This document shows, in pieces, positions 1-64,000 of a stretch of DNA of 64,000 bases; the stretch's first letter is position 1; each line of letters starts with the position of its first letter. This stretch comes from Halomonas sp. (GTDB lineage: Bacteria > Pseudomonadota > Gammaproteobacteria > Pseudomonadales > Halomonadaceae), in contig NZ_JAGOBJ010000007.1 in assembly GCF_017983445.1 (NCBI RefSeq), forward strand, positions 1 to 64,000. The letters are read 5' to 3'. The notes beneath the pieces are model-generated. The model did not search any database. It was not told where the DNA came from and saw only the letters and a list, made by a program, of their open reading frames with translations. Made by a program: the position numbers and the translations under genes.

Positions 1-92
1 CGGGTAGCAAGCTACCCCTGTTACCGCTCGACTTGCATGTGTTAAGCCTGCCGCCAGCGTTCAATCTGAGCCATGATCAAACTCTTCAGTTT
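1..92 (-). rRNA. rrs: 16S ribosomal RNA, 5' end only
   Basis: Read on the minus strand, this is the start of a bacterial 16S rRNA. It carries the universal 8F-27F region (AGAGTTTGATCATGGCTCAG) followed by the conserved ACGCTGGCGGCAGGC stretch and the start of the V1 stem. The mature 5' end is placed at 92 by analogy with E. coli. The gene runs off the left edge of the window. It lies downstream of tyrS on the same strand, an arrangement also seen in Pseudomonas. Confidence 0.97.
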
Positions 93-269
93 AAAATCAT
101 TGTGATCCTTACGTGTCATCCGAAGATGACAAAAGCGGATCAAACTTGGCTCAAGGTTCAAACGAATAGTACTGCAATATTCCGAAGAACATTACGGTGT
201 TCGTTTGCCTTGATATTCGGTGACTTGTCACCCTCATCGGCAAACGCCCACATGAATTACCTGATCAAA

Positions 270-281
270 TTGTTAAAGAGC
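270..281 (-). promoter_or_regulatory. rRNA leader boxA antitermination site
   Basis: On the minus strand this reads GCTCTTTAACAA, matching the E. coli boxA core bound by NusB-NusE. It lies about 180 nt upstream of the mature 16S end inside the transcribed leader, where rrn antitermination sites are normally found. Confidence 0.85.
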
Positions 282-344
282 GGTTTCGCTTGAAGAAGCT
301 ATTGACTCGATGACCGGAGCCGCTTGCCTCAGCGAGGAAGGCGT

Positions 345-372
345 ATTCTACGCATTTCCTGGTGGTTGTCAA
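345..372 (-). promoter_or_regulatory. rrn sigma-70 promoter
   Basis: Minus-strand TTGACA (367-372), a 16-bp spacer and TAGAAT (345-350) form a near-consensus promoter with a short spacer and a GC-rich start region, both typical of stringently controlled rRNA promoters. The roughly 245-nt leader between here and the 16S contains boxA. Between 373 and 547 I see only two short inverted repeats (CCGCTG/CAGCGG at 373-388 and AAACC/GGTTT near 426-438) and no gene. Confidence 0.85.
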
Positions 373-547
373 CCGCTGTTTTCAGCGGCTGAAGTGAGCG
401 ATTAAAACCTCGCTAACCTCCTGACAAACCAAAGGTTTTCACCTTCATGCACCGCTGGTAACGCTTGGCGTCCCCGGCAGCGGATGCGTACTTTACGGAT
501 TCACTACCGGATTGGCAAGGGCTTTTTTAAAGATAGTTTCAAAAACT

Positions 548-1747
548 TCAAATAAGCGTCACACGGGCGTAACGTTTCTTACCTGCCTGTATTACGTAGG
601 CCTTACCTGTTGCCAGCATAGTGTCTTGGGCAACGACTTCGCCATCTACCTTAACACTGCCGTTTTTCAGCATATCCTTGGCCTGGGCACTGTTCTTGGT
701 CAGGCCTGAGCGGTTAAGCGCGGCTGCAATAGGTGCCTGTTCAGCCCCTTCAAAATCTACTTCCACTTCAGGCAGGTCTTCCGGCAGTTCGCCATCGGCT
801 AGTTGATTCCCCGCTGACTTATGAGCGTTGGCGGCCGCTTCGTCACCGTGATAGCGAGCAATCAGCTCACGTGCCAGCTCCATCTTCACGTCACGTGGGT
901 TAGCACCCTGCTCAACGCTCTGCTTAAGCGCCTCAATCTCTTCATTGGATTTTAGCGACAGCAGCTCAAAGTAACGCCACATCAAGCTATCGGGCATTGA
1001 AACCAGCTTGTTGAACATGGAACCCGGCGCTTCATCGACACCTACATAGTTGCCCAGCGACTTTGACATCTTCTGCACGCCGTCCAGGCCTTCCAGTAAC
1101 GGCATGGTAATAACAACCTGCGGCTCCTGACCGAAGTGCTTTTGAATTTCACGACCCATCAGCAGGTTGAATTTCTGGTCGGTGCCGCCCAGTTCTATAT
1201 CAGCCTCAAGCGCCACTGAGTCGTAGCCCTGAACCAACGGATACAGAAACTCATGGATTGCGATCGGCTGGTTGGATTTGTAGCGTTTTTCAAAGTCGTC
1301 ACGCTCAAGCATGCGGGCAACGGTGCTTTGAGCGGCAAGCTCAATCATCTTGGCAGCGGTCAGCTCACCAAACCACTCGGCGTTAAAGCGCACCTCGGTC
1401 TTTTCAGGATCGAGGATCTTGAACACCTGCTCTTTATAGGTCTCGGCGTTGGCCTTGACGTCTTCTTCGGTTAGCGGCTTGCGGGTGACGTTCTTGCCGG
1501 TGGGGTCGCCGATGCGCCCGGTGAAGTCGCCGATCAGGAAGATGACCGTGTGACCCAGATCCTGGAATTGGCGCATTTTGGTCAGCAGTACACTGTGACC
1601 CAGATGCAGGTCAGGGGCTGTGGGGTCAAAACCAGCTTTGATACGCAGCTTACGCCCAGAGGCCAGCTTCTTTTTAAGCTCGTCCTCGACAAGGATTTCA
1701 TGCGTACCCCGCGCCAGCAGCGCTAAAGCCTGATCCACCTCACTCAT
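548..1747 (-). CDS. tyrS: Tyrosyl-tRNA synthetase
   Basis: This class I aminoacyl-tRNA synthetase charges tRNA-Tyr in the cytoplasm. The 399-residue protein has the HIGH signature as HLGH (residues 48-51), a KMSKS loop at about residue 230 and a C-terminal S4-type RNA-binding domain (about 335-399). This is the length of the TyrZ-like group found in Pseudomonas. I chose the ATG at 1747, preceded by GGAGAGAAGC, over an upstream in-frame ATG at 1813 that has no ribosome site and an atypical leader. It is divergent from anmK and sits directly upstream of the rRNA operon. Confidence 0.96.
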
Positions 1748-1860
1748 TGCTTCTCTCCATATAAACTTTGCCCATGGGGCACACAGATGATAAATAGCCG
1801 ACGATGTTACCATGCCTATAGATCTTGGTTGAGCCTTCGCACCGCTTTGGATGACGCTTT

Positions 1861-3003
1861 ATGAAAACGCCCCCCGCGGCTCCCACGCTTTACTATATTG
1901 GCTTGATGTCAGGTACCAGCCTTGACGGCATTGATGCAGCCCTGATTGCTATCGAGCCAGGCGCCTCACCCCGGCTTGTAGCAACCCATGCTGAGCCCAT
2001 GCCAGATACGCTACACAGCGCACTATTAGCGCTGTGCCATGCCGAGCAGGCAAGCTTTGCGCAGCTGGCCTTTGCAGAAAACGCGTTTTGCGCACTGCAG
2101 GCCCAAGCCGTTAAGGCGCTACTCGCCAAGCAGCAGCTGTCGCCTCATCAGATCACCGCGATCGGCAGCCACGGCCAGACCATTGAGCACGCTCCAGCCG
2201 GGCATAACGGCGGCCCCGCCTATACGCTGCAGCTGGATAACCCTAGCTTCTTGGCGGAACTCACCGGCTGCACGGTTGTGGCGGATTTTCGCCGCCGTGA
2301 TCTCGCCGCTGGCGGCCAGGCGGCGCCGCTCGCTCCGGCGTTTCATCAAGCGCTGTTTGGTAGAAAAAATACTGAGCAGTTGATTCTCAACCTGGGCGGC
2401 ATTGCCAATATCACTTGGCTTTCTCGCAATGAAGAACAGCCCGTTCTGGGGTTTGACACAGGACCTGCCAACGTATTGCTGGATGCATGGTTTGGCGAAC
2501 ATCAAAGTGGTCGTTTTGATCAGGACGGCGCCTGGGCCAAGAGCGGCCAAGTGGATCAGGAGCTGTTAGCGCGCTTTCTAGCCGAGCCGTTCTTTCACCA
2601 GCCACCGCCACGCAGCACTGGGCGTGAACTGTTTCATTTAGCGTGGCTTAAGCAACATCTTACCGGCACGGAGCTTCCGGCCGATGTACAGGCCACGCTT
2701 GCCGAGCTAACCGCGATTAGCGTGGCGGAAGGTATTGGGCAGCTACTGTCTGATGGCCAACCCACTACATTGATTACCGGCGGTGGCGGTGCACATAACG
2801 CCTATTTAATGGCACGCCTGGCCCATCATCTGCCCAACGCCACGTTTACCTCGCCCGCGGCTTACGGCTGGCCGGAAGACTGGATTGAAGCAGGCGCGTT
2901 TGCCTGGCTTGCCCATCAACGCTTGCACCACCTGCCCGGGAACTTACCCTCCGTGACGGGCGCTCAGGGGCCTCGCGTGCTGGGCGGCGTTTATGCGGCC
3001 TGA
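1861..3003 (+). CDS. anmK: Anhydro-N-acetylmuramic acid kinase
   Basis: AnmK phosphorylates and opens 1,6-anhydro-MurNAc to MurNAc-6-phosphate in cytoplasmic peptidoglycan recycling. The 380-residue protein begins with the family motif GLMSGTSLDG (about 14-23). It also has the ATP-site segments GSHGQT (about 103), LNLGGIAN (about 179) and FDTGPAN (about 198), and a GGGGAHN motif near 309. Length matches the family (about 370). It is divergent from tyrS, as in Pseudomonas, but the gene that follows differs: a pilT relic and yggS rather than erpA. Confidence 0.95.
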   Translation: MKTPPAAPTLYYIGLMSGTSLDGIDAALIAIEPGASPRLVATHAEPMPDTLHSALLALCHAEQASFAQLAFAENAFCALQAQAVKALLAKQQLSPHQITAIGSHGQTIEHAPAGHNGGPAYTLQLDNPSFLAELTGCTVVADFRRRDLAAGGQAAPLAPAFHQALFGRKNTEQLILNLGGIANITWLSRNEEQPVLGFDTGPANVLLDAWFGEHQSGRFDQDGAWAKSGQVDQELLARFLAEPFFHQPPPRSTGRELFHLAWLKQHLTGTELPADVQATLAELTAISVAEGIGQLLSDGQPTTLITGGGGAHNAYLMARLAHHLPNATFTSPAAYGWPEDWIEAGAFAWLAHQRLHHLPGNLPSVTGAQGPRVLGGVYAA

Positions 3004-3069
3004 CAGTTTTTTATGAAAGCCCCTACCCTCTACAAGCCCTATTAGGGAGGGTAATTCAGCATAAGGGGA

Positions 3070-3123
3070 TCACCTGGTCGCATTCTGCTTTGCCGAGAAT
3101 GCCAGCAGTTCGGTAATATCCAT
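3070..3123 (-). pseudogene. pilT: pilT relic (first 17 codons only)
   Basis: On the minus strand an ATG at 3123, preceded by GGGAGAG, opens a frame reading MDITELLAFSAKQNATR and then a TGA stop. The first 15 residues are those of the twitching-motility ATPase PilT (family N-terminus MDITELLAFSAKQNA), after which PilT would continue with SDLHL. Nothing PilT-like follows; the stop is 67 bp from the anmK stop codon. In Pseudomonas pilT-pilU is divergent from yggS-proC-yggT, exactly the position of this remnant. I infer a deletion that removed pilT (and probably pilU) and left the start. A functional 17-residue peptide cannot be excluded. Confidence 0.8.
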
Positions 3124-3152
3124 CTCTCCCTCAGCTGCTAAGGTGCTTGAGT

Positions 3153-3857
3153 ATGACAGACATCGCGCTACCCGAGTCGCTTGCCCAAGCGCGTGAACGC
3201 CTGCACCAAGCGCTTCAAAAGGCAGGTCGCCCTTTAAATGATGCGACACTGCTGGCGGTGAGCAAAACCAAACCGGCGGCCCTGCTTCGCCAGGCCTGGG
3301 AACTCGGCCAGCGCGAATTTGGTGAAAACTACCTGCAGGAAGCGTTGGAAAAGCAGGTAGCTCTGGCTGATCTCGACGATATCGTGTGGCATTTCATTGG
3401 CCCGCTGCAATCGAACAAGACCCGCGCGGTAGCAGAGCACTTTGACTGGATGCATAGCGTGGACCGCTTGAAAATTGCTAAACGACTAAGCGAACAGCGT
3501 CCGCCCCATTTGGCGCCGTTAAATATTTGTCTACAGGTTAATATCAGCCGTGAGGCGTCCAAGTCGGGCGTCATGCCTGAAGACGTCATGGGCTTGGCCT
3601 GCGAAATCGTCCAGCTACCCCATTTATGCTTACGCGGGTTAATGGCCATTCCCGCGCCAGCCAAAACATTAGAAGCGCAACGCGAACCGCTAGCGGCACT
3701 CAAGCAACTACTTACATCGCTTCAGGCCGCGCTACCTCAGGCCCCATGGGATACACTCTCAATGGGCATGAGCGATGACTTGGAGGCCGCCGTGTTTGAA
3801 GGCGCCACACTGGTACGTCTAGGCACAGCCATCTTCGGTGCGCGCGAAGCGACTTAA
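3153..3857 (+). CDS. yggS: PLP homeostasis protein YggS (PLPBP)
   Basis: A pyridoxal-phosphate carrier with an alanine-racemase-like TIM barrel that buffers PLP levels; no catalytic activity is established. The 234-residue protein has the PLP-lysine motif AVSKTKP (about 35-41), GENYLQE (about 58), WHFIGPLQSNKT (about 79) and the C-terminal SMGMSDDLEAA phosphate-binding region. The ATG at 3153 is used; a TTG two codons earlier sits closer to the AAGG site and is possible. It heads the conserved cluster yggS-proC-yggT. Confidence 0.94.
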   Translation: MTDIALPESLAQARERLHQALQKAGRPLNDATLLAVSKTKPAALLRQAWELGQREFGENYLQEALEKQVALADLDDIVWHFIGPLQSNKTRAVAEHFDWMHSVDRLKIAKRLSEQRPPHLAPLNICLQVNISREASKSGVMPEDVMGLACEIVQLPHLCLRGLMAIPAPAKTLEAQREPLAALKQLLTSLQAALPQAPWDTLSMGMSDDLEAAVFEGATLVRLGTAIFGAREAT

Positions 3858-3912
3858 TACAACACGTCAAGGCTGCTGACACAGCAAATTCACCCTTTAA
3901 TAGGATAAGCAC

Positions 3913-4737
3913 ATGGCGAGCAAGATCACTTTTATCGGCGCAGGCAATATGGCAAGCGCGATTATCGGCGGCCTTATCGACAGCGGCGTTGCACCCACCG
4001 ACCTTACCGCCACGGCTCCCAAAAACAGCGAGCTTGCGCCGGTTAAAGAGCGCCTGGGCATTAACACCCATACCGATAACAACGTTGCCATCAGTAGTGC
4101 TGATGTGGTGGTGCTGGCCGTGAAACCGCAGATCATGCGTGCGGTCTGCGAAGAACTTCAGAGCACTATTCAGCAGCAGCGCCCACTGGTAATTTCGATC
4201 GCCGCAGGCTTGGACGCCGCGACTATCGATCAGTGGCTAGGTGGCAATAATGCGCTGGTACGCTGCATGCCCAATACGCCATCGCTGGTGGGTTATGGCG
4301 CCAGCGGTTTGTATGCCAATGCCGCTGTCAGCGATACCCAGCGCGATATCGCCACCCAGCTAATGGAAGCTGTCGGCATTGTGGAATGGGTGGAAGAAGA
4401 GGCTCTGTTAGATGCGGTCACCGCCGTTTCGGGTAGTGCGCCGGCCTACTTCTTTTTGATGTTTGAAGCGATGGAAGAAGCTGCCGTGAAACTCGGCCTG
4501 CCCGCTGACACCGCGCGTCGCCTGGCGATTCAAACTGCGCTGGGTGCCGCCACCATGGCGCAGCGAAGTGACAAAGACCCCGCGACGCTCAAGAAGAACG
4601 TCATGTCTCCCGGCGGCACCACCGAGCGCGCTATTCAGCATATGGAAGAAGCGCAACTGCGCACTATTATTGCCGATGCCATGGAAGCTTGCGCCAAGCG
4701 TGCCCAAGAAATGGCCCATGAATTAAGCAGTAACTAA
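3913..4737 (+). CDS. proC: Pyrroline-5-carboxylate reductase
   Basis: This enzyme catalyses the last step of proline synthesis, the NAD(P)H-dependent reduction of pyrroline-5-carboxylate. The 274-residue protein has an N-terminal Rossmann fold with FIGAGNMASAI (about 6-16). The C-terminal dimerisation domain carries the family signature around residues 220-245 (PGGTT). Its start is preceded by AGGATAAG. It lies 55 bp after yggS and 30 bp before yggT, so is probably cotranscribed. Proline is also a compatible solute in halophiles, although this gene alone does not show that use. Confidence 0.96.
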   Translation: MASKITFIGAGNMASAIIGGLIDSGVAPTDLTATAPKNSELAPVKERLGINTHTDNNVAISSADVVVLAVKPQIMRAVCEELQSTIQQQRPLVISIAAGLDAATIDQWLGGNNALVRCMPNTPSLVGYGASGLYANAAVSDTQRDIATQLMEAVGIVEWVEEEALLDAVTAVSGSAPAYFFLMFEAMEEAAVKLGLPADTARRLAIQTALGAATMAQRSDKDPATLKKNVMSPGGTTERAIQHMEEAQLRTIIADAMEACAKRAQEMAHELSSN

Positions 4738-4767
4738 ACATCATCTAACGTAACGGAGACATCATCA

Positions 4768-5361
4768 ATGGGCAGCCAATTGGGTAGTGCCGGGTTAATG
4801 CTGGCTAACTCACTGATCAACATCTATTTGTTTTTACTAATGCTGCGTTTTTTGTTGCAGGCATCGCGCGCGGATTACTACAACCCGCTTAGCCAGACAG
4901 TAGTCAAGATTACTCAGCCGGTCGTCGGGCCGTTTCAAAGTTTTCTAGGCCCCGTGGCTGGACGCTTCGATCTCGCGACCCTTGCCGCTGGCTTTGTGTT
5001 GAAAGTAGTAAGCATTATCGCCATCTTCATGGTGGTCGGCATTGGCATGCCGCCCATTGCCGGGCTGCTGATTGCAGGGGTCGCGGCCCTTGCCAATGCC
5101 ATCTTGAAGATCTACTTCTTTGCCATGATCGTGATGATCATCTTGAGCTGGGTTGCTCCGAACGCCAGCCATCCGGCAGCGCTGCTGGTCATGCAGCTGG
5201 TAGAACCCATCATGGCGCCAGTGCGTCGGGTGATTCCGCCATTGGGCATGATTGATCTATCGCCGATTGTGGTGTTTATCGCCATTAACCTTATCGATGG
5301 CTTGGTCGTTGGCTCGCTGATCCGTGCGGCTGGCATTTCCGGTGCGCTGGTAGGCCTTTAA
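4768..5361 (+). CDS. yggT: YggT family integral membrane protein
   Basis: A 197-residue inner-membrane protein with two YGGT domains. Each has a hydrophobic helix, an L-R-F-L-L or I-L-S-W-V motif and a P-V-x-P-x-R/Q segment (residues about 15-55 and 120-165), plus a further helix between. The family often follows proC and has been linked to osmotic tolerance and, in other lineages, to membrane-complex assembly; the molecular role is not settled. It has a good ribosome site (ACGGAGAC). Confidence 0.9.
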
Positions 5362-5417
5362 AGACCGGCTTCAGTTACCCATTCAGCAGGACTCATCTAG
5401 CAGGACTAACGCTTTCG

Positions 5418-6599
5418 ATGCCCGATTCAGACACGCTTGCTTTTGCTGACCGACCAGCGGACTCCGTTGGTCTTGTCACGCCGCATATTGCCCAGTTCGA
5501 TACGCCGCTTGCGCTCGCCTGCGGCAAAGTATTGCCCGAATATGAGCTGATTTATGAGACCTACGGCACGCTAAACGCTGAGCGCAGCAACGCCGTACTG
5601 ATTTGTCACGCGCTTTCCGGCCATCATCACGCAGCGGGCTACCATAGCCAGGATGATCGCAAGCCTGGCTGGTGGGATTCCCATATTGGCCCCGGTAAAT
5701 CCATCGACACTAACCGTTTTTTTGTTGTGTCCTTAAATAATCTGGGCGGCTGCCACGGCAGTACCGGTCCGGTTAGCCACAACCCCGAAAGCGGACGCCA
5801 GTGGGGCCCGGATTTCCCCATGATGACGGTCAGCGACTGGGTCGCAAGCCAGGCGCGCCTGGCCGATCACCTGGGAATTGAACGCTGGGCCGCCGCCGTA
5901 GGTGGAAGCCTCGGCGGCATGCAGGTGTTGCAGTGGACGATTACCTATCCAGAACGTGTGGCCAATGCGGTGGTGATTGCGGCAACGCCGCGTCTTTCAG
6001 CGCAAAATATCGCGTTTAATGAAGTCGCGCGCCAGGCTATTCGCTCGGATCCAGAGTTCTTCGGCGGCTGGTATGCCGATCATGACACCGTGCCCAAACG
6101 CGGGCTGAAGCTGGCACGCATGGTGGGTCATATCACCTACCTGTCAGAAGACGCCATGGGCAGCAAGTTCGGTCGTGACTTGAGAAGCGATGACCTCAAT
6201 TTTGGTTTCGACGTTGAGTTTCAGGTCGAGTCCTACCTGCGCTACCAGGGTGATGCCTTCTCTACCGCGTTTGATGCCAATACTTACCTACTGATGACCA
6301 AGGCGCTGGATTATTTCGACCCGGCTGCCCTGACGGACGGCGATCTTGCCAGGGCGCTGGCGCCCGCGCAGTGCCCGTTTCTGATCGTCAGCTTTACGAC
6401 CGACTGGCGATTTCCGCCGGCACGCTCGCGCGAGCTGGTGGATGCACTGATACGCGCGGGCAAGTCGGTTAGCTACGCCAATATTGAATCGCCCCACGGG
6501 CACGATGCGTTTTTGCTGCCTGAGCCACGCTATCAGGCGTTGTTCAGCGCCTTTATGAACCGTACCGCCCGAGAGCTAGGCCTGGAGGAGATCCGTTGA
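5418..6599 (+). CDS. metX: Homoserine O-acyltransferase MetX
   Basis: The first committed step of methionine synthesis: it acylates the homoserine hydroxyl. The 393-residue alpha/beta-hydrolase has the nucleophile elbow GGSLGG with Ser about 164, an acid in SFTTDW (about 325) and a histidine in SPHGHD (about 358). In Pseudomonas and relatives MetX proteins mostly use succinyl-CoA; sequence alone does not settle succinyl versus acetyl here. The stop TGA overlaps the metW start by one base, the standard metX-metW pair. Confidence 0.94.
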
Positions 6600-7192
6600 T
6601 GCGCGCCGATCTTGAACTGATTTACGACTGGGTACCCCAAGGCGCTCACGTGCTGGATCTTGCCTGTGGAGACGGTGCGCTTCTGGAAAGCCTGGCACGC
6701 GACAAAGGCGTGACCGGCTACGGGCTGGAAATTGATCCTGAGGGCATCACCAGCTGTGTCGCACGGGGCGTCAGCGTTATCGAGCACAATCTGGACGATG
6801 GTCTGGCAAGCTTCTGCGATCACAGCTATGACCAGGTGATCATGACGCAGGCGCTGCAGGCACTCCGTCGCCCCGACAAAATGCTCGACGAGATGTTACG
6901 CGTCGCTGAAGAGGGCATAATCACGTTCCCCAATTTCGCCTATTGGCGTCATCGGGTTTATCTGGGGCTGCGCGGCTATATGCCGGTATCCAAATCGCTG
7001 CCCCATGCGTGGTACGACACGCCCAACATTCACCTGTCGACCTTTAACGATTTCGAGCACCTGTGCCGAGAGAAAGGCCTGGTGATTGTAGATCGTGCCG
7101 TGGGCGTCGGTGAGCGCCGCGGGCACTGGACTTCAAAGTGGTGGCCCAATCTGTTCGGCGAGATCGCAATTTTCCGCGTACGAAGGCGTTAA
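6599..7192 (+). CDS. metW: Methionine biosynthesis protein MetW
   Basis: A 197-residue SAM-dependent methyltransferase-fold protein with the motif I segment VLDLACGDG (about 19-27), encoded in translational overlap with metX. MetW has been reported to be needed for MetX function in several proteobacteria. The start is the ATG overlapping the metX stop; an in-frame TTG one codon earlier is less likely. Its last 60 bp overlap the 3' end of the convergent sfsA. Confidence 0.93.
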   Translation: MRADLELIYDWVPQGAHVLDLACGDGALLESLARDKGVTGYGLEIDPEGITSCVARGVSVIEHNLDDGLASFCDHSYDQVIMTQALQALRRPDKMLDEMLRVAEEGIITFPNFAYWRHRVYLGLRGYMPVSKSLPHAWYDTPNIHLSTFNDFEHLCREKGLVIVDRAVGVGERRGHWTSKWWPNLFGEIAIFRVRRR

Positions 7193-7918
7193 CCGCACCG
7201 GCAGCGTACGCTCAAGCGCTACGCTGACCGGAATGCCCGCCTCCCAGGTGACCTGCGTACCGTAAGCAAGCACCTCTACTCCATCGGCCACCGCCGTCTC
7301 AAGACCCGCTGCATAAGCGGCATCGATATGAGCGGCAGGCGCCACATCATCGATACCCTCGTGGGCAATGCAGAAAAGCAGTACCGCCCGCTCGCCTTGG
7401 CGGGCCAGCGCACTGAGCGCCTGTAGATGCTTGAGCCCACGCGCGCTCACCGAGTCAGGAAAATAGCCATAGCCGTCCGGCTCCTTGAGGGTCACCTGCT
7501 TGACCTCGACGTACGCGCGCCCTTTAAGCGGGTCCTTTAGAAGAAAATCAAGCCGCGACTCACCGACCTTCACCTCGCGCTGATGCTGGACATAGCCGGC
7601 GAGTGCGTCCAATCGGTTATCACCGAGCGCCGCCTCAACGATCCGATTCGTCCGCCCGGTATGCACTGAGGCTAAGGACGCACTGCCATCGGGCTGGGGC
7701 AGCTCAATCAGCTCCCATGTCCACAACAGCTTGCGCTTGGGGTTATCGCTGGGCGACAGCCAGACGCGGCAGCCAGGAAGATTCACGGCTTTCATCGACC
7801 CTGTATTAGGGCAATGCGCCACTACTTCCCGACCATCATCAAGGCGCACATCGGCAAAAAAGCGTTTGTAACGGCGTAGCAACGTGCCGGAGACCAATGC
7901 CGGATAGCGAACCGTCAT
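7133..7918 (-). CDS. sfsA: SfsA family protein (DNA-binding/sugar fermentation stimulation)
   Basis: A 261-residue SfsA homologue with an N-terminal OB-like part (RRYKRFFADV; HCPNTGSM about 35-42) and a C-terminal nuclease-fold domain with SRLDFLL (about 122), YVEVKQVTL (about 136) and FPDSVSARG (about 154). E. coli SfsA (234 residues) binds DNA and affects maltose metabolism; its true function is uncertain. The extra C-terminal ~20 residues lie over metW. Its ATG overlaps the stop of the upstream aminotransferase (ATGA), so the two are translationally coupled. Confidence 0.9.
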   Translation of the reverse strand: MTVRYPALVSGTLLRRYKRFFADVRLDDGREVVAHCPNTGSMKAVNLPGCRVWLSPSDNPKRKLLWTWELIELPQPDGSASLASVHTGRTNRIVEAALGDNRLDALAGYVQHQREVKVGESRLDFLLKDPLKGRAYVEVKQVTLKEPDGYGYFPDSVSARGLKHLQALSALARQGERAVLLFCIAHEGIDDVAPAAHIDAAYAAGLETAVADGVEVLAYGTQVTWEAGIPVSVALERTLPVRLTPSYAENCDLAEQIGPPL

Positions 7919-9075
7919 AGCCGCCCCACAAAGCGGGCAATCCGCGCCACGGCTTCCTCAAGCCGAACGACGTCGTTGGTAAATGCAATCCGCACATGGT
8001 GTTCGCCACCGCGTACCGCAAAATCGATGCCGGGGGTAATCGCCACGTTCTCCTCTTCCAAAAGCCGCTCGCAGAACGCCTGGCTGTCCTGGCTATAGCG
8101 CGAGATATCCAGCCATACATAAAATGCGCCTTGCGGCGGTAAATCCGGTGCTAAGCCCAACTGCGCCAGCCCGTCCAGCAGTACCTGGCGACGCTCAGCG
8201 AGTATTTCGCGGCGCTGTTCCATAATAGCCCGGCACTCGGGAGTGAAAGCGGCAAGCGCTGCATGCTGGGAAGGTGTAGAAGCCGCCAGAAAGATATTCT
8301 GGGCAAGCCGGGTTAACGGCTCAACCGCCCGCTCGGGTGCCACCAGCCACCCCAGGCGCCAGCCGGTCATACCGAAATACTTTGAGAAGCTGTTAACCAC
8401 AAACGCCTCGCTGGAAAGCGACGTGGCCGACAGCGGCGCATCATCGTAGTTGAGCCCCTGATAAATCTCATCGACGATCACTTCGCCCGAGCGCTTGTCC
8501 ACGGCGTCCAGCACTTGGCTAAGCTGTTCCGCGCTCAACGTGTGCCCGGTAGGGTTGGAGGGCGAGGCCAGCATGGCCAAGCGGGTTTCATCGCGCCAGT
8601 GGCGGTCAATCAATCCGGCATCCAGCTGCCAGCCACTTTCACGCCCTACCGACACCGCATCAATCTCCGCCCCCGCCAGGGCCATAAAATGGCGGTTACA
8701 CGGATAGTTGGGGTCGGCCATCAACACGCGGTCGCCGCTTTCTACCAATAGCTGGCTTGCGAGCAGCAGCGCCCCTGATGCGCCGGGCGTCACCAAAATT
8801 CGCGCAGGGTCCACCTGGGCATTAAAGTGCTCGGCATAGTGGCTGGCAATTGCCTCGCGTAACGCGGGAAGCCCTGCCGCAGGCGTGTAGCGTGTCTGGC
8901 CGCTTGCCAGCGCTTTTTGGCCGGCGGTCATAATCGGCTCGGGCGTGGCGAAATCAGGCTCCCCCACCTCCAGGTGGATCACATCGTGACCTGCCGCCTC
9001 CCGCGCCTGGGCCATTTCAAGTAAGTGCATCACCCGAAAGGGGGCAACGTGATTGACGCGTGAATTCCAGGCCAT
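7915..9075 (-). CDS. PLP-dependent class I/II aminotransferase
   Basis: A 386-residue fold-type I aminotransferase. It has the substrate-loop motif GEPDF (about 38), the SNPTGH segment (about 166), DEIYQGL (about 194) and the Schiff-base lysine in NSFSKYFGMTGWRLGW (Lys about 229). Substrate cannot be read from sequence; related Pseudomonas genes are annotated as aspartate/tyrosine/aromatic-type aminotransferases. The start is the ATG at 9075 behind AAGGAG; an upstream in-frame ATG would add 51 unrelated residues. It is coupled to sfsA by an ATGA overlap and divergent from dksA. Confidence 0.88.
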   Translation of the reverse strand: MAWNSRVNHVAPFRVMHLLEMAQAREAAGHDVIHLEVGEPDFATPEPIMTAGQKALASGQTRYTPAAGLPALREAIASHYAEHFNAQVDPARILVTPGASGALLLASQLLVESGDRVLMADPNYPCNRHFMALAGAEIDAVSVGRESGWQLDAGLIDRHWRDETRLAMLASPSNPTGHTLSAEQLSQVLDAVDKRSGEVIVDEIYQGLNYDDAPLSATSLSSEAFVVNSFSKYFGMTGWRLGWLVAPERAVEPLTRLAQNIFLAASTPSQHAALAAFTPECRAIMEQRREILAERRQVLLDGLAQLGLAPDLPPQGAFYVWLDISRYSQDSQAFCERLLEEENVAITPGIDFAVRGGEHHVRIAFTNDVVRLEEAVARIARFVGRL

Positions 9076-9272
9076 AACAGCTCCTTCACCTAACAGAATT
9101 AGAACATGACATAAATCATGACGCAGGCCGTATAAACGGCAAGACCATAGTTGAAAACGCACTATTATGCTTGCAACGCGGCCGTTTTTCAGATAAACAA
9201 GCATCCCTTTGGCGTGAGATCGTGGCACACGCTCATGGTCGATCAGCAGTCACATACGTAAGGGGCAATCCC

Positions 9273-9710
9273 ATGCCAGTAGCGGAAAAAAAACCGGAAG
9301 CGACCAAGACTTTCACCCCGTATGAACCGGCACCGGGTGAAGAGTACATGAACGATAAGCAGTTAGCGCATTTTCGCCAACTGCTGTTGGACTGGAAGCA
9401 AGACCTCATGGAAGAGGTGGATCGTACCGTGCGCCACCTTCAGGAAGACGCTAATAACTATGCTGACCCCGCTGACCGTGCAACGCAGGAAGAAGGCTTT
9501 AGCCTTGAGCTGCGCACGCGCGACCGTGAGCGCAAACTGCTTAAAAAGATCAATGAGACTATCGAGAACATCGATGACGACGATTACGGTTTCTGCGAAG
9601 CCTGTGGCGTTGAAATCGGCATTCGTCGCTTAGAAGCCCGTCCAACCGCGACCCTGTGCGTAGATTGCAAGACGCTGGCGGAGCTTAAAGAAAAACAGCT
9701 TGGCGGCTAA
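9273..9710 (+). CDS. dksA: RNA polymerase-binding transcription factor DksA
   Basis: DksA binds the RNA polymerase secondary channel and, with ppGpp, drives the stringent response. The 145-residue protein has the coiled-coil tip region with DxxDxA (NYADPADRAT, about 70-79) and a C4 zinc finger (CEACG...CVDC, about 110-135), so it is the zinc-containing type. It starts at MPVAEKK behind AAGGGG; an upstream in-frame start adds unrelated sequence. A strong terminator follows. Confidence 0.96.
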   Translation: MPVAEKKPEATKTFTPYEPAPGEEYMNDKQLAHFRQLLLDWKQDLMEEVDRTVRHLQEDANNYADPADRATQEEGFSLELRTRDRERKLLKKINETIENIDDDDYGFCEACGVEIGIRRLEARPTATLCVDCKTLAELKEKQLGG

Positions 9711-9749
9711 GCAGGCTGGTTAAATCACCTGTACGCTAACGTTGTAGGC

Positions 9750-9778
9750 GGGCACCTTGAGGTGCCCGTTTTGGTTTT
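9750..9778 (+). terminator. dksA Rho-independent terminator
   Basis: GGGCACC-TTGA-GGTGCCC stem-loop followed by GTTTTGGTTTT, 40 bp after the dksA stop. Confidence 0.85.
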
Positions 9779-9790
9779 GGGTAAAGGCTT

Positions 9791-10681
9791 ATGACTGCTT
9801 CTTCTTGCTACCGTGGACGCTTTGCTCCCACCCCGTCAGGACCGCTCCATTTTGGCTCCCTGGTGGCGGCACTGGGCAGCTTTTTGGATGCCCGCACCGA
9901 GGGCGGTGAATGGCTGGTACGGATCGAAGATATTGATCCGCCGCGCTGCCTTCAAGGGGCCGACACGACCATCCTGCGTCAGCTGGAGGCCTTTGGCCTA
10001 CAGTGGGATAAAGAGATTGTCTGGCAACATGATCGCCATGAGGCTTATCAGCAGGCGCTTGAGCAGCTAACGGCCCTGGAATTGGCCTATCCATGCAGTT
10101 GCTCACGCAAGCAGTGGCAGGCTTATGATATTTATCCAGGCTGGTGTCGCGATGGGCTAAGCGATCCAGGCAAGCCGGTCGCCTGGCGGCTACGCAGCGA
10201 TTTGGCCAGGCGGCCTATCGCCTGGCAGGATCGCCTGTTCGGTCATCAACAGTTCGACCCTGCCGAGATGGGTGACGTGGTGCTCAAGCGCAAGGATAGC
10301 CTTTGGGCTTATCAACTGGCGGTTGTGGTCGACGATGCCGAGCAGGGGATTACCGATGTGGTAAGAGGCCTGGATCTGCTCGACAACACGCCCTGGCAGC
10401 GCCAGCTGCAAATTGCCCTGAAACTTCCTGAGCCACGCTACCTGCATCTACCGCTAGTGGTAACATCACAAGGCCAGAAGCTCTCGAAACAAAACCTCGC
10501 GCCATCGCTTGCCGATGATGAGCAGGGTATTCGCCGCCAGCTTTTTCAGGCGCTTCAAGCGCTCGACCAGTCGCCGCCGCCAGGATTAGCCGCAGAACCT
10601 CCGGCAAGCCAATTACACTGGGCCGTGGCCAATTGGTCGGTTGAGCGCCTTTCGCCCGCCGAACACCGCCTCTCGCCGTAA
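9791..10681 (+). CDS. gluQ: Glutamyl-Q tRNA(Asp) synthetase
   Basis: GluQ attaches glutamate to queuosine in the anticodon of tRNA-Asp. The 296-residue protein looks like a GluRS catalytic domain lacking the anticodon-binding domain. It has a HIGH variant in [10 protein letters not shown] (about 16-25), a zinc site built from CSCS (about 102) and YPGWC (about 117), and KMSKS as KLSKQ (about 235). It follows dksA, the usual partner in Pseudomonas and Enterobacteria. Confidence 0.94.
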
Positions 10682-10691
10682 GGAATTAACT

Positions 10692-10868
10692 ATGTATGTC
10701 TACCGCATCATGCTGTTTTTGGTGTTTGGCGGTTACTTACTCTCTCCATTATTAATGGATGGCTGGAGCGATCCCAGTACGGCTTGGTATCGTCCGTTTG
10801 CGATCTGGGGCGTGTTGATTGCGCTCACGCTATGGCTTGAGCAAAAAAGGAAGTTAGATGAGCGTTGA
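10692..10868 (+). CDS. cbrX: Small membrane protein upstream of cbrA (CbrX-like)
   Basis: A 58-residue ORF with two hydrophobic segments (about 5-20 and 35-50) and a short charged tail, preceded by AAGGA. Its last 11 bp overlap the cbrA start, so cbrA translation is probably coupled to it. Pseudomonas has a comparable small ORF (cbrX) in the same place; I assign the name by position and character, not by sequence comparison. Confidence 0.75.
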   Translation: MYVYRIMLFLVFGGYLLSPLLMDGWSDPSTAWYRPFAIWGVLIALTLWLEQKRKLDER

Positions 10869-13800
10869 GTTAACCGGCGTTTTACTGCTCGGCTTAGGTT
10901 ATCTGGGCCTGCTGTTTAGCTGTGGCGTTGCCGTAGAGCGCGGCTGGATACCCACACGGATTGCTCGTCATCCGCTGGTTTACACGCTCGCCCTAGGGGT
11001 TTATGCCAGCGCCTGGGCCATCTATGGCAGCGTCGAGCTTGCCGCCAATGCAGGGTTTGGTTATCTGGCCTATTATCTGGGCGCGGCGGGTACGTTTCTG
11101 CTCGCACCGGTGCTGCTGGTACCCATTCAGCGGATTACCCGTACCTACCAGCTCGCCTCATTGGCGGATCTGTTTGCGTTTCGCTTTCGCTCTCGCTGGG
11201 CAGGCACGCTGGTCACGTTGATCAGCCTGCTGGCGGTGCTGCCGCTGTTGGGTATTCAGGTTCAAACCTTGAGCGATGCCATTCACTGGGTTACCGGCAG
11301 CGCCTATAGCTCTGGCGCAGCGCTTTTGTTTTGCGGGTTGATTGCGGTATTTGCCGTGGTCTTCGGTGCGCGGCATAGCCATGCCCGCCAGGACCCGCTG
11401 ATCAGTATTCTGGCATTTGAGTCATTGATCAAACTGTTCGCGATGCTCGGCTTGGGCGCGGCAGCGTTATGGCTTGTATTTGACGGCCCCCAGGACCTGC
11501 AGCGCTGGCTTGAAGGCCCAGGCTTTCAAACCCAGTTGGCGACTCCTCAGTTCGAGGCGGCCCAGTGGCGTACGCTGCTGCTGCTGTTTTTTGCAGCCGC
11601 CTTCATGATGCCCCATCTGTTTCATATCACGTTTGCCGAAAACCTGTCGCGCCATACGCTGCTTCAGGCCAGCTGGGCCCTGCCGTTATACCTGTTACTC
11701 ATGGCCCTGCCGATACCGCTTATCTGGTGGGCCGCCCAGTCCGTCAATGAGGAGATTCCGGTCGCGGCCTACGCCGTTTATATGATGAGCGAACACTGGT
11801 GGATCAAGGCACTGGCATTTCTTGCCGGGCTTGCCGCCGCCAGCGGTACCATGATCATGATCGCTCTGGCCCTTTCCGGCATGGTGCTCAACCATATCGT
11901 GCTGGTGGCCAGGCCTCCAGAAGCCCGAAGCGACCTATATGGCTGGCTGCTCTGGCTACGCCGGGGCCTGGTAGTCGGCGTTATTATTAGCGGCTGGCTG
12001 TTTTATGAATGGGTGGGGCGTAATCACGACCTTGCCAGCCTTGGCTTGGCATCGTTTGTCGGCATGGCTCAGTGCTTACCCGGTATGCTGGCGCTGCTCT
12101 ATTGGCCGGGCGCCAACCGCATGGGCATGGTGGTCGGGCTGATTGCAGGCGTTGCGCTATGGCTCTGGGGGCTCTGGCTGCCTCTGGTTTTCTCGCTTCC
12201 CACACCACCGCTTCCGTTTGCCCACCTTATCCCGGCCAATGCGCCGCCCTGGTACACGGTCACTTTGCTGTCGCTTGCCACGAACATCGTGCTGTTGATC
12301 GTTATCTCGCTGTTTACGCGTATTTCAGAAGGCGAAAGGTCAGCGGCAGAAGCCTGTTCTGTCGATGCAGTCATTCGCTCGAAACGCTTGCCGCTGGAAG
12401 CCGCCACCGCTGCTGACTTTTCCACCCATCTGGCCCAGGCCATCGGCGATGAGGCAGCCCAGCGCGAGGTTTCCAGAGCGCTAAAAGCTCTCAAACTGAC
12501 ACCTCAAGAGCGGCGTCCTTACGCATTACGTCGACTGCGCGATCGTATTCAGGCCAACCTTTCAGGCTTGATGGGGCCTTCGGTCGCCCGCGATATCGTT
12601 GACCGCTACCTGCCCTATCGCCATGACGATGCGCCAGTAACCGATGACATCCACTTTGTGGAGAGTCGACTGGAAGCCTATCGCTCGCGCCTGACCGGGC
12701 TTGCCCGCGAGCTTGACGGACTGCGTCGTCACCATCGGCAAACGCTGGCTTACCTGCCGGTGGGGCTGTGCGTCTTTGGCGATGATAAAGAACTTATCAT
12801 GTGGAATCAGGCGCTAACGCGTCTTTCAGGCATCAGTGGAGAAAGCGTTATTGGCTCGCGCTGCGACAGCCTGCCCGCGCCATGGTCTGAACTGCTGGGC
12901 AATGTGCTTTCCGCCTCGCAAACGCCGCGTTATAAGCAAGCGGTGTCGCTGCACGGCAAGGACTACTTTTTGACCCTGCATAAAGCGGAGCTAAGCGGCC
13001 ATGATAGCCGGGGCGGCAGCGTCGTTCTGGTTGAAGACCATACCGAGATGAAGTGGCTTGAGGATGAGCTGGTGCATGCCGCTCGCCTGGCGTCTATCGG
13101 CCAGCTGGCGGCGGGCGTGGCCCATGAGATAGGCAACCCGATTACCGGAATCTCATCACTGGCGCAAAATTTACGCTACGATACCAACGACCCTGCCCTG
13201 CTAGAAACCGCCGATCAGATTCAGCAACTGACCCAGCGAGTGACTAAAATAGTTAACTCACTGGTAGGCTTTGCACATGGCGGCCGTCTCTCGGGCCCGC
13301 CACCGGCTTCGCCCGTAGCGCTTAAAGCGATTAGCGAAGACGCATTACACTTGATCCACCTGGCGCGCTCGGGCGAGGATGTAACGCTGATCAACGCCTG
13401 CCCTGAAGATATTGTGGTACGCGGTGATGCGCAGCGGTTAACTCAGGTCATGGTCAACCTGCTAAGCAATGCCCGGGATGCCTGTATGCCCGGCGGTCAC
13501 GTGACGATTACTGCCGACCAGCAAGGCGGCAGCGCCTGGTGGCGAGTAACCGATGATGGCCAGGGGATTGATCCGCGCGTGCGCGATCATCTGTTTGAGC
13601 CTTTCACCACGACCAAACCGGCAGGCGAAGGCACAGGTCTTGGGCTATCGCTTGCGTATCAGATCATCAATGAACATCAAGGCAAGATAGACGTGGCCTC
13701 ACCACCTCCCGACGAGCCTCGCGGCACGGCCATTACGCTTTGGCTGCCGCTTTACCAACAGGATGACTCGCAATCCCATGCCCAGGATTCTGATTGTTGA
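10858..13800 (+). CDS. cbrA: Sensor histidine kinase CbrA with transporter-like domain
   Basis: CbrA is the sensor of the CbrAB system controlling carbon/nitrogen balance and amino-acid use. The 980-residue protein begins with about 13 membrane helices of the sodium:solute symporter (SLC5) type (about 1-500). A linker and a PAS domain (about 625-730) follow. The kinase core has the H-box [11 protein letters not shown] (phospho-acceptor His756), N-box (NLLSNARDA, about 866), G1 (DDGQGID) and G2 (GTGLGLSLA). It overlaps the small upstream ORF and, at its 3' end, cbrB. The transporter domain binds histidine in P. putida CbrA; the ligand here is unknown. Confidence 0.95.
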
Positions 13801-15163
13801 AGATGAAGCGATTATTCGCAGCGCCCTGAAGCGCTTACTCGAACGCCATGACTATACCGTCAGCGAAGCGGGCAGCGTTGAAGACGCCAGCCAACTGGCA
13901 CTTAACGAGTTCGATCTCATCATCAGCGACCTGCGCCTGCCGGGCGAACCGGGCACCACGCTGATCAGTGCCGCCGCCCCTGCGCCGGTGCTGATCATGA
14001 CCAGCTATGCCAGTATGCGCTCAGCGGTGGACGCCTTGAAACAAGGTGCGGTCGACTATATCGCCAAGCCGTTTGACCATACGGAGCTGCTTGAGACCAT
14101 TGAGCGCATTTTGCATCAGCAGTCGATGCAGCACGGTGAGCCGCCCGCGATTACCGATGCTGGCGGCAGCCAGCAAATGATGATCGGTAACTGCGCGGCC
14201 ATGCAGCAGGTCTATACGCGTATTCGCAAAACCGCCCCGGCCGACGTTACCGTACTGATTCTGGGTGAATCGGGTACCGGTAAGGAGCTTGTCGCCCGGG
14301 CGATTCATCAGCAGAGCAAGCGCGCCAAAGCGCCGCTGATCAGCGTTAACTGCGCGGCTATTCCGGAAACGCTGATCGAATCAGAGCTGTTTGGGCATGA
14401 AAAAGGCGCGTTTACCGGCGCCAGCGCATCGCGTACCGGCTTGGTAGAAGCCGCCGACCAGGGCACGCTGTTTTTGGATGAAATAGGCGAGCTACCTCTG
14501 GATGCCCAAGCGCGTCTTCTGCGTGTACTGCAGGAGGGTGAAATTCGCAAGATCGGCTCGGTCGAAACCCGGCACGTGAATGTCCGCCTGATTGCCGCGA
14601 CACACAGGGACCTACGCGCCCTGTCCAAGAGCGGTGAATTCCGCCTGGATCTTTATTACCGCCTAAACGTCATGCAGATCGAGCTGCCCCCGCTTCGCGA
14701 ACGCGAAGACGATGTGCTTGAAATCGCCGATATACTGCTGGATAAGGCGTGCACTCGGCACGAACGTCCCGGCCTGCGGCTTTCCAGAGCCGCACGCCAG
14801 GATTTACGCGATTACCCCTGGCCAGGTAACGTCCGCGAGCTGGAAAATGCCCTGGAGCGGGGGGTAATCCTGGCCGAGGGCCATTTGATTCATCCTGACG
14901 ACCTGGGGCTTGCGCCAACGTCACCTCGTGGCCATTCGCAGGCCAGCCCAGCGGCATCGCCTCCCGGTGACGAGGCTGCGCAGGCGGAAGATGAGGACGA
15001 TCTTTCCCTGGAAGATTACTTTCAGCACTTTGTGCTTGAGCACCAGGACCTGATGAGTGAAACCGAGCTGGCTCAAAAGCTTGGCATCAGCCGCAAGAAC
15101 TTATGGGAGCGGCGCCAGCGGCTGGGTATCCCACGCAAAAAGACTGCGCGGCGTCCTAACTGA
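13778..15163 (+). CDS. cbrB: Sigma-54-dependent response regulator CbrB
   Basis: An NtrC-family activator of 461 residues. The receiver domain has its phospho-acceptor Asp51 in ISDLRLPG. The AAA+ domain has Walker [15 protein letters not shown] (sigma-54 contact) and Walker [11 protein letters not shown]. The C-terminal Fis-type helix-turn-helix is at about 430-455. The ATG at 13778 matches the family start MPxILIVEDE and overlaps cbrA by 23 bp; an ATG five codons earlier is possible. In Pseudomonas CbrB activates the crcZ promoter, and a CrcZ-like gene follows here. Confidence 0.95.
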
Positions 15164-15265
15164 TGCCGTGACAGGCCGCGCGGCCAATCCAACACTTACG
15201 ACTTACGACCAACGTCTAATATACTGATTTAAATAAAAAACATTCATAAATCGCTACCCGGCCAC

Positions 15266-15329
15266 TGTTACCTACCCACACAAATAACCCAAAAAACCGA
15301 CTCGGATCCGGTAACACTTGCTTGTTACC
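15266..15329. promoter_or_regulatory. Candidate CbrB binding sites upstream of crcZ
   Basis: Three copies of one 7-bp element occur here: TGTTACC (15266-15272), GGTAACA (15310-15316) and TGTTACC (15323-15329), the last two forming an inverted repeat with a 6-bp spacer. CbrB sites described at Pseudomonas crcZ are TGTTAC/GTAACA inverted repeats. These lie 62-125 bp upstream of the sigma-54 promoter, a usual enhancer distance. The spacing differs from the Pseudomonas form, so the assignment is an inference. Confidence 0.6.
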
Positions 15330-15390
15330 CTGACGCTTTGGCACACCACGAAATCTACAAGATATTGAAATTTAAAAAAATTAAAACAAG

Positions 15391-15406
15391 TGGCACGACG
15401 AGTGCA
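15391..15406 (+). promoter_or_regulatory. Sigma-54 promoter of crcZ-like RNA
   Basis: TGGCACGACGAGTGCA has the -24 GG and -12 GC separated by 10 bp, a 15-of-16-type match to TGGCACG-N4-TTGCA. Transcription would start near 15417. It lies downstream of the GGTAACA elements. Confidence 0.85.
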
Positions 15407-15416
15407 ATATTACTGG

Positions 15417-15870
15417 GTAAGAAAAACAAACTGGGCCGAGCGGTGGGTCGCTAACAAAAACAACATGACACCACCCCAACCTGAGCCATAACAAAAACAA
15501 CAGGGCCAGGTGAGATAACAGCACTAATAACAATAACAGGCTTACATCTCTGACTTGCTGGCGCTAAGAAGAATAAGCGCAGCTAATAAAAACAACAGAT
15601 AGCAAGTGCCCAAAAATGGACGCGACGTACGCCAAATGATCTGCGCACCAACAAGAATAATAGCAGTGAGTGTGTACACCCCCGGAATCAACAATAATAC
15701 GTCGGGGAAGAAAAGTTCGCGGTTGGATTATTGTTTTGAATACGAGGCGGTCGGAAATTGCCTATCGACTGCGGTGCGTATTCAGGGCGATGTGCCATCA
15801 TGAAGAAAAACAGCAGCATGGACGCTGATTGAACACTTTATAGGGGAGGCTCTTTTAGCCTCCCCTTTCC
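15417..15870 (+). ncRNA. crcZ: CrcZ-like Hfq/Crc-sequestering small RNA
   Basis: A non-coding interval of about 450 nt between a sigma-54 promoter and a strong terminator, directly downstream of cbrB as crcZ is in Pseudomonas (about 400 nt there). It contains many unpaired-looking A-rich CA motifs of the AAnAAnAA kind: AACAAAAACAACA at 15453 and 15490, AATAACAATAACA near 15526, AATAAAAACAACA near 15585, AACAAGAATAATA near 15650, AACAATAATA near 15690 and AAGAAAAACAGCA near 15802. In Pseudomonas such motifs bind Hfq with Crc and relieve catabolite repression. No convincing ORF lies in it. The 5' and 3' ends are estimates. Confidence 0.88.
15842..15868 (+). terminator. crcZ Rho-independent terminator
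   Basis: GGGGAGGCT-CTTTT-AGCCTCCCC stem followed by TTT; the 9-bp GC-rich stem ends the non-coding interval. Confidence 0.85.
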
Positions 15871-15912
15871 GCGTTTAAAGGATAAGGCGTTCGCAAACCT
15901 GCCGGAGGTGCT

Positions 15913-15940
15913 TTGCAAGCGTAAAGGGGTCGGCTACACT
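15913..15940 (+). promoter_or_regulatory. Putative pcnB promoter
   Basis: TTGCAA (15913-15918), 16-bp spacer, TACACT (15935-15940), about 60 bp before the pcnB start and downstream of the crcZ terminator. Confidence 0.55.
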
Positions 15941-16001
15941 CATCGGCTTACCGCTTACTTCATGATCATTTTTTCGATACCCTGCGAGTCGATATCGCCG
16001 C

Positions 16002-17387
16002 ATGTTCAAAGGATTTACCCGTTTCTTACATAGCCCGGGAGAGCAATTGAAAACCCTGCTCGATCCCCAAGAGAGTGAAACCACTCTCAGCCCACGCATT
16101 ATTCCTCGGTCCGAGCATCCCGTTTCTCGCCAACATATCAGCGACGCCGCGTTAAAAGTGCTTTATCGCCTTAGCGGTGCAGGCTTTGAGGCCTACCTGG
16201 TAGGCGGGTGTATTCGCGATGCCCTACTTGGCAAAATGCCCAAGGACTTTGACGTTGCCACCAACGCTACCCCTGAACAGGTGCGTGATCTGTTTCGCAA
16301 CTCGCGACTGATTGGCCGACGCTTTCGTATTGTTCATGTCCGCTTTGGACGTGAGGTCATCGAAGTCACTACGTTCCGTGGCAAGCCACAAGACGAACAC
16401 GGTGATCATATTGCCCAACAGTCCGATGCTGGCCTGCTGCTGCGTGACAACGTATGGGGTAATATCGAGGAAGATGCTCTGCGGCGTGACTTCACCGTCA
16501 ATGCCCTGTACTACAACATCGCCGACTTCAGTCTTCACGATTTTGCCAACGGTGCGCGCGATATCGAGTCGCGTACGCTACGCCTGATCGGCGATCCGGC
16601 CACGCGCTACCGGGAAGATCCGGTGCGCATGCTGCGCGCCGTGCGCTTTGCGGCAAAGCTCGATTTCACCATTGAGCCTGCCACCGAAGCGCCGATGTAC
16701 GATCTGGCGCCGCTGCTGCTGCAGATTCCGCCCGCACGGCTGTTTGATGAAGTGCTCAAGATGTTTATGTCAGGTCATGGGCTGGCGACCTTCCGCCTGC
16801 TCAGCCATTACGGCCTGTTTGGCATGCTCTTTCCCGAATCGGAAGAGGCCATGGCCGATGCGGCGTGGGCGGAAAAATTAATCGAATTCGCCCTGGCCAA
16901 TACCGACAAGCGAATTGCTGAAGATCGCCCGGTGACGCCTGCGTTCCTGCTCGCCGCCTTCTTGTGGGCGCCGGTCGCCAATCGCCAGGCAGAGCTTGAA
17001 GCTGAAGGTATGCCCGCGATACCGGCACTGCAAACCGCGGCTCAAGAAGTTGTTTCGCGTCAGTTGGAACATACCTCTATCCCTAAGCGCTTTGGTATGC
17101 CCATGCGCGATATCTGGGAGCTCCAGGCACGCCTGCCCTTACGGCGCGGCAAGCGCGCGTTCCAGACCCGCGAGCACCCGCGTTTCCGTGCGGCTTACGA
17201 TTTACTCCTGCTGCGTGAGCAAGCCGGTGAGATCCCACGTGGTCTGGGCGACTGGTGGACGACTTTCCAGCAGGGCGATGAGCACGAACAGCGCCGCCTG
17301 CTTCAAAAAGTGGGCGGCGACCCGGCAAGCCAAGGCGACCGCCGCCGTAAACGGCGCCGTAAACCCACGCGTAAACCCGAACAGTGA
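16002..17387 (+). CDS. pcnB: Poly(A) polymerase I
   Basis: PcnB adds 3' poly(A) tails that direct RNAs to decay. This 461-residue nucleotidyltransferase has the head-domain motif LVGGCIRDALLG (about 66-77), catalytic Asp82/Asp84 in KDFDVAT and the RRDFTVNALYY neck motif (about 165-175). A strongly basic C-terminal tail (about 445-461, rich in Arg/Lys) is likely for RNA contact. The start ATG has no clear ribosome site. It is followed at 7 bp by folK, the usual pair. Confidence 0.93.
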   Translation: MFKGFTRFLHSPGEQLKTLLDPQESETTLSPRIIPRSEHPVSRQHISDAALKVLYRLSGAGFEAYLVGGCIRDALLGKMPKDFDVATNATPEQVRDLFRNSRLIGRRFRIVHVRFGREVIEVTTFRGKPQDEHGDHIAQQSDAGLLLRDNVWGNIEEDALRRDFTVNALYYNIADFSLHDFANGARDIESRTLRLIGDPATRYREDPVRMLRAVRFAAKLDFTIEPATEAPMYDLAPLLLQIPPARLFDEVLKMFMSGHGLATFRLLSHYGLFGMLFPESEEAMADAAWAEKLIEFALANTDKRIAEDRPVTPAFLLAAFLWAPVANRQAELEAEGMPAIPALQTAAQEVVSRQLEHTSIPKRFGMPMRDIWELQARLPLRRGKRAFQTREHPRFRAAYDLLLLREQAGEIPRGLGDWWTTFQQGDEHEQRRLLQKVGGDPASQGDRRRKRRRKPTRKPEQ

Positions 17388-17394
17388 GCAAAGC

Positions 17395-17895
17395 ATGACA
17401 ACGTTAGCGCTGGCGTATATTGGCCTGGGTAGCAATCTTGACAACCCTATTACACAAGTACGTCAGGCTATTTCAGCGCTTGCCACTCTACCGCTGAGTC
17501 AGCTGAGCGGCACCTCCTCGTTATACGCAAGCCGTCCGGTCGGTCCTCAAGACCAGCCTGATTTTGTAAACGCGGTGGTCGCCCTGAAAACATCGCTTTC
17601 GCCGCTCGCCCTGCTTGATCAGCTGCAGTCGTTAGAGCAGCGCCATCGGCGCAAGCGCGAGCGTCACTGGGGGCCACGCACGCTGGATCTGGATTTACTG
17701 CTTTATAACCAGCAGACGATTGCCTATCCGCGCTTGAGCGTTCCTCACCCGCGTATGCATGAGCGCGCCTTTGTTCTGGCGCCCCTGGCCGAGCTTGATG
17801 CCACGCTAAACCTTCATCAGCAGCCGTTAAGCCACTGGCTTGATAACATTGCCAATCCCGGCATTCAGCGTTTAGTCGAAGATGGCCCCGGCTAA
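17395..17895 (+). CDS. folK: HPPK, 6-hydroxymethyl-7,8-dihydropterin pyrophosphokinase
   Basis: Transfers pyrophosphate from ATP to hydroxymethyl-dihydropterin in folate synthesis, making the substrate used by FolP (also in this window, at about 35 kb). The 166-residue protein has YIGLGSNL near the N-terminus, the metal-binding GPRTLDLDLLLY (about 95-106) and PHPRMHERAFVLAPL (about 115-129). An open frame extends far upstream inside pcnB but the ATG at 17395 matches the family. It lies just behind pcnB. Confidence 0.95.
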   Translation: MTTLALAYIGLGSNLDNPITQVRQAISALATLPLSQLSGTSSLYASRPVGPQDQPDFVNAVVALKTSLSPLALLDQLQSLEQRHRRKRERHWGPRTLDLDLLLYNQQTIAYPRLSVPHPRMHERAFVLAPLAELDATLNLHQQPLSHWLDNIANPGIQRLVEDGPG

Positions 17896-18068
17896 GCGGC
17901 TATCGTGTTACCTAGGCCTCGACACACAGCGTTCGGCCGGGTAACAATCGCCTGTCTAGCCAATAGGCAGAGCTTGCAACATACCCAACTAGCAGCATAC
18001 CGAATTCGTGATACTAACAATGGCTGGGTGCCCATGTCGCACCGGCCCACGACGATAGAGAGCATGCC

Positions 18069-18860
18069 ATGAAACCCGTTACCCTAAGCACGCTACAGGC
18101 CTATAAGCGCGCTGGCGAAACGTTTAGTTGCTTAACCGCTTACGATGCTTCCTTCGCCCAGGCGGCAAGTCTTGCCGGTATTGACGTGCTCCTGGTGGGC
18201 GATTCGCTGGGGATGGTGCTTCAAGGACATACCAGCACGCTACCCGTGACGGTCGACGATATTTGCTATCACACCCGCTGTGCAGCACGTGGTAAGGGAC
18301 ATAGCCTGTTGATGGTCGATCTACCCTTTATGAGCAATGCTTCTACGCAGCGCATGCTGGACGACGCTGGCGCGCTGATGCGTGCAGGGGCGGAACTGGT
18401 GAAGGTGGAAGGCGAAGCCTGGATGGCCGACGGCATTCGTGAGCTGACGCGGCGCGGCGTGCCCGTTTGCGCTCACCTTGGCTTAACGCCACAGACTGTC
18501 TATCAGCTAGGCGGCTATAAGGTACAGGGGCGCGAAACGGCCCAGGCGGAGCAGATTTTAAATGATGCCAAAGTGCTGGTTGAGGCAGGCGCCTCGGTTA
18601 TATTACTCGAGTGCGTACCGGCAAGCTTAGGCAAGACGATAACCGAAGCGCTGGACGTCCCGGTTATCGGCATAGGCGCAGGCTCCGAAACAGATGGGCA
18701 GATACTGGTCATGCATGATGTGCTCGGCGTGACCCACGGCCGCACCCCGCGATTTGTGAAAAACTTCATGGCTGACGCGGACAGCATTCAGGGCGCGTTT
18801 CAGAACTATCATGAAGCGGTCAAAACCCGCACCTTCCCTGCCCCCGAGCACTGCTTTTAA
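18069..18860 (+). CDS. panB: Ketopantoate hydroxymethyltransferase
   Basis: First step of pantothenate synthesis: methylene-THF plus alpha-ketoisovalerate gives ketopantoate. The 263-residue TIM-barrel protein has the family motifs LTAYDASFA (about 21), VGDSLGMV (about 42), HTRCAARG (about 70), VKVEG (about 111) and [15 protein letters not shown] (about 200). It opens the panB-panC-panD series. The 173 bp before it contain TGTTACC and GGTAACA elements (17906 and 17940) like those before crcZ. Confidence 0.96.
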
Positions 18861-18901
18861 TCGCCCAATCCTCTCACGACGCCAGAACATACGACACGAC
18901 T

Positions 18902-19771
18902 ATGCGCACTTTTCGAGAGATTAACGACCTACGCAGCACGCTGCGTGACTACCGAAAGCGTGGTCAGCGAATCGCGCTGGTACCTACCATGGGCAATCTT
19001 CACGCCGGACATTTAGCGCTGGTGGCGACCGCACGCCAACACGCGGATATCGTGGTCGCCAGCCTGTTTGTGAATCCCATGCAGTTCGGGCCTAACGAAG
19101 ACCTCGACGGCTACCCGCGCACCTTTGCCGACGACCAGGCAAAGCTCACCGATGCGGGATGTGACGTACTCTTTTCCCCCACGGTAAGCGCTCTTTACCC
19201 CAACGGGCTGGCCTCCCAAACGCGTGTTCACGTGCCGGATGTGGGTGAAGGCCTGTGCGGTGGCTCGCGGCCCGGCCACTTTGACGGGGTATCTACCGTC
19301 GTCACCATGCTGTTTAACCTGGTACAGCCAGACGTTGCCTGCTTTGGTGAAAAGGATTATCAGCAGCTTGCCGTTATTCGCAAGTTCGTTCGCGACCTGC
19401 ACATGCCCATCGAAATTATCGGCGTGCCGATCGTACGGGCTGAGGATGGGCTTGCGCTTTCATCGCGCAACGGCTATTTAAGCGCCAATGAGCGTGCGGT
19501 GGCGCCTGCGCTTTATCACATCTTGTGCGAACTGCGTGACGCAATTGAGCAAGGTGAAGCGGTAGAAACCGCTCTTAGCCGTGGGATCACGAAACTCTCA
19601 AGCGCAGGCTTTACTCCCGACTATCTGGAGCTTCGCGATACGCAGTTAAGGCCTATAAGCGCCATAACGCGCGAGGCCGTGCTGCTCGCCGCCGCCAAGC
19701 TAGGCCCTGCCCGCTTGCTCGATAACCTCAGCGTGCAGCTACCTTCTCAATCAACCACGTCTCACCACTAG
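18902..19771 (+). CDS. panC: Pantothenate synthetase
   Basis: Joins pantoate and beta-alanine with ATP through a pantoyl-adenylate. The 289-residue protein has the HIGH-type motif MGNLHAGH (about 30-37), the pantoate-site segment [13 protein letters not shown] (about 59-71), GEKDYQQL (about 148) and the KMSKS-like SSRNGYLS (about 187). It lies 41 bp after panB and 26 bp before panD. Confidence 0.96.
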
Positions 19772-19797
19772 GCAGCCCTCGCCGCCCAGGAGTTGTT

Positions 19798-20178
19798 ATG
19801 CAAACCATTATGCTTAAAGCCAAGCTACATATGGCGCGTGTTACCCATGCCGTGCTGAACTACGAAGGGTCCTGTGCAATCGATGGCGACCTGCTGGATA
19901 TGGCGGGTATTCGTGAAAACGAGCAAATCCAGATCTACAACGTGGAAAATGGCGAACGCTTTACCACTTACGCCATACGGGGCGAAGAAGGCTCAAGACT
20001 AATCTCGATTAACGGCGCGGCGGCACATTTAGCCGCCCCCGGCCATCGGATCATTATCTGCAGCTACGCCCACTACTCAGAAGCCGAGCTTGAACAGCAC
20101 CGCCCGGCGCTGGTATATCTGCAGGAAGGCAACCACGTAAGCCATACCAGCCACGCGATTCCAGTGCAGCTGGCTTAA
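19798..20178 (+). CDS. panD: Aspartate 1-decarboxylase proenzyme
   Basis: Makes beta-alanine for PanC. The 126-residue pyruvoyl enzyme has the self-cleavage site YEGSC with Gly24-Ser25, the same numbering as E. coli, so Ser25 becomes the pyruvoyl group. Tyr in TTYAIRGE (about 58) and the NGAAAHL segment (about 72) are in place. Start ATG at 19798 is behind AGGAG. Confidence 0.96.
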
Positions 20179-20219
20179 ACCAATTTCAGTGCAGCTGACG
20201 TAAACCATAGGTATGCACA

Positions 20220-20242
20220 CGGGCCATTACGGCCCGTTTTTT
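20220..20242 (+). terminator. panBCD terminator
   Basis: CGGGCC-ATTAC-GGCCCG stem followed by TTTTTT, 42 bp after the panD stop. Confidence 0.9.
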
Positions 20243-20399
20243 ATTTGCGCCCAAAAGCGTATTGCCGCAACGCACAACCATCCCCTATGCTGAGTAGTAC
20301 AGCTGACACAAAAGGTAGATAGCGTACATTGATTGCTACACGCTAAAAACAAAACAGCCATAACAGGCGGTCTGCCTTACTCACGTTAGGAGTCTTATC

Positions 20400-21578
20400 A
20401 TGCAAGAAGTAGTCATTGTTGCGGCTCGCCGCACCGCGGTCGGTTCCTTTGGAGGTTCACTTGCGGGCATTCCGGCAAGTGACCTTGGCGCGTTAGTGAT
20501 CAAGGATATTCTTGAATCAACCGGCGTCTCCCCCGACCAAGTCGATGAAGTGCTGTTAGGTCAGGTACTGACCGCAGGCGTGGGCCAAAACCCAGCACGC
20601 CAGGCGGCGATCAAAGCAGGACTGCCTGCCTCTGTACCTGCTATGACCATCAACAAAGTCTGTGGCTCAGGCCTTAAAGCCGTGCACCTCGCCACACAGG
20701 CGATTCTATGTGGTGACGCTGAGCTGATCCTGGCCGGTGGGCAGGAAAACATGTCCGCCTCTCCTCACGTGCTCCCCAACTCGCGCAATGGCCAGCGCAT
20801 GGGCGATTGGAAAGCCATTGATACCATGGTGCATGACGGCCTATGGGATGCCTTTAATGACTACCATATGGGCATTACCGCCGAAAACCTGGCTGAAAAA
20901 TACGGTATTACCCGCGAGCAGATGGATGAGTTTGCTGCGCAGTCGCAACAGAACGCCGCCAACGCCATTAAAGAAGGCAAATTTAAAAGCCAGATCGTAC
21001 CGGTTGAAATTCCCCAGCGTAAAGGCGATCCCATCGTATTTGATACCGACGAAAACCCGCGCGAAATTACTGCTGAAAAACTTGCCGGTATGCGTCCGGC
21101 ATTCAAAAAGGATGGCACCGTTACCGCGGGTAACGCCTCTTCATTGAACGATGGTGCGGCCGTGGTGATGGTCTGCTCTGCAGAGAAGGCCAAAGAACTA
21201 GGCCTTGAGCCACTGGCGCGTATTGCCGCTTACGCTAATGCAGGCGTAGACCCGGCCATTATGGGTATTGGCCCCGTGCCTGCTACCCGCCGCTGCCTGG
21301 AAAAAGCCGGCTGGAGCCTGGATGATCTGGATCTGGCAGAAGCTAATGAGGCGTTTGCCGCCCAGGCGCTTGCCGTGCAGAAAGAGCTTGGCTGGGACAT
21401 GTCCAAGGTCAACGTCAACGGCGGTGCGATTGCCCTGGGCCATCCGATTGGCGCTTCCGGTTGCCGCGTGCTGGTATCGCTACTTCACGAGATGATTGCC
21501 CGTGATGCCAAGAAAGGCCTGGCAACGCTGTGTATCGGCGGCGGCCAAGGGGTTGCGCTGGCGATTGAGCGTCCCTGA
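20400..21578 (+). CDS. phaA: Acetyl-CoA C-acetyltransferase (thiolase)
   Basis: Condenses two acetyl-CoA to acetoacetyl-CoA, or the reverse. The 392-residue protein has the acyl-accepting Cys88 in [15 protein letters not shown] with the catalytic His (about 348) and CIGGGQG with the second Cys (about 378). This is the biosynthetic thiolase family (PhaA/AtoB). Halomonas uses such an enzyme for polyhydroxybutyrate, but no phaB or phaC is beside it, so its pathway is not fixed by context. An A-rich segment (20344-20355) precedes the start. Confidence 0.92.
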
Positions 21579-21608
21579 CCTCGAAAGTAGCAGACGATAA
21601 AACGCCAA

Positions 21609-21637
21609 TGCCCCTGTCACTGACAGGGGCATTTTTT
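21609..21637. terminator. Terminator between thiolase and convergent MFS gene
   Basis: TGCCCCTGTCA-C-TGACAGGGGCA followed by TTTTTT on the plus strand. An 11-bp stem; it ends the thiolase transcript and may also slow readthrough from the opposite strand. Confidence 0.9.
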
Positions 21638-21701
21638 GCGCTAATGCTCAGTACTTAACACTTAAGCTCGACACTTCACACTTAAAGCCTGGACTTAACG
21701 C

Positions 21702-22871
21702 TTAGCGATGCTTTTCACCCACAATTCGCGAAGGCGTTCGCCAGACCAATAGCGCGCCTAGCAAAAACAGGCCCGATGCGGCCCACATGGTAATGGGCAG
21801 GCTGGTGGCATCGACGACCCGGCCACCGATCATCGCGCCCAAGCCAATGGAAAGGTTGAACACAAACGCCATCAAGGCAGTCGCCGCTTCGGTATTGGGC
21901 GCCGTACGCAATATCCAGGTCTGAATACTCACCGATACGCTACCAAACACCGCGCCCCAGGCCATTAACAGCAGAACCCCGCTGGTGGGCTGTACGCCGA
22001 GTAGCGGGAAAACCGCCACGACCAGCAGCAATAGGCTGGGAATCGCCAGCACCGCTCGATAAGGATGCCGTCCGGCAAACATCCCCGCCGCAATATTACC
22101 CAGAATACCCGCCGCCCCGTACAGCAACAGCAGGCTACCCACATGGCGCTGGGCAACACCGCTTATTTCCTGAAGGATAGGGCTGATAAAGGTGTACGCT
22201 GCAAAGTGACCTACGACCACAAAGCCTGTAGTTAATACGGCTACCCTGACGCCGCGATTGCCAAACTGCTGGGCCAGCACCTTCAGGCGGACAGGCTCTC
22301 GGGGTGGCAGGGGTGGAAGCCAGCACCACAGGGCCAGTGCGGTTAATAGGCTAAAACCGCCCAAGGCTGCAAACGCGACTCGCCAGTTGCTTAGATCACC
22401 GAGCAAGGTACCCAACGGCACGCCAAGTACCGATGCAGCGGCTACGCCGCCAAAAATAATGGTCATGGCCTTGGGCACTTTATCGCTGGGCACTAGGCGC
22501 GGAGCAATACTTCCGGCCACAGCCCAATAACCGCCGATACTAACACCCACCAGCACGCGAGCGGCCAGCAGCAGAATAAAGCTACTGGCAAGCGCTGAAA
22601 GCACGCTACCAATCACCATTACCACCATCAGTAGCGTGAGCATAACGCGTCTATCCAGCCGACCGACCGCCACGGGCAGCAGCGGTGCCGAAAAAGCGGC
22701 GACCACACCCGGTACCGTTACCATCAAACCAGCCACACCGGGCGTTACATCCATGGATGAAGCCACCTGAGACAACAACCCAATAGGCAGCTGTTCAGCG
22801 GTTACCAATAAAAAAATGCCGATCATCACGGCGACCACCGCCCACCAGCGCGGTGCCTGCTCCTTCTCCAT
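21702..22871 (-). CDS. MFS transporter, DHA1 drug/purine nucleoside efflux type
   Basis: A 389-residue 12-helix major facilitator. It has the family motif G-R-L-D-R-R between helices 2 and 3, and a GVSIGGYWAVAGSIAPRLVP stretch closely resembling E. coli NepI (purine ribonucleoside exporter) and the AraJ/YdhP group. The substrate is not determined. The start at 22871 is behind GGAAGT; an in-frame ATG 12 codons upstream has no site. It stands alone between convergent phaA and pnp. Confidence 0.85.
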   Translation of the reverse strand: MEKEQAPRWWAVVAVMIGIFLLVTAEQLPIGLLSQVASSMDVTPGVAGLMVTVPGVVAAFSAPLLPVAVGRLDRRVMLTLLMVVMVIGSVLSALASSFILLLAARVLVGVSIGGYWAVAGSIAPRLVPSDKVPKAMTIIFGGVAAASVLGVPLGTLLGDLSNWRVAFAALGGFSLLTALALWCWLPPLPPREPVRLKVLAQQFGNRGVRVAVLTTGFVVVGHFAAYTFISPILQEISGVAQRHVGSLLLLYGAAGILGNIAAGMFAGRHPYRAVLAIPSLLLLVVAVFPLLGVQPTSGVLLLMAWGAVFGSVSVSIQTWILRTAPNTEAATALMAFVFNLSIGLGAMIGGRVVDATSLPITMWAASGLFLLGALLVWRTPSRIVGEKHR

Positions 22872-22945
22872 ACCTACTTCCTTCTGACGAAACGACCATC
22901 CAACCAAACGTTCTTTTAATCACACTTTCTTTTAACCAAACGACT

Positions 22946-22976
22946 CCGCCCCCGCAACCAGGGGCTACGGGGGCGG
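22946..22976 (-). terminator. Putative pnp terminator
   Basis: Minus-strand CCGCCCCCG/CGGGGGCGG 9-bp stem with a 13-nt loop about 20 bp after the pnp stop; only a weak T tract (TCGTTT) follows. Confidence 0.6.
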
Positions 22977-22997
22977 AAGAGACAACCTTACGGCAAC

Positions 22998-25142
22998 TTA
23001 GTCCGCGGTGTTCTCACTTTCAGCGGCGAACGCTGCTTTCTCTTCTTCGGTGATCTCTTTCATCGAGAGCTTCACGCGGTTGCGGTTATCGATGTCGAGC
23101 ACCTTCACAATCACATCGTCGCCTTCATTGAGGAAATCGCGCACGTTGTTAACGCGCTCGGCAACGATTTGTGAAATATGCACAAGACCATCGGTACCCG
23201 GCATGATGTTCACAAAAGCGCCGAAGTCAGCAATACGCACGACCTTGCCGTTATACAGCTTGCCAATTTCCGCTTCGGCGGTAATCGCCAGCACGGTATC
23301 GATGGCTTTCTTGGCGGCCGCTTTATCTTCGGCGTAGATGCGCACGGTGCCGTCGTCATCAAGGTCGATAGACGCGCCGGTGTCTTCGCAAATCTTGCGA
23401 ATGGTGGCGCCGCCCTTACCAATAACGTCACGGATTTTGTCCGGATCGATCTTGATAGTAGCCATGGAAGGCGCATTCTCTGAGACGTCGGTACGGCTCT
23501 GGCTGATGACTACATTCATCTGCTCAAGAATACCCAAACGCGCTTTGTGAGCCTGCTGAAGCGCTGTCTCCATGATCTCTTCGTTGATGCCTTCGATCTT
23601 GATGTCCATCTGCAGGGCAGTAACACCCTCTTCTGAACCGGCAACTTTAAAGTCCATATCGCCAAGGTGATCTTCATCACCCAGGATATCGGTCAGTACT
23701 GCGTAGCCGTCTTCGTCTTTCACCAGGCCCATGGCAATACCCGCAACCGGCGCTTTAAGCGGTACACCCGCATCCATCAGCGCAAGCGAGGAGCCACATA
23801 CCGACGCCATCGAGCTTGAGCCGTTGGATTCAGTAATTTCCGATACCACACGAATGGTATAGGGGAAATCTGCTTCAGATGGCAGCATGGCTTGAACACC
23901 ACGACGCGCCAAACGGCCGTGGCCGATTTCACGACGCTTCGGGCCGCCCATGAAGCCCGCTTCACCTACCGAATAGGGAGGGAAGTTGTAGTGCAGCATA
24001 AAGCGGTCTTTACGCTCGCCTTCCAGCGACTCGATCAGCTGTGAGTCGCGCAGGGTACCCAGCGTTGCTACCGCAATCGCTTGGGTCTCACCACGGGTGA
24101 AAACGGCCGAACCGTGAGTTTTCGGCAGCACACCCACTTCGATGGCCAGCGGGCGCACGGTAAAGTTATCGCGGCCGTCGATGCGCGGCTCGCCTTTTAC
24201 TACGCGCGAACGTACAACACGCTTCTCAAGACCGGCAAAAGCGCCTTTTACTTCGTCTTTGCTGAACTTGTCGTTAACCGGCTCGCCTTCAACGGCTGCC
24301 AGCTGTTCAACCGCCTGATCTTTCAGAGCTGCCAGGGCATCCTGACGATCCATTTTGTCAGTGATGCGGTAAGCGTCACCTACTTTGGCTTCAAACGCGT
24401 CCGCCATGGCGGTTTTCAGCGCCACGTTTTCAGGGGCTGGCTGCCAGTCCCAACGCGGTTTTCCGGCCTCTTGAACCAGCTCTTTAATCGCGCTAACCGC
24501 GACCTGCATTTCCTGGTGGCCAAACAGTACGGCGCCCAGCATTTCATCTTCCAGAAGCTCTTTAGCTTCTGATTCGACCATCAACACGGCGTTTTCAGTA
24601 CCGGCAACCACCATGTCGAGTTCGGACGTCGCGAGTTCTTCAACGGTCGGGTTAAGGAAATAGCCCTGCTCTTCGTTGAAACCTACACGGGCAGCACCGA
24701 TCGGGCCGTTAAACGGCACGCCGGAAATGCTCAGTGCGGCTGAGGTACCCAGCATCGCGGCAATATCTGGATCATGGTTACGATCAGTAGAAAGAACGGT
24801 ACAGATGATCTGCACTTCGTTCATGAAGCCTTTGGGGAAAAGCGGGCGGATCGGACGGTCGATCAGACGCGAGGTCAGGGTTTCTTTCTCGGTCGGGCGT
24901 CCTTCGCGCTTAAAGAAGCCGCCGGGAATTTTACCTACCGCGTAGGTTTTTTCCTGGTAATGAACCGAGAGCGGGAAAAAGGGTTGGCTGGGGTTGGCTT
25001 CTTTACGCGCCACCACCGTACACAGCACAACGGTATCTTCCATGGTGACCATAACGGCACCAGTGGCTTGACGAGCGATACGCCCGGTTTCTAGAGTGAC
25101 GGTGCTACGACCGTACTGAAACGTTTTTTTTACCGGATTCAC
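22998..25142 (-). CDS. pnp: Polyribonucleotide nucleotidyltransferase (PNPase)
   Basis: 3'-5' phosphorolytic exoribonuclease, part of the RNA degradosome. The 714-residue protein has two RNase PH domains (about 5-225 and 310-540, with SDMDFK-type metal site as GDMDFKVAG), a KH domain ([10 protein letters not shown], about 565) and a C-terminal S1 domain (about 620-690). I choose the GTG at 25142, which has AAGGAAG at good spacing and matches the family start; the ATG six codons upstream overlaps that ribosome site. It is downstream of rpsO as usual. Confidence 0.95.
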
Positions 25143-25300
25143 GGCGACTTCCTTTAACATTAATAAGTACTTGAATAAGCACTTGTCTATTCGCTTGGGT
25201 CGTTTTGACTCGTCACTATTCTAGGCGCTGTAGCGCCTAAGGGCTACCAGAAACCCAAAATCACCGGGTGCAAAGACCTTGCTCAGTGACTGACACGCAT

Positions 25301-25334
25301 AAAAAAACGGACAGCTCACAAGGAGCTGCCCGTT
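25301..25334 (-). terminator. rpsO-pnp intergenic terminator/attenuator
   Basis: Minus strand: AACGGGCAGCTC-CTTGT-GAGCTGTCCGTT followed by seven T. It lies 24 bp after the rpsO stop; part of the transcription must pass it to reach pnp unless pnp has its own promoter in the following 160 bp. Confidence 0.85.
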
Positions 25335-25357
25335 TCTCAATCTTCGCCAACAATAGC

Positions 25358-25627
25358 TTAGCGGCGCAGACCTAAACGCTGAATCAGAGACTGATAGCGT
25401 TCGAAATCTTTACGCTTCAGGTAGTCCAGCAGTTTGCGACGCTGGTTTACCATGCGGATCAGGCCACGACGCGAGTGGTGATCCTGCTTGTTGGTTTTGA
25501 AGTGGTCCTGCAGGCCATTGATGTTGGCGCTCAGCAGTGCAACCTGTACTTCGGGGGAACCGGTATCGTTATCGCCGCGGCCGTATTCGTTGACGATTTC
25601 GGCTTTAGTTTCAGCGGTTAATGCCAT
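25358..25627 (-). CDS. rpsO: 30S ribosomal protein S15
   Basis: Primary 16S-binding protein of the small-subunit platform. The 89-residue protein has the family signature around [19 protein letters not shown] (about 34-52) and the C-terminal [18 protein letters not shown]. It lies between truB and pnp in the conserved cluster. Confidence 0.98.
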
Positions 25628-25758
25628 CTGTCTCTCCAGTAAGCAATATGCCTAAAATTTAATGGGTGAGACCACGCATATTTGCAGTCTCAGGCGACTC
25701 TCTTCACGTACTATTTTCGCGTAAATCGTCACATCCTTGCAACGTTTTACCCAAACTC

Positions 25759-26679
25759 TTACGAGATAGCGACCGTACTTAACAGCCGCTTGGGCGCTAC
25801 TTCCTGAGCACCTTTTACAACACCGAGGCCGATAAACGTCTCGGCATAATAAAGTCTTGCCAATGCATCGGGGGCCAGCGCACCAATACTCAAGTTGGCC
25901 GATTGACCGTGGGCTAGACGCCCGTAAGCCGTTTCGTCCACCTCAAGCGTCGGCAGATGATCCACCAGCACATCAGCGGGCATTAATTCAGCCTCACGCG
26001 AGGCCTGATCAGCCAATGCTTCAAGCGCTTCAAGCGTCCACATCGCATCGCCCGTAAAAGGCCCGGTCTTGAGCCTGCGCAGCTTGCTGATGTGGGCACC
26101 ACACCCAAGCGCCAAACCGATATCTTCGGCCAGCGTACGGATGTAAGTCCCCTTGCTGCAGGTGACTTCAAGCTCGAAAGCTTCACCGTCAAACGCAAGC
26201 AGGCGCGCATCATACACGCTTACCCGCCGCGCTGCACGCTCTACCTGCTTGCCCTCGCGGGCCAGCTCATAGAGCTTTTTGCCCTGATGCTTGAGCGCCG
26301 AATACATCGGTGGCACCTGATCGATCTCACCACGAAAGCGCGCAATAGCAGCTTCAATATCATCCGCTGTTAACGACGGCACATCGCGGCGCTCAATCAC
26401 CGTACCTTCTGCATCACCGGTGTCGGTGATCACACCCAGCTCAACGCGGGTGCGATACATCTTGTCGGCTTCCAGCAGGTGCGCGGAGAACTTGGTGGCC
26501 TCCCCCAGGCAAATCGGCAGTAAGCCAGTTGCCATGGGGTCCAGCGTGCCGGTATGTCCAGCTTTTTGGGCCTCGAACAAACGACGCACACGCTGTAGGG
26601 CATGATTGCTGGAAATGCCCTTGGGCTTATCCAGAAGCAGTACCCCGTTGACCGGTAAACCGCGACGGCGACGTGCCAT
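25759..26679 (-). CDS. truB: tRNA pseudouridine-55 synthase
   Basis: Forms pseudouridine 55 in the T loop of tRNAs. The 306-residue protein has GHTGTLDPMATG with catalytic Asp47, the MYSALKHQGKKLYELAR motif (about 122-138) and a C-terminal PUA-like part. Its ATG overlaps the rbfA stop by one base, so translation is coupled. Confidence 0.96.
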   Translation of the reverse strand: MARRRRGLPVNGVLLLDKPKGISSNHALQRVRRLFEAQKAGHTGTLDPMATGLLPICLGEATKFSAHLLEADKMYRTRVELGVITDTGDAEGTVIERRDVPSLTADDIEAAIARFRGEIDQVPPMYSALKHQGKKLYELAREGKQVERAARRVSVYDARLLAFDGEAFELEVTCSKGTYIRTLAEDIGLALGCGAHISKLRRLKTGPFTGDAMWTLEALEALADQASREAELMPADVLVDHLPTLEVDETAYGRLAHGQSANLSIGALAPDALARLYYAETFIGLGVVKGAQEVAPKRLLSTVAIS

Positions 26680-27089
26680 TAGCGCGTCTCCTCACCTTGA
26701 TCAGAATCACCCTCTTCGTCCGCTTGGCGAGCCCGGTCAGTCGACACGGCCTCTTCAATCAGGGAAGAGAGATGCTGCCCACGCACCACGCTCTCATCGT
26801 AATGAAAGCGTAGTTCAGGGACATGGCGTAGCTGAATACGTTTGGCAATCTGGCTTCTTAGAAAACCCGCGGCGCGCTTAAGCACCTGCAGGTTTTCCTT
26901 GATACGCTCGGGTTCCTGTTCACCCAGCAGGGTGACATAGATATCGGCGTAACCCAGGTCACGGCTAACGGTTGCGCCGCTCACCGTGATCATGCCCAAA
27001 CGCGGGTCTTTGACTTCGCGCTGAATAAGTACCGCCAGCTCCTTTTGGAGCTGGTCGGCTACTCGATCGGTACGCTTGAATTCGCGCAT
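26679..27089 (-). CDS. rbfA: 30S ribosome-binding factor A
   Basis: Cold-shock 30S maturation factor with a KH-like fold; 136 residues including REVKDPRLGMITVSG (about 25-39), ALRSQI-type segment GFLRSQIAKR and RHVPELRFHYDES (about 89-101). The C-terminal ~20 residues are acidic and probably disordered. It lies 18 bp after infB. Confidence 0.95.
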   Translation of the reverse strand: MREFKRTDRVADQLQKELAVLIQREVKDPRLGMITVSGATVSRDLGYADIYVTLLGEQEPERIKENLQVLKRAAGFLRSQIAKRIQLRHVPELRFHYDESVVRGQHLSSLIEEAVSTDRARQADEEGDSDQGEETR

Positions 27090-27107
27090 GGTTGTCTCCT
27101 CGCGGCC

Positions 27108-29654
27108 TTACAGGCTGCGCTCGACTTTGACTTGATCGAAGACTTCGATCTTATCGCCGACCTGGACATCGTTGTAGTTCTTCACACCGATGCCACACTC
27201 AACGCCATTACGTACTTCCTGGACGTCGTCTTTATAGCGGCGCAGCGACTCGAGTTCACCTTCGTAGATGACCACGTTGTCACGCAGTACACGGATGCGC
27301 TTGTTACGGAACACTGAACCTTCGACGACCATACAGCCAGCCACCGCACCGATCTTCGGCGCACGGAACACGTCGCGTACTTCGGCAACACCCACGATCT
27401 CTTCTTTCCACTCGGGGGCGAGCATACCGCTCATCGCCTGCTTGACCTCATCGATCAAGTGGTAGATAACGCTGTAGTAACGCAGATCCAGGCCTTCGCG
27501 CTCGATGATCTCGCGGGCAGCGGCGTCGGCACGGACGTTGAAGCCGACCACGATTGCCTCAGAGGCAAGCGCCAGGTTGGCGTCAGTACCGGTGATACCG
27601 CCGACACCTGAAGAGACCACCGCCACTTGTACTTCATCAGTGGAGAGTTCTTCCAGGGCGCCTTTGATCGCTTCGAGCGAACCTTGTACGTCGGCTTTAA
27701 GAACGATGTTGACCTTGGCCACTTCGTCCTGGCCCATCTGGCTGAACATGTTCTCAAGCTTGGCTTTCTGCTGACGCGCCAGGCGTACTTCGCGGTACTT
27801 GCCTTGACGGAAGTTGGCCACTTCACGGGCTTTCTTCTCATCGGCAACTACCATGAAGTCGTCACCGGCATCCGGCGTGCCGTCCAGGCCCTGAATCTCT
27901 ACGGGCATGGCGGGGCCGACGTTCTCAACCTGTTGGCCAAGTTCGTTGGTCAGCGCACGTACGCGGCCATAATGCAGGCCTGCCAGAACGATATCGCCTT
28001 TCTTCAGGGTACCGTTTTGAACCAGTACGGTAGCGACCGGACCGCGGCCTCGATCAAGGCGCGACTCAACGACAACGCCTTTACCAGGTGCCGACGGTAC
28101 CGCTTTAAGCTCAAGCACTTCAGAGACCAGCTGGATTGCTTCCAGCAGTTCTTCGATGCCTTCACCGGTTTTGGCGGAAACGTGAACAAACTGAGTGTCA
28201 CCGCCCCACTCTTCGGAAATCACGCCATGCTGCGAGAGTTCGTTACGAATGCGGTCAAAATCAGCGCCCTGCTTATCAATCTTGTTCACCGCCACGACCA
28301 TGGGTACTTCGGCCGCTTTGGAGTGCTCGATCGCTTCAACAGTCTGGGGCATTACGCCGTCATCGGCCGCCACGACAAGGATAACCACGTCGGTTGCCTT
28401 GGCACCACGGGCACGCATGGCGGTAAACGCGGCGTGGCCAGGGGTATCCAGGAAGGTCACGCCACCGTGATCGTCCTCAACGTGATAAGCACCGATATGC
28501 TGGGTAATACCACCCGCTTCGCCGGTAGCTACTTTGGCGCGACGAATGTAGTCAAGCAGCGAGGTTTTACCATGGTCAACGTGGCCCATGACGGTAACCA
28601 CGGGTGAACGGGTGATCTCTTCGCCTTCGTAGGAGATGCCTTCGAGCATTTCCGTTTCCAGCGCGTCATCTTTAACCAGCTTGACCTTGTGACCCATCTC
28701 TTCCGCCACGATCGCTGCAGTATCCTGATCGATGGTCTGGTTGATGGTCACGGCCGCGCCCATGTTAAACATGGCCTTGATCACTTCGTTGGCCTTGATC
28801 GACATTTTGTCTGCCAGCTCAGCAACGCTGATCGACTCAGGGATCGAGACTTCACGTACGATCGGCTGGGTCGGCTTCTGGAAGCCATGCTTGCCGTTGC
28901 CGCTCTGGCTTGCCCCACCGCGACGGCCGCCACGACGTTCGGCACGTTTTACTTTCTTCGCGCCACCGCCACGTTTACGCTCTTCGCGATCACCACGATC
29001 ATCATCGTCGTCACGACCTTTCTTCTTGGCGGCAGCCTTTTTAGGCGGCGCGGTACGACGGTCGGTACGGCCTTCTTTCGGCGGCGCCGGCGGCATGTCT
29101 TCTGTCGCAGGCGTATCGTCGATCTGAAGCTCGGGCACTTCAACTTTGGGTGCAGCCTTCGGTTCAGCCGCGGCTTTCGCTTCGGCTTCTTTACGCGCTG
29201 CTGCTTCAGCCGCTTTGGCTTTTGCAGCGGCGGCTTTTTCTTCGGCTTCACGCGCGTCGCGAACTTTACGTTCGGCTTCGGCTTCAGCCATATCGCCTAC
29301 CAGCTGACGTGGGCCAGAATGCTTGGGCTCAGCGGCTTTCGGCTTATCGTCTTCAGCGCTTTTAACGTACGTCTTCTTCTTACGTACCTGCACTTCGATC
29401 GTTTTGCCACGCTCGCCAGTTTTAATACGGCTGCGTGTTTTACGGGTCAGCGTGATACGGTTTTTGCTGGTATCAGTCTCGCTGTCGCCGCCATGGCTTT
29501 TCTTCAGAAAGCTCAGCAGTTTCTGCTTGTCTTCTTCAGACACGGCATCGCCTTCAGAGGCGTGCTTAAGGCCAGCTTCTTTCATTTGTTCCAATAGGCG
29601 GGGCACATCACGGCCCACCTTTACTGCAAAATCTTTAACTGTCATATCTGACAT
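27108..29654 (-). CDS. infB: Translation initiation factor IF-2
   Basis: GTPase that brings fMet-tRNA to the 30S subunit. The 848-residue protein has an N-terminal IF2_N subdomain (about 1-52), a long Lys/Glu/Ala-rich linker (about 70-270, low complexity), a second IF2_N motif (about 272-325) and the GTPase with G1 GHVDHGKT, G3 DTPGH and G4 NKID. Domains II-IV follow, ending in the fMet-binding domain. The linker gives rise to several long antisense open frames that are not genes. Confidence 0.97.
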
Positions 29655-29681
29655 AGTGACCCTCCTCAGCCCGTGACCTGT

Positions 29682-31196
29682 TTACTGTGTGTTCGAATCC
29701 GATGCGTTATCGTCTTCAAACCAGGGCGCACGGGCAGTCATGATCAGTGCCGCTGCGCGCGCTTCGTCCAACTCCTCGATATCGACCAGATCGTCGACAG
29801 ACTGCTCGGCGAGATCTTCCATGGTGATAATGCCGCGGCTGGCCAGCGTGAACGCCAGATGACGCTCCATACCGTCCATTTCCAGCAAATCGGCTGCTGG
29901 CTGAGCACCATCTAGCGCTTCTTCAGAGGCAATCGCCATCGTCAGCAGCTCGTCTTTAGCGCGTGCACGCAGCTCTTCAACCAAATCTTCATCGAATTCT
30001 TCGATTTCAAGCATCTCTTCAAGCGGCACGTAGGCAACTTCTTCCAAGGTGGTAAAACCTTCCTCCACCAGCAGGCGGGCGACATCATCGTCGATACCCA
30101 GATGCTGAATGAAAGAATCCACCAGGCTATCAATTTCCTGCTCACGCTTGGATTCGGCTTCTTCCTCGGTCATCACGTTGATACGCCAGCCGGTAAGCTC
30201 AGATGCCAGGCGTACGTTCTGACCGCTACGACCAATTGCCTGCGCCAAGTTATCCTGCGCGACAGCAACGTCCATTGCATGAGCGTCTTCGTCGACAAGG
30301 ATAGACCCAACATCGGCAGGCGCCATGGCGTTAATCACCAACTGGGCGGGATTGTCGTCCCACAGCACGATATCGACACGCTCATTTTGCAGCTCGGATG
30401 AGACCGCCTGAACGCGCGAGCCGCGCATACCCACACATGCCCCAACCGGGTCGATGCGTCGATCGTTGGTTTTAACCGCAATTTTGGCGCGTGAGCCGGG
30501 ATCGCGGGCAGCCCCTTTGATTTCAATCAGCTGTTCAGCAATTTCAGGTACTTCGATTTTGAACAGCTCGATAATCAACGCTGGATTGGTACGCGACAGC
30601 TGAAGCTGAGCGCCACGTGCATCCGGGTCAACTTTGACCAGCAGCGCGCGAACCCGCTCATTCATGCGGTAACGCTCGCCGTGGATCATTTCATTACGCG
30701 GCAGGAATGCCTCGGCATTCTCGCCCAGATCGATAATCAGGCCGTCGCGGGTGGTCTTTTTAACAATACCGGCCACCAGCTCGCCTTCGCGGTCAGCGTA
30801 CTGACGTACCACTTCGGCGCGCTCGGCTTCACGTACTTTCTGTACGATGACCTGCTTCGCCGTTTGAGCAGCAATACGGCCAAACACCGCATTCTCAATC
30901 TTTTTCTCGACAACGTCGGCCAGTTTTAACGGCGGATCGCGCTGTTCGGCGATGGTTTCTTTGATTTCGTAATCTGGCGTTTCGAATTCGTCATCTTCTA
31001 CTACAGTCCAATAGCGGAAGGTTTCGTATTCCCCCGTGCGACGGTCAATATGAACCCGCACGTTGGCTTCTTCATTCTCAAAACGCTTGCGTGACGCGCT
31101 CGCAAGAGCGGCTTCTACCGCTTCAAAGATGACATCCCGGGGGACGCCTTTTTCGTTGGAGATCGCGTCAACGACCATTAAAATTTCTTTACTCAT
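29682..31196 (-). CDS. nusA: Transcription termination/antitermination protein NusA
   Basis: Binds RNA polymerase to control pausing, termination and rrn antitermination. The 504-residue protein has an N-terminal polymerase-binding domain (about 1-130), S1 (about 135-200), two KH domains (about 200-345, with GACVGMRGSRVQ) and two C-terminal acidic repeats (about 360-490). It lies between rimP and infB as in E. coli. Confidence 0.97.
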   Translation of the reverse strand: MSKEILMVVDAISNEKGVPRDVIFEAVEAALASASRKRFENEEANVRVHIDRRTGEYETFRYWTVVEDDEFETPDYEIKETIAEQRDPPLKLADVVEKKIENAVFGRIAAQTAKQVIVQKVREAERAEVVRQYADREGELVAGIVKKTTRDGLIIDLGENAEAFLPRNEMIHGERYRMNERVRALLVKVDPDARGAQLQLSRTNPALIIELFKIEVPEIAEQLIEIKGAARDPGSRAKIAVKTNDRRIDPVGACVGMRGSRVQAVSSELQNERVDIVLWDDNPAQLVINAMAPADVGSILVDEDAHAMDVAVAQDNLAQAIGRSGQNVRLASELTGWRINVMTEEEAESKREQEIDSLVDSFIQHLGIDDDVARLLVEEGFTTLEEVAYVPLEEMLEIEEFDEDLVEELRARAKDELLTMAIASEEALDGAQPAADLLEMDGMERHLAFTLASRGIITMEDLAEQSVDDLVDIEELDEARAAALIMTARAPWFEDDNASDSNTQ

Positions 31197-31268
31197 GCGT
31201 TTGCCTCGCCAGAAAACCTGTCCTTTTGTGCATCACCCCGGCAGCCTGCCGGCAGCGCCGCCACCCGG

Positions 31269-31727
31269 TTAATCGAACTGCGGTACGATGTGCGCCGAAT
31301 CAATACTTTCGATGGGAAAGCAGTACTCTTCGCCATCCAGTTGTATCAGTACTTCATCACCCTCGACACCCGCCAAGAGTCCCTGGTATTTACGCCGACC
31401 ATCAAATGGAATGCGCAGCTTAAGCGCGACATGATGGCCTTGATAGCGAATAAATTGATCCAGGGTATATAAGGGGCGTGCCATACCGGGCGAAGAAACT
31501 TCCAACCGGTACTCACCGGGAATGGGGTCTTCCACGTCCATCACAGCACTGACTTGACGACTAATATCGGCGCAGTCTTCCACATTGACACCACTTTCGC
31601 GTTCGATGTAGATCACCAGCCGCGATTGCTTGCCCTGGGAAAGATGGTCGATACCCCACAGTTCAAAGCCCATGGCGGAAACGACAGGTTCAATTAGTGC
31701 ATGTAGCGCAGCGTGTTTTGTGGCCAC
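31269..31727 (-). CDS. rimP: Ribosome maturation factor RimP
   Basis: Needed for 30S maturation. The 152-residue protein has GFELWGIDHL (about 19-28), the LVIYIE segment and DCADISRQVSAVMDVEDPI (about 50-68) followed by YRLEVSSPG (about 73-81). I place the start at GTG 31727 (AGGAG eight bases before). The frame stays open far upstream but that part is unlike RimP and crosses a terminator. A TTG two codons earlier is possible. Confidence 0.93.
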   Translation of the reverse strand: MATKHAALHALIEPVVSAMGFELWGIDHLSQGKQSRLVIYIERESGVNVEDCADISRQVSAVMDVEDPIPGEYRLEVSSPGMARPLYTLDQFIRYQGHHVALKLRIPFDGRRKYQGLLAGVEGDEVLIQLDGEEYCFPIESIDSAHIVPQFD

Positions 31728-31876
31728 AGACAAAGCTCCTATAGCCGTTGCATCAGGCACCTGGCCAGGAGTCATAAGAAAAGCTAGGTGGCTGATTGGC
31801 GTTACCCGGAATGTGTCTCCGGCAACTCGGACGATATCCGCTCTTGAGACACTCTTGTTAACAAAAAGCTTGCTAA

Positions 31877-31906
31877 CAAAAAGCCCCTTCACAGGAAGGG
31901 GCTTTT
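31877..31906 (-). terminator. Terminator between tRNA-fMet and rimP
   Basis: Minus strand AAAAGCCCCTT-CCTGTG-AAGGGGCTTTT then T. It separates the secG/tRNA transcripts from the rimP-nusA-infB operon. The remaining 31728-31876 stretch must carry the rimP promoter, but I see no clear -35/-10 pair there; the direct repeat GCTTTTTGTTA occurs twice around 31850-31885. Confidence 0.85.
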
Positions 31907-32035
31907 CATAAGAAACCTGTAATACCATATTAGCAACATGTGACAGGCTTGTTGCCTGTAGCGGTTAACCTTGTTGGCAGATCATTTAAATGCATCTTGC
32001 CAGGTAAACCGTTGATCTAACATGCTACTAGGAAA

Positions 32036-32112
<77 letters not shown>

Positions 32113-32128
32113 TCAATCTAGGTCGACG

Positions 32129-32157
32129 ATAATAGACACTTGAACCACTTACGTCAA
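32129..32157 (-). promoter_or_regulatory. Promoter of tRNA-fMet
   Basis: Minus strand TTGACG (32152-32157), 17-bp spacer and TATTAT (32129-32134), followed by a GC-containing start region; it is 17 bp before the tRNA 5' end. Confidence 0.85.
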
Positions 32158-32282
32158 GCTATCTTTTCGTCTCAGGTGCCAAACCTGCTCTCTTTAGCAA
32201 AACGTTTTTGACGAAACAATGTGTTTTGACAAAAAACAGCTTTGAAAAAGAATCTGGGAAGCTGGCGAGCCAGCGAATCAGA

Positions 32283-32369
32283 TGGTGCCGAAGGCGGGAC
32301 TTGAACCCGCACGACCATACGGTCACTACCCCCTCAAGATAGCGTGTCTACCAATTCCACCACTTCGGC
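32283..32369 (-). tRNA. leuU: tRNA-Leu (GAG)
   Basis: An 87-nt type II tRNA with a long variable arm, acceptor GCCGAAG/CTTCGGC, anticodon GAG in loop CTTGAGG, T-arm GGGTTCAAGTCCC and encoded CCA. It lies 33 bp after secG and is probably cotranscribed with it. The 170 bp to the next tRNA contain a small GCTGGCTCGCCAGC hairpin and the tRNA-fMet promoter. Confidence 0.97.
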
Positions 32370-32401
32370 ATCAGGGGAGGCTATAGAAAGCGACATCACG
32401 A

Positions 32402-32761
32402 TTACTCGCTGCTTTCCTCTAGCACTGGCGCGGTATTATCCACACTTGCAGGGCTATCGTCAAGCGTTGGAACGCTTCGCTGTTGCTCGATCAAGCGTGA
32501 GTCTGGGATACCGGCTTCCGGTGCCTGGCCTGCTTGCGTTGCAAAGTAGGCAAGCGCCATGGAGGTCACGAAAAAGCCTGCCGCCAGAACACCCGTAGTG
32601 CGCGACAAGAAGCTGCCGCTACCCCGAGAACCAAAAACTGTTTGTGAGGCACCGCCCCCAAACGCAGCACCGGCTTCGGCACCTTTACCCTGCTGAAGCA
32701 GGATCAATACAACCAGGGCGACCGCAATCACCACATGGACCATAAGAATTGCAACTTGCAT
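32402..32761 (-). CDS. secG: Preprotein translocase subunit SecG
   Basis: Accessory subunit of SecYEG. The 119-residue protein has two membrane helices (about 3-22 and 52-72) separated by the conserved LLQQGKGAEAGAAFGGGASQ-type loop, then a longer acidic tail (about 80-119) than E. coli SecG (110 in total). The ATG at 32761 is used; the open frame continues upstream into tpiA but that part is not SecG. It lies 4 bp after tpiA. Confidence 0.94.
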   Translation of the reverse strand: MQVAILMVHVVIAVALVVLILLQQGKGAEAGAAFGGGASQTVFGSRGSGSFLSRTTGVLAAGFFVTSMALAYFATQAGQAPEAGIPDSRLIEQQRSVPTLDDSPASVDNTAPVLEESSE

Positions 32762-32765
32762 GGCG

Positions 32766-33515
32766 TTATCCTGCTGACTGACAAATGGCGTAGAAATCAT
32801 CGGTTTTGAGCGAAGCACCGCCCACCAAACCGCCGTCGATATCCGGCTGGGCCAGTAGCTCAGCCGCATTTTTTGCATTCATGCTGCCGCCGTAGAGCAA
32901 CCGCAGCTGCTCGGCGAGTGTTGTACTAAACCCTGCTTGATAGGCCCGAATACCGGCCATCACCTCCTGAGCCTGCTCCGGGGTCGCCGTGCGCCCAGTA
33001 CCAATCGCCCACACGGGCTCATAGGCAATCACGACCTGTTGGCGCTGCTCAGGCTCCAGGCGCGCCATGGCGTAGCCGACCTGGCGCAATACCACGTCCA
33101 TGGTCTGCCCTGCGTCACGCTCGGCAAGCGACTCTCCTACACACAGGATTGGCTTAAGCCCTACATGGAGCGCGGCTAACAAGCGATCAAACACCTGCTC
33201 ATCGTTTTCACGGTAAAGCTCGCGCCGCTCGGAGTGGCCGACCAGTACGTACGTTACACCAAACTCCTGGAGCATACGTCCACTCACTTCACCCGTATGC
33301 GCACCCGAGCCATTAGGGTTAAGCGTTTGTGCGCCCAGCTGAAGCGGTGTATTGCGAAACGACTGACGCGCCGCCTCCAGATAAGGAAATGGCGGAATAA
33401 CCACAATCTCCAGAGCTTCCGGCAACGACACGTCAGCAAACGCACTGCCGAAATCATTGATCAGTGCCGTGGACCCGTTCATTTTCCAGTTACCGGCAAT
33501 TAATGGCGTACGCAT
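32766..33515 (-). CDS. tpiA: Triosephosphate isomerase
   Basis: Interconverts DHAP and glyceraldehyde-3-phosphate. The 249-residue TIM barrel has GNWKMNG (Lys about 11), GHSERR (catalytic His about 95) and AYEPVWAIGTG (catalytic Glu about 167), then the phosphate loop YGGSMN. It lies between glmM and secG in the usual order. Confidence 0.97.
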   Translation of the reverse strand: MRTPLIAGNWKMNGSTALINDFGSAFADVSLPEALEIVVIPPFPYLEAARQSFRNTPLQLGAQTLNPNGSGAHTGEVSGRMLQEFGVTYVLVGHSERRELYRENDEQVFDRLLAALHVGLKPILCVGESLAERDAGQTMDVVLRQVGYAMARLEPEQRQQVVIAYEPVWAIGTGRTATPEQAQEVMAGIRAYQAGFSTTLAEQLRLLYGGSMNAKNAAELLAQPDIDGGLVGGASLKTDDFYAICQSAG

Positions 33516-33593
33516 CGACTCTCCTCACTCCAGGTGGAGCGAAATGGTATAGGAGCCGCCTTGTCAAGACAACCGCTGACAAACACAACTGGC

Positions 33594-34943
33594 TTAATTG
33601 AGCAAGGCTTGGACCTGATCAGCCAGCCCCTGAGCCAATTGATTCACATTCAAATGCTCACGCCCTTCAACCATTACGCGAATCAAAGGCTCGGTACCCG
33701 AGGGGCGTAACAGTACCCGCCCCTGATCACCCAATTCTTTTTCCAGCCCGGTGACGGCCTCCTGCAAGGCACTGGAAGACATGACATCGCGCGCCTTGGT
33801 TCCGGCAGGTAAGCGTACATTGACCAGCGCCTGCGGGGCTTTCTCTAAGCCCTGAAGCAGTACTGGTAGCGATTTTTGCTCACGCATCATCAATGCCAGC
33901 ACCTGCAGAGCGGCAACGATCCCATCACCGGTGGTCTGCACATGGCTACACACGATATGCCCAGAGGCCTCGCCACCCAGCTCCCAATTATTAGCTGCCA
34001 TCATTTCCATGACAAAGCGGTCGCCCACCTTGGCGCGCTTAAATGGAATGCCCATTTTCTCAAGCGCCACGGCAAGGCCAAAGTTACTCATCAACGTACC
34101 CACTACGCCGCCATTGAGCAAGCCGCGCTCATGGCGGTCGCAGGCGATGAGATAGAGAATGTCATCGCCATCCACTTCACGTCCGTCGGCGTCGACCAGC
34201 AGCACACGATCGCCATCACCATCAAAGGCAATCCCCAGGTCGGCGCCCTGATGGATAACCGAGGCACGCAGAGCGGATGGATGCGTCGAGCCCACCTGGT
34301 GGTTGATGTTCACCCCGTCAGGCGAGGCACCGATCACGCTGACCTCTGCGCCCAGCTCGCGGAAAACGCTTGGCGCAATGTGGTAGGTTGCGCCATGAGC
34401 GCAATCCAGCACCACTTTTAAACCATGCAGGCTTAAACGGTCCGGCAGCGTGGATTTACAGAACTCGATGTAGCGTCCGGCGGCATCGTCGATGCGCGCG
34501 GCCTTGCCTAGCTGCGCCGCTTCGGCAGTGGTCAGCGGTGCCTCCAGCATCGTCTCAATGCGGTCTTCCGTCTCATCAGGAAGCTTCTTGCCTTCTGCCG
34601 AGAAAAACTTGATGCCGTTATCGTCAAACGGGTTATGCGAGGCTGAGATCACGATGCCTGCATCGGCACGGAAGGTGCGCGTCAGGTAGGCAATGCCCGG
34701 TGTCGGCATTGGCCCCAGAAGCGAGACATCTACGCCCGCCGCCGAAAGCCCGGCCTCAAGTGCGGACTCAAACATATAGCCGGAAATGCGCGTATCCTTG
34801 CCAATTAGTACTCGCGTACGGCCTTTTTCGCGACGCAGCACCTGTCCCGCTGCCCAGCCAAGCTTGAGCATAAAGTCAGCGGTAATCGGTGACTGCCCTA
34901 CCGTACCGCGAATTCCATCGGTACCAAAATAACGTCGTGTCAT
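33594..34943 (-). CDS. glmM: Phosphoglucosamine mutase
   Basis: Converts glucosamine-6-phosphate to glucosamine-1-phosphate for UDP-GlcNAc synthesis. The 449-residue protein has the phosphoserine loop [12 protein letters not shown] with Ser102, the metal loop DGDGDR (about 242) and the sugar loop GEASGH (about 325). Its ATG overlaps the folP stop (ATGA), so the two are coupled. Confidence 0.97.
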
Positions 34944-35854
34944 GGGTGCCTTTCCTCGCTTAACGGCATTTCGCAACCCTCTTGGAGTACCGCCCAGGCC
35001 ATATTGACGGCATCTACCGTCGGGCCTACATCGTGTACGCGTAAAATCTTGGCACCGCGCTCAACGGCCATGGCTGAGAGCGCCAGGCCACCTGCCAGAC
35101 GCTCTTCCACAGGCCGCCCCAGCACTTTGCCGATCATGCTTTTGCGCGACATTCCCACCAATAGCGGCAGGTTAAGAGACTGTAGCGCGTCCATATATTT
35201 TAACAGGCGCAGGTTATGCTCAACCGTCTTGCCAAATCCAAAGCCCGGGTCCAACAGTAACCGGCTGCGCCGCAGGCCAGCAGCCTCGCATTCGGCCACA
35301 CGCTGAGCCAGATAGCTGGCAACGGCCTCTTCCACTGGCTGATCATAAGAAGGCGCCTGCTGCATGTCCTGAGGCTCGCCCTGACGGTGCATTAGGCACA
35401 CGGGAAGCCCGCTGCTAATGGCGGCCATCAAAGCGCCTTCACGCTCAAGCGCACGTACGTCATTAATCATTCCCGCACCCAGTGCGCTTGATTCACGCAT
35501 CACCAGCGGGCAGCTGGTATCCACCGATACCAGCGCGTCTAACTCACGTACCAGCGCCTCTACCACCGGGGCGACGCGATCAAGCTCTTCCTGAGCGCCC
35601 AGCACTTTGGCACCAGGGCGCGTTGACTCACCGCCCACGTCGATAATCGCCGCGCCCTCGGCCAACATCCGCTCGGCATGACGCAGGGCGTCATCAAGCG
35701 CTACGTGCCGGCCACCATCTGAGAAAGAATCGGGCGTAACATTTAAAATCCCCATCACCCGGGGAAAAGACATATCCAGCAGATGACGTCCGCAGCGCAC
35801 ATGCACATTATCATTCATTTCTGGAGAGTTAGGAGGGTAGATTATTGATTTCAT
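34940..35854 (-). CDS. folP: Dihydropteroate synthase
   Basis: Joins p-aminobenzoate to the dihydropterin pyrophosphate made by FolK; it is the sulfonamide target. The protein (304 residues from 35854) has [14 protein letters not shown] (about 35-48), GGESTRPGA (about 74), [11 protein letters not shown] (about 202) and GMSRKS (about 236). The ATG at 35818, twelve codons downstream, is an equally acceptable start. It lies after ftsH behind a strong terminator, so it may have its own promoter. Confidence 0.95.
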
Positions 35855-35904
35855 GCTGCTACCTATTAAAAAGAAGCATCGCTACTTGCCTGACTACAGC
35901 ATAA

Positions 35905-35933
35905 CAAAAAGGCGCCCCATGACGGGGCGCCTT
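35905..35933 (-). terminator. ftsH terminator
   Basis: Minus strand AAGGCGCCCC-GTCAT-GGGGCGCCTT followed by TTT, about 20 bp after the ftsH stop. Confidence 0.9.
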
Positions 35934-35953
35934 TGGCAGTAGTCGATTGCCGG

Positions 35954-37972
35954 TCAGGGGCCGGTAGAGCCACCTAGCGGGTCAGAGGGACGGCGACGAG
36001 GCTGATCATCATCCTCCTCGTCACCATCGTCACCTGAAGCACTGTCGCCTGACGCGTTATCACTTGAAGAGCTGGAAGATGAATCGCCCTGTGCTTTAGG
36101 CTTGTCATCGCTAACGCGAGTGCCCCCGCCAGAAGAGTCACCATCGTTCCAGCCTTCCGGCGGGCGAGGCTCGCGACCTTCCATGATGTCTTTCAACTGC
36201 TCGGCATCAATGGTCTCGTATTTCATCAGCGCTTCGGTCATGGCATCCAGCTTGTCACGATTATCGTGCAGAATCTGGCGTGCCTGCTCGTAGCACTCAT
36301 CGATGATCTTGCGCACTTCTTTATCAAGACGCGTGGTCGTGTCGCCGGACTTGAGCTTGCTACCGCCCTGGCCCGGGCCACCCAGGAACTGATGCGACTC
36401 GTCCTCGTCATACATGATCGGGCCCATTTCATCTGAAAGGCCCCACTTCGCGACCATGTTATGGGCAAGTTCAGTCGCACGCTTGATGTCGTTTGAAGCA
36501 CCGGTGGTGACACCATTGGCACCAAGCGTCATCTCTTCAGCGATACGACCACCGAACAGTGAACAAATCTGACTCAGGATCTGCTGACGCGACAGGCTGT
36601 AACGATCTTCTTCAGGCAGGAACATGGTCACACCCAAGGCCCGACCGCGCGGAATAATCGTCACTTTATAAACCGGGTCATGCTCAGGCATTATCAAGCC
36701 GATAACCGCATGGCCCGACTCGTGATACGCCGTATTGAGCTTCTCTTTATCAGTCATGACCATGGATTTGCGCTCAGCGCCCATCATGATCTTGTCCTTG
36801 GCAAGTTCAAGCTCTTCCATGCCCACCAAGCGCTTGTTACGCCGCGCAGCAAACAGGGCCGACTCATTGACCAGGTTGGCCAGATCAGCCCCGGAAAAGC
36901 CGGGCGTACCACGGGCAATGATCGAAGGCTTGACGTCTTCTGCCAACGGCACCTTGCGCAGGTGAACCCCCAGGATGTGTTCACGACCACGAATGTCCGG
37001 CAAACCAACGGTTACCTGACGGTCAAAACGGCCTGGACGCAGCAGTGCCGGGTCGAGTACGTCTGGACGGTTAGTCGCGGCAATCACGATAACGCCTTCA
37101 TTGGCTTCAAAGCCGTCCATCTCGACCAATAGCTGGTTAAGCGTCTGTTCGCGCTCATCGTTACCACCGCCCATACCGGCACCGCGTGAACGACCTACCG
37201 CATCAATCTCATCGATAAAGATGATGCAGGGGGACTGCTTTTTGGCCTGCTCAAACATATCGCGAACACGCGATGCACCGACACCGACAAACATTTCAAC
37301 GAAGTCTGAACCGGAAATCGAGAAGAACGGTACTTTGGCTTCTCCAGCAATAGATTTTGCCAGCAGCGTTTTACCGGTTCCGGGCGGACCCACCATCAAC
37401 ACACCACGCGGAATGGTGCCGCCCAGGCGCTGGAATTTGGTGGGGTCGCGCAGGAAGTCGACTAGCTCTTCGACTTCTTCCTTGGCTTCATCACAACCAG
37501 CCACGTCAGCAAACGTGGTTTTAATCTGATCCTGGGAAAGCAGCTTGGCCTTGGATTTACCAAAGCTCATTGGGCCGCCTTTACCGCCACCGGCGCCACC
37601 CTGCATCTGGCGCATAAAGAACATGAAGATGGCCAGGATCAACAGAATCGGGAAGCTTGCGATCAGCAGACGCGTCCAGATACTTTGCTGCTCTGGCGCC
37701 TTGCCTACCACGTTCACGTTATTGCTTAGCAGATCATCCATCAGCTTGGGATCTTCCGCCGCCGGACGAATCGTCTGGAACTGCGAACCATCCGTACGCT
37801 CACCCTGAATGGTATAGCCATCAATGGTGACGCTGCGAACCTGCTGATTTTGCACCTGCTGCACAAACTGGGAATAGTTCGTGTTCTGCGGAGCGCTTTC
37901 CGTACTAAAATTGTTGAACACTGTCAGTAGCACAGCCGCAATGACCAGCCACAGAATCAGGTTCTTCGCCAT
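35954..37972 (-). CDS. ftsH: ATP-dependent zinc metalloprotease FtsH
   Basis: Membrane-anchored AAA+ protease that degrades LpxC, sigma-32 and damaged membrane proteins. The 672-residue protein has two membrane helices (about 5-22 and 105-125), Walker A GPPGTGKT (about 199), Walker B IIFIDEID, the SRH region and the zinc motif HESGH (about 425). The C-terminal ~60 residues form a Ser- and Asp/Glu-rich tail, longer and more acidic than in E. coli, as expected for a halophile. The start MAKNLILW at 37972 is favoured; a TTG three codons upstream lies nearer to a GAGGG site. Confidence 0.95.
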
Positions 37973-38213
37973 ATCGTTCAAGGGGCTACCCTCATTACAA
38001 GAATCCGTCAGTTAAACCGCCGATATTAAGACACTGAAGCTATACCGGACGTTCAACCCTTGCCAAAGCGCCATTGTCTTTGGGCCATCTGTATCACGTT
38101 TATTTCATGCCTATAATGTGACACATCTTGCGCCTGCCTGTCTGGCAATCGCGATGATAAATCTTTGCTATGCACGTTTTCATGCTCGTGCTACACACCC
38201 GCGCTGGGGTAGT

Positions 38214-38861
38214 TTAGCCGTGAAACCCCTCCGCTAGAAAGTAGACTTCCCGGGAACGAGCCCGAGAGGCATCTGGCTTACGGGTCACGACACGATCAAA
38301 ACTGCCGCGCAATTCTTTCAGGTAGGTATCAAACCCCTCCCCCTGAAACACTTTGGCGAGAAACCGACCGCCAGGAGATAGCGTTTCACGGGCAAGTTCC
38401 AACGCAAGCTCTACCAGATACATGGCTTGAGGCTGATCAATCGCTGCCATACCACTCATATTGGGGGCCATGTCCGACATCACAAGGTCAACAGGCCGGT
38501 TTCCCAGGCGCTCAAGAATCGCATTCAGCACCGACTCCTCAGTAAAATCACCCTGGATAAAGTCGACACCTGCCAGCGCACCCATCTCCAGTATATCGGA
38601 AGCAATCACCACGCCTTCCGAACCTACCTTGTCTGCCGCCACCTGACTCCACCCTCCAGGCGCCGCCCCCAGGTCGATCACCGTCATGCCTGGACGGAAT
38701 AGCTTATCCTTGTCGTCGAGTTCAAGCAGTTTGTAGCTTGCCCGCGAGCGATAGCCGTCCTGCCAGCTCTGCTTCACATACTGGTCGTCAAAATGCTCTT
38801 TCTTCCAGTTATTGCTGGTCTTGCTCACTGAATGTTTACGGCTTGGGGTTTTTTGCTGCAT
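38214..38861 (-). CDS. rlmE: 23S rRNA (uridine-2552 2'-O) methyltransferase
   Basis: Heat-inducible methyltransferase (FtsJ/RrmJ) that methylates U2552 in the peptidyl-transferase centre. The 215-residue protein has the SAM motif DLGAAPGGW (about 65), [10 protein letters not shown] (about 126) and [10 protein letters not shown] (about 171), with the K-D-K-E catalytic set in place. The ATG at 38861 gives a family-like length; one at 38930 would add 23 unrelated residues. It is divergent from yhbY, and 241 bp separate it from ftsH. Confidence 0.93.
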
Positions 38862-38975
38862 GTGGGAATCTAACGCTGGAATAAGAGATGGATGCTTGCA
38901 CGCGATTGCTTTCACTCGGTGGCATTTCACCGTAAGATGGAGCGTTAAGCGCTAACCGGGATACCGCAAGATACC

Positions 38976-39302
38976 ATGAGCTTGTCACAGGCACAAAAGA
39001 AAGCATTTCGCAGCATTGGCCACCACCTGAACCCGGTGGTCACCGTTTCTGAAAACGGCGTCTCCGAAAATCTGCTCGCAGAACTCAACCGCGCGCTCAA
39101 CGATCATGAGCTTATCAAGGTAAAACTTGCCTTGCCTGAGCGTGACGACCGTGCGGCCATGCTAAATCAACTGGTTACCGATAGCCGCGCCGAAGTCGTG
39201 CAAACGATTGGCAAAATGGCGCTGCTTTATCGCAAAAACCCTAAAGCCAATCCGAAGCTCTCCAACGTTTCACGCTTTGAAGATCACCACGGCCGTCACT
39301 AA
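38976..39302 (+). CDS. yhbY: CRM-domain RNA-binding protein YhbY
   Basis: A small CRS1-YhbY domain protein that binds pre-50S particles. The 108-residue protein has LSQAQKKAFRSIGHHLNPVV (about 2-21), the GxxE-like loop around VTVSENGVS and a KLALPERDDR strand, with a basic C-terminus. It is divergent from rlmE as in E. coli and Pseudomonas. Confidence 0.93.
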   Translation: MSLSQAQKKAFRSIGHHLNPVVTVSENGVSENLLAELNRALNDHELIKVKLALPERDDRAAMLNQLVTDSRAEVVQTIGKMALLYRKNPKANPKLSNVSRFEDHHGRH

Positions 39303-39322
39303 ACCGCCGTTGACTGATCGAT

Positions 39323-39368
39323 AAAAAGCCCGCGACTTGGTTAATATAACCTGAGCCGTGGGCTTTTT
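39323..39368. terminator. Bidirectional terminator between yhbY and greA
   Basis: AAAAAGCCC near 39323 pairs with GGGCTTTTT near 39360, with additional weaker pairing inside; T tracts fall on both strands, serving the convergent yhbY and greA. Confidence 0.8.
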
Positions 39369-39412
39369 AATGGGCGCCCGATAGGCCGGGCACCCGCTGG
39401 CTTTACCAGCCT

Positions 39413-39885
39413 TTAAACGTATTCAACGCTTTCGATTTCATACTCAACGTCGCCACCTGGTGTTTTAACCACGGCAACATCGCCTTCTTCTTTGCCAATT
39501 AGCGCACGCGCGATGGGAGACGTGACGGAAATGCGGCCAGACTTAATATCCGCCTCATCCTCGCCCACAATGCGGTAGGTAACGCTTGCATCCGTATCCA
39601 GATTTAGTAGCGACACCGTAACACCAAAAATCACTTTTCCAGTATTGGGCAGCTTGGTGACATCAATCACCTGGGCCACTGAAAGCTTGCTTTCAATTTC
39701 CTGAATACGACCCTCGATAAACCCCTGCTGTTCGCGGGCAGCGTGATACTCGGCGTTTTCCTTAAGATCGCCGTGCTCACGCGCTTCAGCAATCGCTGCA
39801 ATCACCTGAGGGCGCGCTTCACCCTTTAGATGATTGAGCTCTTCGCGAAGACTTTTTTCACCCGCAACCGTCATCGGGACCTTGT

Positions 39886-39889
<4 letters not shown>
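39413..39889 (-). CDS. greA: Transcript cleavage factor GreA
   Basis: Enters the RNA polymerase secondary channel and triggers cleavage of backtracked RNA. The 158-residue protein has the N-terminal coiled coil with the tip [15 protein letters not shown] (about 41-55) and the C-terminal FKBP-like domain ([14 protein letters not shown]). Its ATG overlaps the carB stop (ATGA); the carA-carB-greA order is that of Pseudomonas. Confidence 0.97.
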
Positions 39890-43116
<3,227 letters not shown>

Positions 43117-43187
43117 AACGGTTCCCGCAAAAAATGGTGACGAAGAGCGACAAAGGCGGCATACAGTGATGAAACAGGAACGGCACG

Positions 43188-44348
43188 TTAGCGGCGTGCC
43201 TGCATCATCGCGACGAAGCGATCAAACAGCGGCGCTACATCGCGCGGGCCGGGGCTTGCTTCAGGGTGACCCTGGAAGCTAAACGCGGGCCGGTCGGTAC
43301 GCTCAATGCCCTGCAACGTGCCGTCAAACAGCGAACGATGGGTGGCGCGCAGATTAGCGGGTAAGCTCGCCTCATCGGCGTTGAAACCATGGTTCTGACT
43401 GGTAATCATCACCACGCCGGTGTCCAGATCCTGAACCGGGTGGTTAGCGCCGTGGTGGCCATGGCTCATCTTGACGGTTTTAGCACCCGAGGCAAGCGCC
43501 AGCAGTTGATGGCCCAGACAGATACCGAACACTGGAGTATCGGTTTCCAGCACTTCCTGAATGGCCTTGATGGCGTAATCGCAGGGCTCAGGGTCACCCG
43601 GGCCGTTGGCCAGGAAAACGCCGTCAGGGTTCATCGCCAGCACGTCAGCCGCGGACGTTTGCGCTGGCACCACCGTCAGGCGACAGCCGCGTGCGGCCAG
43701 CATACGTAAAATATTAAATTTAACGCCGTAGTCGTAAGCCACCACGTGATAAGAGCGCTCGCCTTTTGTCGTATCAGCGTAACCTTCACCCAGCGTCCAC
43801 TCACCTTCAGTCCACTCGTAAGCTTCTTTACAGGAAACTTCTTTGGCCAGATCCATGCCTTTAAGGCCCGGGAAAGCTTTAGCCGCCGCCAGCGCGCGCT
43901 CAACGGCATCATCGCCTTCGGCGTCGGCACCAGCCAGGATAGCGCCGTTCTGCGCGCCTTTATCGCGCAGAATACGCGTCAGGCGGCGGGTATCGATATC
44001 CGCAATGCCTAGCACGTTCTGGCTTTTCAGGTAATCCGACAGGCTCTGCTCGGAGCGGAAGCTGCTGGCCATGAGGGGAAGATCACGAATGACCAATCCA
44101 GCGGCCGCGATCGATGCCGATTCGACATCTTCAGAATTAATGCCGGTATTGCCGATATGGGGATAGGTAAGGGTAACGATCTGGCGGGCGTAGGAAGGGT
44201 CAGTAAGGATCTCTTGATAGCCGGTCATGGCCGTATTGAACACCACCTCACCGCTTGTTAATCCGTCCGCGCCGATGGCGATTCCATGAAACACGCTACC
44301 GTCTTCCAGGGCCAATATCGCGGGTTTGCTTAATGCGGGGTTATTCAA
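43188..44348 (-). CDS. carA: Carbamoyl-phosphate synthase small subunit
   Basis: Glutamine amidotransferase subunit supplying ammonia to CarB. The 386-residue protein has an N-terminal CPSase domain with LEDGSVFHG (about 15) and a class I GATase with the nucleophile in FGICLGHQ (Cys about 275) and the catalytic His-Glu in QGHPEASPG (about 360). The start codon is TTG at 44348, with GGAGG eight bases before it; no ATG or GTG in frame fits the family. The leader upstream contains attenuator-like structures. Confidence 0.95.
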
Positions 44349-44357
44349 GTCAAGATC

Positions 44358-44392
44358 CTCCCATGCTGGTGGGAGCCTGTGGGCGCAGGCTC
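44358..44392 (-). promoter_or_regulatory. carA leader: competing hairpins over the Shine-Dalgarno
   Basis: Minus strand: stem A pairs GAGCCTG (44386-44392) with CAGGCTC (44373-44379); stem B pairs CTCCCA (44370-44375) with TGGGAG (44358-44363). The two share three bases (44373-44375), so both cannot form fully, and stem B covers most of the carA ribosome site GGAGG (44357-44361). This layout could switch carA translation; no ligand is known from sequence. Confidence 0.55.
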
Positions 44393-44405
44393 AGCAATTA
44401 CTTCG

Positions 44406-44489
44406 TTATCCACGACCCGTACGCTTGAGCGTGATTAAAACTCGGGTCGTAAAAAAGCGGGACGAAGCCGATAAAAAAATCGGTTTCAT
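44406..44489 (-). CDS. Putative carA leader peptide
   Basis: A 27-codon frame (MKPIFLSASSRFFTTRVL, then ITLKRTGRG, stop TAA at 44406) begins inside the first arm of the attenuator hairpin and runs through its loop, second arm and the following T-rich stretch (TTT TTT codons). A ribosome translating it would break the hairpin, as in pyrBI- or carA-type attenuation. The ribosome site (AAGCGGG) is weak and no homologue was searched for. Confidence 0.5.
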   Translation of the reverse strand: MKPIFLSASSRFFTTRVLITLKRTGRG

Positions 44490-44496
44490 CCCGCTT
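44451..44496 (-). terminator. Attenuator-like terminator in the carA leader
   Basis: An 18-bp stem (44479-44496 with 44455-44472; one G-U and one A-C) around a T6 loop, followed on the minus strand by a T6 run. It lies about 100 bp before the carA start, and dapB has its own terminator farther upstream, so this looks like a control element of carA. Just after it, ACGACCCG/CGGGTCGT (44412-44450) encloses a small ACGCT/AGCGT hairpin. Confidence 0.75.
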
Positions 44497-44688
44497 GTTG
44501 TTCTATGCCCTTCAAAGCCGCTTATTCAACGTAAATACGCTTGCGAGCTCGGGGCAGGCTGTGGGCTGGCCAACGCAACAAGCGCGCCGTCTGAGTTTTC
44601 TAAGCCACCCGGCCAAAATTTTTGAAATGTTACAGGATTCGCAGCCCGCCGACTACCCCTGGATTAGCTATTAATCATCATTAAAACG

Positions 44689-44708
44689 TAAAAACTGCTT
44701 GAAAGCAG
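44689..44708 (-). terminator. dapB terminator
   Basis: Minus strand CTGCTT-TC-AAGCAG followed by TTTTTACGTTTT, 16 bp after the dapB stop. The 44497-44688 stretch that follows should hold the carA promoter; no clear consensus was seen. Confidence 0.8.
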
Positions 44709-44723
44709 GTCGGGCACGTCTCT

Positions 44724-45635
<912 letters not shown>

Positions 45636-45652
45636 CTAGCGTAAGCCGCAGG

Positions 45653-45937
45653 CTAGTTTTGCCACACGATCACCAGCTCTTCATCCTTCGCCATGCGCAC
45701 AAGATGGCTTTCCACTACGCCTTCCAACTGGTCGAGATGCTCCTCTTCCAGCGTTTCAATCGACACCGTCAGCTTGTCAGCGTCGGCGTGCAGCAGGCAG
45801 GTGCCCTTGTCAGGAAATACAATCTTGCCATCCTGCTGGCTGTGCTCAACCTCAAGCTTATGCGCCCAGTGCTTGCACAGCCGATTGATAATGCGCTCAC
45901 CGGACGTAGTCTCAATTTCAGCACGCGATAACGGCAT
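45653..45937 (-). CDS. DUF2218 domain-containing protein
   Basis: A 94-residue acidic, soluble protein of the DUF2218 type. It has an I-x-T-x-x-x-E-R-I-I-N-R-L-C-K-H-W-x-H-K N-terminal pattern and a C-terminal V-V-x-S-H-L-V-R-M-x-x-x-E-E-L-x-I-x-W. Members often lie near siderophore or iron-uptake genes, and here the neighbour is an Fe-siderophore-type ABC transporter on the opposite strand. Its molecular function is unknown. Confidence 0.85.
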   Translation of the reverse strand: MPLSRAEIETTSGERIINRLCKHWAHKLEVEHSQQDGKIVFPDKGTCLLHADADKLTVSIETLEEEHLDQLEGVVESHLVRMAKDEELVIVWQN

Positions 45938-46110
45938 AACGGATTCTCCATTGAATAGGGAATAACAGGGCCAGCATAGGAGGAACTTTGTTAGCTGCCC
46001 AACACTTAATGAAACGATAGCGCAACAAGGTGTTCATCACCTTCAAACAGGATGATCGAGCAGTCGCCATCTCGACAGTTAAACCGGATTCCATGATAAT
46101 GCCCAAACAT

Positions 46111-46129
46111 GCGAATGCGAATTATATTC
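46111..46129. promoter_or_regulatory. Candidate Fur box
   Basis: GCGAATGCGAATTATATTC matches the GATAATGATAATCATTATC consensus at about 12 of 19 positions, keeping the GxxAATGxxAAT core. It lies between the divergent DUF2218 gene and the ABC transporter, about 85 bp before the transporter start. Otherwise I see no feature in 45938-46214. Confidence 0.45.
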
Positions 46130-46214
46130 AAAAAACATTTATATCTCGTCGGCGCCGTTAGTGCTGGCGTCAGTGCACGCGTGACACCCCAACGGCCTTC
46201 TCTATCCACAAGTG

Positions 46215-47354
46215 ATGAATACGCCCATGACCTCCCCTTTTTTAAAAACGCTGATTGGCACGGCAGCCGTTATAAGCTGCGCGACCGCCGCGGCTGACAG
46301 CATCACAGTGACTGATATTACCGGCCGCCAGGTCACGCTTGACGGCCCCGCCGAGCGGGTAATCCTGGGCGAAGGGCGGCAAATTTATCTACTTGGCCTA
46401 CTGGAGCCGGAAGCGCCTTTTTCGCATGTTGTCGGTTGGCGTGAAGATTTTTCCCAGGCCGACCCTGACAACTACGCACGCTATGCCGAACGCTTTCCTG
46501 AGATTAAAGACCTGCCCACGTTTGGCGGTTTTAAAGACGGCACTTTCGATGTCGAACAGGCCGCGTCGCTTACCCCTGACATCGTGTTCATGAATCTTGA
46601 AGCCAAGGCGGCCACCGAAGATGCCGCTTACGATGACAAACTTGGCCAACTGGGCATCCCGATTGTGTATGTCGATTTTCGTGAAGACCCGATCGAGCAC
46701 ACCATTCCTTCCATGCGCCTGATGGGCCAGATCATGGGTGATGAAGCGGCGGCGGAAGAGTTTATCGACTTCGCCGAGGCTCAACTGGCCCGTGTGACCG
46801 ATGTGATTGAAGAGGCCACCCCTGAGCGGCCCAGCGTGTTTATCGACCGCGCCGGCGGCTATTCCGATGAGTGCTGCATGAGCTTTGGACCCGGCAACTT
46901 TGGCGAGTATGTGGCGCTTGCTGGCGGCACCAACATTGCCGATGGGATTATTCCCGGCAGCTTTGGCACGTTAAATCCCGAGCAGATTATTGCCGCCAAT
47001 CCTGAGCATGTGGTGGTAACCGGCGGCAACTGGGATGCCTACGTGCCCGGTGGTGACTGGGTGGGCATGGGCCCTGGCGCCGATATGCAGGCCGCCCATG
47101 ACAAGCTTGACGCGTTAACTGAGCGTACCGCGATGACGGGCATTCAGGCGGTAGAATCAGGCAATTTTCATGCGATTTGGCACCAGTTCTACAACAGCCC
47201 CTACTATTTTGTGGCCATTCAGCAGTTAGCCAAGTGGTTACACCCTGAGCTATTTGAAGATCTGGATCCTGACGCCACCATGCAAGAACTCCACGAGCGC
47301 TTCCTGCCCATCGACTACGAGCCTGGCTATTGGGTATCGCTCAATGACGACTGA
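46215..47354 (+). CDS. ABC transporter periplasmic binding protein (Fe-siderophore/heme type)
   Basis: A TroA-like class III solute-binding protein of 379 residues with an N-terminal signal peptide (cleavage likely after the ATAAA stretch, about 27). It then reads ITVTDITGRQVTLDGPAERV, the usual start of FecB/FhuD-type proteins. A long helix joins two lobes; the double cysteine in DECCMS (about 216) is unusual. The true ligand (ferric siderophore, heme or a related chelate) is not clear. Start ATG 46215 is a guess; 46227 is also possible. It overlaps the permease gene by 11 bp. Confidence 0.85.
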   Translation: MNTPMTSPFLKTLIGTAAVISCATAAADSITVTDITGRQVTLDGPAERVILGEGRQIYLLGLLEPEAPFSHVVGWREDFSQADPDNYARYAERFPEIKDLPTFGGFKDGTFDVEQAASLTPDIVFMNLEAKAATEDAAYDDKLGQLGIPIVYVDFREDPIEHTIPSMRLMGQIMGDEAAAEEFIDFAEAQLARVTDVIEEATPERPSVFIDRAGGYSDECCMSFGPGNFGEYVALAGGTNIADGIIPGSFGTLNPEQIIAANPEHVVVTGGNWDAYVPGGDWVGMGPGADMQAAHDKLDALTERTAMTGIQAVESGNFHAIWHQFYNSPYYFVAIQQLAKWLHPELFEDLDPDATMQELHERFLPIDYEPGYWVSLNDD

Positions 47355-48414
47355 AACAACGGCGGTAGTACCAGTCTCTCAAGCACGCGCCTTTTATCGT
47401 AGCCAGGTATTTCGTCGCCGGATGATTCTGGCAGCCTTGGTCGTCGCGCTGTTTTTCAGCCTATGCGTCGACTTGGCGCTGGGCCCTGCGCGTTACAGCT
47501 TAGGTGAAGTCATCGCCGCCCTGCTCACCCCACAAGACGTCAGCCAACAGGCTCGTGTGATCCTCTGGGAGATCCGCATGCCGGTGGCGCTAATGGCACT
47601 GGTGGTGGGAGCGAGCTTGTCGGTTGCCGGGGCGCAGATGCAGACCATTCTGAGCAACCCGCTGGCCAGCCCCTTTACGCTGGGCATTTCTGCCGGAGCA
47701 AGCTTTGGCGCCGCCCTTGGGCTAGCCTTCGGCGTGGCGATTGTGCCCGCCGCCATTGAGTTCGTGGTGCCGCTTAACGCCTTTATCATGGCCATGTTTA
47801 CCGCGTTTCTTATCCATGCCTTGAGCCTCAAGCGCGGCGTGACGGTGGAAACCATCGTACTGCTCGGCATCGCCATGGTGTTTATCTTCAACTCGCTGAT
47901 GGCGCTGATTCAGTTTTTTGCAAGCCAGGAGGCCGTTGCGGCAGTGGTGTTCTGGACCATGGGCAGCTTGACCAAAGCCACCTGGCCCAAATTCTGGATC
48001 GCCCTGGGTATCCTTGCTGCGTTAATGCCGTTACTCGCCCGCCATGGCTGGGCACTGACCGCCATGCGCCTGGGTGATGCCAAAGCTGAAAGTATGGGCG
48101 TCAAGCCACGCTCTCTGCGCCTGGAAGTACTGGTACTCGTTTCACTGCTTGCCGCGGTTGCGGTGGCCTTTGTGGGCACTATCGGTTTTATCGGCCTGGT
48201 GGGGCCACATATTGCACGTATTTTACTGGGTGAAGATCAGCGCTTCTTCCTGCCTGGCTCCGCGCTTTGCGGCGCGCTGATTCTCTCGGTTGGTTCGGTG
48301 ATTTCCAAGATCATCATTCCGGGCACGATTATTCCCATCGGCATTATTACGTCTTTGGTGGGTATTCCCTTCTTCCTGTTTCTGGTGCTCAACCACAAGA
48401 AGGCTTCATGGTAA
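47344..48414 (+). CDS. FecCD-family ABC transporter permease
   Basis: A 356-residue inner-membrane permease with about ten helices. It has the FecCD signatures RMPVALMALVVGASLSVAG (about 76-94), NPLASPFTLGISAGASFGA (about 103-121) and GTIGFIGLVGPHIAR near 280 (the ATPase-coupling region), which place it in the iron-siderophore/B12/heme import class. It overlaps the upstream binding-protein gene and the downstream ATPase gene (7 bp). Confidence 0.93.
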   Translation: MTTETTAVVPVSQARAFYRSQVFRRRMILAALVVALFFSLCVDLALGPARYSLGEVIAALLTPQDVSQQARVILWEIRMPVALMALVVGASLSVAGAQMQTILSNPLASPFTLGISAGASFGAALGLAFGVAIVPAAIEFVVPLNAFIMAMFTAFLIHALSLKRGVTVETIVLLGIAMVFIFNSLMALIQFFASQEAVAAVVFWTMGSLTKATWPKFWIALGILAALMPLLARHGWALTAMRLGDAKAESMGVKPRSLRLEVLVLVSLLAAVAVAFVGTIGFIGLVGPHIARILLGEDQRFFLPGSALCGALILSVGSVISKIIIPGTIIPIGIITSLVGIPFFLFLVLNHKKASW

Positions 48415-49157
48415 CCCTACAGCTAACCCGTGTATCGGCCCGCTATGGGCGCCGCGCTATTCTGGAAGACATCTCAACGCCCTGCTTTCAGGGCGGGCAG
48501 GTGGTCGCGCTTCTCGGCCCCAATGCGGCGGGTAAATCAACGCTTTTCCGGCGCATTCTGGGCCTGATTAAAGGCGACGGCGATGTGATCATCCGCAACA
48601 CAAGCGCCGAGCGCCCCGTGGCTTATATGCCCCAGGACACCGGCGCCAAAGCGGTGCTCACGGTATATGAATCGGTACTGCTCGCGCGCATGCAGGGGCG
48701 CAGCCTGAAAGTACAGCCAGAGGATCTGACTCAGGTAGACCGAGCGCTTGAAGAGCTCAATATCACTGCGCTTGGCGAGCGTGATATTGGCGATTTGAGC
48801 GGCGGGCAGCGCCAGCTGGTGAGCGCCGCCCAGGCGTTGGTGCAGGAGCCCGAAATTCTGATGCTGGATGAACCCACTTCAGCGCTCGACTTAAATCGCC
48901 AGATCAATCTGTTAACGGTCTTACGCCGCCTGGCAGATGAGCGCCAGATGCTGATTCTGGTCGCGCTTCACGATTTAGGCCATGCGCTGCGCTTTACCAA
49001 TGCAGCCATGGTGCTGGAAAACGGCCGCCTGATCGCCTGCGGCCCCACCGAAGAAGTGATCACCCCTGAGCTTCTGCGCCAGGTGTATAAAGTGACGGCG
49101 CGCATCGAGCCGTGCTCGAAAGGCCGCCCCCAGCTTATCGTCGAAGAAGCTGCCTGA
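48408..49157 (+). CDS. ABC transporter ATPase (FecE-like)
   Basis: A 249-residue cytoplasmic ATPase with Walker A GPNAAGKST (about 38-46), Q-loop in MPQDTG (about 79), signature LSGGQRQLV (about 132) and Walker B ILMLDEPTSALD (about 152-163), then the H-loop in VALHDLGHAL. It completes a three-gene importer. No TonB-dependent outer-membrane receptor is beside it. The last 23 bp overlap the convergent EamA gene. Confidence 0.93.
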   Translation: MVTLQLTRVSARYGRRAILEDISTPCFQGGQVVALLGPNAAGKSTLFRRILGLIKGDGDVIIRNTSAERPVAYMPQDTGAKAVLTVYESVLLARMQGRSLKVQPEDLTQVDRALEELNITALGERDIGDLSGGQRQLVSAAQALVQEPEILMLDEPTSALDLNRQINLLTVLRRLADERQMLILVALHDLGHALRFTNAAMVLENGRLIACGPTEEVITPELLRQVYKVTARIEPCSKGRPQLIVEEAA

Positions 49158-50034
49158 ACCGCCGCCCTTCCAGGGCGGCGAGCGCCACCCCGCTTAACAT
49201 CAGCGGAAGTGCTAGCAGGAACCCGCTTGATACCGGAATACCGAACAGCACCCAATCGGCCGCCATGGGCCAAATCAACGCAATGTACTCAAACGGCGCC
49301 AGGCGCGATGCTTCGGCGTAGCGTAGCGCCAGGGTCATCGCAATATGCGCCGCGCCGCCAAACAGCCCTGACAGCACTAAAAGCCCGAACGCCCTTGGAT
49401 CAAGCGCCGCCCACCCCAAGGGCAGCGTGGCTAGCCCCGCGAGTGCAGACACCAAAATAAAGTAGAAAGCGATCGAGGCCGCAGTTTCGGTGCGCGAAAT
49501 TCGCCTAACGGTGAGCAGCGCCCCCGCCGTTAGCAGTGCACTTAGCGCCCCCAACATATATCCGGTCATCTGACCATTTTCAGAGCTGGCATTAAGGCCG
49601 GGCAGCACCAGCACGGCCATCCCGGCAAGCGCCAGCACGATGGCTCCGGCACGGTAAAATGAGAACTTCTCCCCCAGCAGCAGCACTCCCCCCACCGCCA
49701 TAAACACCGGGGTTAGCTGAGCCAAAAGCGTTGCCTCAGCAACGGGCAGCAGCGCCACGGCTGCAAACGAGGCAAACATCGCCGCCGCCCCCAACCCTGA
49801 ACGCAATGCATGCCCCAAGGGGCGGCGCGTCGCCAGCCCACCCGGAAACTCCCGGCGAATCATCAAAAAGATGACAATAGGCAACAACGCAAACACCGAG
49901 CGGAAAAACACCGACTGCCCCACCGGCACCTCATCACTCACCGCCTTGATGCACACCAGCATGCCGGTAAACAGTAGTCCGGAAAGGATTCTGAGCCAGA
50001 TACCCAAAGCGGGCCTTTCTTGCAAGCTATCCAT
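49135..50034 (-). CDS. EamA/DMT superfamily transporter
   Basis: A 299-residue protein with ten predicted membrane helices in two EamA repeats (about 10-140 and 155-285), including the LAQLTPVFMAVGGVLLLGE motif at the end of the first repeat. The substrate is unknown; the family includes metabolite exporters. It is convergent with, and overlaps, the ABC ATPase gene, and lies downstream of dnaJ after a terminator. Confidence 0.85.
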   Translation of the reverse strand: MDSLQERPALGIWLRILSGLLFTGMLVCIKAVSDEVPVGQSVFFRSVFALLPIVIFLMIRREFPGGLATRRPLGHALRSGLGAAAMFASFAAVALLPVAEATLLAQLTPVFMAVGGVLLLGEKFSFYRAGAIVLALAGMAVLVLPGLNASSENGQMTGYMLGALSALLTAGALLTVRRISRTETAASIAFYFILVSALAGLATLPLGWAALDPRAFGLLVLSGLFGGAAHIAMTLALRYAEASRLAPFEYIALIWPMAADWVLFGIPVSSGFLLALPLMLSGVALAALEGRRFRQLLRR

Positions 50035-50057
50035 TACGCTTTATGTCCCTTAAACAT

Positions 50058-50084
50058 CAAAAACCCCCGGCCTGAGCCGAGGGT
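50058..50084 (-). terminator. dnaJ terminator
   Basis: Minus strand ACCCTCGGC-TCAG-GCCGGGGGT followed by TTTTT, about 50 bp after the dnaJ stop. Confidence 0.85.
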
Positions 50085-50132
50085 CTGCGGAACCTAACAT
50101 TGTACAATTACGTCAGGACAGTCACATCATAA

Positions 50133-51287
50133 TCAGGGCTTCATCTCTTCGAAGAACTTCTTAACGCTATCGAAGAAGCCGGTTTTTTTGGGTGAGTGGC
50201 TGTGGCTGTTACTGCCTTCCAGACTTTCCTGGAATTTGCGCAGCAAATCGCGCTGCTCGTCGCCCAGATTGACCGGTGTTTCGATGACGACTTTGCAGAG
50301 CAAGTCACCCGGTGCGCCGCCGCGAACCGGCTTCACACCTTTACCGCGTAGACGGAAGAGCTTGCCGGTCTGGGTTTCCGGCGGAATCTTGAGCTTCACG
50401 CGGCCATCGAGCGTAGGTACTTCAAGCTCGCCACCGAGAGCTGCATCCACAAAATTGATTGGCACGTCGCAGTGCAGGTTCTTACCGTCGCGCTGGAAGA
50501 TATGGTGCGCTTTGATAGATACCTGAACGTACAGATCGCCCGCTGGGCCACCGTTAACGCCGCTCTCGCCTTCGCCGTTCAGACGAATACGATCACCGGT
50601 ATCGACACCCGGCGGAATCTTCACGGAAAGCGTACGCGTTTCACGTACACGGCCTTCGCCATTACACTTGTGGCACGGCACTTTGATGTGCTGACCGCTG
50701 CCGTGACAGGTCGGGCAGGTTTGCTGTACCGCGAAGAAGCCCTGCTGCATACGCACTTGGCCGTGGCCGTGACACGTGGGGCAGGTTTCCTTGGTTGAAC
50801 CAGGCTCGGCGCCTTCGCCATCACAACGATCGCACTCAATATGGCGTGGTACACGGATATCGACCGTGGTACCGGCAACCGCGCTTTCCAGATCAAGCTC
50901 AAGGTTATAGCGCAGATCCGAGCCACGGGCGGGCGCATTGGGGCCACGACGACGGCCACCGCCACCCCCGAAGATATCGCCAAACACATCGCCGAAGATG
51001 TCGCTAAAGTCGCCCGCGCCACCCCCACCAAAACCACCGCCGCCAAAGCCGCCGCCTTGGCCATCCACACCCGCATGACCAAATTGATCATAGGCCGCGC
51101 GCTTTTCGCCGTCGCTTAAGACTTCGTAAGCTTCTGACACCTCACGGAATTTTTCCGCTGAGGTATTATCGTCCGGGTTTCGATCAGGGTGAAATTTCTG
51201 CGCCAGGCGGCGGTAGGCCTTTTTGATCTCTTTCTGATCAGCCCCTTTATCGACACCCAGGACTTCGTAATAATCGCGTTTGGACAT
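50133..51287 (-). CDS. dnaJ: Chaperone protein DnaJ
   Basis: Hsp40 co-chaperone that stimulates DnaK. The 384-residue protein has a J domain with HPD (about 33-35), a Gly/Phe-rich region (about 76-118), four zinc-binding CxxCxGxG repeats ([32 protein letters not shown]; about 150-205) and the C-terminal substrate-binding domain. It lies downstream of dnaK. Confidence 0.97.
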
Positions 51288-51382
51288 GGGTCCTACGCCT
51301 CCTGGTTAGCTATGCACTTAATGGCACATTTACATTGACTACGTGTGCGCCTAACTATGTGCGTCTTGGCCGCGGAAACAGC

Positions 51383-51407
51383 AACGCGGGAGGCATCCCC
51401 CCGCGTT
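51383..51407 (-). repeat. Hairpin between dnaK and dnaJ
   Basis: AACGCGGG/CCCGCGTT 8-bp stem with a 9-nt loop 28 bp after the dnaK stop, without a clear T run (GCTGTTTCC follows). It may protect the dnaK mRNA 3' end or partly terminate, lowering dnaJ relative to dnaK. Confidence 0.6.
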
Positions 51408-51434
51408 ATCTTCTTCCTTGGCAGAAAGAGAATC

Positions 51435-53366
51435 TTACTGTTTTTTATCGTCGTTGACTTCTTCGTACTCGGCGTCAACCACGTCATCTTCCGGCTTGGC
51501 GTTGGCATTATCAGCGCCTTCGCTGCCTTCCTGCTGAGCTGCTTCAGCCTGCTCTGCGTACATCTTCTGAGCCAACTGGCCGGACGCTTCGGTCAGTGCA
51601 TCCAGTTTCTTCTGGATGTTGTCCGTGTCATCAGTTTTAACAGCTTCCTCAAGCTCGCTGATCGCGGTCTCGATGTTCTGCTTCTCTTCATCGGTCGCTT
51701 TGTCGCCCGCTTCCTGCACGGTCTTGCGAGTGGCGTGAATCATGCCGTCGGCCTGGTTACGCAGCTGTACCAGAGCCTCGAATTTTTTGTCTTCGTCAGC
51801 GTGGGCTTCAGCGTCGCGTACCATTTGATCGATCTCTTCATCAGACAGACCGCTGGACGCTTTAATGACAATCGACTGCTCTTTACCGGTCGCCTTGTCT
51901 TTGGCTGAGACGTTCAGGATACCGTTGGCATCCAGGTCAAACGCCACTTCGATCTGCGGAACACCGCGCGGTGCCGCGGGCAGGTCGCTCAGGTCAAAAC
52001 GACCCAACGATTTGTTCTGCGCCACTTGCTTACGCTCACCTTGGGCGACGTGAATGGTCACGGCCGTCTGGTTATCATCCGCAGTGGAGAAGGTTTGCGT
52101 CTTCTTCGTCGGGATAGTGGTGTTCTTCTCGATCAGCGGCGTCATCACGCCACCCAGGGTTTCGATGCCCAGGGTCAACGGGGTAACGTCAAGCAGCAGT
52201 ACGTCTTTAACGTCGCCGCCCAGTACGCCACCTTGAATCGCAGCACCTACGGCAACCGCTTCATCAGGGTTAACGTCTTTACGCGCTTCTTTACCGAAGA
52301 AGTCAGCGGCTTTCTTCTGCACCATCGGCATACGTGTCTGGCCACCGACCAGGATCACTTCGTCGATTTCAGAGGCAGACAGGCCAGCATCTTTCAACGC
52401 CATTTTGCAGGGCTCGAGCGAGCGCTGAACCAGCTCTTCTACCAGTGACTCAAGCTTGGCACGAGTCACCTTGACGTTAAGGTGTTTCGGGCCAGTGTTG
52501 TCGGCAGTGATATAAGGCAGGTTAACGTCAGTCTGCTGGGCGCTTGAAAGCTCGATCTTGGCTTTCTCGGCCGCTTCTTTCAGACGCTGCATGGCCAGGT
52601 TATCGCCAGACAGGTTGATACCGCTGTCAGACTTGAACTGGTCAACCAGGTAGTTGATCAGCGCCAGGTCGAAATCTTCACCGCCCAGGAAGGTGTCGCC
52701 GTTGGTGGCGAGGACTTCAAACTGGGTTTCGCCTTCAACGTCGGCAATTTCGATGATGGAGATATCGAACGTACCGCCACCCAGGTCATAAACCGCGATG
52801 GTTTTGTCGCCGCGTGACTTGTCCATACCGTAGGCAAGCGCTGCTGCGGTCGGCTCGTTGATAATACGCTTGACGTCCAGACCCGCGATGCGGCCGGCAT
52901 CTTTGGTCGCCTGGCGCTGGCTGTCGTTGAAGTAGGCCGGCACGGTGATAACCGCTTCCGTTACTGCTTCACCGAGATAGTCTTCGGCGGTTTTCTTCAT
53001 TTTCTTCAGCACTTCCGCGCTTACCTGCGGCGGTGCCATTTTTTTGCCCTTAACTTCTACCCACGCATCGCCATTGTCGGCTTCAGCGATTTTGTAAGGC
53101 ACCATTTTGATGTCTTTTTGAACGACGTCGTCTTTGAAGCGACGGCCGATCAGACGTTTGATGGCGTAAAGCGTGTTCTCTGGGTTGGTAACCGCCTGAC
53201 GTTTAGCGGCCTGGCCTACCAGGGTTTCGCCATCATCGGTGTAAGCGATAATGGAAGGCGTCGTGCGGCCGCCTTCAGCATTTTCGATAACTTTAGCACT
53301 GTCACCATCAAGTACTGCCACACAAGAGTTGGTAGTACCTAGGTCAATACCAATAATGCGTCCCAT
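51435..53366 (-). CDS. dnaK: Chaperone protein DnaK (Hsp70)
   Basis: ATP-driven chaperone. The 643-residue protein has the actin-like ATPase with [12 protein letters not shown] (about 4-15), the [17 protein letters not shown] motif (about 139) and [11 protein letters not shown] (about 193), the hydrophobic linker [13 protein letters not shown] (about 388), the substrate domain and the acidic C-terminal tail ending in an EEVNDDKK-like sequence. It has its own sigma-32 promoter. Confidence 0.98.
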
Positions 53367-53408
53367 AGCAAAAACCTCGAATTCAGTTGTCTCAATACTT
53401 AAATCGTT

Positions 53409-53424
53409 TGCGGGAATTCCCGCA
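53409..53424. repeat. Perfect 16-bp palindrome in the dnaK 5' region
   Basis: TGCGGGAATTCCCGCA lies between the sigma-32 promoter and the dnaK start, about 43 bp before the ATG; on the RNA it could form a short hairpin or serve as a protein site. Confidence 0.6.
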
Positions 53425-53435
53425 GGGTTGGCCTT

Positions 53436-53464
53436 TATCTGGGGGCCGCCAGTAACTTTTCAAG
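53436..53464 (-). promoter_or_regulatory. Sigma-32 promoter of dnaK
   Basis: Minus strand CCCTTGAA (-35 core CTTGAA at 53459-53464), 14-bp spacer, then CCCCAGATA (53436-53444), a near-consensus heat-shock promoter in the grpE-dnaK gap. Confidence 0.85.
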
Positions 53465-53494
53465 GGCTTTTTTACGCTTTTAGCCACTCAAGGC

Positions 53495-54124
53495 TTAATT
53501 TGCCTTCTGACTGACCACGACCATTGCCGGGCGAACCAAACGGCCGTTAAGCAGATAACCTTTCTGCATCACATCCATCACGGTGTTCGGCTCAAGCTCG
53601 GGGTTGGGCACCATGGCCATAGCTTCATGCACCTGGGGATCAAAGGGCTCGCCCTGAGGCTCGATGCTTTCAACGCCAAAGCGGTTAAGTACATCCAGCT
53701 GCATCTTCAACGTCATGGTGACACCTTCACGGTGAACCTCTGACGCGCCCTCTTCCATGGATTCCAATGCCTTTTCCAAGCTATCCACTACGGGCAGTAA
53801 ATCTTTAACAAATTTTTCCAGCGCAAATTTGCGCGCCTTCTCCGCTTCCTGCTCAGCACGGCGGCGAACATTTTGCGCTTCGGCAGCGGCGCGAAGCGCC
53901 TGATCCTTGGCTTCCGTCAGGCTCTGCTCAAGCTCTTCTACTTGGGCGGCCAATACTTCGGCTTCTGGATTACCAAGGCTGCCCTCAAGCGGGGCCTCAT
54001 CATTGATCAGGCCTTCAAGGTCGCCATTGACCAGGCGCTCTTCAATGCCTTGGTCAGTCATTTCGGACTCTTGCTCCTGGCGGGCCAGCTCGTCATCCAA
54101 CGGAGTTTGCGGTTCTTTTGCCAT
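53495..54124 (-). CDS. grpE: Nucleotide exchange factor GrpE
   Basis: Releases ADP from DnaK. The 209-residue protein has a long N-terminal coiled coil (about 60-120), the dimer region with [20 protein letters not shown] (about 107-126) and the C-terminal beta-wing with the family signature ending in [13 protein letters not shown] (about 193-205). The acidic first ~55 residues are probably flexible. It is the first gene of the heat-shock cluster. Confidence 0.96.
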
Positions 54125-54231
54125 GCCATGCTCCTAGAAAATGCGGCGGGGCCATACAAAAGGGCCCTGCGGTGCCTATAAATAAGCTTCCAATAAAGCG
54201 TTTATAAAAAGTTTTGAAAACGTCTGCACGC

Positions 54232-54260
54232 TATATGGGGGCCATAAAAGCCATCTCAAG
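54232..54260 (-). promoter_or_regulatory. Sigma-32 promoter of grpE
   Basis: Minus strand CTTGAG (54255-54260) preceded by CCCT, a 14-bp spacer and CCCCATATA (54232-54240), matching the CTTGAA/CCCCATnTA heat-shock consensus; about 108 bp before grpE. Confidence 0.85.
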
Positions 54261-54287
54261 AGGGGCATTGAAGTGAGTTATCGACTA

Positions 54288-54303
54288 CTGTATAAAACAA
54301 CAA
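54288..54303. promoter_or_regulatory. Candidate LexA site upstream of recN
   Basis: CTGT-N8-ACAA within TACTGTATAAAACAACAA matches the CTGT-N8-ACAG SOS box at 7 of 8 defined bases, about 80 bp before recN, a gene under LexA control in E. coli. Confidence 0.5.
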
Positions 54304-54381
54304 CTATCGGATAAGTACTATTTGGATAAGTACTATTGGATAACTATCCAGCTTCTGCGTCGCACTGCCTCAGGGGGCCTC

Positions 54382-56055
54382 ATGCTTACTCAGCTAGCGA
54401 TTCAAGATTACGCCATTGTCGACCGCCTTGAGCTTGACCTGACCCACGGCATGACCGCCATCACTGGGGAAACAGGTGCAGGCAAATCCATTCTATTAGG
54501 GGCTCTTGGCCTGTGTCTTGGCGAACGCGCCGATGCGGGCAGCGTGCGCCACGGGCGTGAGCGCACCGACCTTTCTGCGCGCTTTGATATTCAGCGACTG
54601 CCGGCAGCCACCGAGTGGCTGGCGGCGCGCGAACTGCCCACTGACGAGTGCCTGCTGCGCCGTGTGGTGACTGCCAACGGACGCTCGAAAGCATGGATTA
54701 ACGGTCAGCCTGCCACGATTACCGATCTGAAATCTCTCGGCGAGCAGTTGATTCAGATACATGGTCAGCACGCGCATCAAGCGTTAATGCGCGAGGAAGT
54801 GCATCTGGCTCTGCTGGATGACTACGCCAGCTTGCATGAAGCGCGCAGTCAACTCTCAGAAACCTACCACGAATGGCGCACCGCCCGGCGGCGACTTAAA
54901 AAACTCAGCGAAGAAGGTAGCGAGGTAGAGGCCAAGCGCCAGCTTTTGCGCTACCAGCTAGAGGAGCTGGACCAGTTAAGCCTGGGCGAAAACGAGCTGC
55001 AGACGCTCGAAGAAGAGCAGCAAACGCTTGCCCACGCCGAAGAAACCCTGCGTGAAACGCAGCTTGCTGCCGACTGCTGCGCAAGCGACGACGGCGGCGC
55101 GCTGTCACTTCTCAACCAGGCCTATACCCACTTGAGCGCTCTACCAGGCAGCGATAAAGGCATGCTGGCCAACACGCTTGCCATGCTTGGCGATGCGCGC
55201 ATTCAGGTAGAAGAAGCTGCCAGTGAGCTGCACCGCTTTGCCAGCACCACCGAACTTGATCCTGAGCGCTTAGCCTGGGTGGACGAGCGTTTAGCAGATG
55301 TACATCGTGTGGCGCGTAAGCATCACGTAGCGCCAGAAGAGATCTGCACGTTGCATGCGGCGCTTCAACAAGAAGTTGCTCAACTGGAGGCCAGTGATGA
55401 TGACCTTGAATCGCTGAGCAATCAGGTTGCTGAATGCCGCGAACGCTACCGTAGCGACGCGAAGAAGATTAGCGAGGCTCGCCAAAAGGCTGCCCTGCGC
55501 CTAGGTAAGGAAGTACAGCAACAGCTAGCTTTTCTGGCGATGGGCAAGGCGCGCTTTGAAGTAGCGGTTTCCGCTCGTGAAACGCCGACACCTGAAGGTT
55601 TGGATAGCGTACAGTTTTTAATCAGCGCCAACCCGGGCCAGCCTGCGCGTCCGCTTGCCAAAGTCGCCTCTGGCGGTGAGCTTTCGCGTATCAGCCTGGC
55701 GATTCAAGTGGTCGCGGCTTCGCACTCGACCATTCCAAGCCTTGTCTTTGATGAAGTGGATGTGGGTATTTCAGGCGCCACGGCCGAAATCGTCGGCCAA
55801 CTGCTGCGCAAGCTGGGCGAGAATGGTCAGGTAATGACCGTCACGCACTTGCCGCAGGTGGCAGCACAGGCGCACCAGCATCTGCATATAGAAAAACACG
55901 CCAAGCGCGATACCACGCTTACCCATATGGCGTTACTCGACGAGCGTGGCCGCATCAGCGAGCTTGCCCGCATGCTAGGCGGGGTGAAGCTTTCCGATCA
56001 GACGCTGGCTCATGCCCGCGAAATGCTGCACGCCAGCCAGCGCCCGCCGCACTAA
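54382..56055 (+). CDS. recN: DNA repair protein RecN
   Basis: SMC-like ATPase for double-strand break repair. The 557-residue protein has Walker A GETGAGKSI (about 29), a long central coiled coil (about 170-370), the signature SGGELSRISLA (about 432) and Walker B VFDEVDVGISG (about 461). The ATG at 54382 matches family starts (MLxxLxIxxFA); a frame open upstream adds unrelated residues. Divergent from grpE. Confidence 0.95.
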   Translation: MLTQLAIQDYAIVDRLELDLTHGMTAITGETGAGKSILLGALGLCLGERADAGSVRHGRERTDLSARFDIQRLPAATEWLAARELPTDECLLRRVVTANGRSKAWINGQPATITDLKSLGEQLIQIHGQHAHQALMREEVHLALLDDYASLHEARSQLSETYHEWRTARRRLKKLSEEGSEVEAKRQLLRYQLEELDQLSLGENELQTLEEEQQTLAHAEETLRETQLAADCCASDDGGALSLLNQAYTHLSALPGSDKGMLANTLAMLGDARIQVEEAASELHRFASTTELDPERLAWVDERLADVHRVARKHHVAPEEICTLHAALQQEVAQLEASDDDLESLSNQVAECRERYRSDAKKISEARQKAALRLGKEVQQQLAFLAMGKARFEVAVSARETPTPEGLDSVQFLISANPGQPARPLAKVASGGELSRISLAIQVVAASHSTIPSLVFDEVDVGISGATAEIVGQLLRKLGENGQVMTVTHLPQVAAQAHQHLHIEKHAKRDTTLTHMALLDERGRISELARMLGGVKLSDQTLAHAREMLHASQRPPH

Positions 56056-56102
56056 TCACGCTTGCCCCGCGGTTTTATCGATAATTTCAAACCACGCAAA
56101 AC

Positions 56103-56147
56103 ACCCCCATCCCGCGTCCTGTTTAACAGGGGCGGCATGGGGGTTTT
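56103..56147. terminator. Terminator between recN and fur
   Basis: ACCCCCAT (56103) pairs with ATGGGGGT (56137), enclosing a CCTG/CAGG inner stem, then TTT on the plus strand. It serves recN and possibly the convergent fur. Confidence 0.75.
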
Positions 56148-56185
56148 AGGCTGTCGCTAAAAAACAAGTGACTGGGGCTAGCCGC

Positions 56186-56638
56186 CTATTTTTTATTGAT
56201 CGACACGTTAATTTGGCGCGTTACGTCCGACCCACGAGGGCGCACGTAAAGTACCAGGGCGTGATCGACAAGCTCATAGCCGTGCTCTTCGGCGATCTCT
56301 TGCTGGCGTCGTTCGATGATGTCATCGAGAAACTCGATGATTTCACCACTTTCCAGACACACCATATGGTCGTGGTGGTCTTCTTGTGTCATCTCAAATA
56401 CTGCATGGCCGCCGTCAAAGTTATGACGAATTACCAGACCGGCTGACTCAAATTGGGTCAACACACGGTAAACGGTTGCCAAGCCAACATCCTCGCCCGC
56501 ATCAATCAGTGTTTTATACACTTCTTCTGCGCTAAGGTGGTGTTGACCCGAAGCATTTTCGAGAATCTGAAGGATCTTGACGCGCGGCAGGGTCACTTTC
56601 AGCCCGGCTTTGCGCAGTTCATGGTTCTGATCGGCCAT
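56186..56638 (-). CDS. fur: Ferric uptake regulator Fur
   Basis: Iron-dependent repressor. The 150-residue protein has a winged helix (about 1-83, with GLATVYRVLTQFE, the recognition helix), the metal-binding HHDHMVCLESGEI region (about 87-99) and a C-terminal dimerisation domain. It lacks the C-terminal CxxC-type second site. The start MADQNHELRKAG at 56638 is chosen; the long open frame upstream lies over bamE. It is divergent from bamE as in Pseudomonas. Confidence 0.96.
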   Translation of the reverse strand: MADQNHELRKAGLKVTLPRVKILQILENASGQHHLSAEEVYKTLIDAGEDVGLATVYRVLTQFESAGLVIRHNFDGGHAVFEMTQEDHHDHMVCLESGEIIEFLDDIIERRQQEIAEEHGYELVDHALVLYVRPRGSDVTRQINVSINKK

Positions 56639-56710
56639 GGTTGCTCTTCGCAGTAACAGGTTAGGTCGGGTATGATCGACCGAAACCACGATAGTGAAGA
56701 ACAGGCTCAA

Positions 56711-57181
56711 ATGCAAAAATTGACTCGCATCATCACACTTTCCGTTGCCCTTACCGTTGTAAGTGGCTGTAGTTACGTTGGCGTTTACAAGCGTGACATT
56801 CCGCAAGGCAACCTGGTGACTCAAGAAATGGTCAGCCAGCTTCAGCCAGGCATGACCCAGGAGCAAGTTACCTACGTCATGGGTCGCCCGCTGATGGAGG
56901 CGCCTTTTGATTCCAACCAATGGGATTATGTGTATCGCTTGGACGAAGCTTACGGCGGCGTTGAACAACGCCGCGTAACGCTGACATTTGATCGGTCAGG
57001 CCGCTTATCCAATGTACAGCAGCAGGGCGACTTCTCTGGCGATCTTCCGGTCAGCACAGACACGGGCCTAGGGCCAGCTCTTGAAGGCGCCGACCCGCTA
57101 GACGCGCTCCCCCAGGAGAGCATTCGGACACAAACGCCTGAGACGGCACCTGCGCCTCAGCCGATCCTGCGCTCCGAGTAA
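56711..57181 (+). CDS. bamE: Outer membrane assembly lipoprotein BamE (OmlA)
   Basis: Small subunit of the BAM outer-membrane protein assembly machine. The 156-residue precursor has a signal peptide and a lipobox ending in SGC (Cys about 21), then the SmpA/OmlA domain with LQPGMTQEQVTYVMGRPL (about 46-63), WDYVYR and RVTLTFD. A proline-rich tail of about 50 residues extends beyond the E. coli protein. Its promoter region overlaps that of fur. Confidence 0.94.
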   Translation: MQKLTRIITLSVALTVVSGCSYVGVYKRDIPQGNLVTQEMVSQLQPGMTQEQVTYVMGRPLMEAPFDSNQWDYVYRLDEAYGGVEQRRVTLTFDRSGRLSNVQQQGDFSGDLPVSTDTGLGPALEGADPLDALPQESIRTQTPETAPAPQPILRSE

Positions 57182-57185
57182 ACGC

Positions 57186-57497
57186 TTACTGGCCACTCGC
57201 CTGACGTTTTGCACGCTCCAGGCGAGCGGCCTTTGGGTCAATTTGCAGCGGGCGGTACACTTCAACGCGATCCCCGGCACGCAGCGTTTGCGTTTCGGGA
57301 TTGCGCAGCGCCTTGCCAAAAATTCCCAGTGCCGCCTTGCTGAACGTATCTTCGGACAGCTCGGGGAATAGCTCTGGCAAGTTAGCCAATGTCACGGCTT
57401 GGCGCGCAGTCGTGCCGTGAGGCACCTGCAAGGCCACCAGACGCTGTTTAGCGGGCAATGCAAAGGCTACCTCTACCGGAAGGCTGTTATCGCCCAT
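57186..57497 (-). CDS. rnfH: RnfH family ubiquitin-like protein
   Basis: A 103-residue beta-grasp protein (UPF0125) with VEVAFALP (about 8), FGKALRNPETQTLRAGDRVEVYRPL (about 60-84), and a basic tail. It overlaps the upstream ratA by 11 bp. The pair has been proposed as a toxin-antitoxin system (RatA/PasT with RatB/PasI) in E. coli, but in most bacteria it behaves as a core gene pair linked to respiration, and that reading fits this context better. Confidence 0.9.
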   Translation of the reverse strand: MGDNSLPVEVAFALPAKQRLVALQVPHGTTARQAVTLANLPELFPELSEDTFSKAALGIFGKALRNPETQTLRAGDRVEVYRPLQIDPKAARLERAKRQASGQ

Positions 57498-57921
57498 ACA
57501 GCTCGTCAGCGCGCTTGGTGAAGGCGTCTACCAACTGGCCGGCAATTTGCTGAAACAACCGTCCGAAAGCCATGCTTAACAGACGGCTGGCAAATTCAAA
57601 CTCCATTTCCAGGCTGACTTTGCAGGCATTCTCCCCCATCGGGGTAAAAAGCCAGCGCCCTTTTAAGCGTTTAAACGGCCCTTTCACCAACGACATTTCA
57701 ATTTGTTCGGGGGTAAACAGGTCGTTACGCGTTGTGATGGTTTGCTCCACCCCCGCGCGACCCAGGGTCATTTCCCCGATTAAATGGGTTTCGTCACGCT
57801 CAAGTAAGCGTGCCCGGCTGCAGCCCGGTAAAAACTCGGGGTAGCGTTCGAAATCGTTGACCAGATCGAACATTTGCTGGGGGGTGTGCCGCACCAAGGC
57901 GGAACGATTGACGGTTGGCAT
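57487..57921 (-). CDS. ratA: RatA/Coq10-like START-domain protein
   Basis: A 144-residue SRPBCC (START) protein with VRHTPQQMFDLVNDFERYPEFLPGC-type opening (about 10-34; family signature YPEFLP) and the C-terminal MAFGRLFQQIAGQLVDAF helix. It resembles Coq10, which helps ubiquinone reach respiratory complexes; E. coli RatA was reported to block 70S formation. The start ATG at 57921 is behind GGAGAGG. It is divergent from smpB. Confidence 0.92.
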   Translation of the reverse strand: MPTVNRSALVRHTPQQMFDLVNDFERYPEFLPGCSRARLLERDETHLIGEMTLGRAGVEQTITTRNDLFTPEQIEMSLVKGPFKRLKGRWLFTPMGENACKVSLEMEFEFASRLLSMAFGRLFQQIAGQLVDAFTKRADELYGR

Positions 57922-58047
57922 TGACCTCTCCGCTGACTTCACAGTGCCCAAAGCGTATCATGGGGAACATTTTTTCAGACCTTGAATGGTATCACGCCTC
58001 CCCATATAACGAAGGGGGTGCCACTGACAGATTACAGATGAGGTTTC

Positions 58048-58539
58048 ATGGCCACTAAGAAAGGTAACAGCAAGGGCCCCGGCAGCAGCGTTATCGCCCA
58101 GAACAAGAAGGCGCGGTTTGAGTACCATATTGACGAAACCTTCGAGGCAGGTCTTGCGCTCGCTGGCTGGGAAGTCAAAAGCCTGCGCGCCGGTAAAGCC
58201 CAGCTCACCGACACCTATATTCTGGTGCGTAACGGCGAGGCGTTTTTATTGGGTAGCCATATCATGCCGCTCAATACGGCCAGCACACATGAAATAGCCG
58301 ACCCCACGCGTACTCGTAAACTTTTGCTGCACCGTAAAGAAATAGCCAAAATCTTTTCGATTACCCAAGACAAGGGCCATACCTGTGTGCCGCTCAAGCT
58401 TTACTGGAAGCGCAATAAGGTGAAGTGTGAATTGGCGCTGGTGACCGGTAAACAGCTGCACGACAAGCGGGCAACAGAAAAAGATCGTGACTGGAGTCGT
58501 CAAAAAGGACGAATTATGCGGGAACATAACAAGGCATAA
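58048..58539 (+). CDS. smpB: SsrA-binding protein SmpB
   Basis: Partner of tmRNA in trans-translation. The 163-residue protein has an OB-like core with [20 protein letters not shown] (about 28-47), [18 protein letters not shown] and a basic C-terminal tail ([17 protein letters not shown]) that reads the empty A site. It is directly upstream of ssrA. Confidence 0.97.
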
Positions 58540-58540
58540 C

Positions 58541-58569
58541 TGGTCAATCAGGTGTGGGCACGTTAGAAT
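58541..58569 (+). promoter_or_regulatory. ssrA promoter
   Basis: TGGTCA (58541-58546), 17-bp spacer, TAGAAT (58564-58569), immediately after the smpB stop and 15 bp before the mature tmRNA 5' end. Confidence 0.65.
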
Positions 58570-58584
58570 GCTCATCTGAAATAA

Positions 58585-58962
58585 GGGGGCGACATGGTTT
58601 CGACGCCGGTGACAACCCTTGCGGTGCATGCCGAGAGCGTGATGTATCTCGTAAATCCCACATCACGAAAAATAGTCGCAAATGACGAAAACTACGCTCA
58701 AGGCGCGCTAGCAGCTTAAACTGTTAGCTTCTTGTCTGGCCCCAAGGTGATGTGCCTATTCATCATTGAGGGGATACGAGCTAAAGCTGATAGGACCGCG
58801 TTTGGTGGTGTCTTCTCGTCAAGCGTTAAACTTTAGAAGGCTCGCGTTGCTGAATCCTGATCGTCGGAGCCAGTGACGTTAAAACAAATGACGAAATCTA
58901 AGCATGTAGAGCCAATAGGCGCGTGCTGGCGGACGCGGGTTCAATTCCCGCCGCCTCCACCA
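58585..58962 (+). ncRNA. ssrA: tmRNA (transfer-messenger RNA)
   Basis: Rescues stalled ribosomes. The 378-nt gene begins GGGGGCGACATGG and ends in a T arm (GGGTTCAATTCCC), acceptor CGCCTCC and encoded ACCA; the acceptor ends pair over 7 bp. The resume codon GCA at 58678 opens the tag A-NDENYAQGALAA with TAA at 58717-58719, ending in the LAA degradation signal read by ClpXP. The 3' end is a known integration site and has imperfect copies farther downstream. Confidence 0.97.
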
Positions 58963-58979
58963 CCTTACTATACAAATCA

Positions 58980-59001
58980 AGCACCTAGCGGTGCTTTTTT
59001 T
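58980..59001 (+). terminator. ssrA terminator
   Basis: AGCACC-TAGC-GGTGCT stem followed by TTTTTTT, 18 bp after the tmRNA. The stem-loop and the preceding AATCA recur at 60282. Confidence 0.9.
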
Positions 59002-59441
59002 GTGCCTATAGTCTGAATATGGCCTGTTTAGGCATAGCTATGTCAGCTTTTGAGTCAGCTTTTGACCCTAGAATCGTTGTTCAGATTGAATTGATCAACT
59101 CATCGCCCTGTCCTTCGGTAATCCCCCCTCCGCCATGGTGGCCGCTAAATCATCCTCGCCATAGGCACACGATACAACAACAAGACAACCCAGCGGCATG
59201 ACTTGGAGCGAGCCGGGCTGGCGCTGTATATTCAAGTGATGTTGTCACGCTATGGGTTAGGCAAAGGGGGCTAGATAGGCACTTGGTTAATGGGGTATGG
59301 GGCGAAGCCCCATGCATCGAAGCGGTAACGACAATACAGAGTAAGCGCGGCAGCTGATTGTCCAGCCGTCCACTACCCACCGCAAACACCACCGGGCCGT
59401 TCATTGCCAAACGAAGGTTTTATAAAGCTTGATGCCTTCGA

Positions 59442-59459
59442 TGTAGCTTATAAGCTACA
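59442..59459. promoter_or_regulatory. Perfect 18-bp palindrome, likely toxin-antitoxin operator
   Basis: TGTAGCTTATAAGCTACA is a perfect palindrome ending 8 bp before the toxin start and overlapping a TACAAT -10-like element (59456-59461), the expected place for autorepression by the antitoxin. Confidence 0.7.
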
Positions 59460-59467
59460 ATGAGCCA

Positions 59468-59800
59468 ATGATAGAGCTTACACACTACCTGGCCGCTGAC
59501 GGTCACGACCCATTTCAAGCATGGCTGAACGCCGTGAAGGCTAAAGATAGGATGGCAGCAATGCGAGTGCTGACACGCCTTAGCCGACTGGCCACAGGCA
59601 ATGCAGGCGACGCCAAGGCAGTGGGCAATGGTGTGCTAGAGCTACGGATTGATTACGGGCCTGGCTACCGTGTTTATTATGCCAAAGTAGGCCACCATGT
59701 GGTTATGTTATTAGCCGGTGGAACCAAGAAACGCCAGCAAGCCGATATAGAGCAAGCCAAGGCGTTTTTAGCCGACCACCGTAGGAGAGCCATTACATGA
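59468..59800 (+). CDS. RelE/ParE-superfamily toxin (HigB-like addiction module killer)
   Basis: A 110-residue basic protein of the type usually annotated as putative addiction module killer protein (COG3657). It has an N-terminal FQAWLNAVKAKDRMAAMRVLTRLSRL helix pair (about 16-41), then G-V-L-E-L-R-I-D-Y-G-P-G-Y-R-V-Y-Y (about 58-74) and VVMLLAGGTKKRQQADI (about 80-96). These proteins are presumed mRNA interferases. The start ATG overlaps no obvious ribosome site. The antitoxin follows with an ATGA overlap. Confidence 0.88.
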   Translation: MIELTHYLAADGHDPFQAWLNAVKAKDRMAAMRVLTRLSRLATGNAGDAKAVGNGVLELRIDYGPGYRVYYAKVGHHVVMLLAGGTKKRQQADIEQAKAFLADHRRRAIT

Positions 59801-60117
59801 AAAGCCATGATGCTGCTGTTGTCGAAATGCTGCGCGATGATCCCAATATGGCGCTGGACTATTTGCGCACCGCCTTCGATGAGCTAGACGAGGAAGGTGG
59901 CGAGTCGGCTTTTCTCATGGCGCTACGCCATGTTGTTGAAGCTCAAGGAGGTGTGGCCGCTATTGCGGAACGTGCCAAGGTGTCACGCGAAAGCCTTTAC
60001 CGAGCGCTTTCACCTAAAGGCAACCCCACGCTACGCACGATGACCGCCGTCATCAAAGCGACAGGTATCCACTTTCACGATCTGACACGCCATAGCCAAG
60101 GACCAGTAGCAGGATAG
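59797..60117 (+). CDS. Antitoxin of the addiction module (HigA-like, HTH)
   Basis: A 106-residue acidic-leading protein of the addiction-module antidote family (COG3636). The DPNMALDYLRTAFDE segment (about 14-28) is likely toxin-binding, and a Cro/C1-type helix-turn-helix follows (GGVAAIAERAKVSRESLYRAL, about 52-72, then NPTLRTMTAVIKATG). It is translationally coupled to the toxin, which comes first, as in HigBA-like systems. Confidence 0.88.
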   Translation: MKSHDAAVVEMLRDDPNMALDYLRTAFDELDEEGGESAFLMALRHVVEAQGGVAAIAERAKVSRESLYRALSPKGNPTLRTMTAVIKATGIHFHDLTRHSQGPVAG

Positions 60118-60232
60118 AGAGCGCCGTATCTGGGTTCAAAGTACGAGTTAATATGAGTAGCGCCTCAGAAAAGGGAGCATAATTGGGGGCACATTTAAAA
60201 CAAGCCCCAAAAAATGTAAAATAAAAACAATA

Positions 60233-60251
60233 GCTTAAATTAAATTTAAGC
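60233..60251. repeat. Inverted repeat beside the distal att-like copy
   Basis: GCTTAAATT-A-AATTTAAGC, a 9-bp AT-rich inverted repeat with one central base, ends 5 bp before the repeated CGCCGCC. It could be part of an integrase arm site. The other gap sequence (60118-60232 and 60308-60564) shows no gene; a GGGGGC/GCCCC hairpin lies at about 60184-60208. Confidence 0.5.
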
Positions 60252-60255
60252 GGGA

Positions 60256-60307
60256 CGCCGCCTTCACCAGACACCCCTTCGAATCAAGCACCTTTCGGTG
60301 CTTTTTT
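60256..60307 (+). repeat. Imperfect copy of the ssrA 3' end and terminator
   Basis: 13 of 14 bases match the tmRNA end and 23 of 25 match AATCAAGCACC plus terminator (CTTTCGG loop instead of CTAGCGG), in the same spacing as at ssrA. It reads as an att site copy left by integration. Confidence 0.7.
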
Positions 60308-60564
60308 CGTTTCTGGAATATACAAAAACTATCCAGATAAAATTACTCTATGTTTAGCAATACTAATCACTCTTCTCTGGCGACACGGTACACACAGTCA
60401 GAGACACCACATCTTTTAAAGCAGTAGCTTTTACTTACAGCAGCGCCAGGGGGGGTGTACTTTCCATTGGCTGGTGGTCATCACAATAAACCCCTCTACA
60501 ATCAACGATATTAAAACCAGCCTTATGCCTTTCGAGTGTGTGGCAAACCTCACCCGCCACCATT

Positions 60565-60589
60565 TAAAAAAGCACCCTCAGGTGCTTTT
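60565..60589 (-). terminator. Terminator of the LprI-like gene
   Basis: AAAAGCACC-CTCA-GGTGCTTTT with a T6 run on the minus strand, about 30 bp after the stop. The stem sequence is the same as that of the ssrA terminator. Confidence 0.75.
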
Positions 60590-60617
60590 CGTTGCGAATA
60601 ACTGTTTTTATACGTGC

Positions 60618-61016
60618 TTACCGTGGACAACTAAGGTCGCCCTCTTCGCAGCTGGCATGTTCTTGGAGCCGTTGTGCGCGCGCCTTGGTAAGTGTTTCAA
60701 GGCAGGCGTTGTGCACCATGGGTTGAGCGCTGCCGCCTTCTACTGAGCTACTCTCAAACGCGCACTCGGCATCACGAAAACCAATCCACTTGCGCTGGGC
60801 CGCTCTGAGTTTTTCAAGCGATGACCCATTATTCTCAAGCCTTCCAACCAGCGTTTGATACGCCTCGTTAAGCTCATCATCAGCCGCTTGATACGCTTGC
60901 GCCGAGCACTGGGTCATTTCCATCTGTGTTTTAGGGCTATCACACTCGCCGTTAGCGCTTGCGGCACTACTTAATATTAAAAGCCCTACACCCGCCCATA
61001 GTGATAATAATCGCAT
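60618..61016 (-). CDS. LprI/DUF1311 family periplasmic protein
   Basis: A 132-residue protein with an N-terminal signal peptide (cleavage likely after SAASA, about 21). Its DUF1311 domain has four or more cysteines (CDSPKTQMEMTQC, about 25-37; ECAF; NACLETL) and the characteristic QRKWIGFRDAEC segment (about 74-85). The family includes the mycobacterial lysozyme inhibitor LprI, but most members are of unknown function. Confidence 0.88.
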   Translation of the reverse strand: MRLLSLWAGVGLLILSSAASANGECDSPKTQMEMTQCSAQAYQAADDELNEAYQTLVGRLENNGSSLEKLRAAQRKWIGFRDAECAFESSSVEGGSAQPMVHNACLETLTKARAQRLQEHASCEEGDLSCPR

Positions 61017-61100
61017 GGTGATACCTATTACTGGTTAATAAAGCCAAAGTGACCGCATGGAGTCTATCTACTTTACAGGTTAGCTGTCTTTGTATGCCCC

Positions 61101-61144
61101 ATAACAGTAGGGCGCCAGCATTTCTGCTGGCGCCCTACTGTTAT
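61101..61144. repeat. 20-bp perfect inverted repeat downstream of zinT
   Basis: ATAACAGTAGGGCGCCAGCA and its exact complement are separated by TTTC. There is no T run on either strand after it, but its place 27 bp after the zinT stop suggests a 3'-end stabilising or terminating hairpin. Confidence 0.7.
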
Positions 61145-61171
61145 CCTAACGATAAAAACGCTTACTCAATC

Positions 61172-61900
61172 TCAGTGAGCAATCATTTCTTCAACAATTT
61201 CATCGCCGTTTAAATCAGACGGATAGTACGTCGGCCAGTTAGTGACTTCGTTAAGCAGCGCTTCGCGATCATCTCCCCAGTAAAGGTGGAAGTGGTGCGC
61301 GTCGGTTGGATAAATATCGTGGTCGCTAAATTGAATGTACTGGGGAAGATTGTCAGCGGCGTCCTCGCCCTCTAGTTCGAAAATAAACCGTACGCCGCGG
61401 TTGCCCGCTTCGTAGGTTAAAATTTCGTAGCCATCATATTGATACTCGCCCGCGTTCTCTTCACCATTTTCAAAAAAAGTGACGTTATTGCCTTCAATCA
61501 CGATCCGGTCAACGGCTGTTTGGTAACCGGTATCGTAGTACTCCTTGTACTCTTCCGCCGTTTTATCGCCATGCTCGGCTTTATGGGCAAATACCTCATC
61601 CAGCGTGCCGTCCTCTAAATAGGGATAGACGGACTGCCAATCGCCTTCCCAGTCGGATAGCGGGCGGTCCGCCACCTGATCATCACTAAAATGCCCAGAG
61701 TAGATATCGCTATTGTGATCATGCCCGTGATCGTGCGAATGGTCATGACCATGAGAGTAGTCGTGTGAATGATCATGTGAGTGGCCATGATCATGGCCGT
61801 GGTGTTCATGCTTGTCGTCTGCAACAGCAGACTGAATGCCTGCCAGTGCCAGCGAGCTGATAGCTAATGCACTAAGCGCTTTTGATGAAAGTAACGGCAT
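61172..61900 (-). CDS. zinT: ZinT-family zinc-binding protein with His-rich N-terminus
   Basis: A 242-residue periplasmic protein: signal peptide (about 1-27, ending AVADD), a His/Asp-rich segment of about 35 residues (about 31-65) and a lipocalin-like ZinT/YodA domain with LSDWEGDWQSVYPYLEDGTLD (about 83-103) and DAHHFHLYWGD (about 205-215, zinc ligands). E. coli ZinT helps ZnuA take up zinc; the long His/Asp run suggests extra metal storage or chelation. No znu genes are adjacent. The start follows GGAAG. Confidence 0.93.
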   Translation of the reverse strand: MPLLSSKALSALAISSLALAGIQSAVADDKHEHHGHDHGHSHDHSHDYSHGHDHSHDHGHDHNSDIYSGHFSDDQVADRPLSDWEGDWQSVYPYLEDGTLDEVFAHKAEHGDKTAEEYKEYYDTGYQTAVDRIVIEGNNVTFFENGEENAGEYQYDGYEILTYEAGNRGVRFIFELEGEDAADNLPQYIQFSDHDIYPTDAHHFHLYWGDDREALLNEVTNWPTYYPSDLNGDEIVEEMIAH

Positions 61901-61951
61901 CTTTCAGACTTCCTTTTCCAGTGAATGAATTATTCTTACATGGCCCATAAA

Positions 61952-61969
61952 GATACAATATAACATATC
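61952..61969. promoter_or_regulatory. Candidate Zur box upstream of zinT
   Basis: Minus strand GATATGTTATATTGTATC resembles the gammaproteobacterial Zur consensus (TGTTATAnTATAACA) at about 12 of 15 core positions and lies about 50 bp before zinT. The rest of 61901-62235 has no gene and no convincing promoter for the antiporter. Confidence 0.6.
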
Positions 61970-62235
61970 ATTCATCAAACATGATATCGACCGCCCGCTT
62001 ATAGCTATTTTACCCTTGCACTATCGTCGACATGACCAGTGTCGAGTCAGTATTTCCAGATATGCTATAAACCGCGTTGACTCAAGCAAGTACAGCCCGG
62101 CACTACCATTCAATAGTGAAATTTTGGCCAATATTTTGTCTTCTTTGACGTTAAAATAATTGGTCTCGCTATGTATTAAATTAACGCTTATAGTCACTGA
62201 CATTAGGCGTTGAGGCTTCATGGTGGAGACCATTT

Positions 62236-63198
62236 ATGTTGCTCTATGGACTGAGTTTACTAGCAGGTATTGCGCTTTTAACGCTAGGCGGCGAAGGGTT
62301 GATTCGCGGCGCCGTCGCCGGAGCTAAACGACTGGGTGTATCGCCTCTTTTTACCGGGCTGGTGATTGTAGGGTTTGGTACCTCATCGCCGGAGCTTGTG
62401 GTCTCGATCCACGCCGCCATGAACCAGCAGCCTGATATCGCGATTGGTAACGTGGTCGGCAGCAACATTGGCAATATCTTATTGATCCTGGGCGTTTGCG
62501 CTCTTATCTGTCCGATGACCACCCAGCCACAGGCGCTCAAGCGCGACGGGCTGGTAATGATACTGGCTGCAGTGCTATTTATTATTTTGGCTTCTAACGG
62601 CAGTCTAGGGCGTTTTGATGCGGCCATATTCCTCGTTAGTCTGGCAGCTTATCTGATATGGGCCTACCGCAGCGAAAGTGGTCAGCATACCCCTTCCGCC
62701 GAGTTACATGCTGCCGAGGCAGACGAAGTCACCAAGCTGCCCAGCAGCACGCTGTTTATCGTAATGGCCTTGATTGTCGGCCTGGCCCTGCTGATCGGCG
62801 GGTCTCAGCTGTTGCTCTATGGTGCCATTGGTATTGCCCAGGCGATGGGTATTTCAGAAGCGGTGATCGGGCTTACTATCGTGGCCATTGGTACATCACT
62901 GCCCGAGCTTGCGGTCTCGGTCATTGCAGCTCTACGACGGCACGCTGATGTGGCAGTGGGTAATATCCTGGGCAGCAATATCTTTAACATACTTGGCATA
63001 CTGGGCGTGTCCGCCTTCTTGCAGCCGCTGGCGCTGGTCGAGCGTATGGCAGCGTTTGATCAGTGGGTAATGCTGGGTGCCTCCGCGCTTCTTATCGCAT
63101 TCCTTTATACCGGTCTGCGCCTGTCACGCGGTGAAGGGTTCTTACTATTGATGGGGTACGCAGCCTATCTGATAGCCAGTTTCACCGTCATCAGCTAG
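62236..63198 (+). CDS. yrbG: Calcium/sodium antiporter (YrbG/CaxA family)
   Basis: A 320-residue inner-membrane K+-independent Ca2+/Na+ exchanger with ten helices in two inverted halves. The alpha-repeats read GFGTSSPELVVS (about 51-62) and AIGTSLPELAVS (about 216-227), each followed by GNxxGSNIxNI (about 71 and 236). A hydrophilic loop links the halves at about 150-170. The ATG follows GTGGAGACC. Confidence 0.93.
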   Translation: MLLYGLSLLAGIALLTLGGEGLIRGAVAGAKRLGVSPLFTGLVIVGFGTSSPELVVSIHAAMNQQPDIAIGNVVGSNIGNILLILGVCALICPMTTQPQALKRDGLVMILAAVLFIILASNGSLGRFDAAIFLVSLAAYLIWAYRSESGQHTPSAELHAAEADEVTKLPSSTLFIVMALIVGLALLIGGSQLLLYGAIGIAQAMGISEAVIGLTIVAIGTSLPELAVSVIAALRRHADVAVGNILGSNIFNILGILGVSAFLQPLALVERMAAFDQWVMLGASALLIAFLYTGLRLSRGEGFLLLMGYAAYLIASFTVIS

Positions 63199-63246
63199 AA
63201 CGCCCTGATCGTTATTAAACGTATTGTTATTAGCTATTAATTAAAA

Positions 63247-63804
63247 GTGGAGCGACGTTTGATTCTTGGCACTTTAGGCCCTGGCGATAGCAATCATGCG
63301 CTGATTGCTCAACGCTACCTTGCTCGCCATGCAGTAAAGCAAGCAAAGCTTACGCTGTTTGATGATTTCGAAATGGCCTTTGAATCCCTACTGAAAGGCA
63401 CGATCACGCATGTGCTCCAATGTACTGCACATTTCAGCCATGCAGACTGCGTTGGGCATTATATGCATCGCGCTTATCCAGTGGATGCCGTAATTGCTGC
63501 CAGCAAACCGTTAGCACTATTGGCACGGCGGGATATAGAGATGCCCAGGCACGTGGCATTACAACCTGCCACGCGCTTTTACACGGACCTGAGCGAGTTT
63601 AAAGCAATTATCGAAGCGCCTACCACCGTAGCGGTTGCCCAAGGGCTACTTGACGGGCGTTATCAGGCAGGCATCTGTGCCGAGGAGGTGCTTGAAAAAG
63701 CACCCGACACGCTTCGCTTGGTGAAATCCTTGGGCGCAGCACTAGATACCTGGGTTGTGTATGCCACCACGCCGCTTAAAGCCGACTCACCACTTATTTT
63801 ATAA
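63247..63804 (+). CDS. Prephenate dehydratase-like/periplasmic-binding-fold protein, function unknown
   Basis: A 185-residue protein without signal peptide. The start LGTLGPGDSNHALIAQRY resembles the G-P-x-G-T-x-S segment of prephenate dehydratase and of BacA-type prephenate decarboxylases, and the domain length fits a single type 2 periplasmic-binding-like unit. A HADCVGHYMHR segment (about 65-75) is distinctive. I give it no enzyme name. The start is a GTG at 63247; a TTG at 63259 is possible. Confidence 0.65.
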   Translation: MERRLILGTLGPGDSNHALIAQRYLARHAVKQAKLTLFDDFEMAFESLLKGTITHVLQCTAHFSHADCVGHYMHRAYPVDAVIAASKPLALLARRDIEMPRHVALQPATRFYTDLSEFKAIIEAPTTVAVAQGLLDGRYQAGICAEEVLEKAPDTLRLVKSLGAALDTWVVYATTPLKADSPLIL

Positions 63805-63855
63805 CCTATCTCGTCAGCCACACCCCTACCATCCGTTCAAGATGTTTGCTTAGTC

Positions 63856-64000
63856 CTAAATCACAAAGATAACAATAGCCCCCACCACGAGAAGCGCCGC
63901 ACGCAGCCACAGAGCTTTACGGGCAATAACTCCAAATGATATGGCGCTCAGCCCAACGGCAACTTTACCGGCATCAAACAACGCCCCGGCAGGGTCGAAA
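63856..64000 (-). CDS. C-terminal part of a membrane protein, truncated by the window edge
   Basis: On the minus strand a frame entering at 64000 reads FDPAGALFDAGKVAVGL, then about 30 hydrophobic residues with two likely helices, ending in VIFVI and TAG at 63856. About 48 residues are visible. I do not recognise the family. Confidence 0.6.
   Translation of the reverse strand, partial: FDPAGALFDAGKVAVGLSAISFGVIARKALWLRAALLVVGAIVIFVI

Follow-up and report, generated by a model that had tools for sequence, protein, structure and literature searches.

A very probable CrcZ-type decoy RNA with an added 3' hairpin module downstream of cbrB in Halomonas and its relatives

Does the interval between cbrB and pcnB of a halomonad encode a decoy RNA of the CrcZ type? 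The Hfq/Crc complex blocks the use of second-choice foods, and a decoy RNA soaks the complex up. We addressed this question in a 64,000-nucleotide stretch of Halomonas sp. DNA (the window), with the gene order dksA-gluQ-cbrX-cbrA-cbrB-RNA-pcnB, in which dksA, gluQ, and other neighbors carry presumed names, supported in part by structure and NCBIfam matches. On the plus strand, a cbrX-like ORF of 75 codons (10641..10868), named by position and without an NCBIfam match, overlaps the start of cbrA (10858..13800), which encodes a 980-aa SLC5-type sensor histidine kinase matching PDB entry 10ed_A ("histidine kinase") over residues 1-589 (E 1.8e-173). The next gene on this strand, cbrB (13763..15163), encodes a 466-aa sigma-54 response regulator, assigned from the ORF and the CbrB search, with NCBIfam matches of the NtrC type. 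Between its stop codon (15163) and pcnB (16002) lie 838 bases. The predicted RNA (15417..15872, plus strand, about 455 nt), its start placed from the promoter and its end from the terminator, adjoins cbrB on its 3' side and precedes pcnB, the position of a CrcZ-type RNA. The span of 15417..15870 given in a first-pass annotation was good, with the CbrB half-sites upstream of it; its statement that no ORF is present held in that the 838 bases contain no convincing gene, but one frame of at least 60 codons does occur inside the RNA (65 codons, GTG start). This frame is unlikely to be coding because aligned relatives carry indels across it. The closest named locus was that of "Halomonas colorata" (L179; CbrB 97% identical), and Vreelandella lutescens (L169) reached 88%; we infer that genus g1 is Vreelandella, and the PcnB tree suggests that g4 is Salinicola and g2 Chromohalobacter.

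The layout proposed by the first-pass annotation, with a sigma-54 promoter, CbrB sites, repeats, and a terminator after cbrB, was borne out by the positions of the elements. The sigma-54 -24/-12 promoter TGGCACGACGAGTGCAA (15391..15407, plus strand), recognized by pattern and conservation, lies 3' of the cbrB stop, and its site TGGCACGACGAGTGCA has GG at 15392 and GC at 15404 (GG-N10-GC). Also past the cbrB stop and on the plus strand are the CbrB half-sites F (TGTTAC, 15266..15271) and R (GTAACA, 15311..15316), identified by sequence pattern and conservation, and a second F half-site (TGTTAC, 15323..15328) that is present in L179 as well. An equal arrangement of TGTTAC, GTAACA, and GG-N10-GC is described for both crcZ and crcY of P. 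putida in the available part of PMC6296734. The distance between the F and R half-sites is 45 bp here, compared with mostly 20-23 bp in the Pseudomonas CrcZ loci examined. The terminator (15842..15868, plus strand), assigned from sequence and the alignment of relatives, contains the hairpin AGGGGAGGCT-CTTTT-AGCCTCCCCT at 15842-15866 with a 10-bp stem; a like hairpin occurs in all 25 aligned genus-g1 transcripts, two of which (L032 and L034) have it in a shorter form. It was absent from the list of a consensus scanner, which probably missed it owing to its requirement for five T in eight positions.

The RNA is rich in CA motifs, counted here as runs of at least three AAN triplets, (AAN)3+. Nine such runs occur in 15417-15872, seven of them four triplets long, so that the "at least seven" motifs claimed earlier were right and on the low side. 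All lie on the plus strand: motif 1 (AAGAAAAACAAA, 15419..15430), motifs 2 and 3 (both AACAAAAACAAC, 15453..15464 and 15490..15501), motif 4 (AATAACAATAAC, 15526..15537), motif 5 (AAGAAGAATAAG, 15566..15577), motif 6 (AATAAAAACAAC, 15585..15596), motif 7 (AACAAGAATAAT, 15650..15661), motif 8 (AACAATAAT, 15690..15698), which by pairing prediction complements the 5' arm of a 3' hairpin module, and motif 9 (AAGAAAAAC, 15803..15811), at the end of that module. Dinucleotide shuffles averaged 0.91 runs of at least three triplets and 0.12 runs of four, and the observed numbers were reached in 0 of 2,000. Across the whole window, seven of the eight four-triplet runs on the plus strand fall in the RNA, and the minus strand has none. 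Several CA (AANAANAA) motifs are predicted to be accessible, as in a CrcZ-type RNA: the mean predicted unpaired fraction was 0.91 for the motifs versus 0.35 for the remaining RNA, many motifs fall in predicted hairpin loops, and motif 9 is half paired. The predicted fold is stabler than those of 100 shuffles (z -4.8), and the offsets of the motifs are near-fixed across the 25 aligned genus-g1 transcripts. A reading of the region as mere A-rich spacer, not transcribed or without function, is hardly credible against a motif number so far above the shuffles, near-fixed spacing in 25 relatives, and the conservation of promoter, half-sites, and terminator.

The Rfam CrcZ covariance model (RF01675) did not recover the locus, which scored 13.5 bits at best against a gathering score of 95. 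Among twelve loci submitted, three from Pseudomonas scored 309-320 bits and L062 scored 102.5, and the other eight had no match; every Halomonadaceae, Marinobacter, Microbulbifer, and Gilvimarinus locus submitted was missed. The RNA is a CrcZ orthologue by position and design that lies outside RF01675. A search of its own genome with this model gave five weak matches, none above the cut-off and two of them from this locus; matches in 9 of 14 control genomes mean that such weak scores carry little weight. No second copy (crcY) was found in the genome: the exact promoter pattern found the known site alone, the 3'-module model added none, and RF01675, a poor detector here that a diverged copy could escape, gave no second copy over the cut-off. 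The best weak RF01675 match, on L001, was rejected as a second crcZ, being the 5' region of a substrate-binding protein gene, presumably TctC-like. The CA-rich stretch at L001:1480-1530 lies directly before the start of that gene and is likely, on its sequence, a further Hfq/Crc target.

The protein partners of a CrcZ-type RNA are encoded in the genome. The crc gene, which the first-pass annotation had recommended looking for, was found at L009:1492-2259, flanked by what we take to be pyrE and rph. Its product matches the Crc structure 4jg3 (E 1.3e-74) and has N, T, N, E, Y at positions where XthA of the same genome has E, D, N, D, H, so that four of five nuclease residues are replaced; the NCBIfam label is exodeoxyribonuclease III, and NCBIfam showed no Crc model for it. 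Hfq (L010:1456-1704) matches that of P. aeruginosa (E 6.1e-40), and the genome accordingly encodes Hfq along with a Crc that lacks the nuclease residues, as expected for a CrcZ-type system. Position 25 of Hfq, on the A-rich RNA-binding face, is Phe here and Tyr in P. aeruginosa, which weighs against the decoy reading. A Crc match (E<=1e-50) was present in all 151 family genomes. In other families, Crc-family matches occurred in 34 of 35 submitted cbrB-bearing genomes and also in 6 of 16 without CbrB. Of 30 non-family Crc loci fetched, two of them from CbrB-less genomes, nine retain the full nuclease set of five residues; for these two reasons the co-occurrence of Crc outside the family was discounted as strong support. 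The nine Crc-like best matches with all five residues (L136, L137, L138, L140, L146, L148, L151, L152, and L157) come from cbrB-bearing genomes and may be either true nucleases or relatives of Crc in which the activity was never lost.

A CbrB match (E<=1e-120) was found in 114 of 151 family genomes and in 303 of the 390 genomes of the GTDB order, of which the weakest order-wide matches (f27, about 1e-121 to 1e-128) may be paralogues. We examined 94 loci, namely the best 30 of the family search, 24 more of the order search, and 40 picked for spread; L092, with no cbrB match, was left out, and 93 remained, with about 20 further families having a CbrB match outside this sample, because places were given for the best matches. 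Of the 93, 87 have a CA motif downstream of a sigma-54 site, comprising 51 loci of family f1 and 36 from 19 other families (11 of these in f21, probably Pseudomonadaceae); within 220 bases upstream, TGTTAC occurred in 82 of these and GTAACA in all 87. The six that did not pass were L063, L074, L079 (contig end), L081 (half-sites and five runs), L082, and L103. Both loci of f8 (L082 and L103) have cbrB and a Crc-family match, yet no CA array with a promoter after cbrB, and G185 (f36, in the order) has cbrAB and no CA array; these count against the decoy reading. Several families have a low number of CA motifs, two or three runs, so that not every family is a strong case. Among 80 named loci picked by PcnB, 75 had the promoter and CA motifs, three of them without a visible cbrB: L161 (Salinicola), L205 (too close to the start of its contig), and L211 (a MAG). 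The five failures were L171 (truncated) and four loci that lack cbrB and show 0 or 1 run: a Chromatiales MAG, two Thiodiazotropha, and Zobellella. Both cbrB and the locus occur in named genera such as Marinobacter, Microbulbifer, Oceanospirillum, Zhongshania, Gilvimarinus, Spongiibacter, and Cellvibrio, and the order cbrB-RNA-pcnB is also found in named Pseudomonas and other genera; the named and unnamed samples overlap, L159 sharing its promoter with L048 and L172 with L075. The earlier proposal that the circuit is conserved in halomonads is supported at the level of sequence, and its predicted reach extends far beyond them.

Two further observations were made in this sample. L063 (G297, f29) has cbrB and no CA array after it, and its genome has no Crc-family match (E<=1e-30), a joint absence of decoy and Crc. 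Five loci (L060, L080, L093, L099, and L183) have two sigma-54 matches with CA motifs between cbrB and pcnB, which possibly represent tandem crcZ copies in several other families.

CbrAB is described as exclusive to Pseudomonadaceae in the available parts of a 2022 review (PMC8871633) and of a 2018 paper (PMC6296734), and the same parts of the review describe the synteny of CbrAB with crcZ as likewise exclusive. Such exclusivity does not fit the order-wide occurrence of CbrB and the locus read from these genomes. No report of crcZ outside Pseudomonadaceae was found among the open-access papers examined, including PMC5073097, PMC8312277, and PMC13022988; a search of the open-access literature gave nothing on CrcZ with Marinobacter, and among the matches listed there was no CrcZ with marine taxa and no Crc/Hfq catabolite repression in Salinicola. 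As a marker of the circuit, CbrA was rejected, since 10 genomes outside the order have it (12 of 114 of the class overall). Nine of these 10 could be read past cbrB and show 0 or 1 AAN run (L294 was too short), which suggests that the decoy may be this order's addition to an older CbrAB. One locus outside the order, L292, has TGTTAC, GTAACA, and GG-N10-GC right after cbrB and no CA motif, and is perhaps a CbrB target without a decoy.

The relationship between the RNA and its presumptive activator could be examined in relatives without CbrB. A CbrB match (E<=1e-120) was missing in 7 of 24 family genera, and 13 genomes of CbrB-less genera were examined, plus G024, in which cbrB is apart from pcnB and no array was found beside either gene. 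All 13 CbrB-less loci have GG-N10-GC upstream of pcnB, and the 500 bases that follow it contain between three and eight CA runs of four triplets; the upstream neighbor is gluQ in 12 and dksA in L125. Both half-sites, within ranges from the -24 GG of -110 to -145 for TGTTAC and -78 to -95 for GTAACA, were present in 65 of 65 CbrB-bearing family promoters (63 distinct; L074, without a promoter, and the truncated L171 left out) versus 0 of 14 CbrB-less promoters, that is, the 13 loci and the named Salinicola salarius L161; L120 has a TGTTAC elsewhere, at -68. In other families, using a wider range, both were present in 30 of 36 CbrB-bearing promoters. The loss of the half-sites alongside CbrB is the best evidence, from comparison of sequences, for the half-sites as CbrB sites. 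A different element, GCACCA (-90 to -150), was found in 14 of 14 CbrB-less promoters, in 27 of 37 CbrB-bearing non-Vreelandella promoters (26 of 35 distinct), and in 0 of 28 Vreelandella promoters. In the nine Crc proteins examined from CbrB-less genomes (L295-L303), N replaces the catalytic E and T/S the first D, and the survival of the RNA with Crc where CbrB is gone suggests that the decoy matters by itself.

In a PcnB tree of 61 sequences (three short ones dropped), parsimony gave two CbrB changes with presence ancestral; the support was 0.41 (weak) for the larger CbrB-less clade and 0.998 for the Salinicola clade. In Chromohalobacter canadensis (L159:2542-2665), cbrB lies directly after gluQ with no cbrA between and the half-sites are kept, and this locus may be an intermediate in CbrB loss. 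L165 and L220 resemble this orphan-cbrB arrangement by tblastn, and G105 (f1, g20), alone in an otherwise CbrB-bearing genus, gave no CbrB match though Crc is present, through either a loss or an assembly gap. In some halomonad relatives, the decoy seems to have outlived its own switch, and in the CbrB-less genera another activator probably took over. What we take to be the NtrC consensus matched the 13 CbrB-less promoters in 7-9 of 10 letters, with 0-156 of 200 shuffles scoring as well, which leaves NtrC only a candidate for the new activator.

The most conserved stretch of the 25 genus-g1 transcripts in the alignment was the hairpin before the terminator and not the CA array. This Halomonadaceae 3' hairpin module (15719..15810, plus strand, by a match of model R1) was found by nhmmer in 78 of 186 loci, all from f1 or from named Halomonas, relatives, and Oceanospirillum, both with and without CbrB; it was undetected by nhmmer in L125, L126, and L074. 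The stricter filters of model R1 gave matches in 4 of 125 genomes of the order, all f1 and one copy each, none in 121 genomes of other families, and nothing in 54 further loci. The module was kept in 11 of 13 CbrB-less loci. Ten pairs of the outer stem, eight of them consecutive, are identical in 49 of 49 rows. Covariation is seen in the inner helix, which has eight pairs, none invariant, and is 95.4% paired. Over the 49 distinct module sequences, 93.9% of cells were paired versus 90.9 in shuffles, two-sided changes occurred at nine pairs (equalled in 1 of 500 shuffles) and in 42 cells versus 8.9 (reached in 0 of 500), and the number of further pair types was equalled by 31 of 500, all under controls that favor the structure because it was derived from the same 49 sequences and the shuffles ignore kinship. 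On this evidence the module appears to be a conserved, covarying halomonad addition to the RNA.

Such conservation raises two other explanations of the RNA. It could be a CbrB/sigma-54-controlled RNA whose main conserved halomonad function is the module, acting by protein binding or base pairing with mRNAs, with the CA motifs secondary or shared. The rank of the module as the most conserved stretch in g1, its invariant outer stem and covarying inner helix, its retention without CbrB, and its absence from the 121 genomes of other families all speak for this; we nevertheless consider it unlikely, given that the CA-motif offsets are near-fixed in g1, that CA motifs are found in all 13 CbrB-less loci, and that L125 and L126 keep CA motifs with the module undetected. 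Still less probable is that the 3' stretch belongs to a small RNA of its own, or acts at the DNA level, and shares the intergenic region by chance. The very high sequence identity within the stem would suit it, but the stretch sits between the CA array and the conserved terminator, inner-helix changes preserve RNA pairing, and most non-Vreelandella rows have a CA-like motif in the apical loop of the module.

Within the preferred reading, a CrcZ-type decoy, the module could stabilize the RNA, bind a second protein, show an extra CA motif in its loop, or hide CA motif 8 by pairing. The outer stem AUUGUUUUGAAUACG/CGUAUUCARGGCGAU retains its G-U pairs, a hint that its U-rich arm is under a further constraint. 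The sequence of this arm is complementary to a CA motif, and AACAAUAAU of the window (15690) can pair with it; this pairing and the hairpin have similar predicted energies, and the minimum fold differs from the centroid fold. We think that a second binding or stability function is likelier than none. As a tentative proposal, held with less than even confidence, the Halomonadaceae decoy would be a two-part RNA, a CA array and a family-specific hairpin with its own job, that has been freed from the carbon sensor: in Chromohalobacter, whose locus has lost cbrA, CbrB would act alone, and in Salinicola and relatives without cbrXAB, the decoy would be under another sigma-54 activator that reads GCACCA, possibly NtrC.

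Candidate targets were sought as a CA motif followed by ATG within 25 bases. The count itself was rejected as evidence for targets, with no clear excess (31 sites versus 25 for a backwards-pattern control). Of the 31 places, 30 were fetched and, two pairs being identical, gave 28 distinct sites, one of which is the RNA itself; 11 of the 28 open an ORF of at least 130 codons near the first start, compared with 3.4% of random sites, a lenient null because A-rich sites tend to be intergenic anyway. With L245 added for its longer frame upstream, 12 genes were counted: a Peripla_BP_6 binding protein, CstA, a BhcA-like aminotransferase, a thioesterase, the protocatechuate 3,4-dioxygenase beta subunit, a FAD-binding hydroxylase-type enzyme, a BCCT transporter, an AMP-binding acyl-CoA synthetase-like enzyme, an aldose epimerase, a phosphonate-type binding protein, and two DctP proteins (L248 by Pfam and L264 by NCBIfam). 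The genes behind these sites belong to transport or catabolism, and genes of such kinds are controlled by Hfq/Crc in Pseudomonas, according to the available part of PMC6422490.

Taken together, the locus very probably makes a CrcZ-type decoy RNA for Hfq/Crc. The promoter, half-sites, motif excess, gene order, and tracking of half-sites with CbrB favor this reading, as do the predicted unpaired state of the CA motifs, the stable predicted fold, the family-wide Crc, the Hfq match, and the candidate targets; the RF01675 score of 13.5 of 95 bits and the site count of 31 versus 25 count against it. The CrcZ-type assignment of the first-pass annotation draws its support from the order of genes and control elements, the Crc residues, the P. 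aeruginosa-like Hfq, and the CA motifs that precede catabolic genes; the family-specific 3' module and the CbrB-less relatives go beyond that annotation. What is read directly from the genomes is the set of elements with their conservation, together with the partners and the candidate targets. When good carbon sources are exhausted, CbrA would activate CbrB, which would bind the TGTTAC/GTAACA half-sites and drive the sigma-54 promoter at 15391-15407. The resulting RNA of about 455 nt would present nine AAN-rich CA motifs, mostly unpaired, that would sequester Hfq together with Crc and so clear the start sites of mRNAs for catabolism and transport. The steps from transcription and its dependence on CbrB to the binding of Hfq/Crc and the lifting of repression are proposed by analogy with P. 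aeruginosa CrcZ, as described in the available parts of PMC6422490 and PMC9890229.

Comparison with known systems places the RNA close to CrcZ of Pseudomonas and Azotobacter (RF01675), which it resembles in its place between cbrB and pcnB, its sigma-54 promoter, TGTTAC/GTAACA, and several CA motifs. It has nine CA runs, whereas the entire spacer has four to seven in 34 named Pseudomonas CrcZ loci, and, unlike Pseudomonas CrcZ, it has the added 3' module and an RF01675 score below the cut-off. RsmY/RsmZ and CsrB are also repeat-displaying protein sponges under a two-component system, but they bind RsmA/CsrA via GGA motifs, whereas the RNA here has A-rich motifs for Hfq. CrcY and CrcX, pseudomonad CrcZ-type RNAs that are located elsewhere in the genome, have the decoy principle in common with the RNA here, whose genome differs in that no second copy was found. 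In P. putida, CbrB binds and activates CrcY (PMC6296734, available part), and the length of CrcZ, 426 nt (PMC6422490, available part), is similar to the approximately 455 nt predicted here. Judged from these genomes, a probable decoy of a known type carries a new 3' module in a circuit wider than described in the papers examined.

Should this reading hold, the circuit extends across the order, and the carbon hierarchy of marine and halophilic bacteria such as Vreelandella/Halomonas, Marinobacter, and Microbulbifer would become approachable from the work on Pseudomonas. The CbrB-less relatives provide a natural experiment that parts the decoy from its activator, and, if it is true that NtrC drives the decoy there, carbon catabolite repression would be under nitrogen control. 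The 3' module would be a new RNA domain open to testing.
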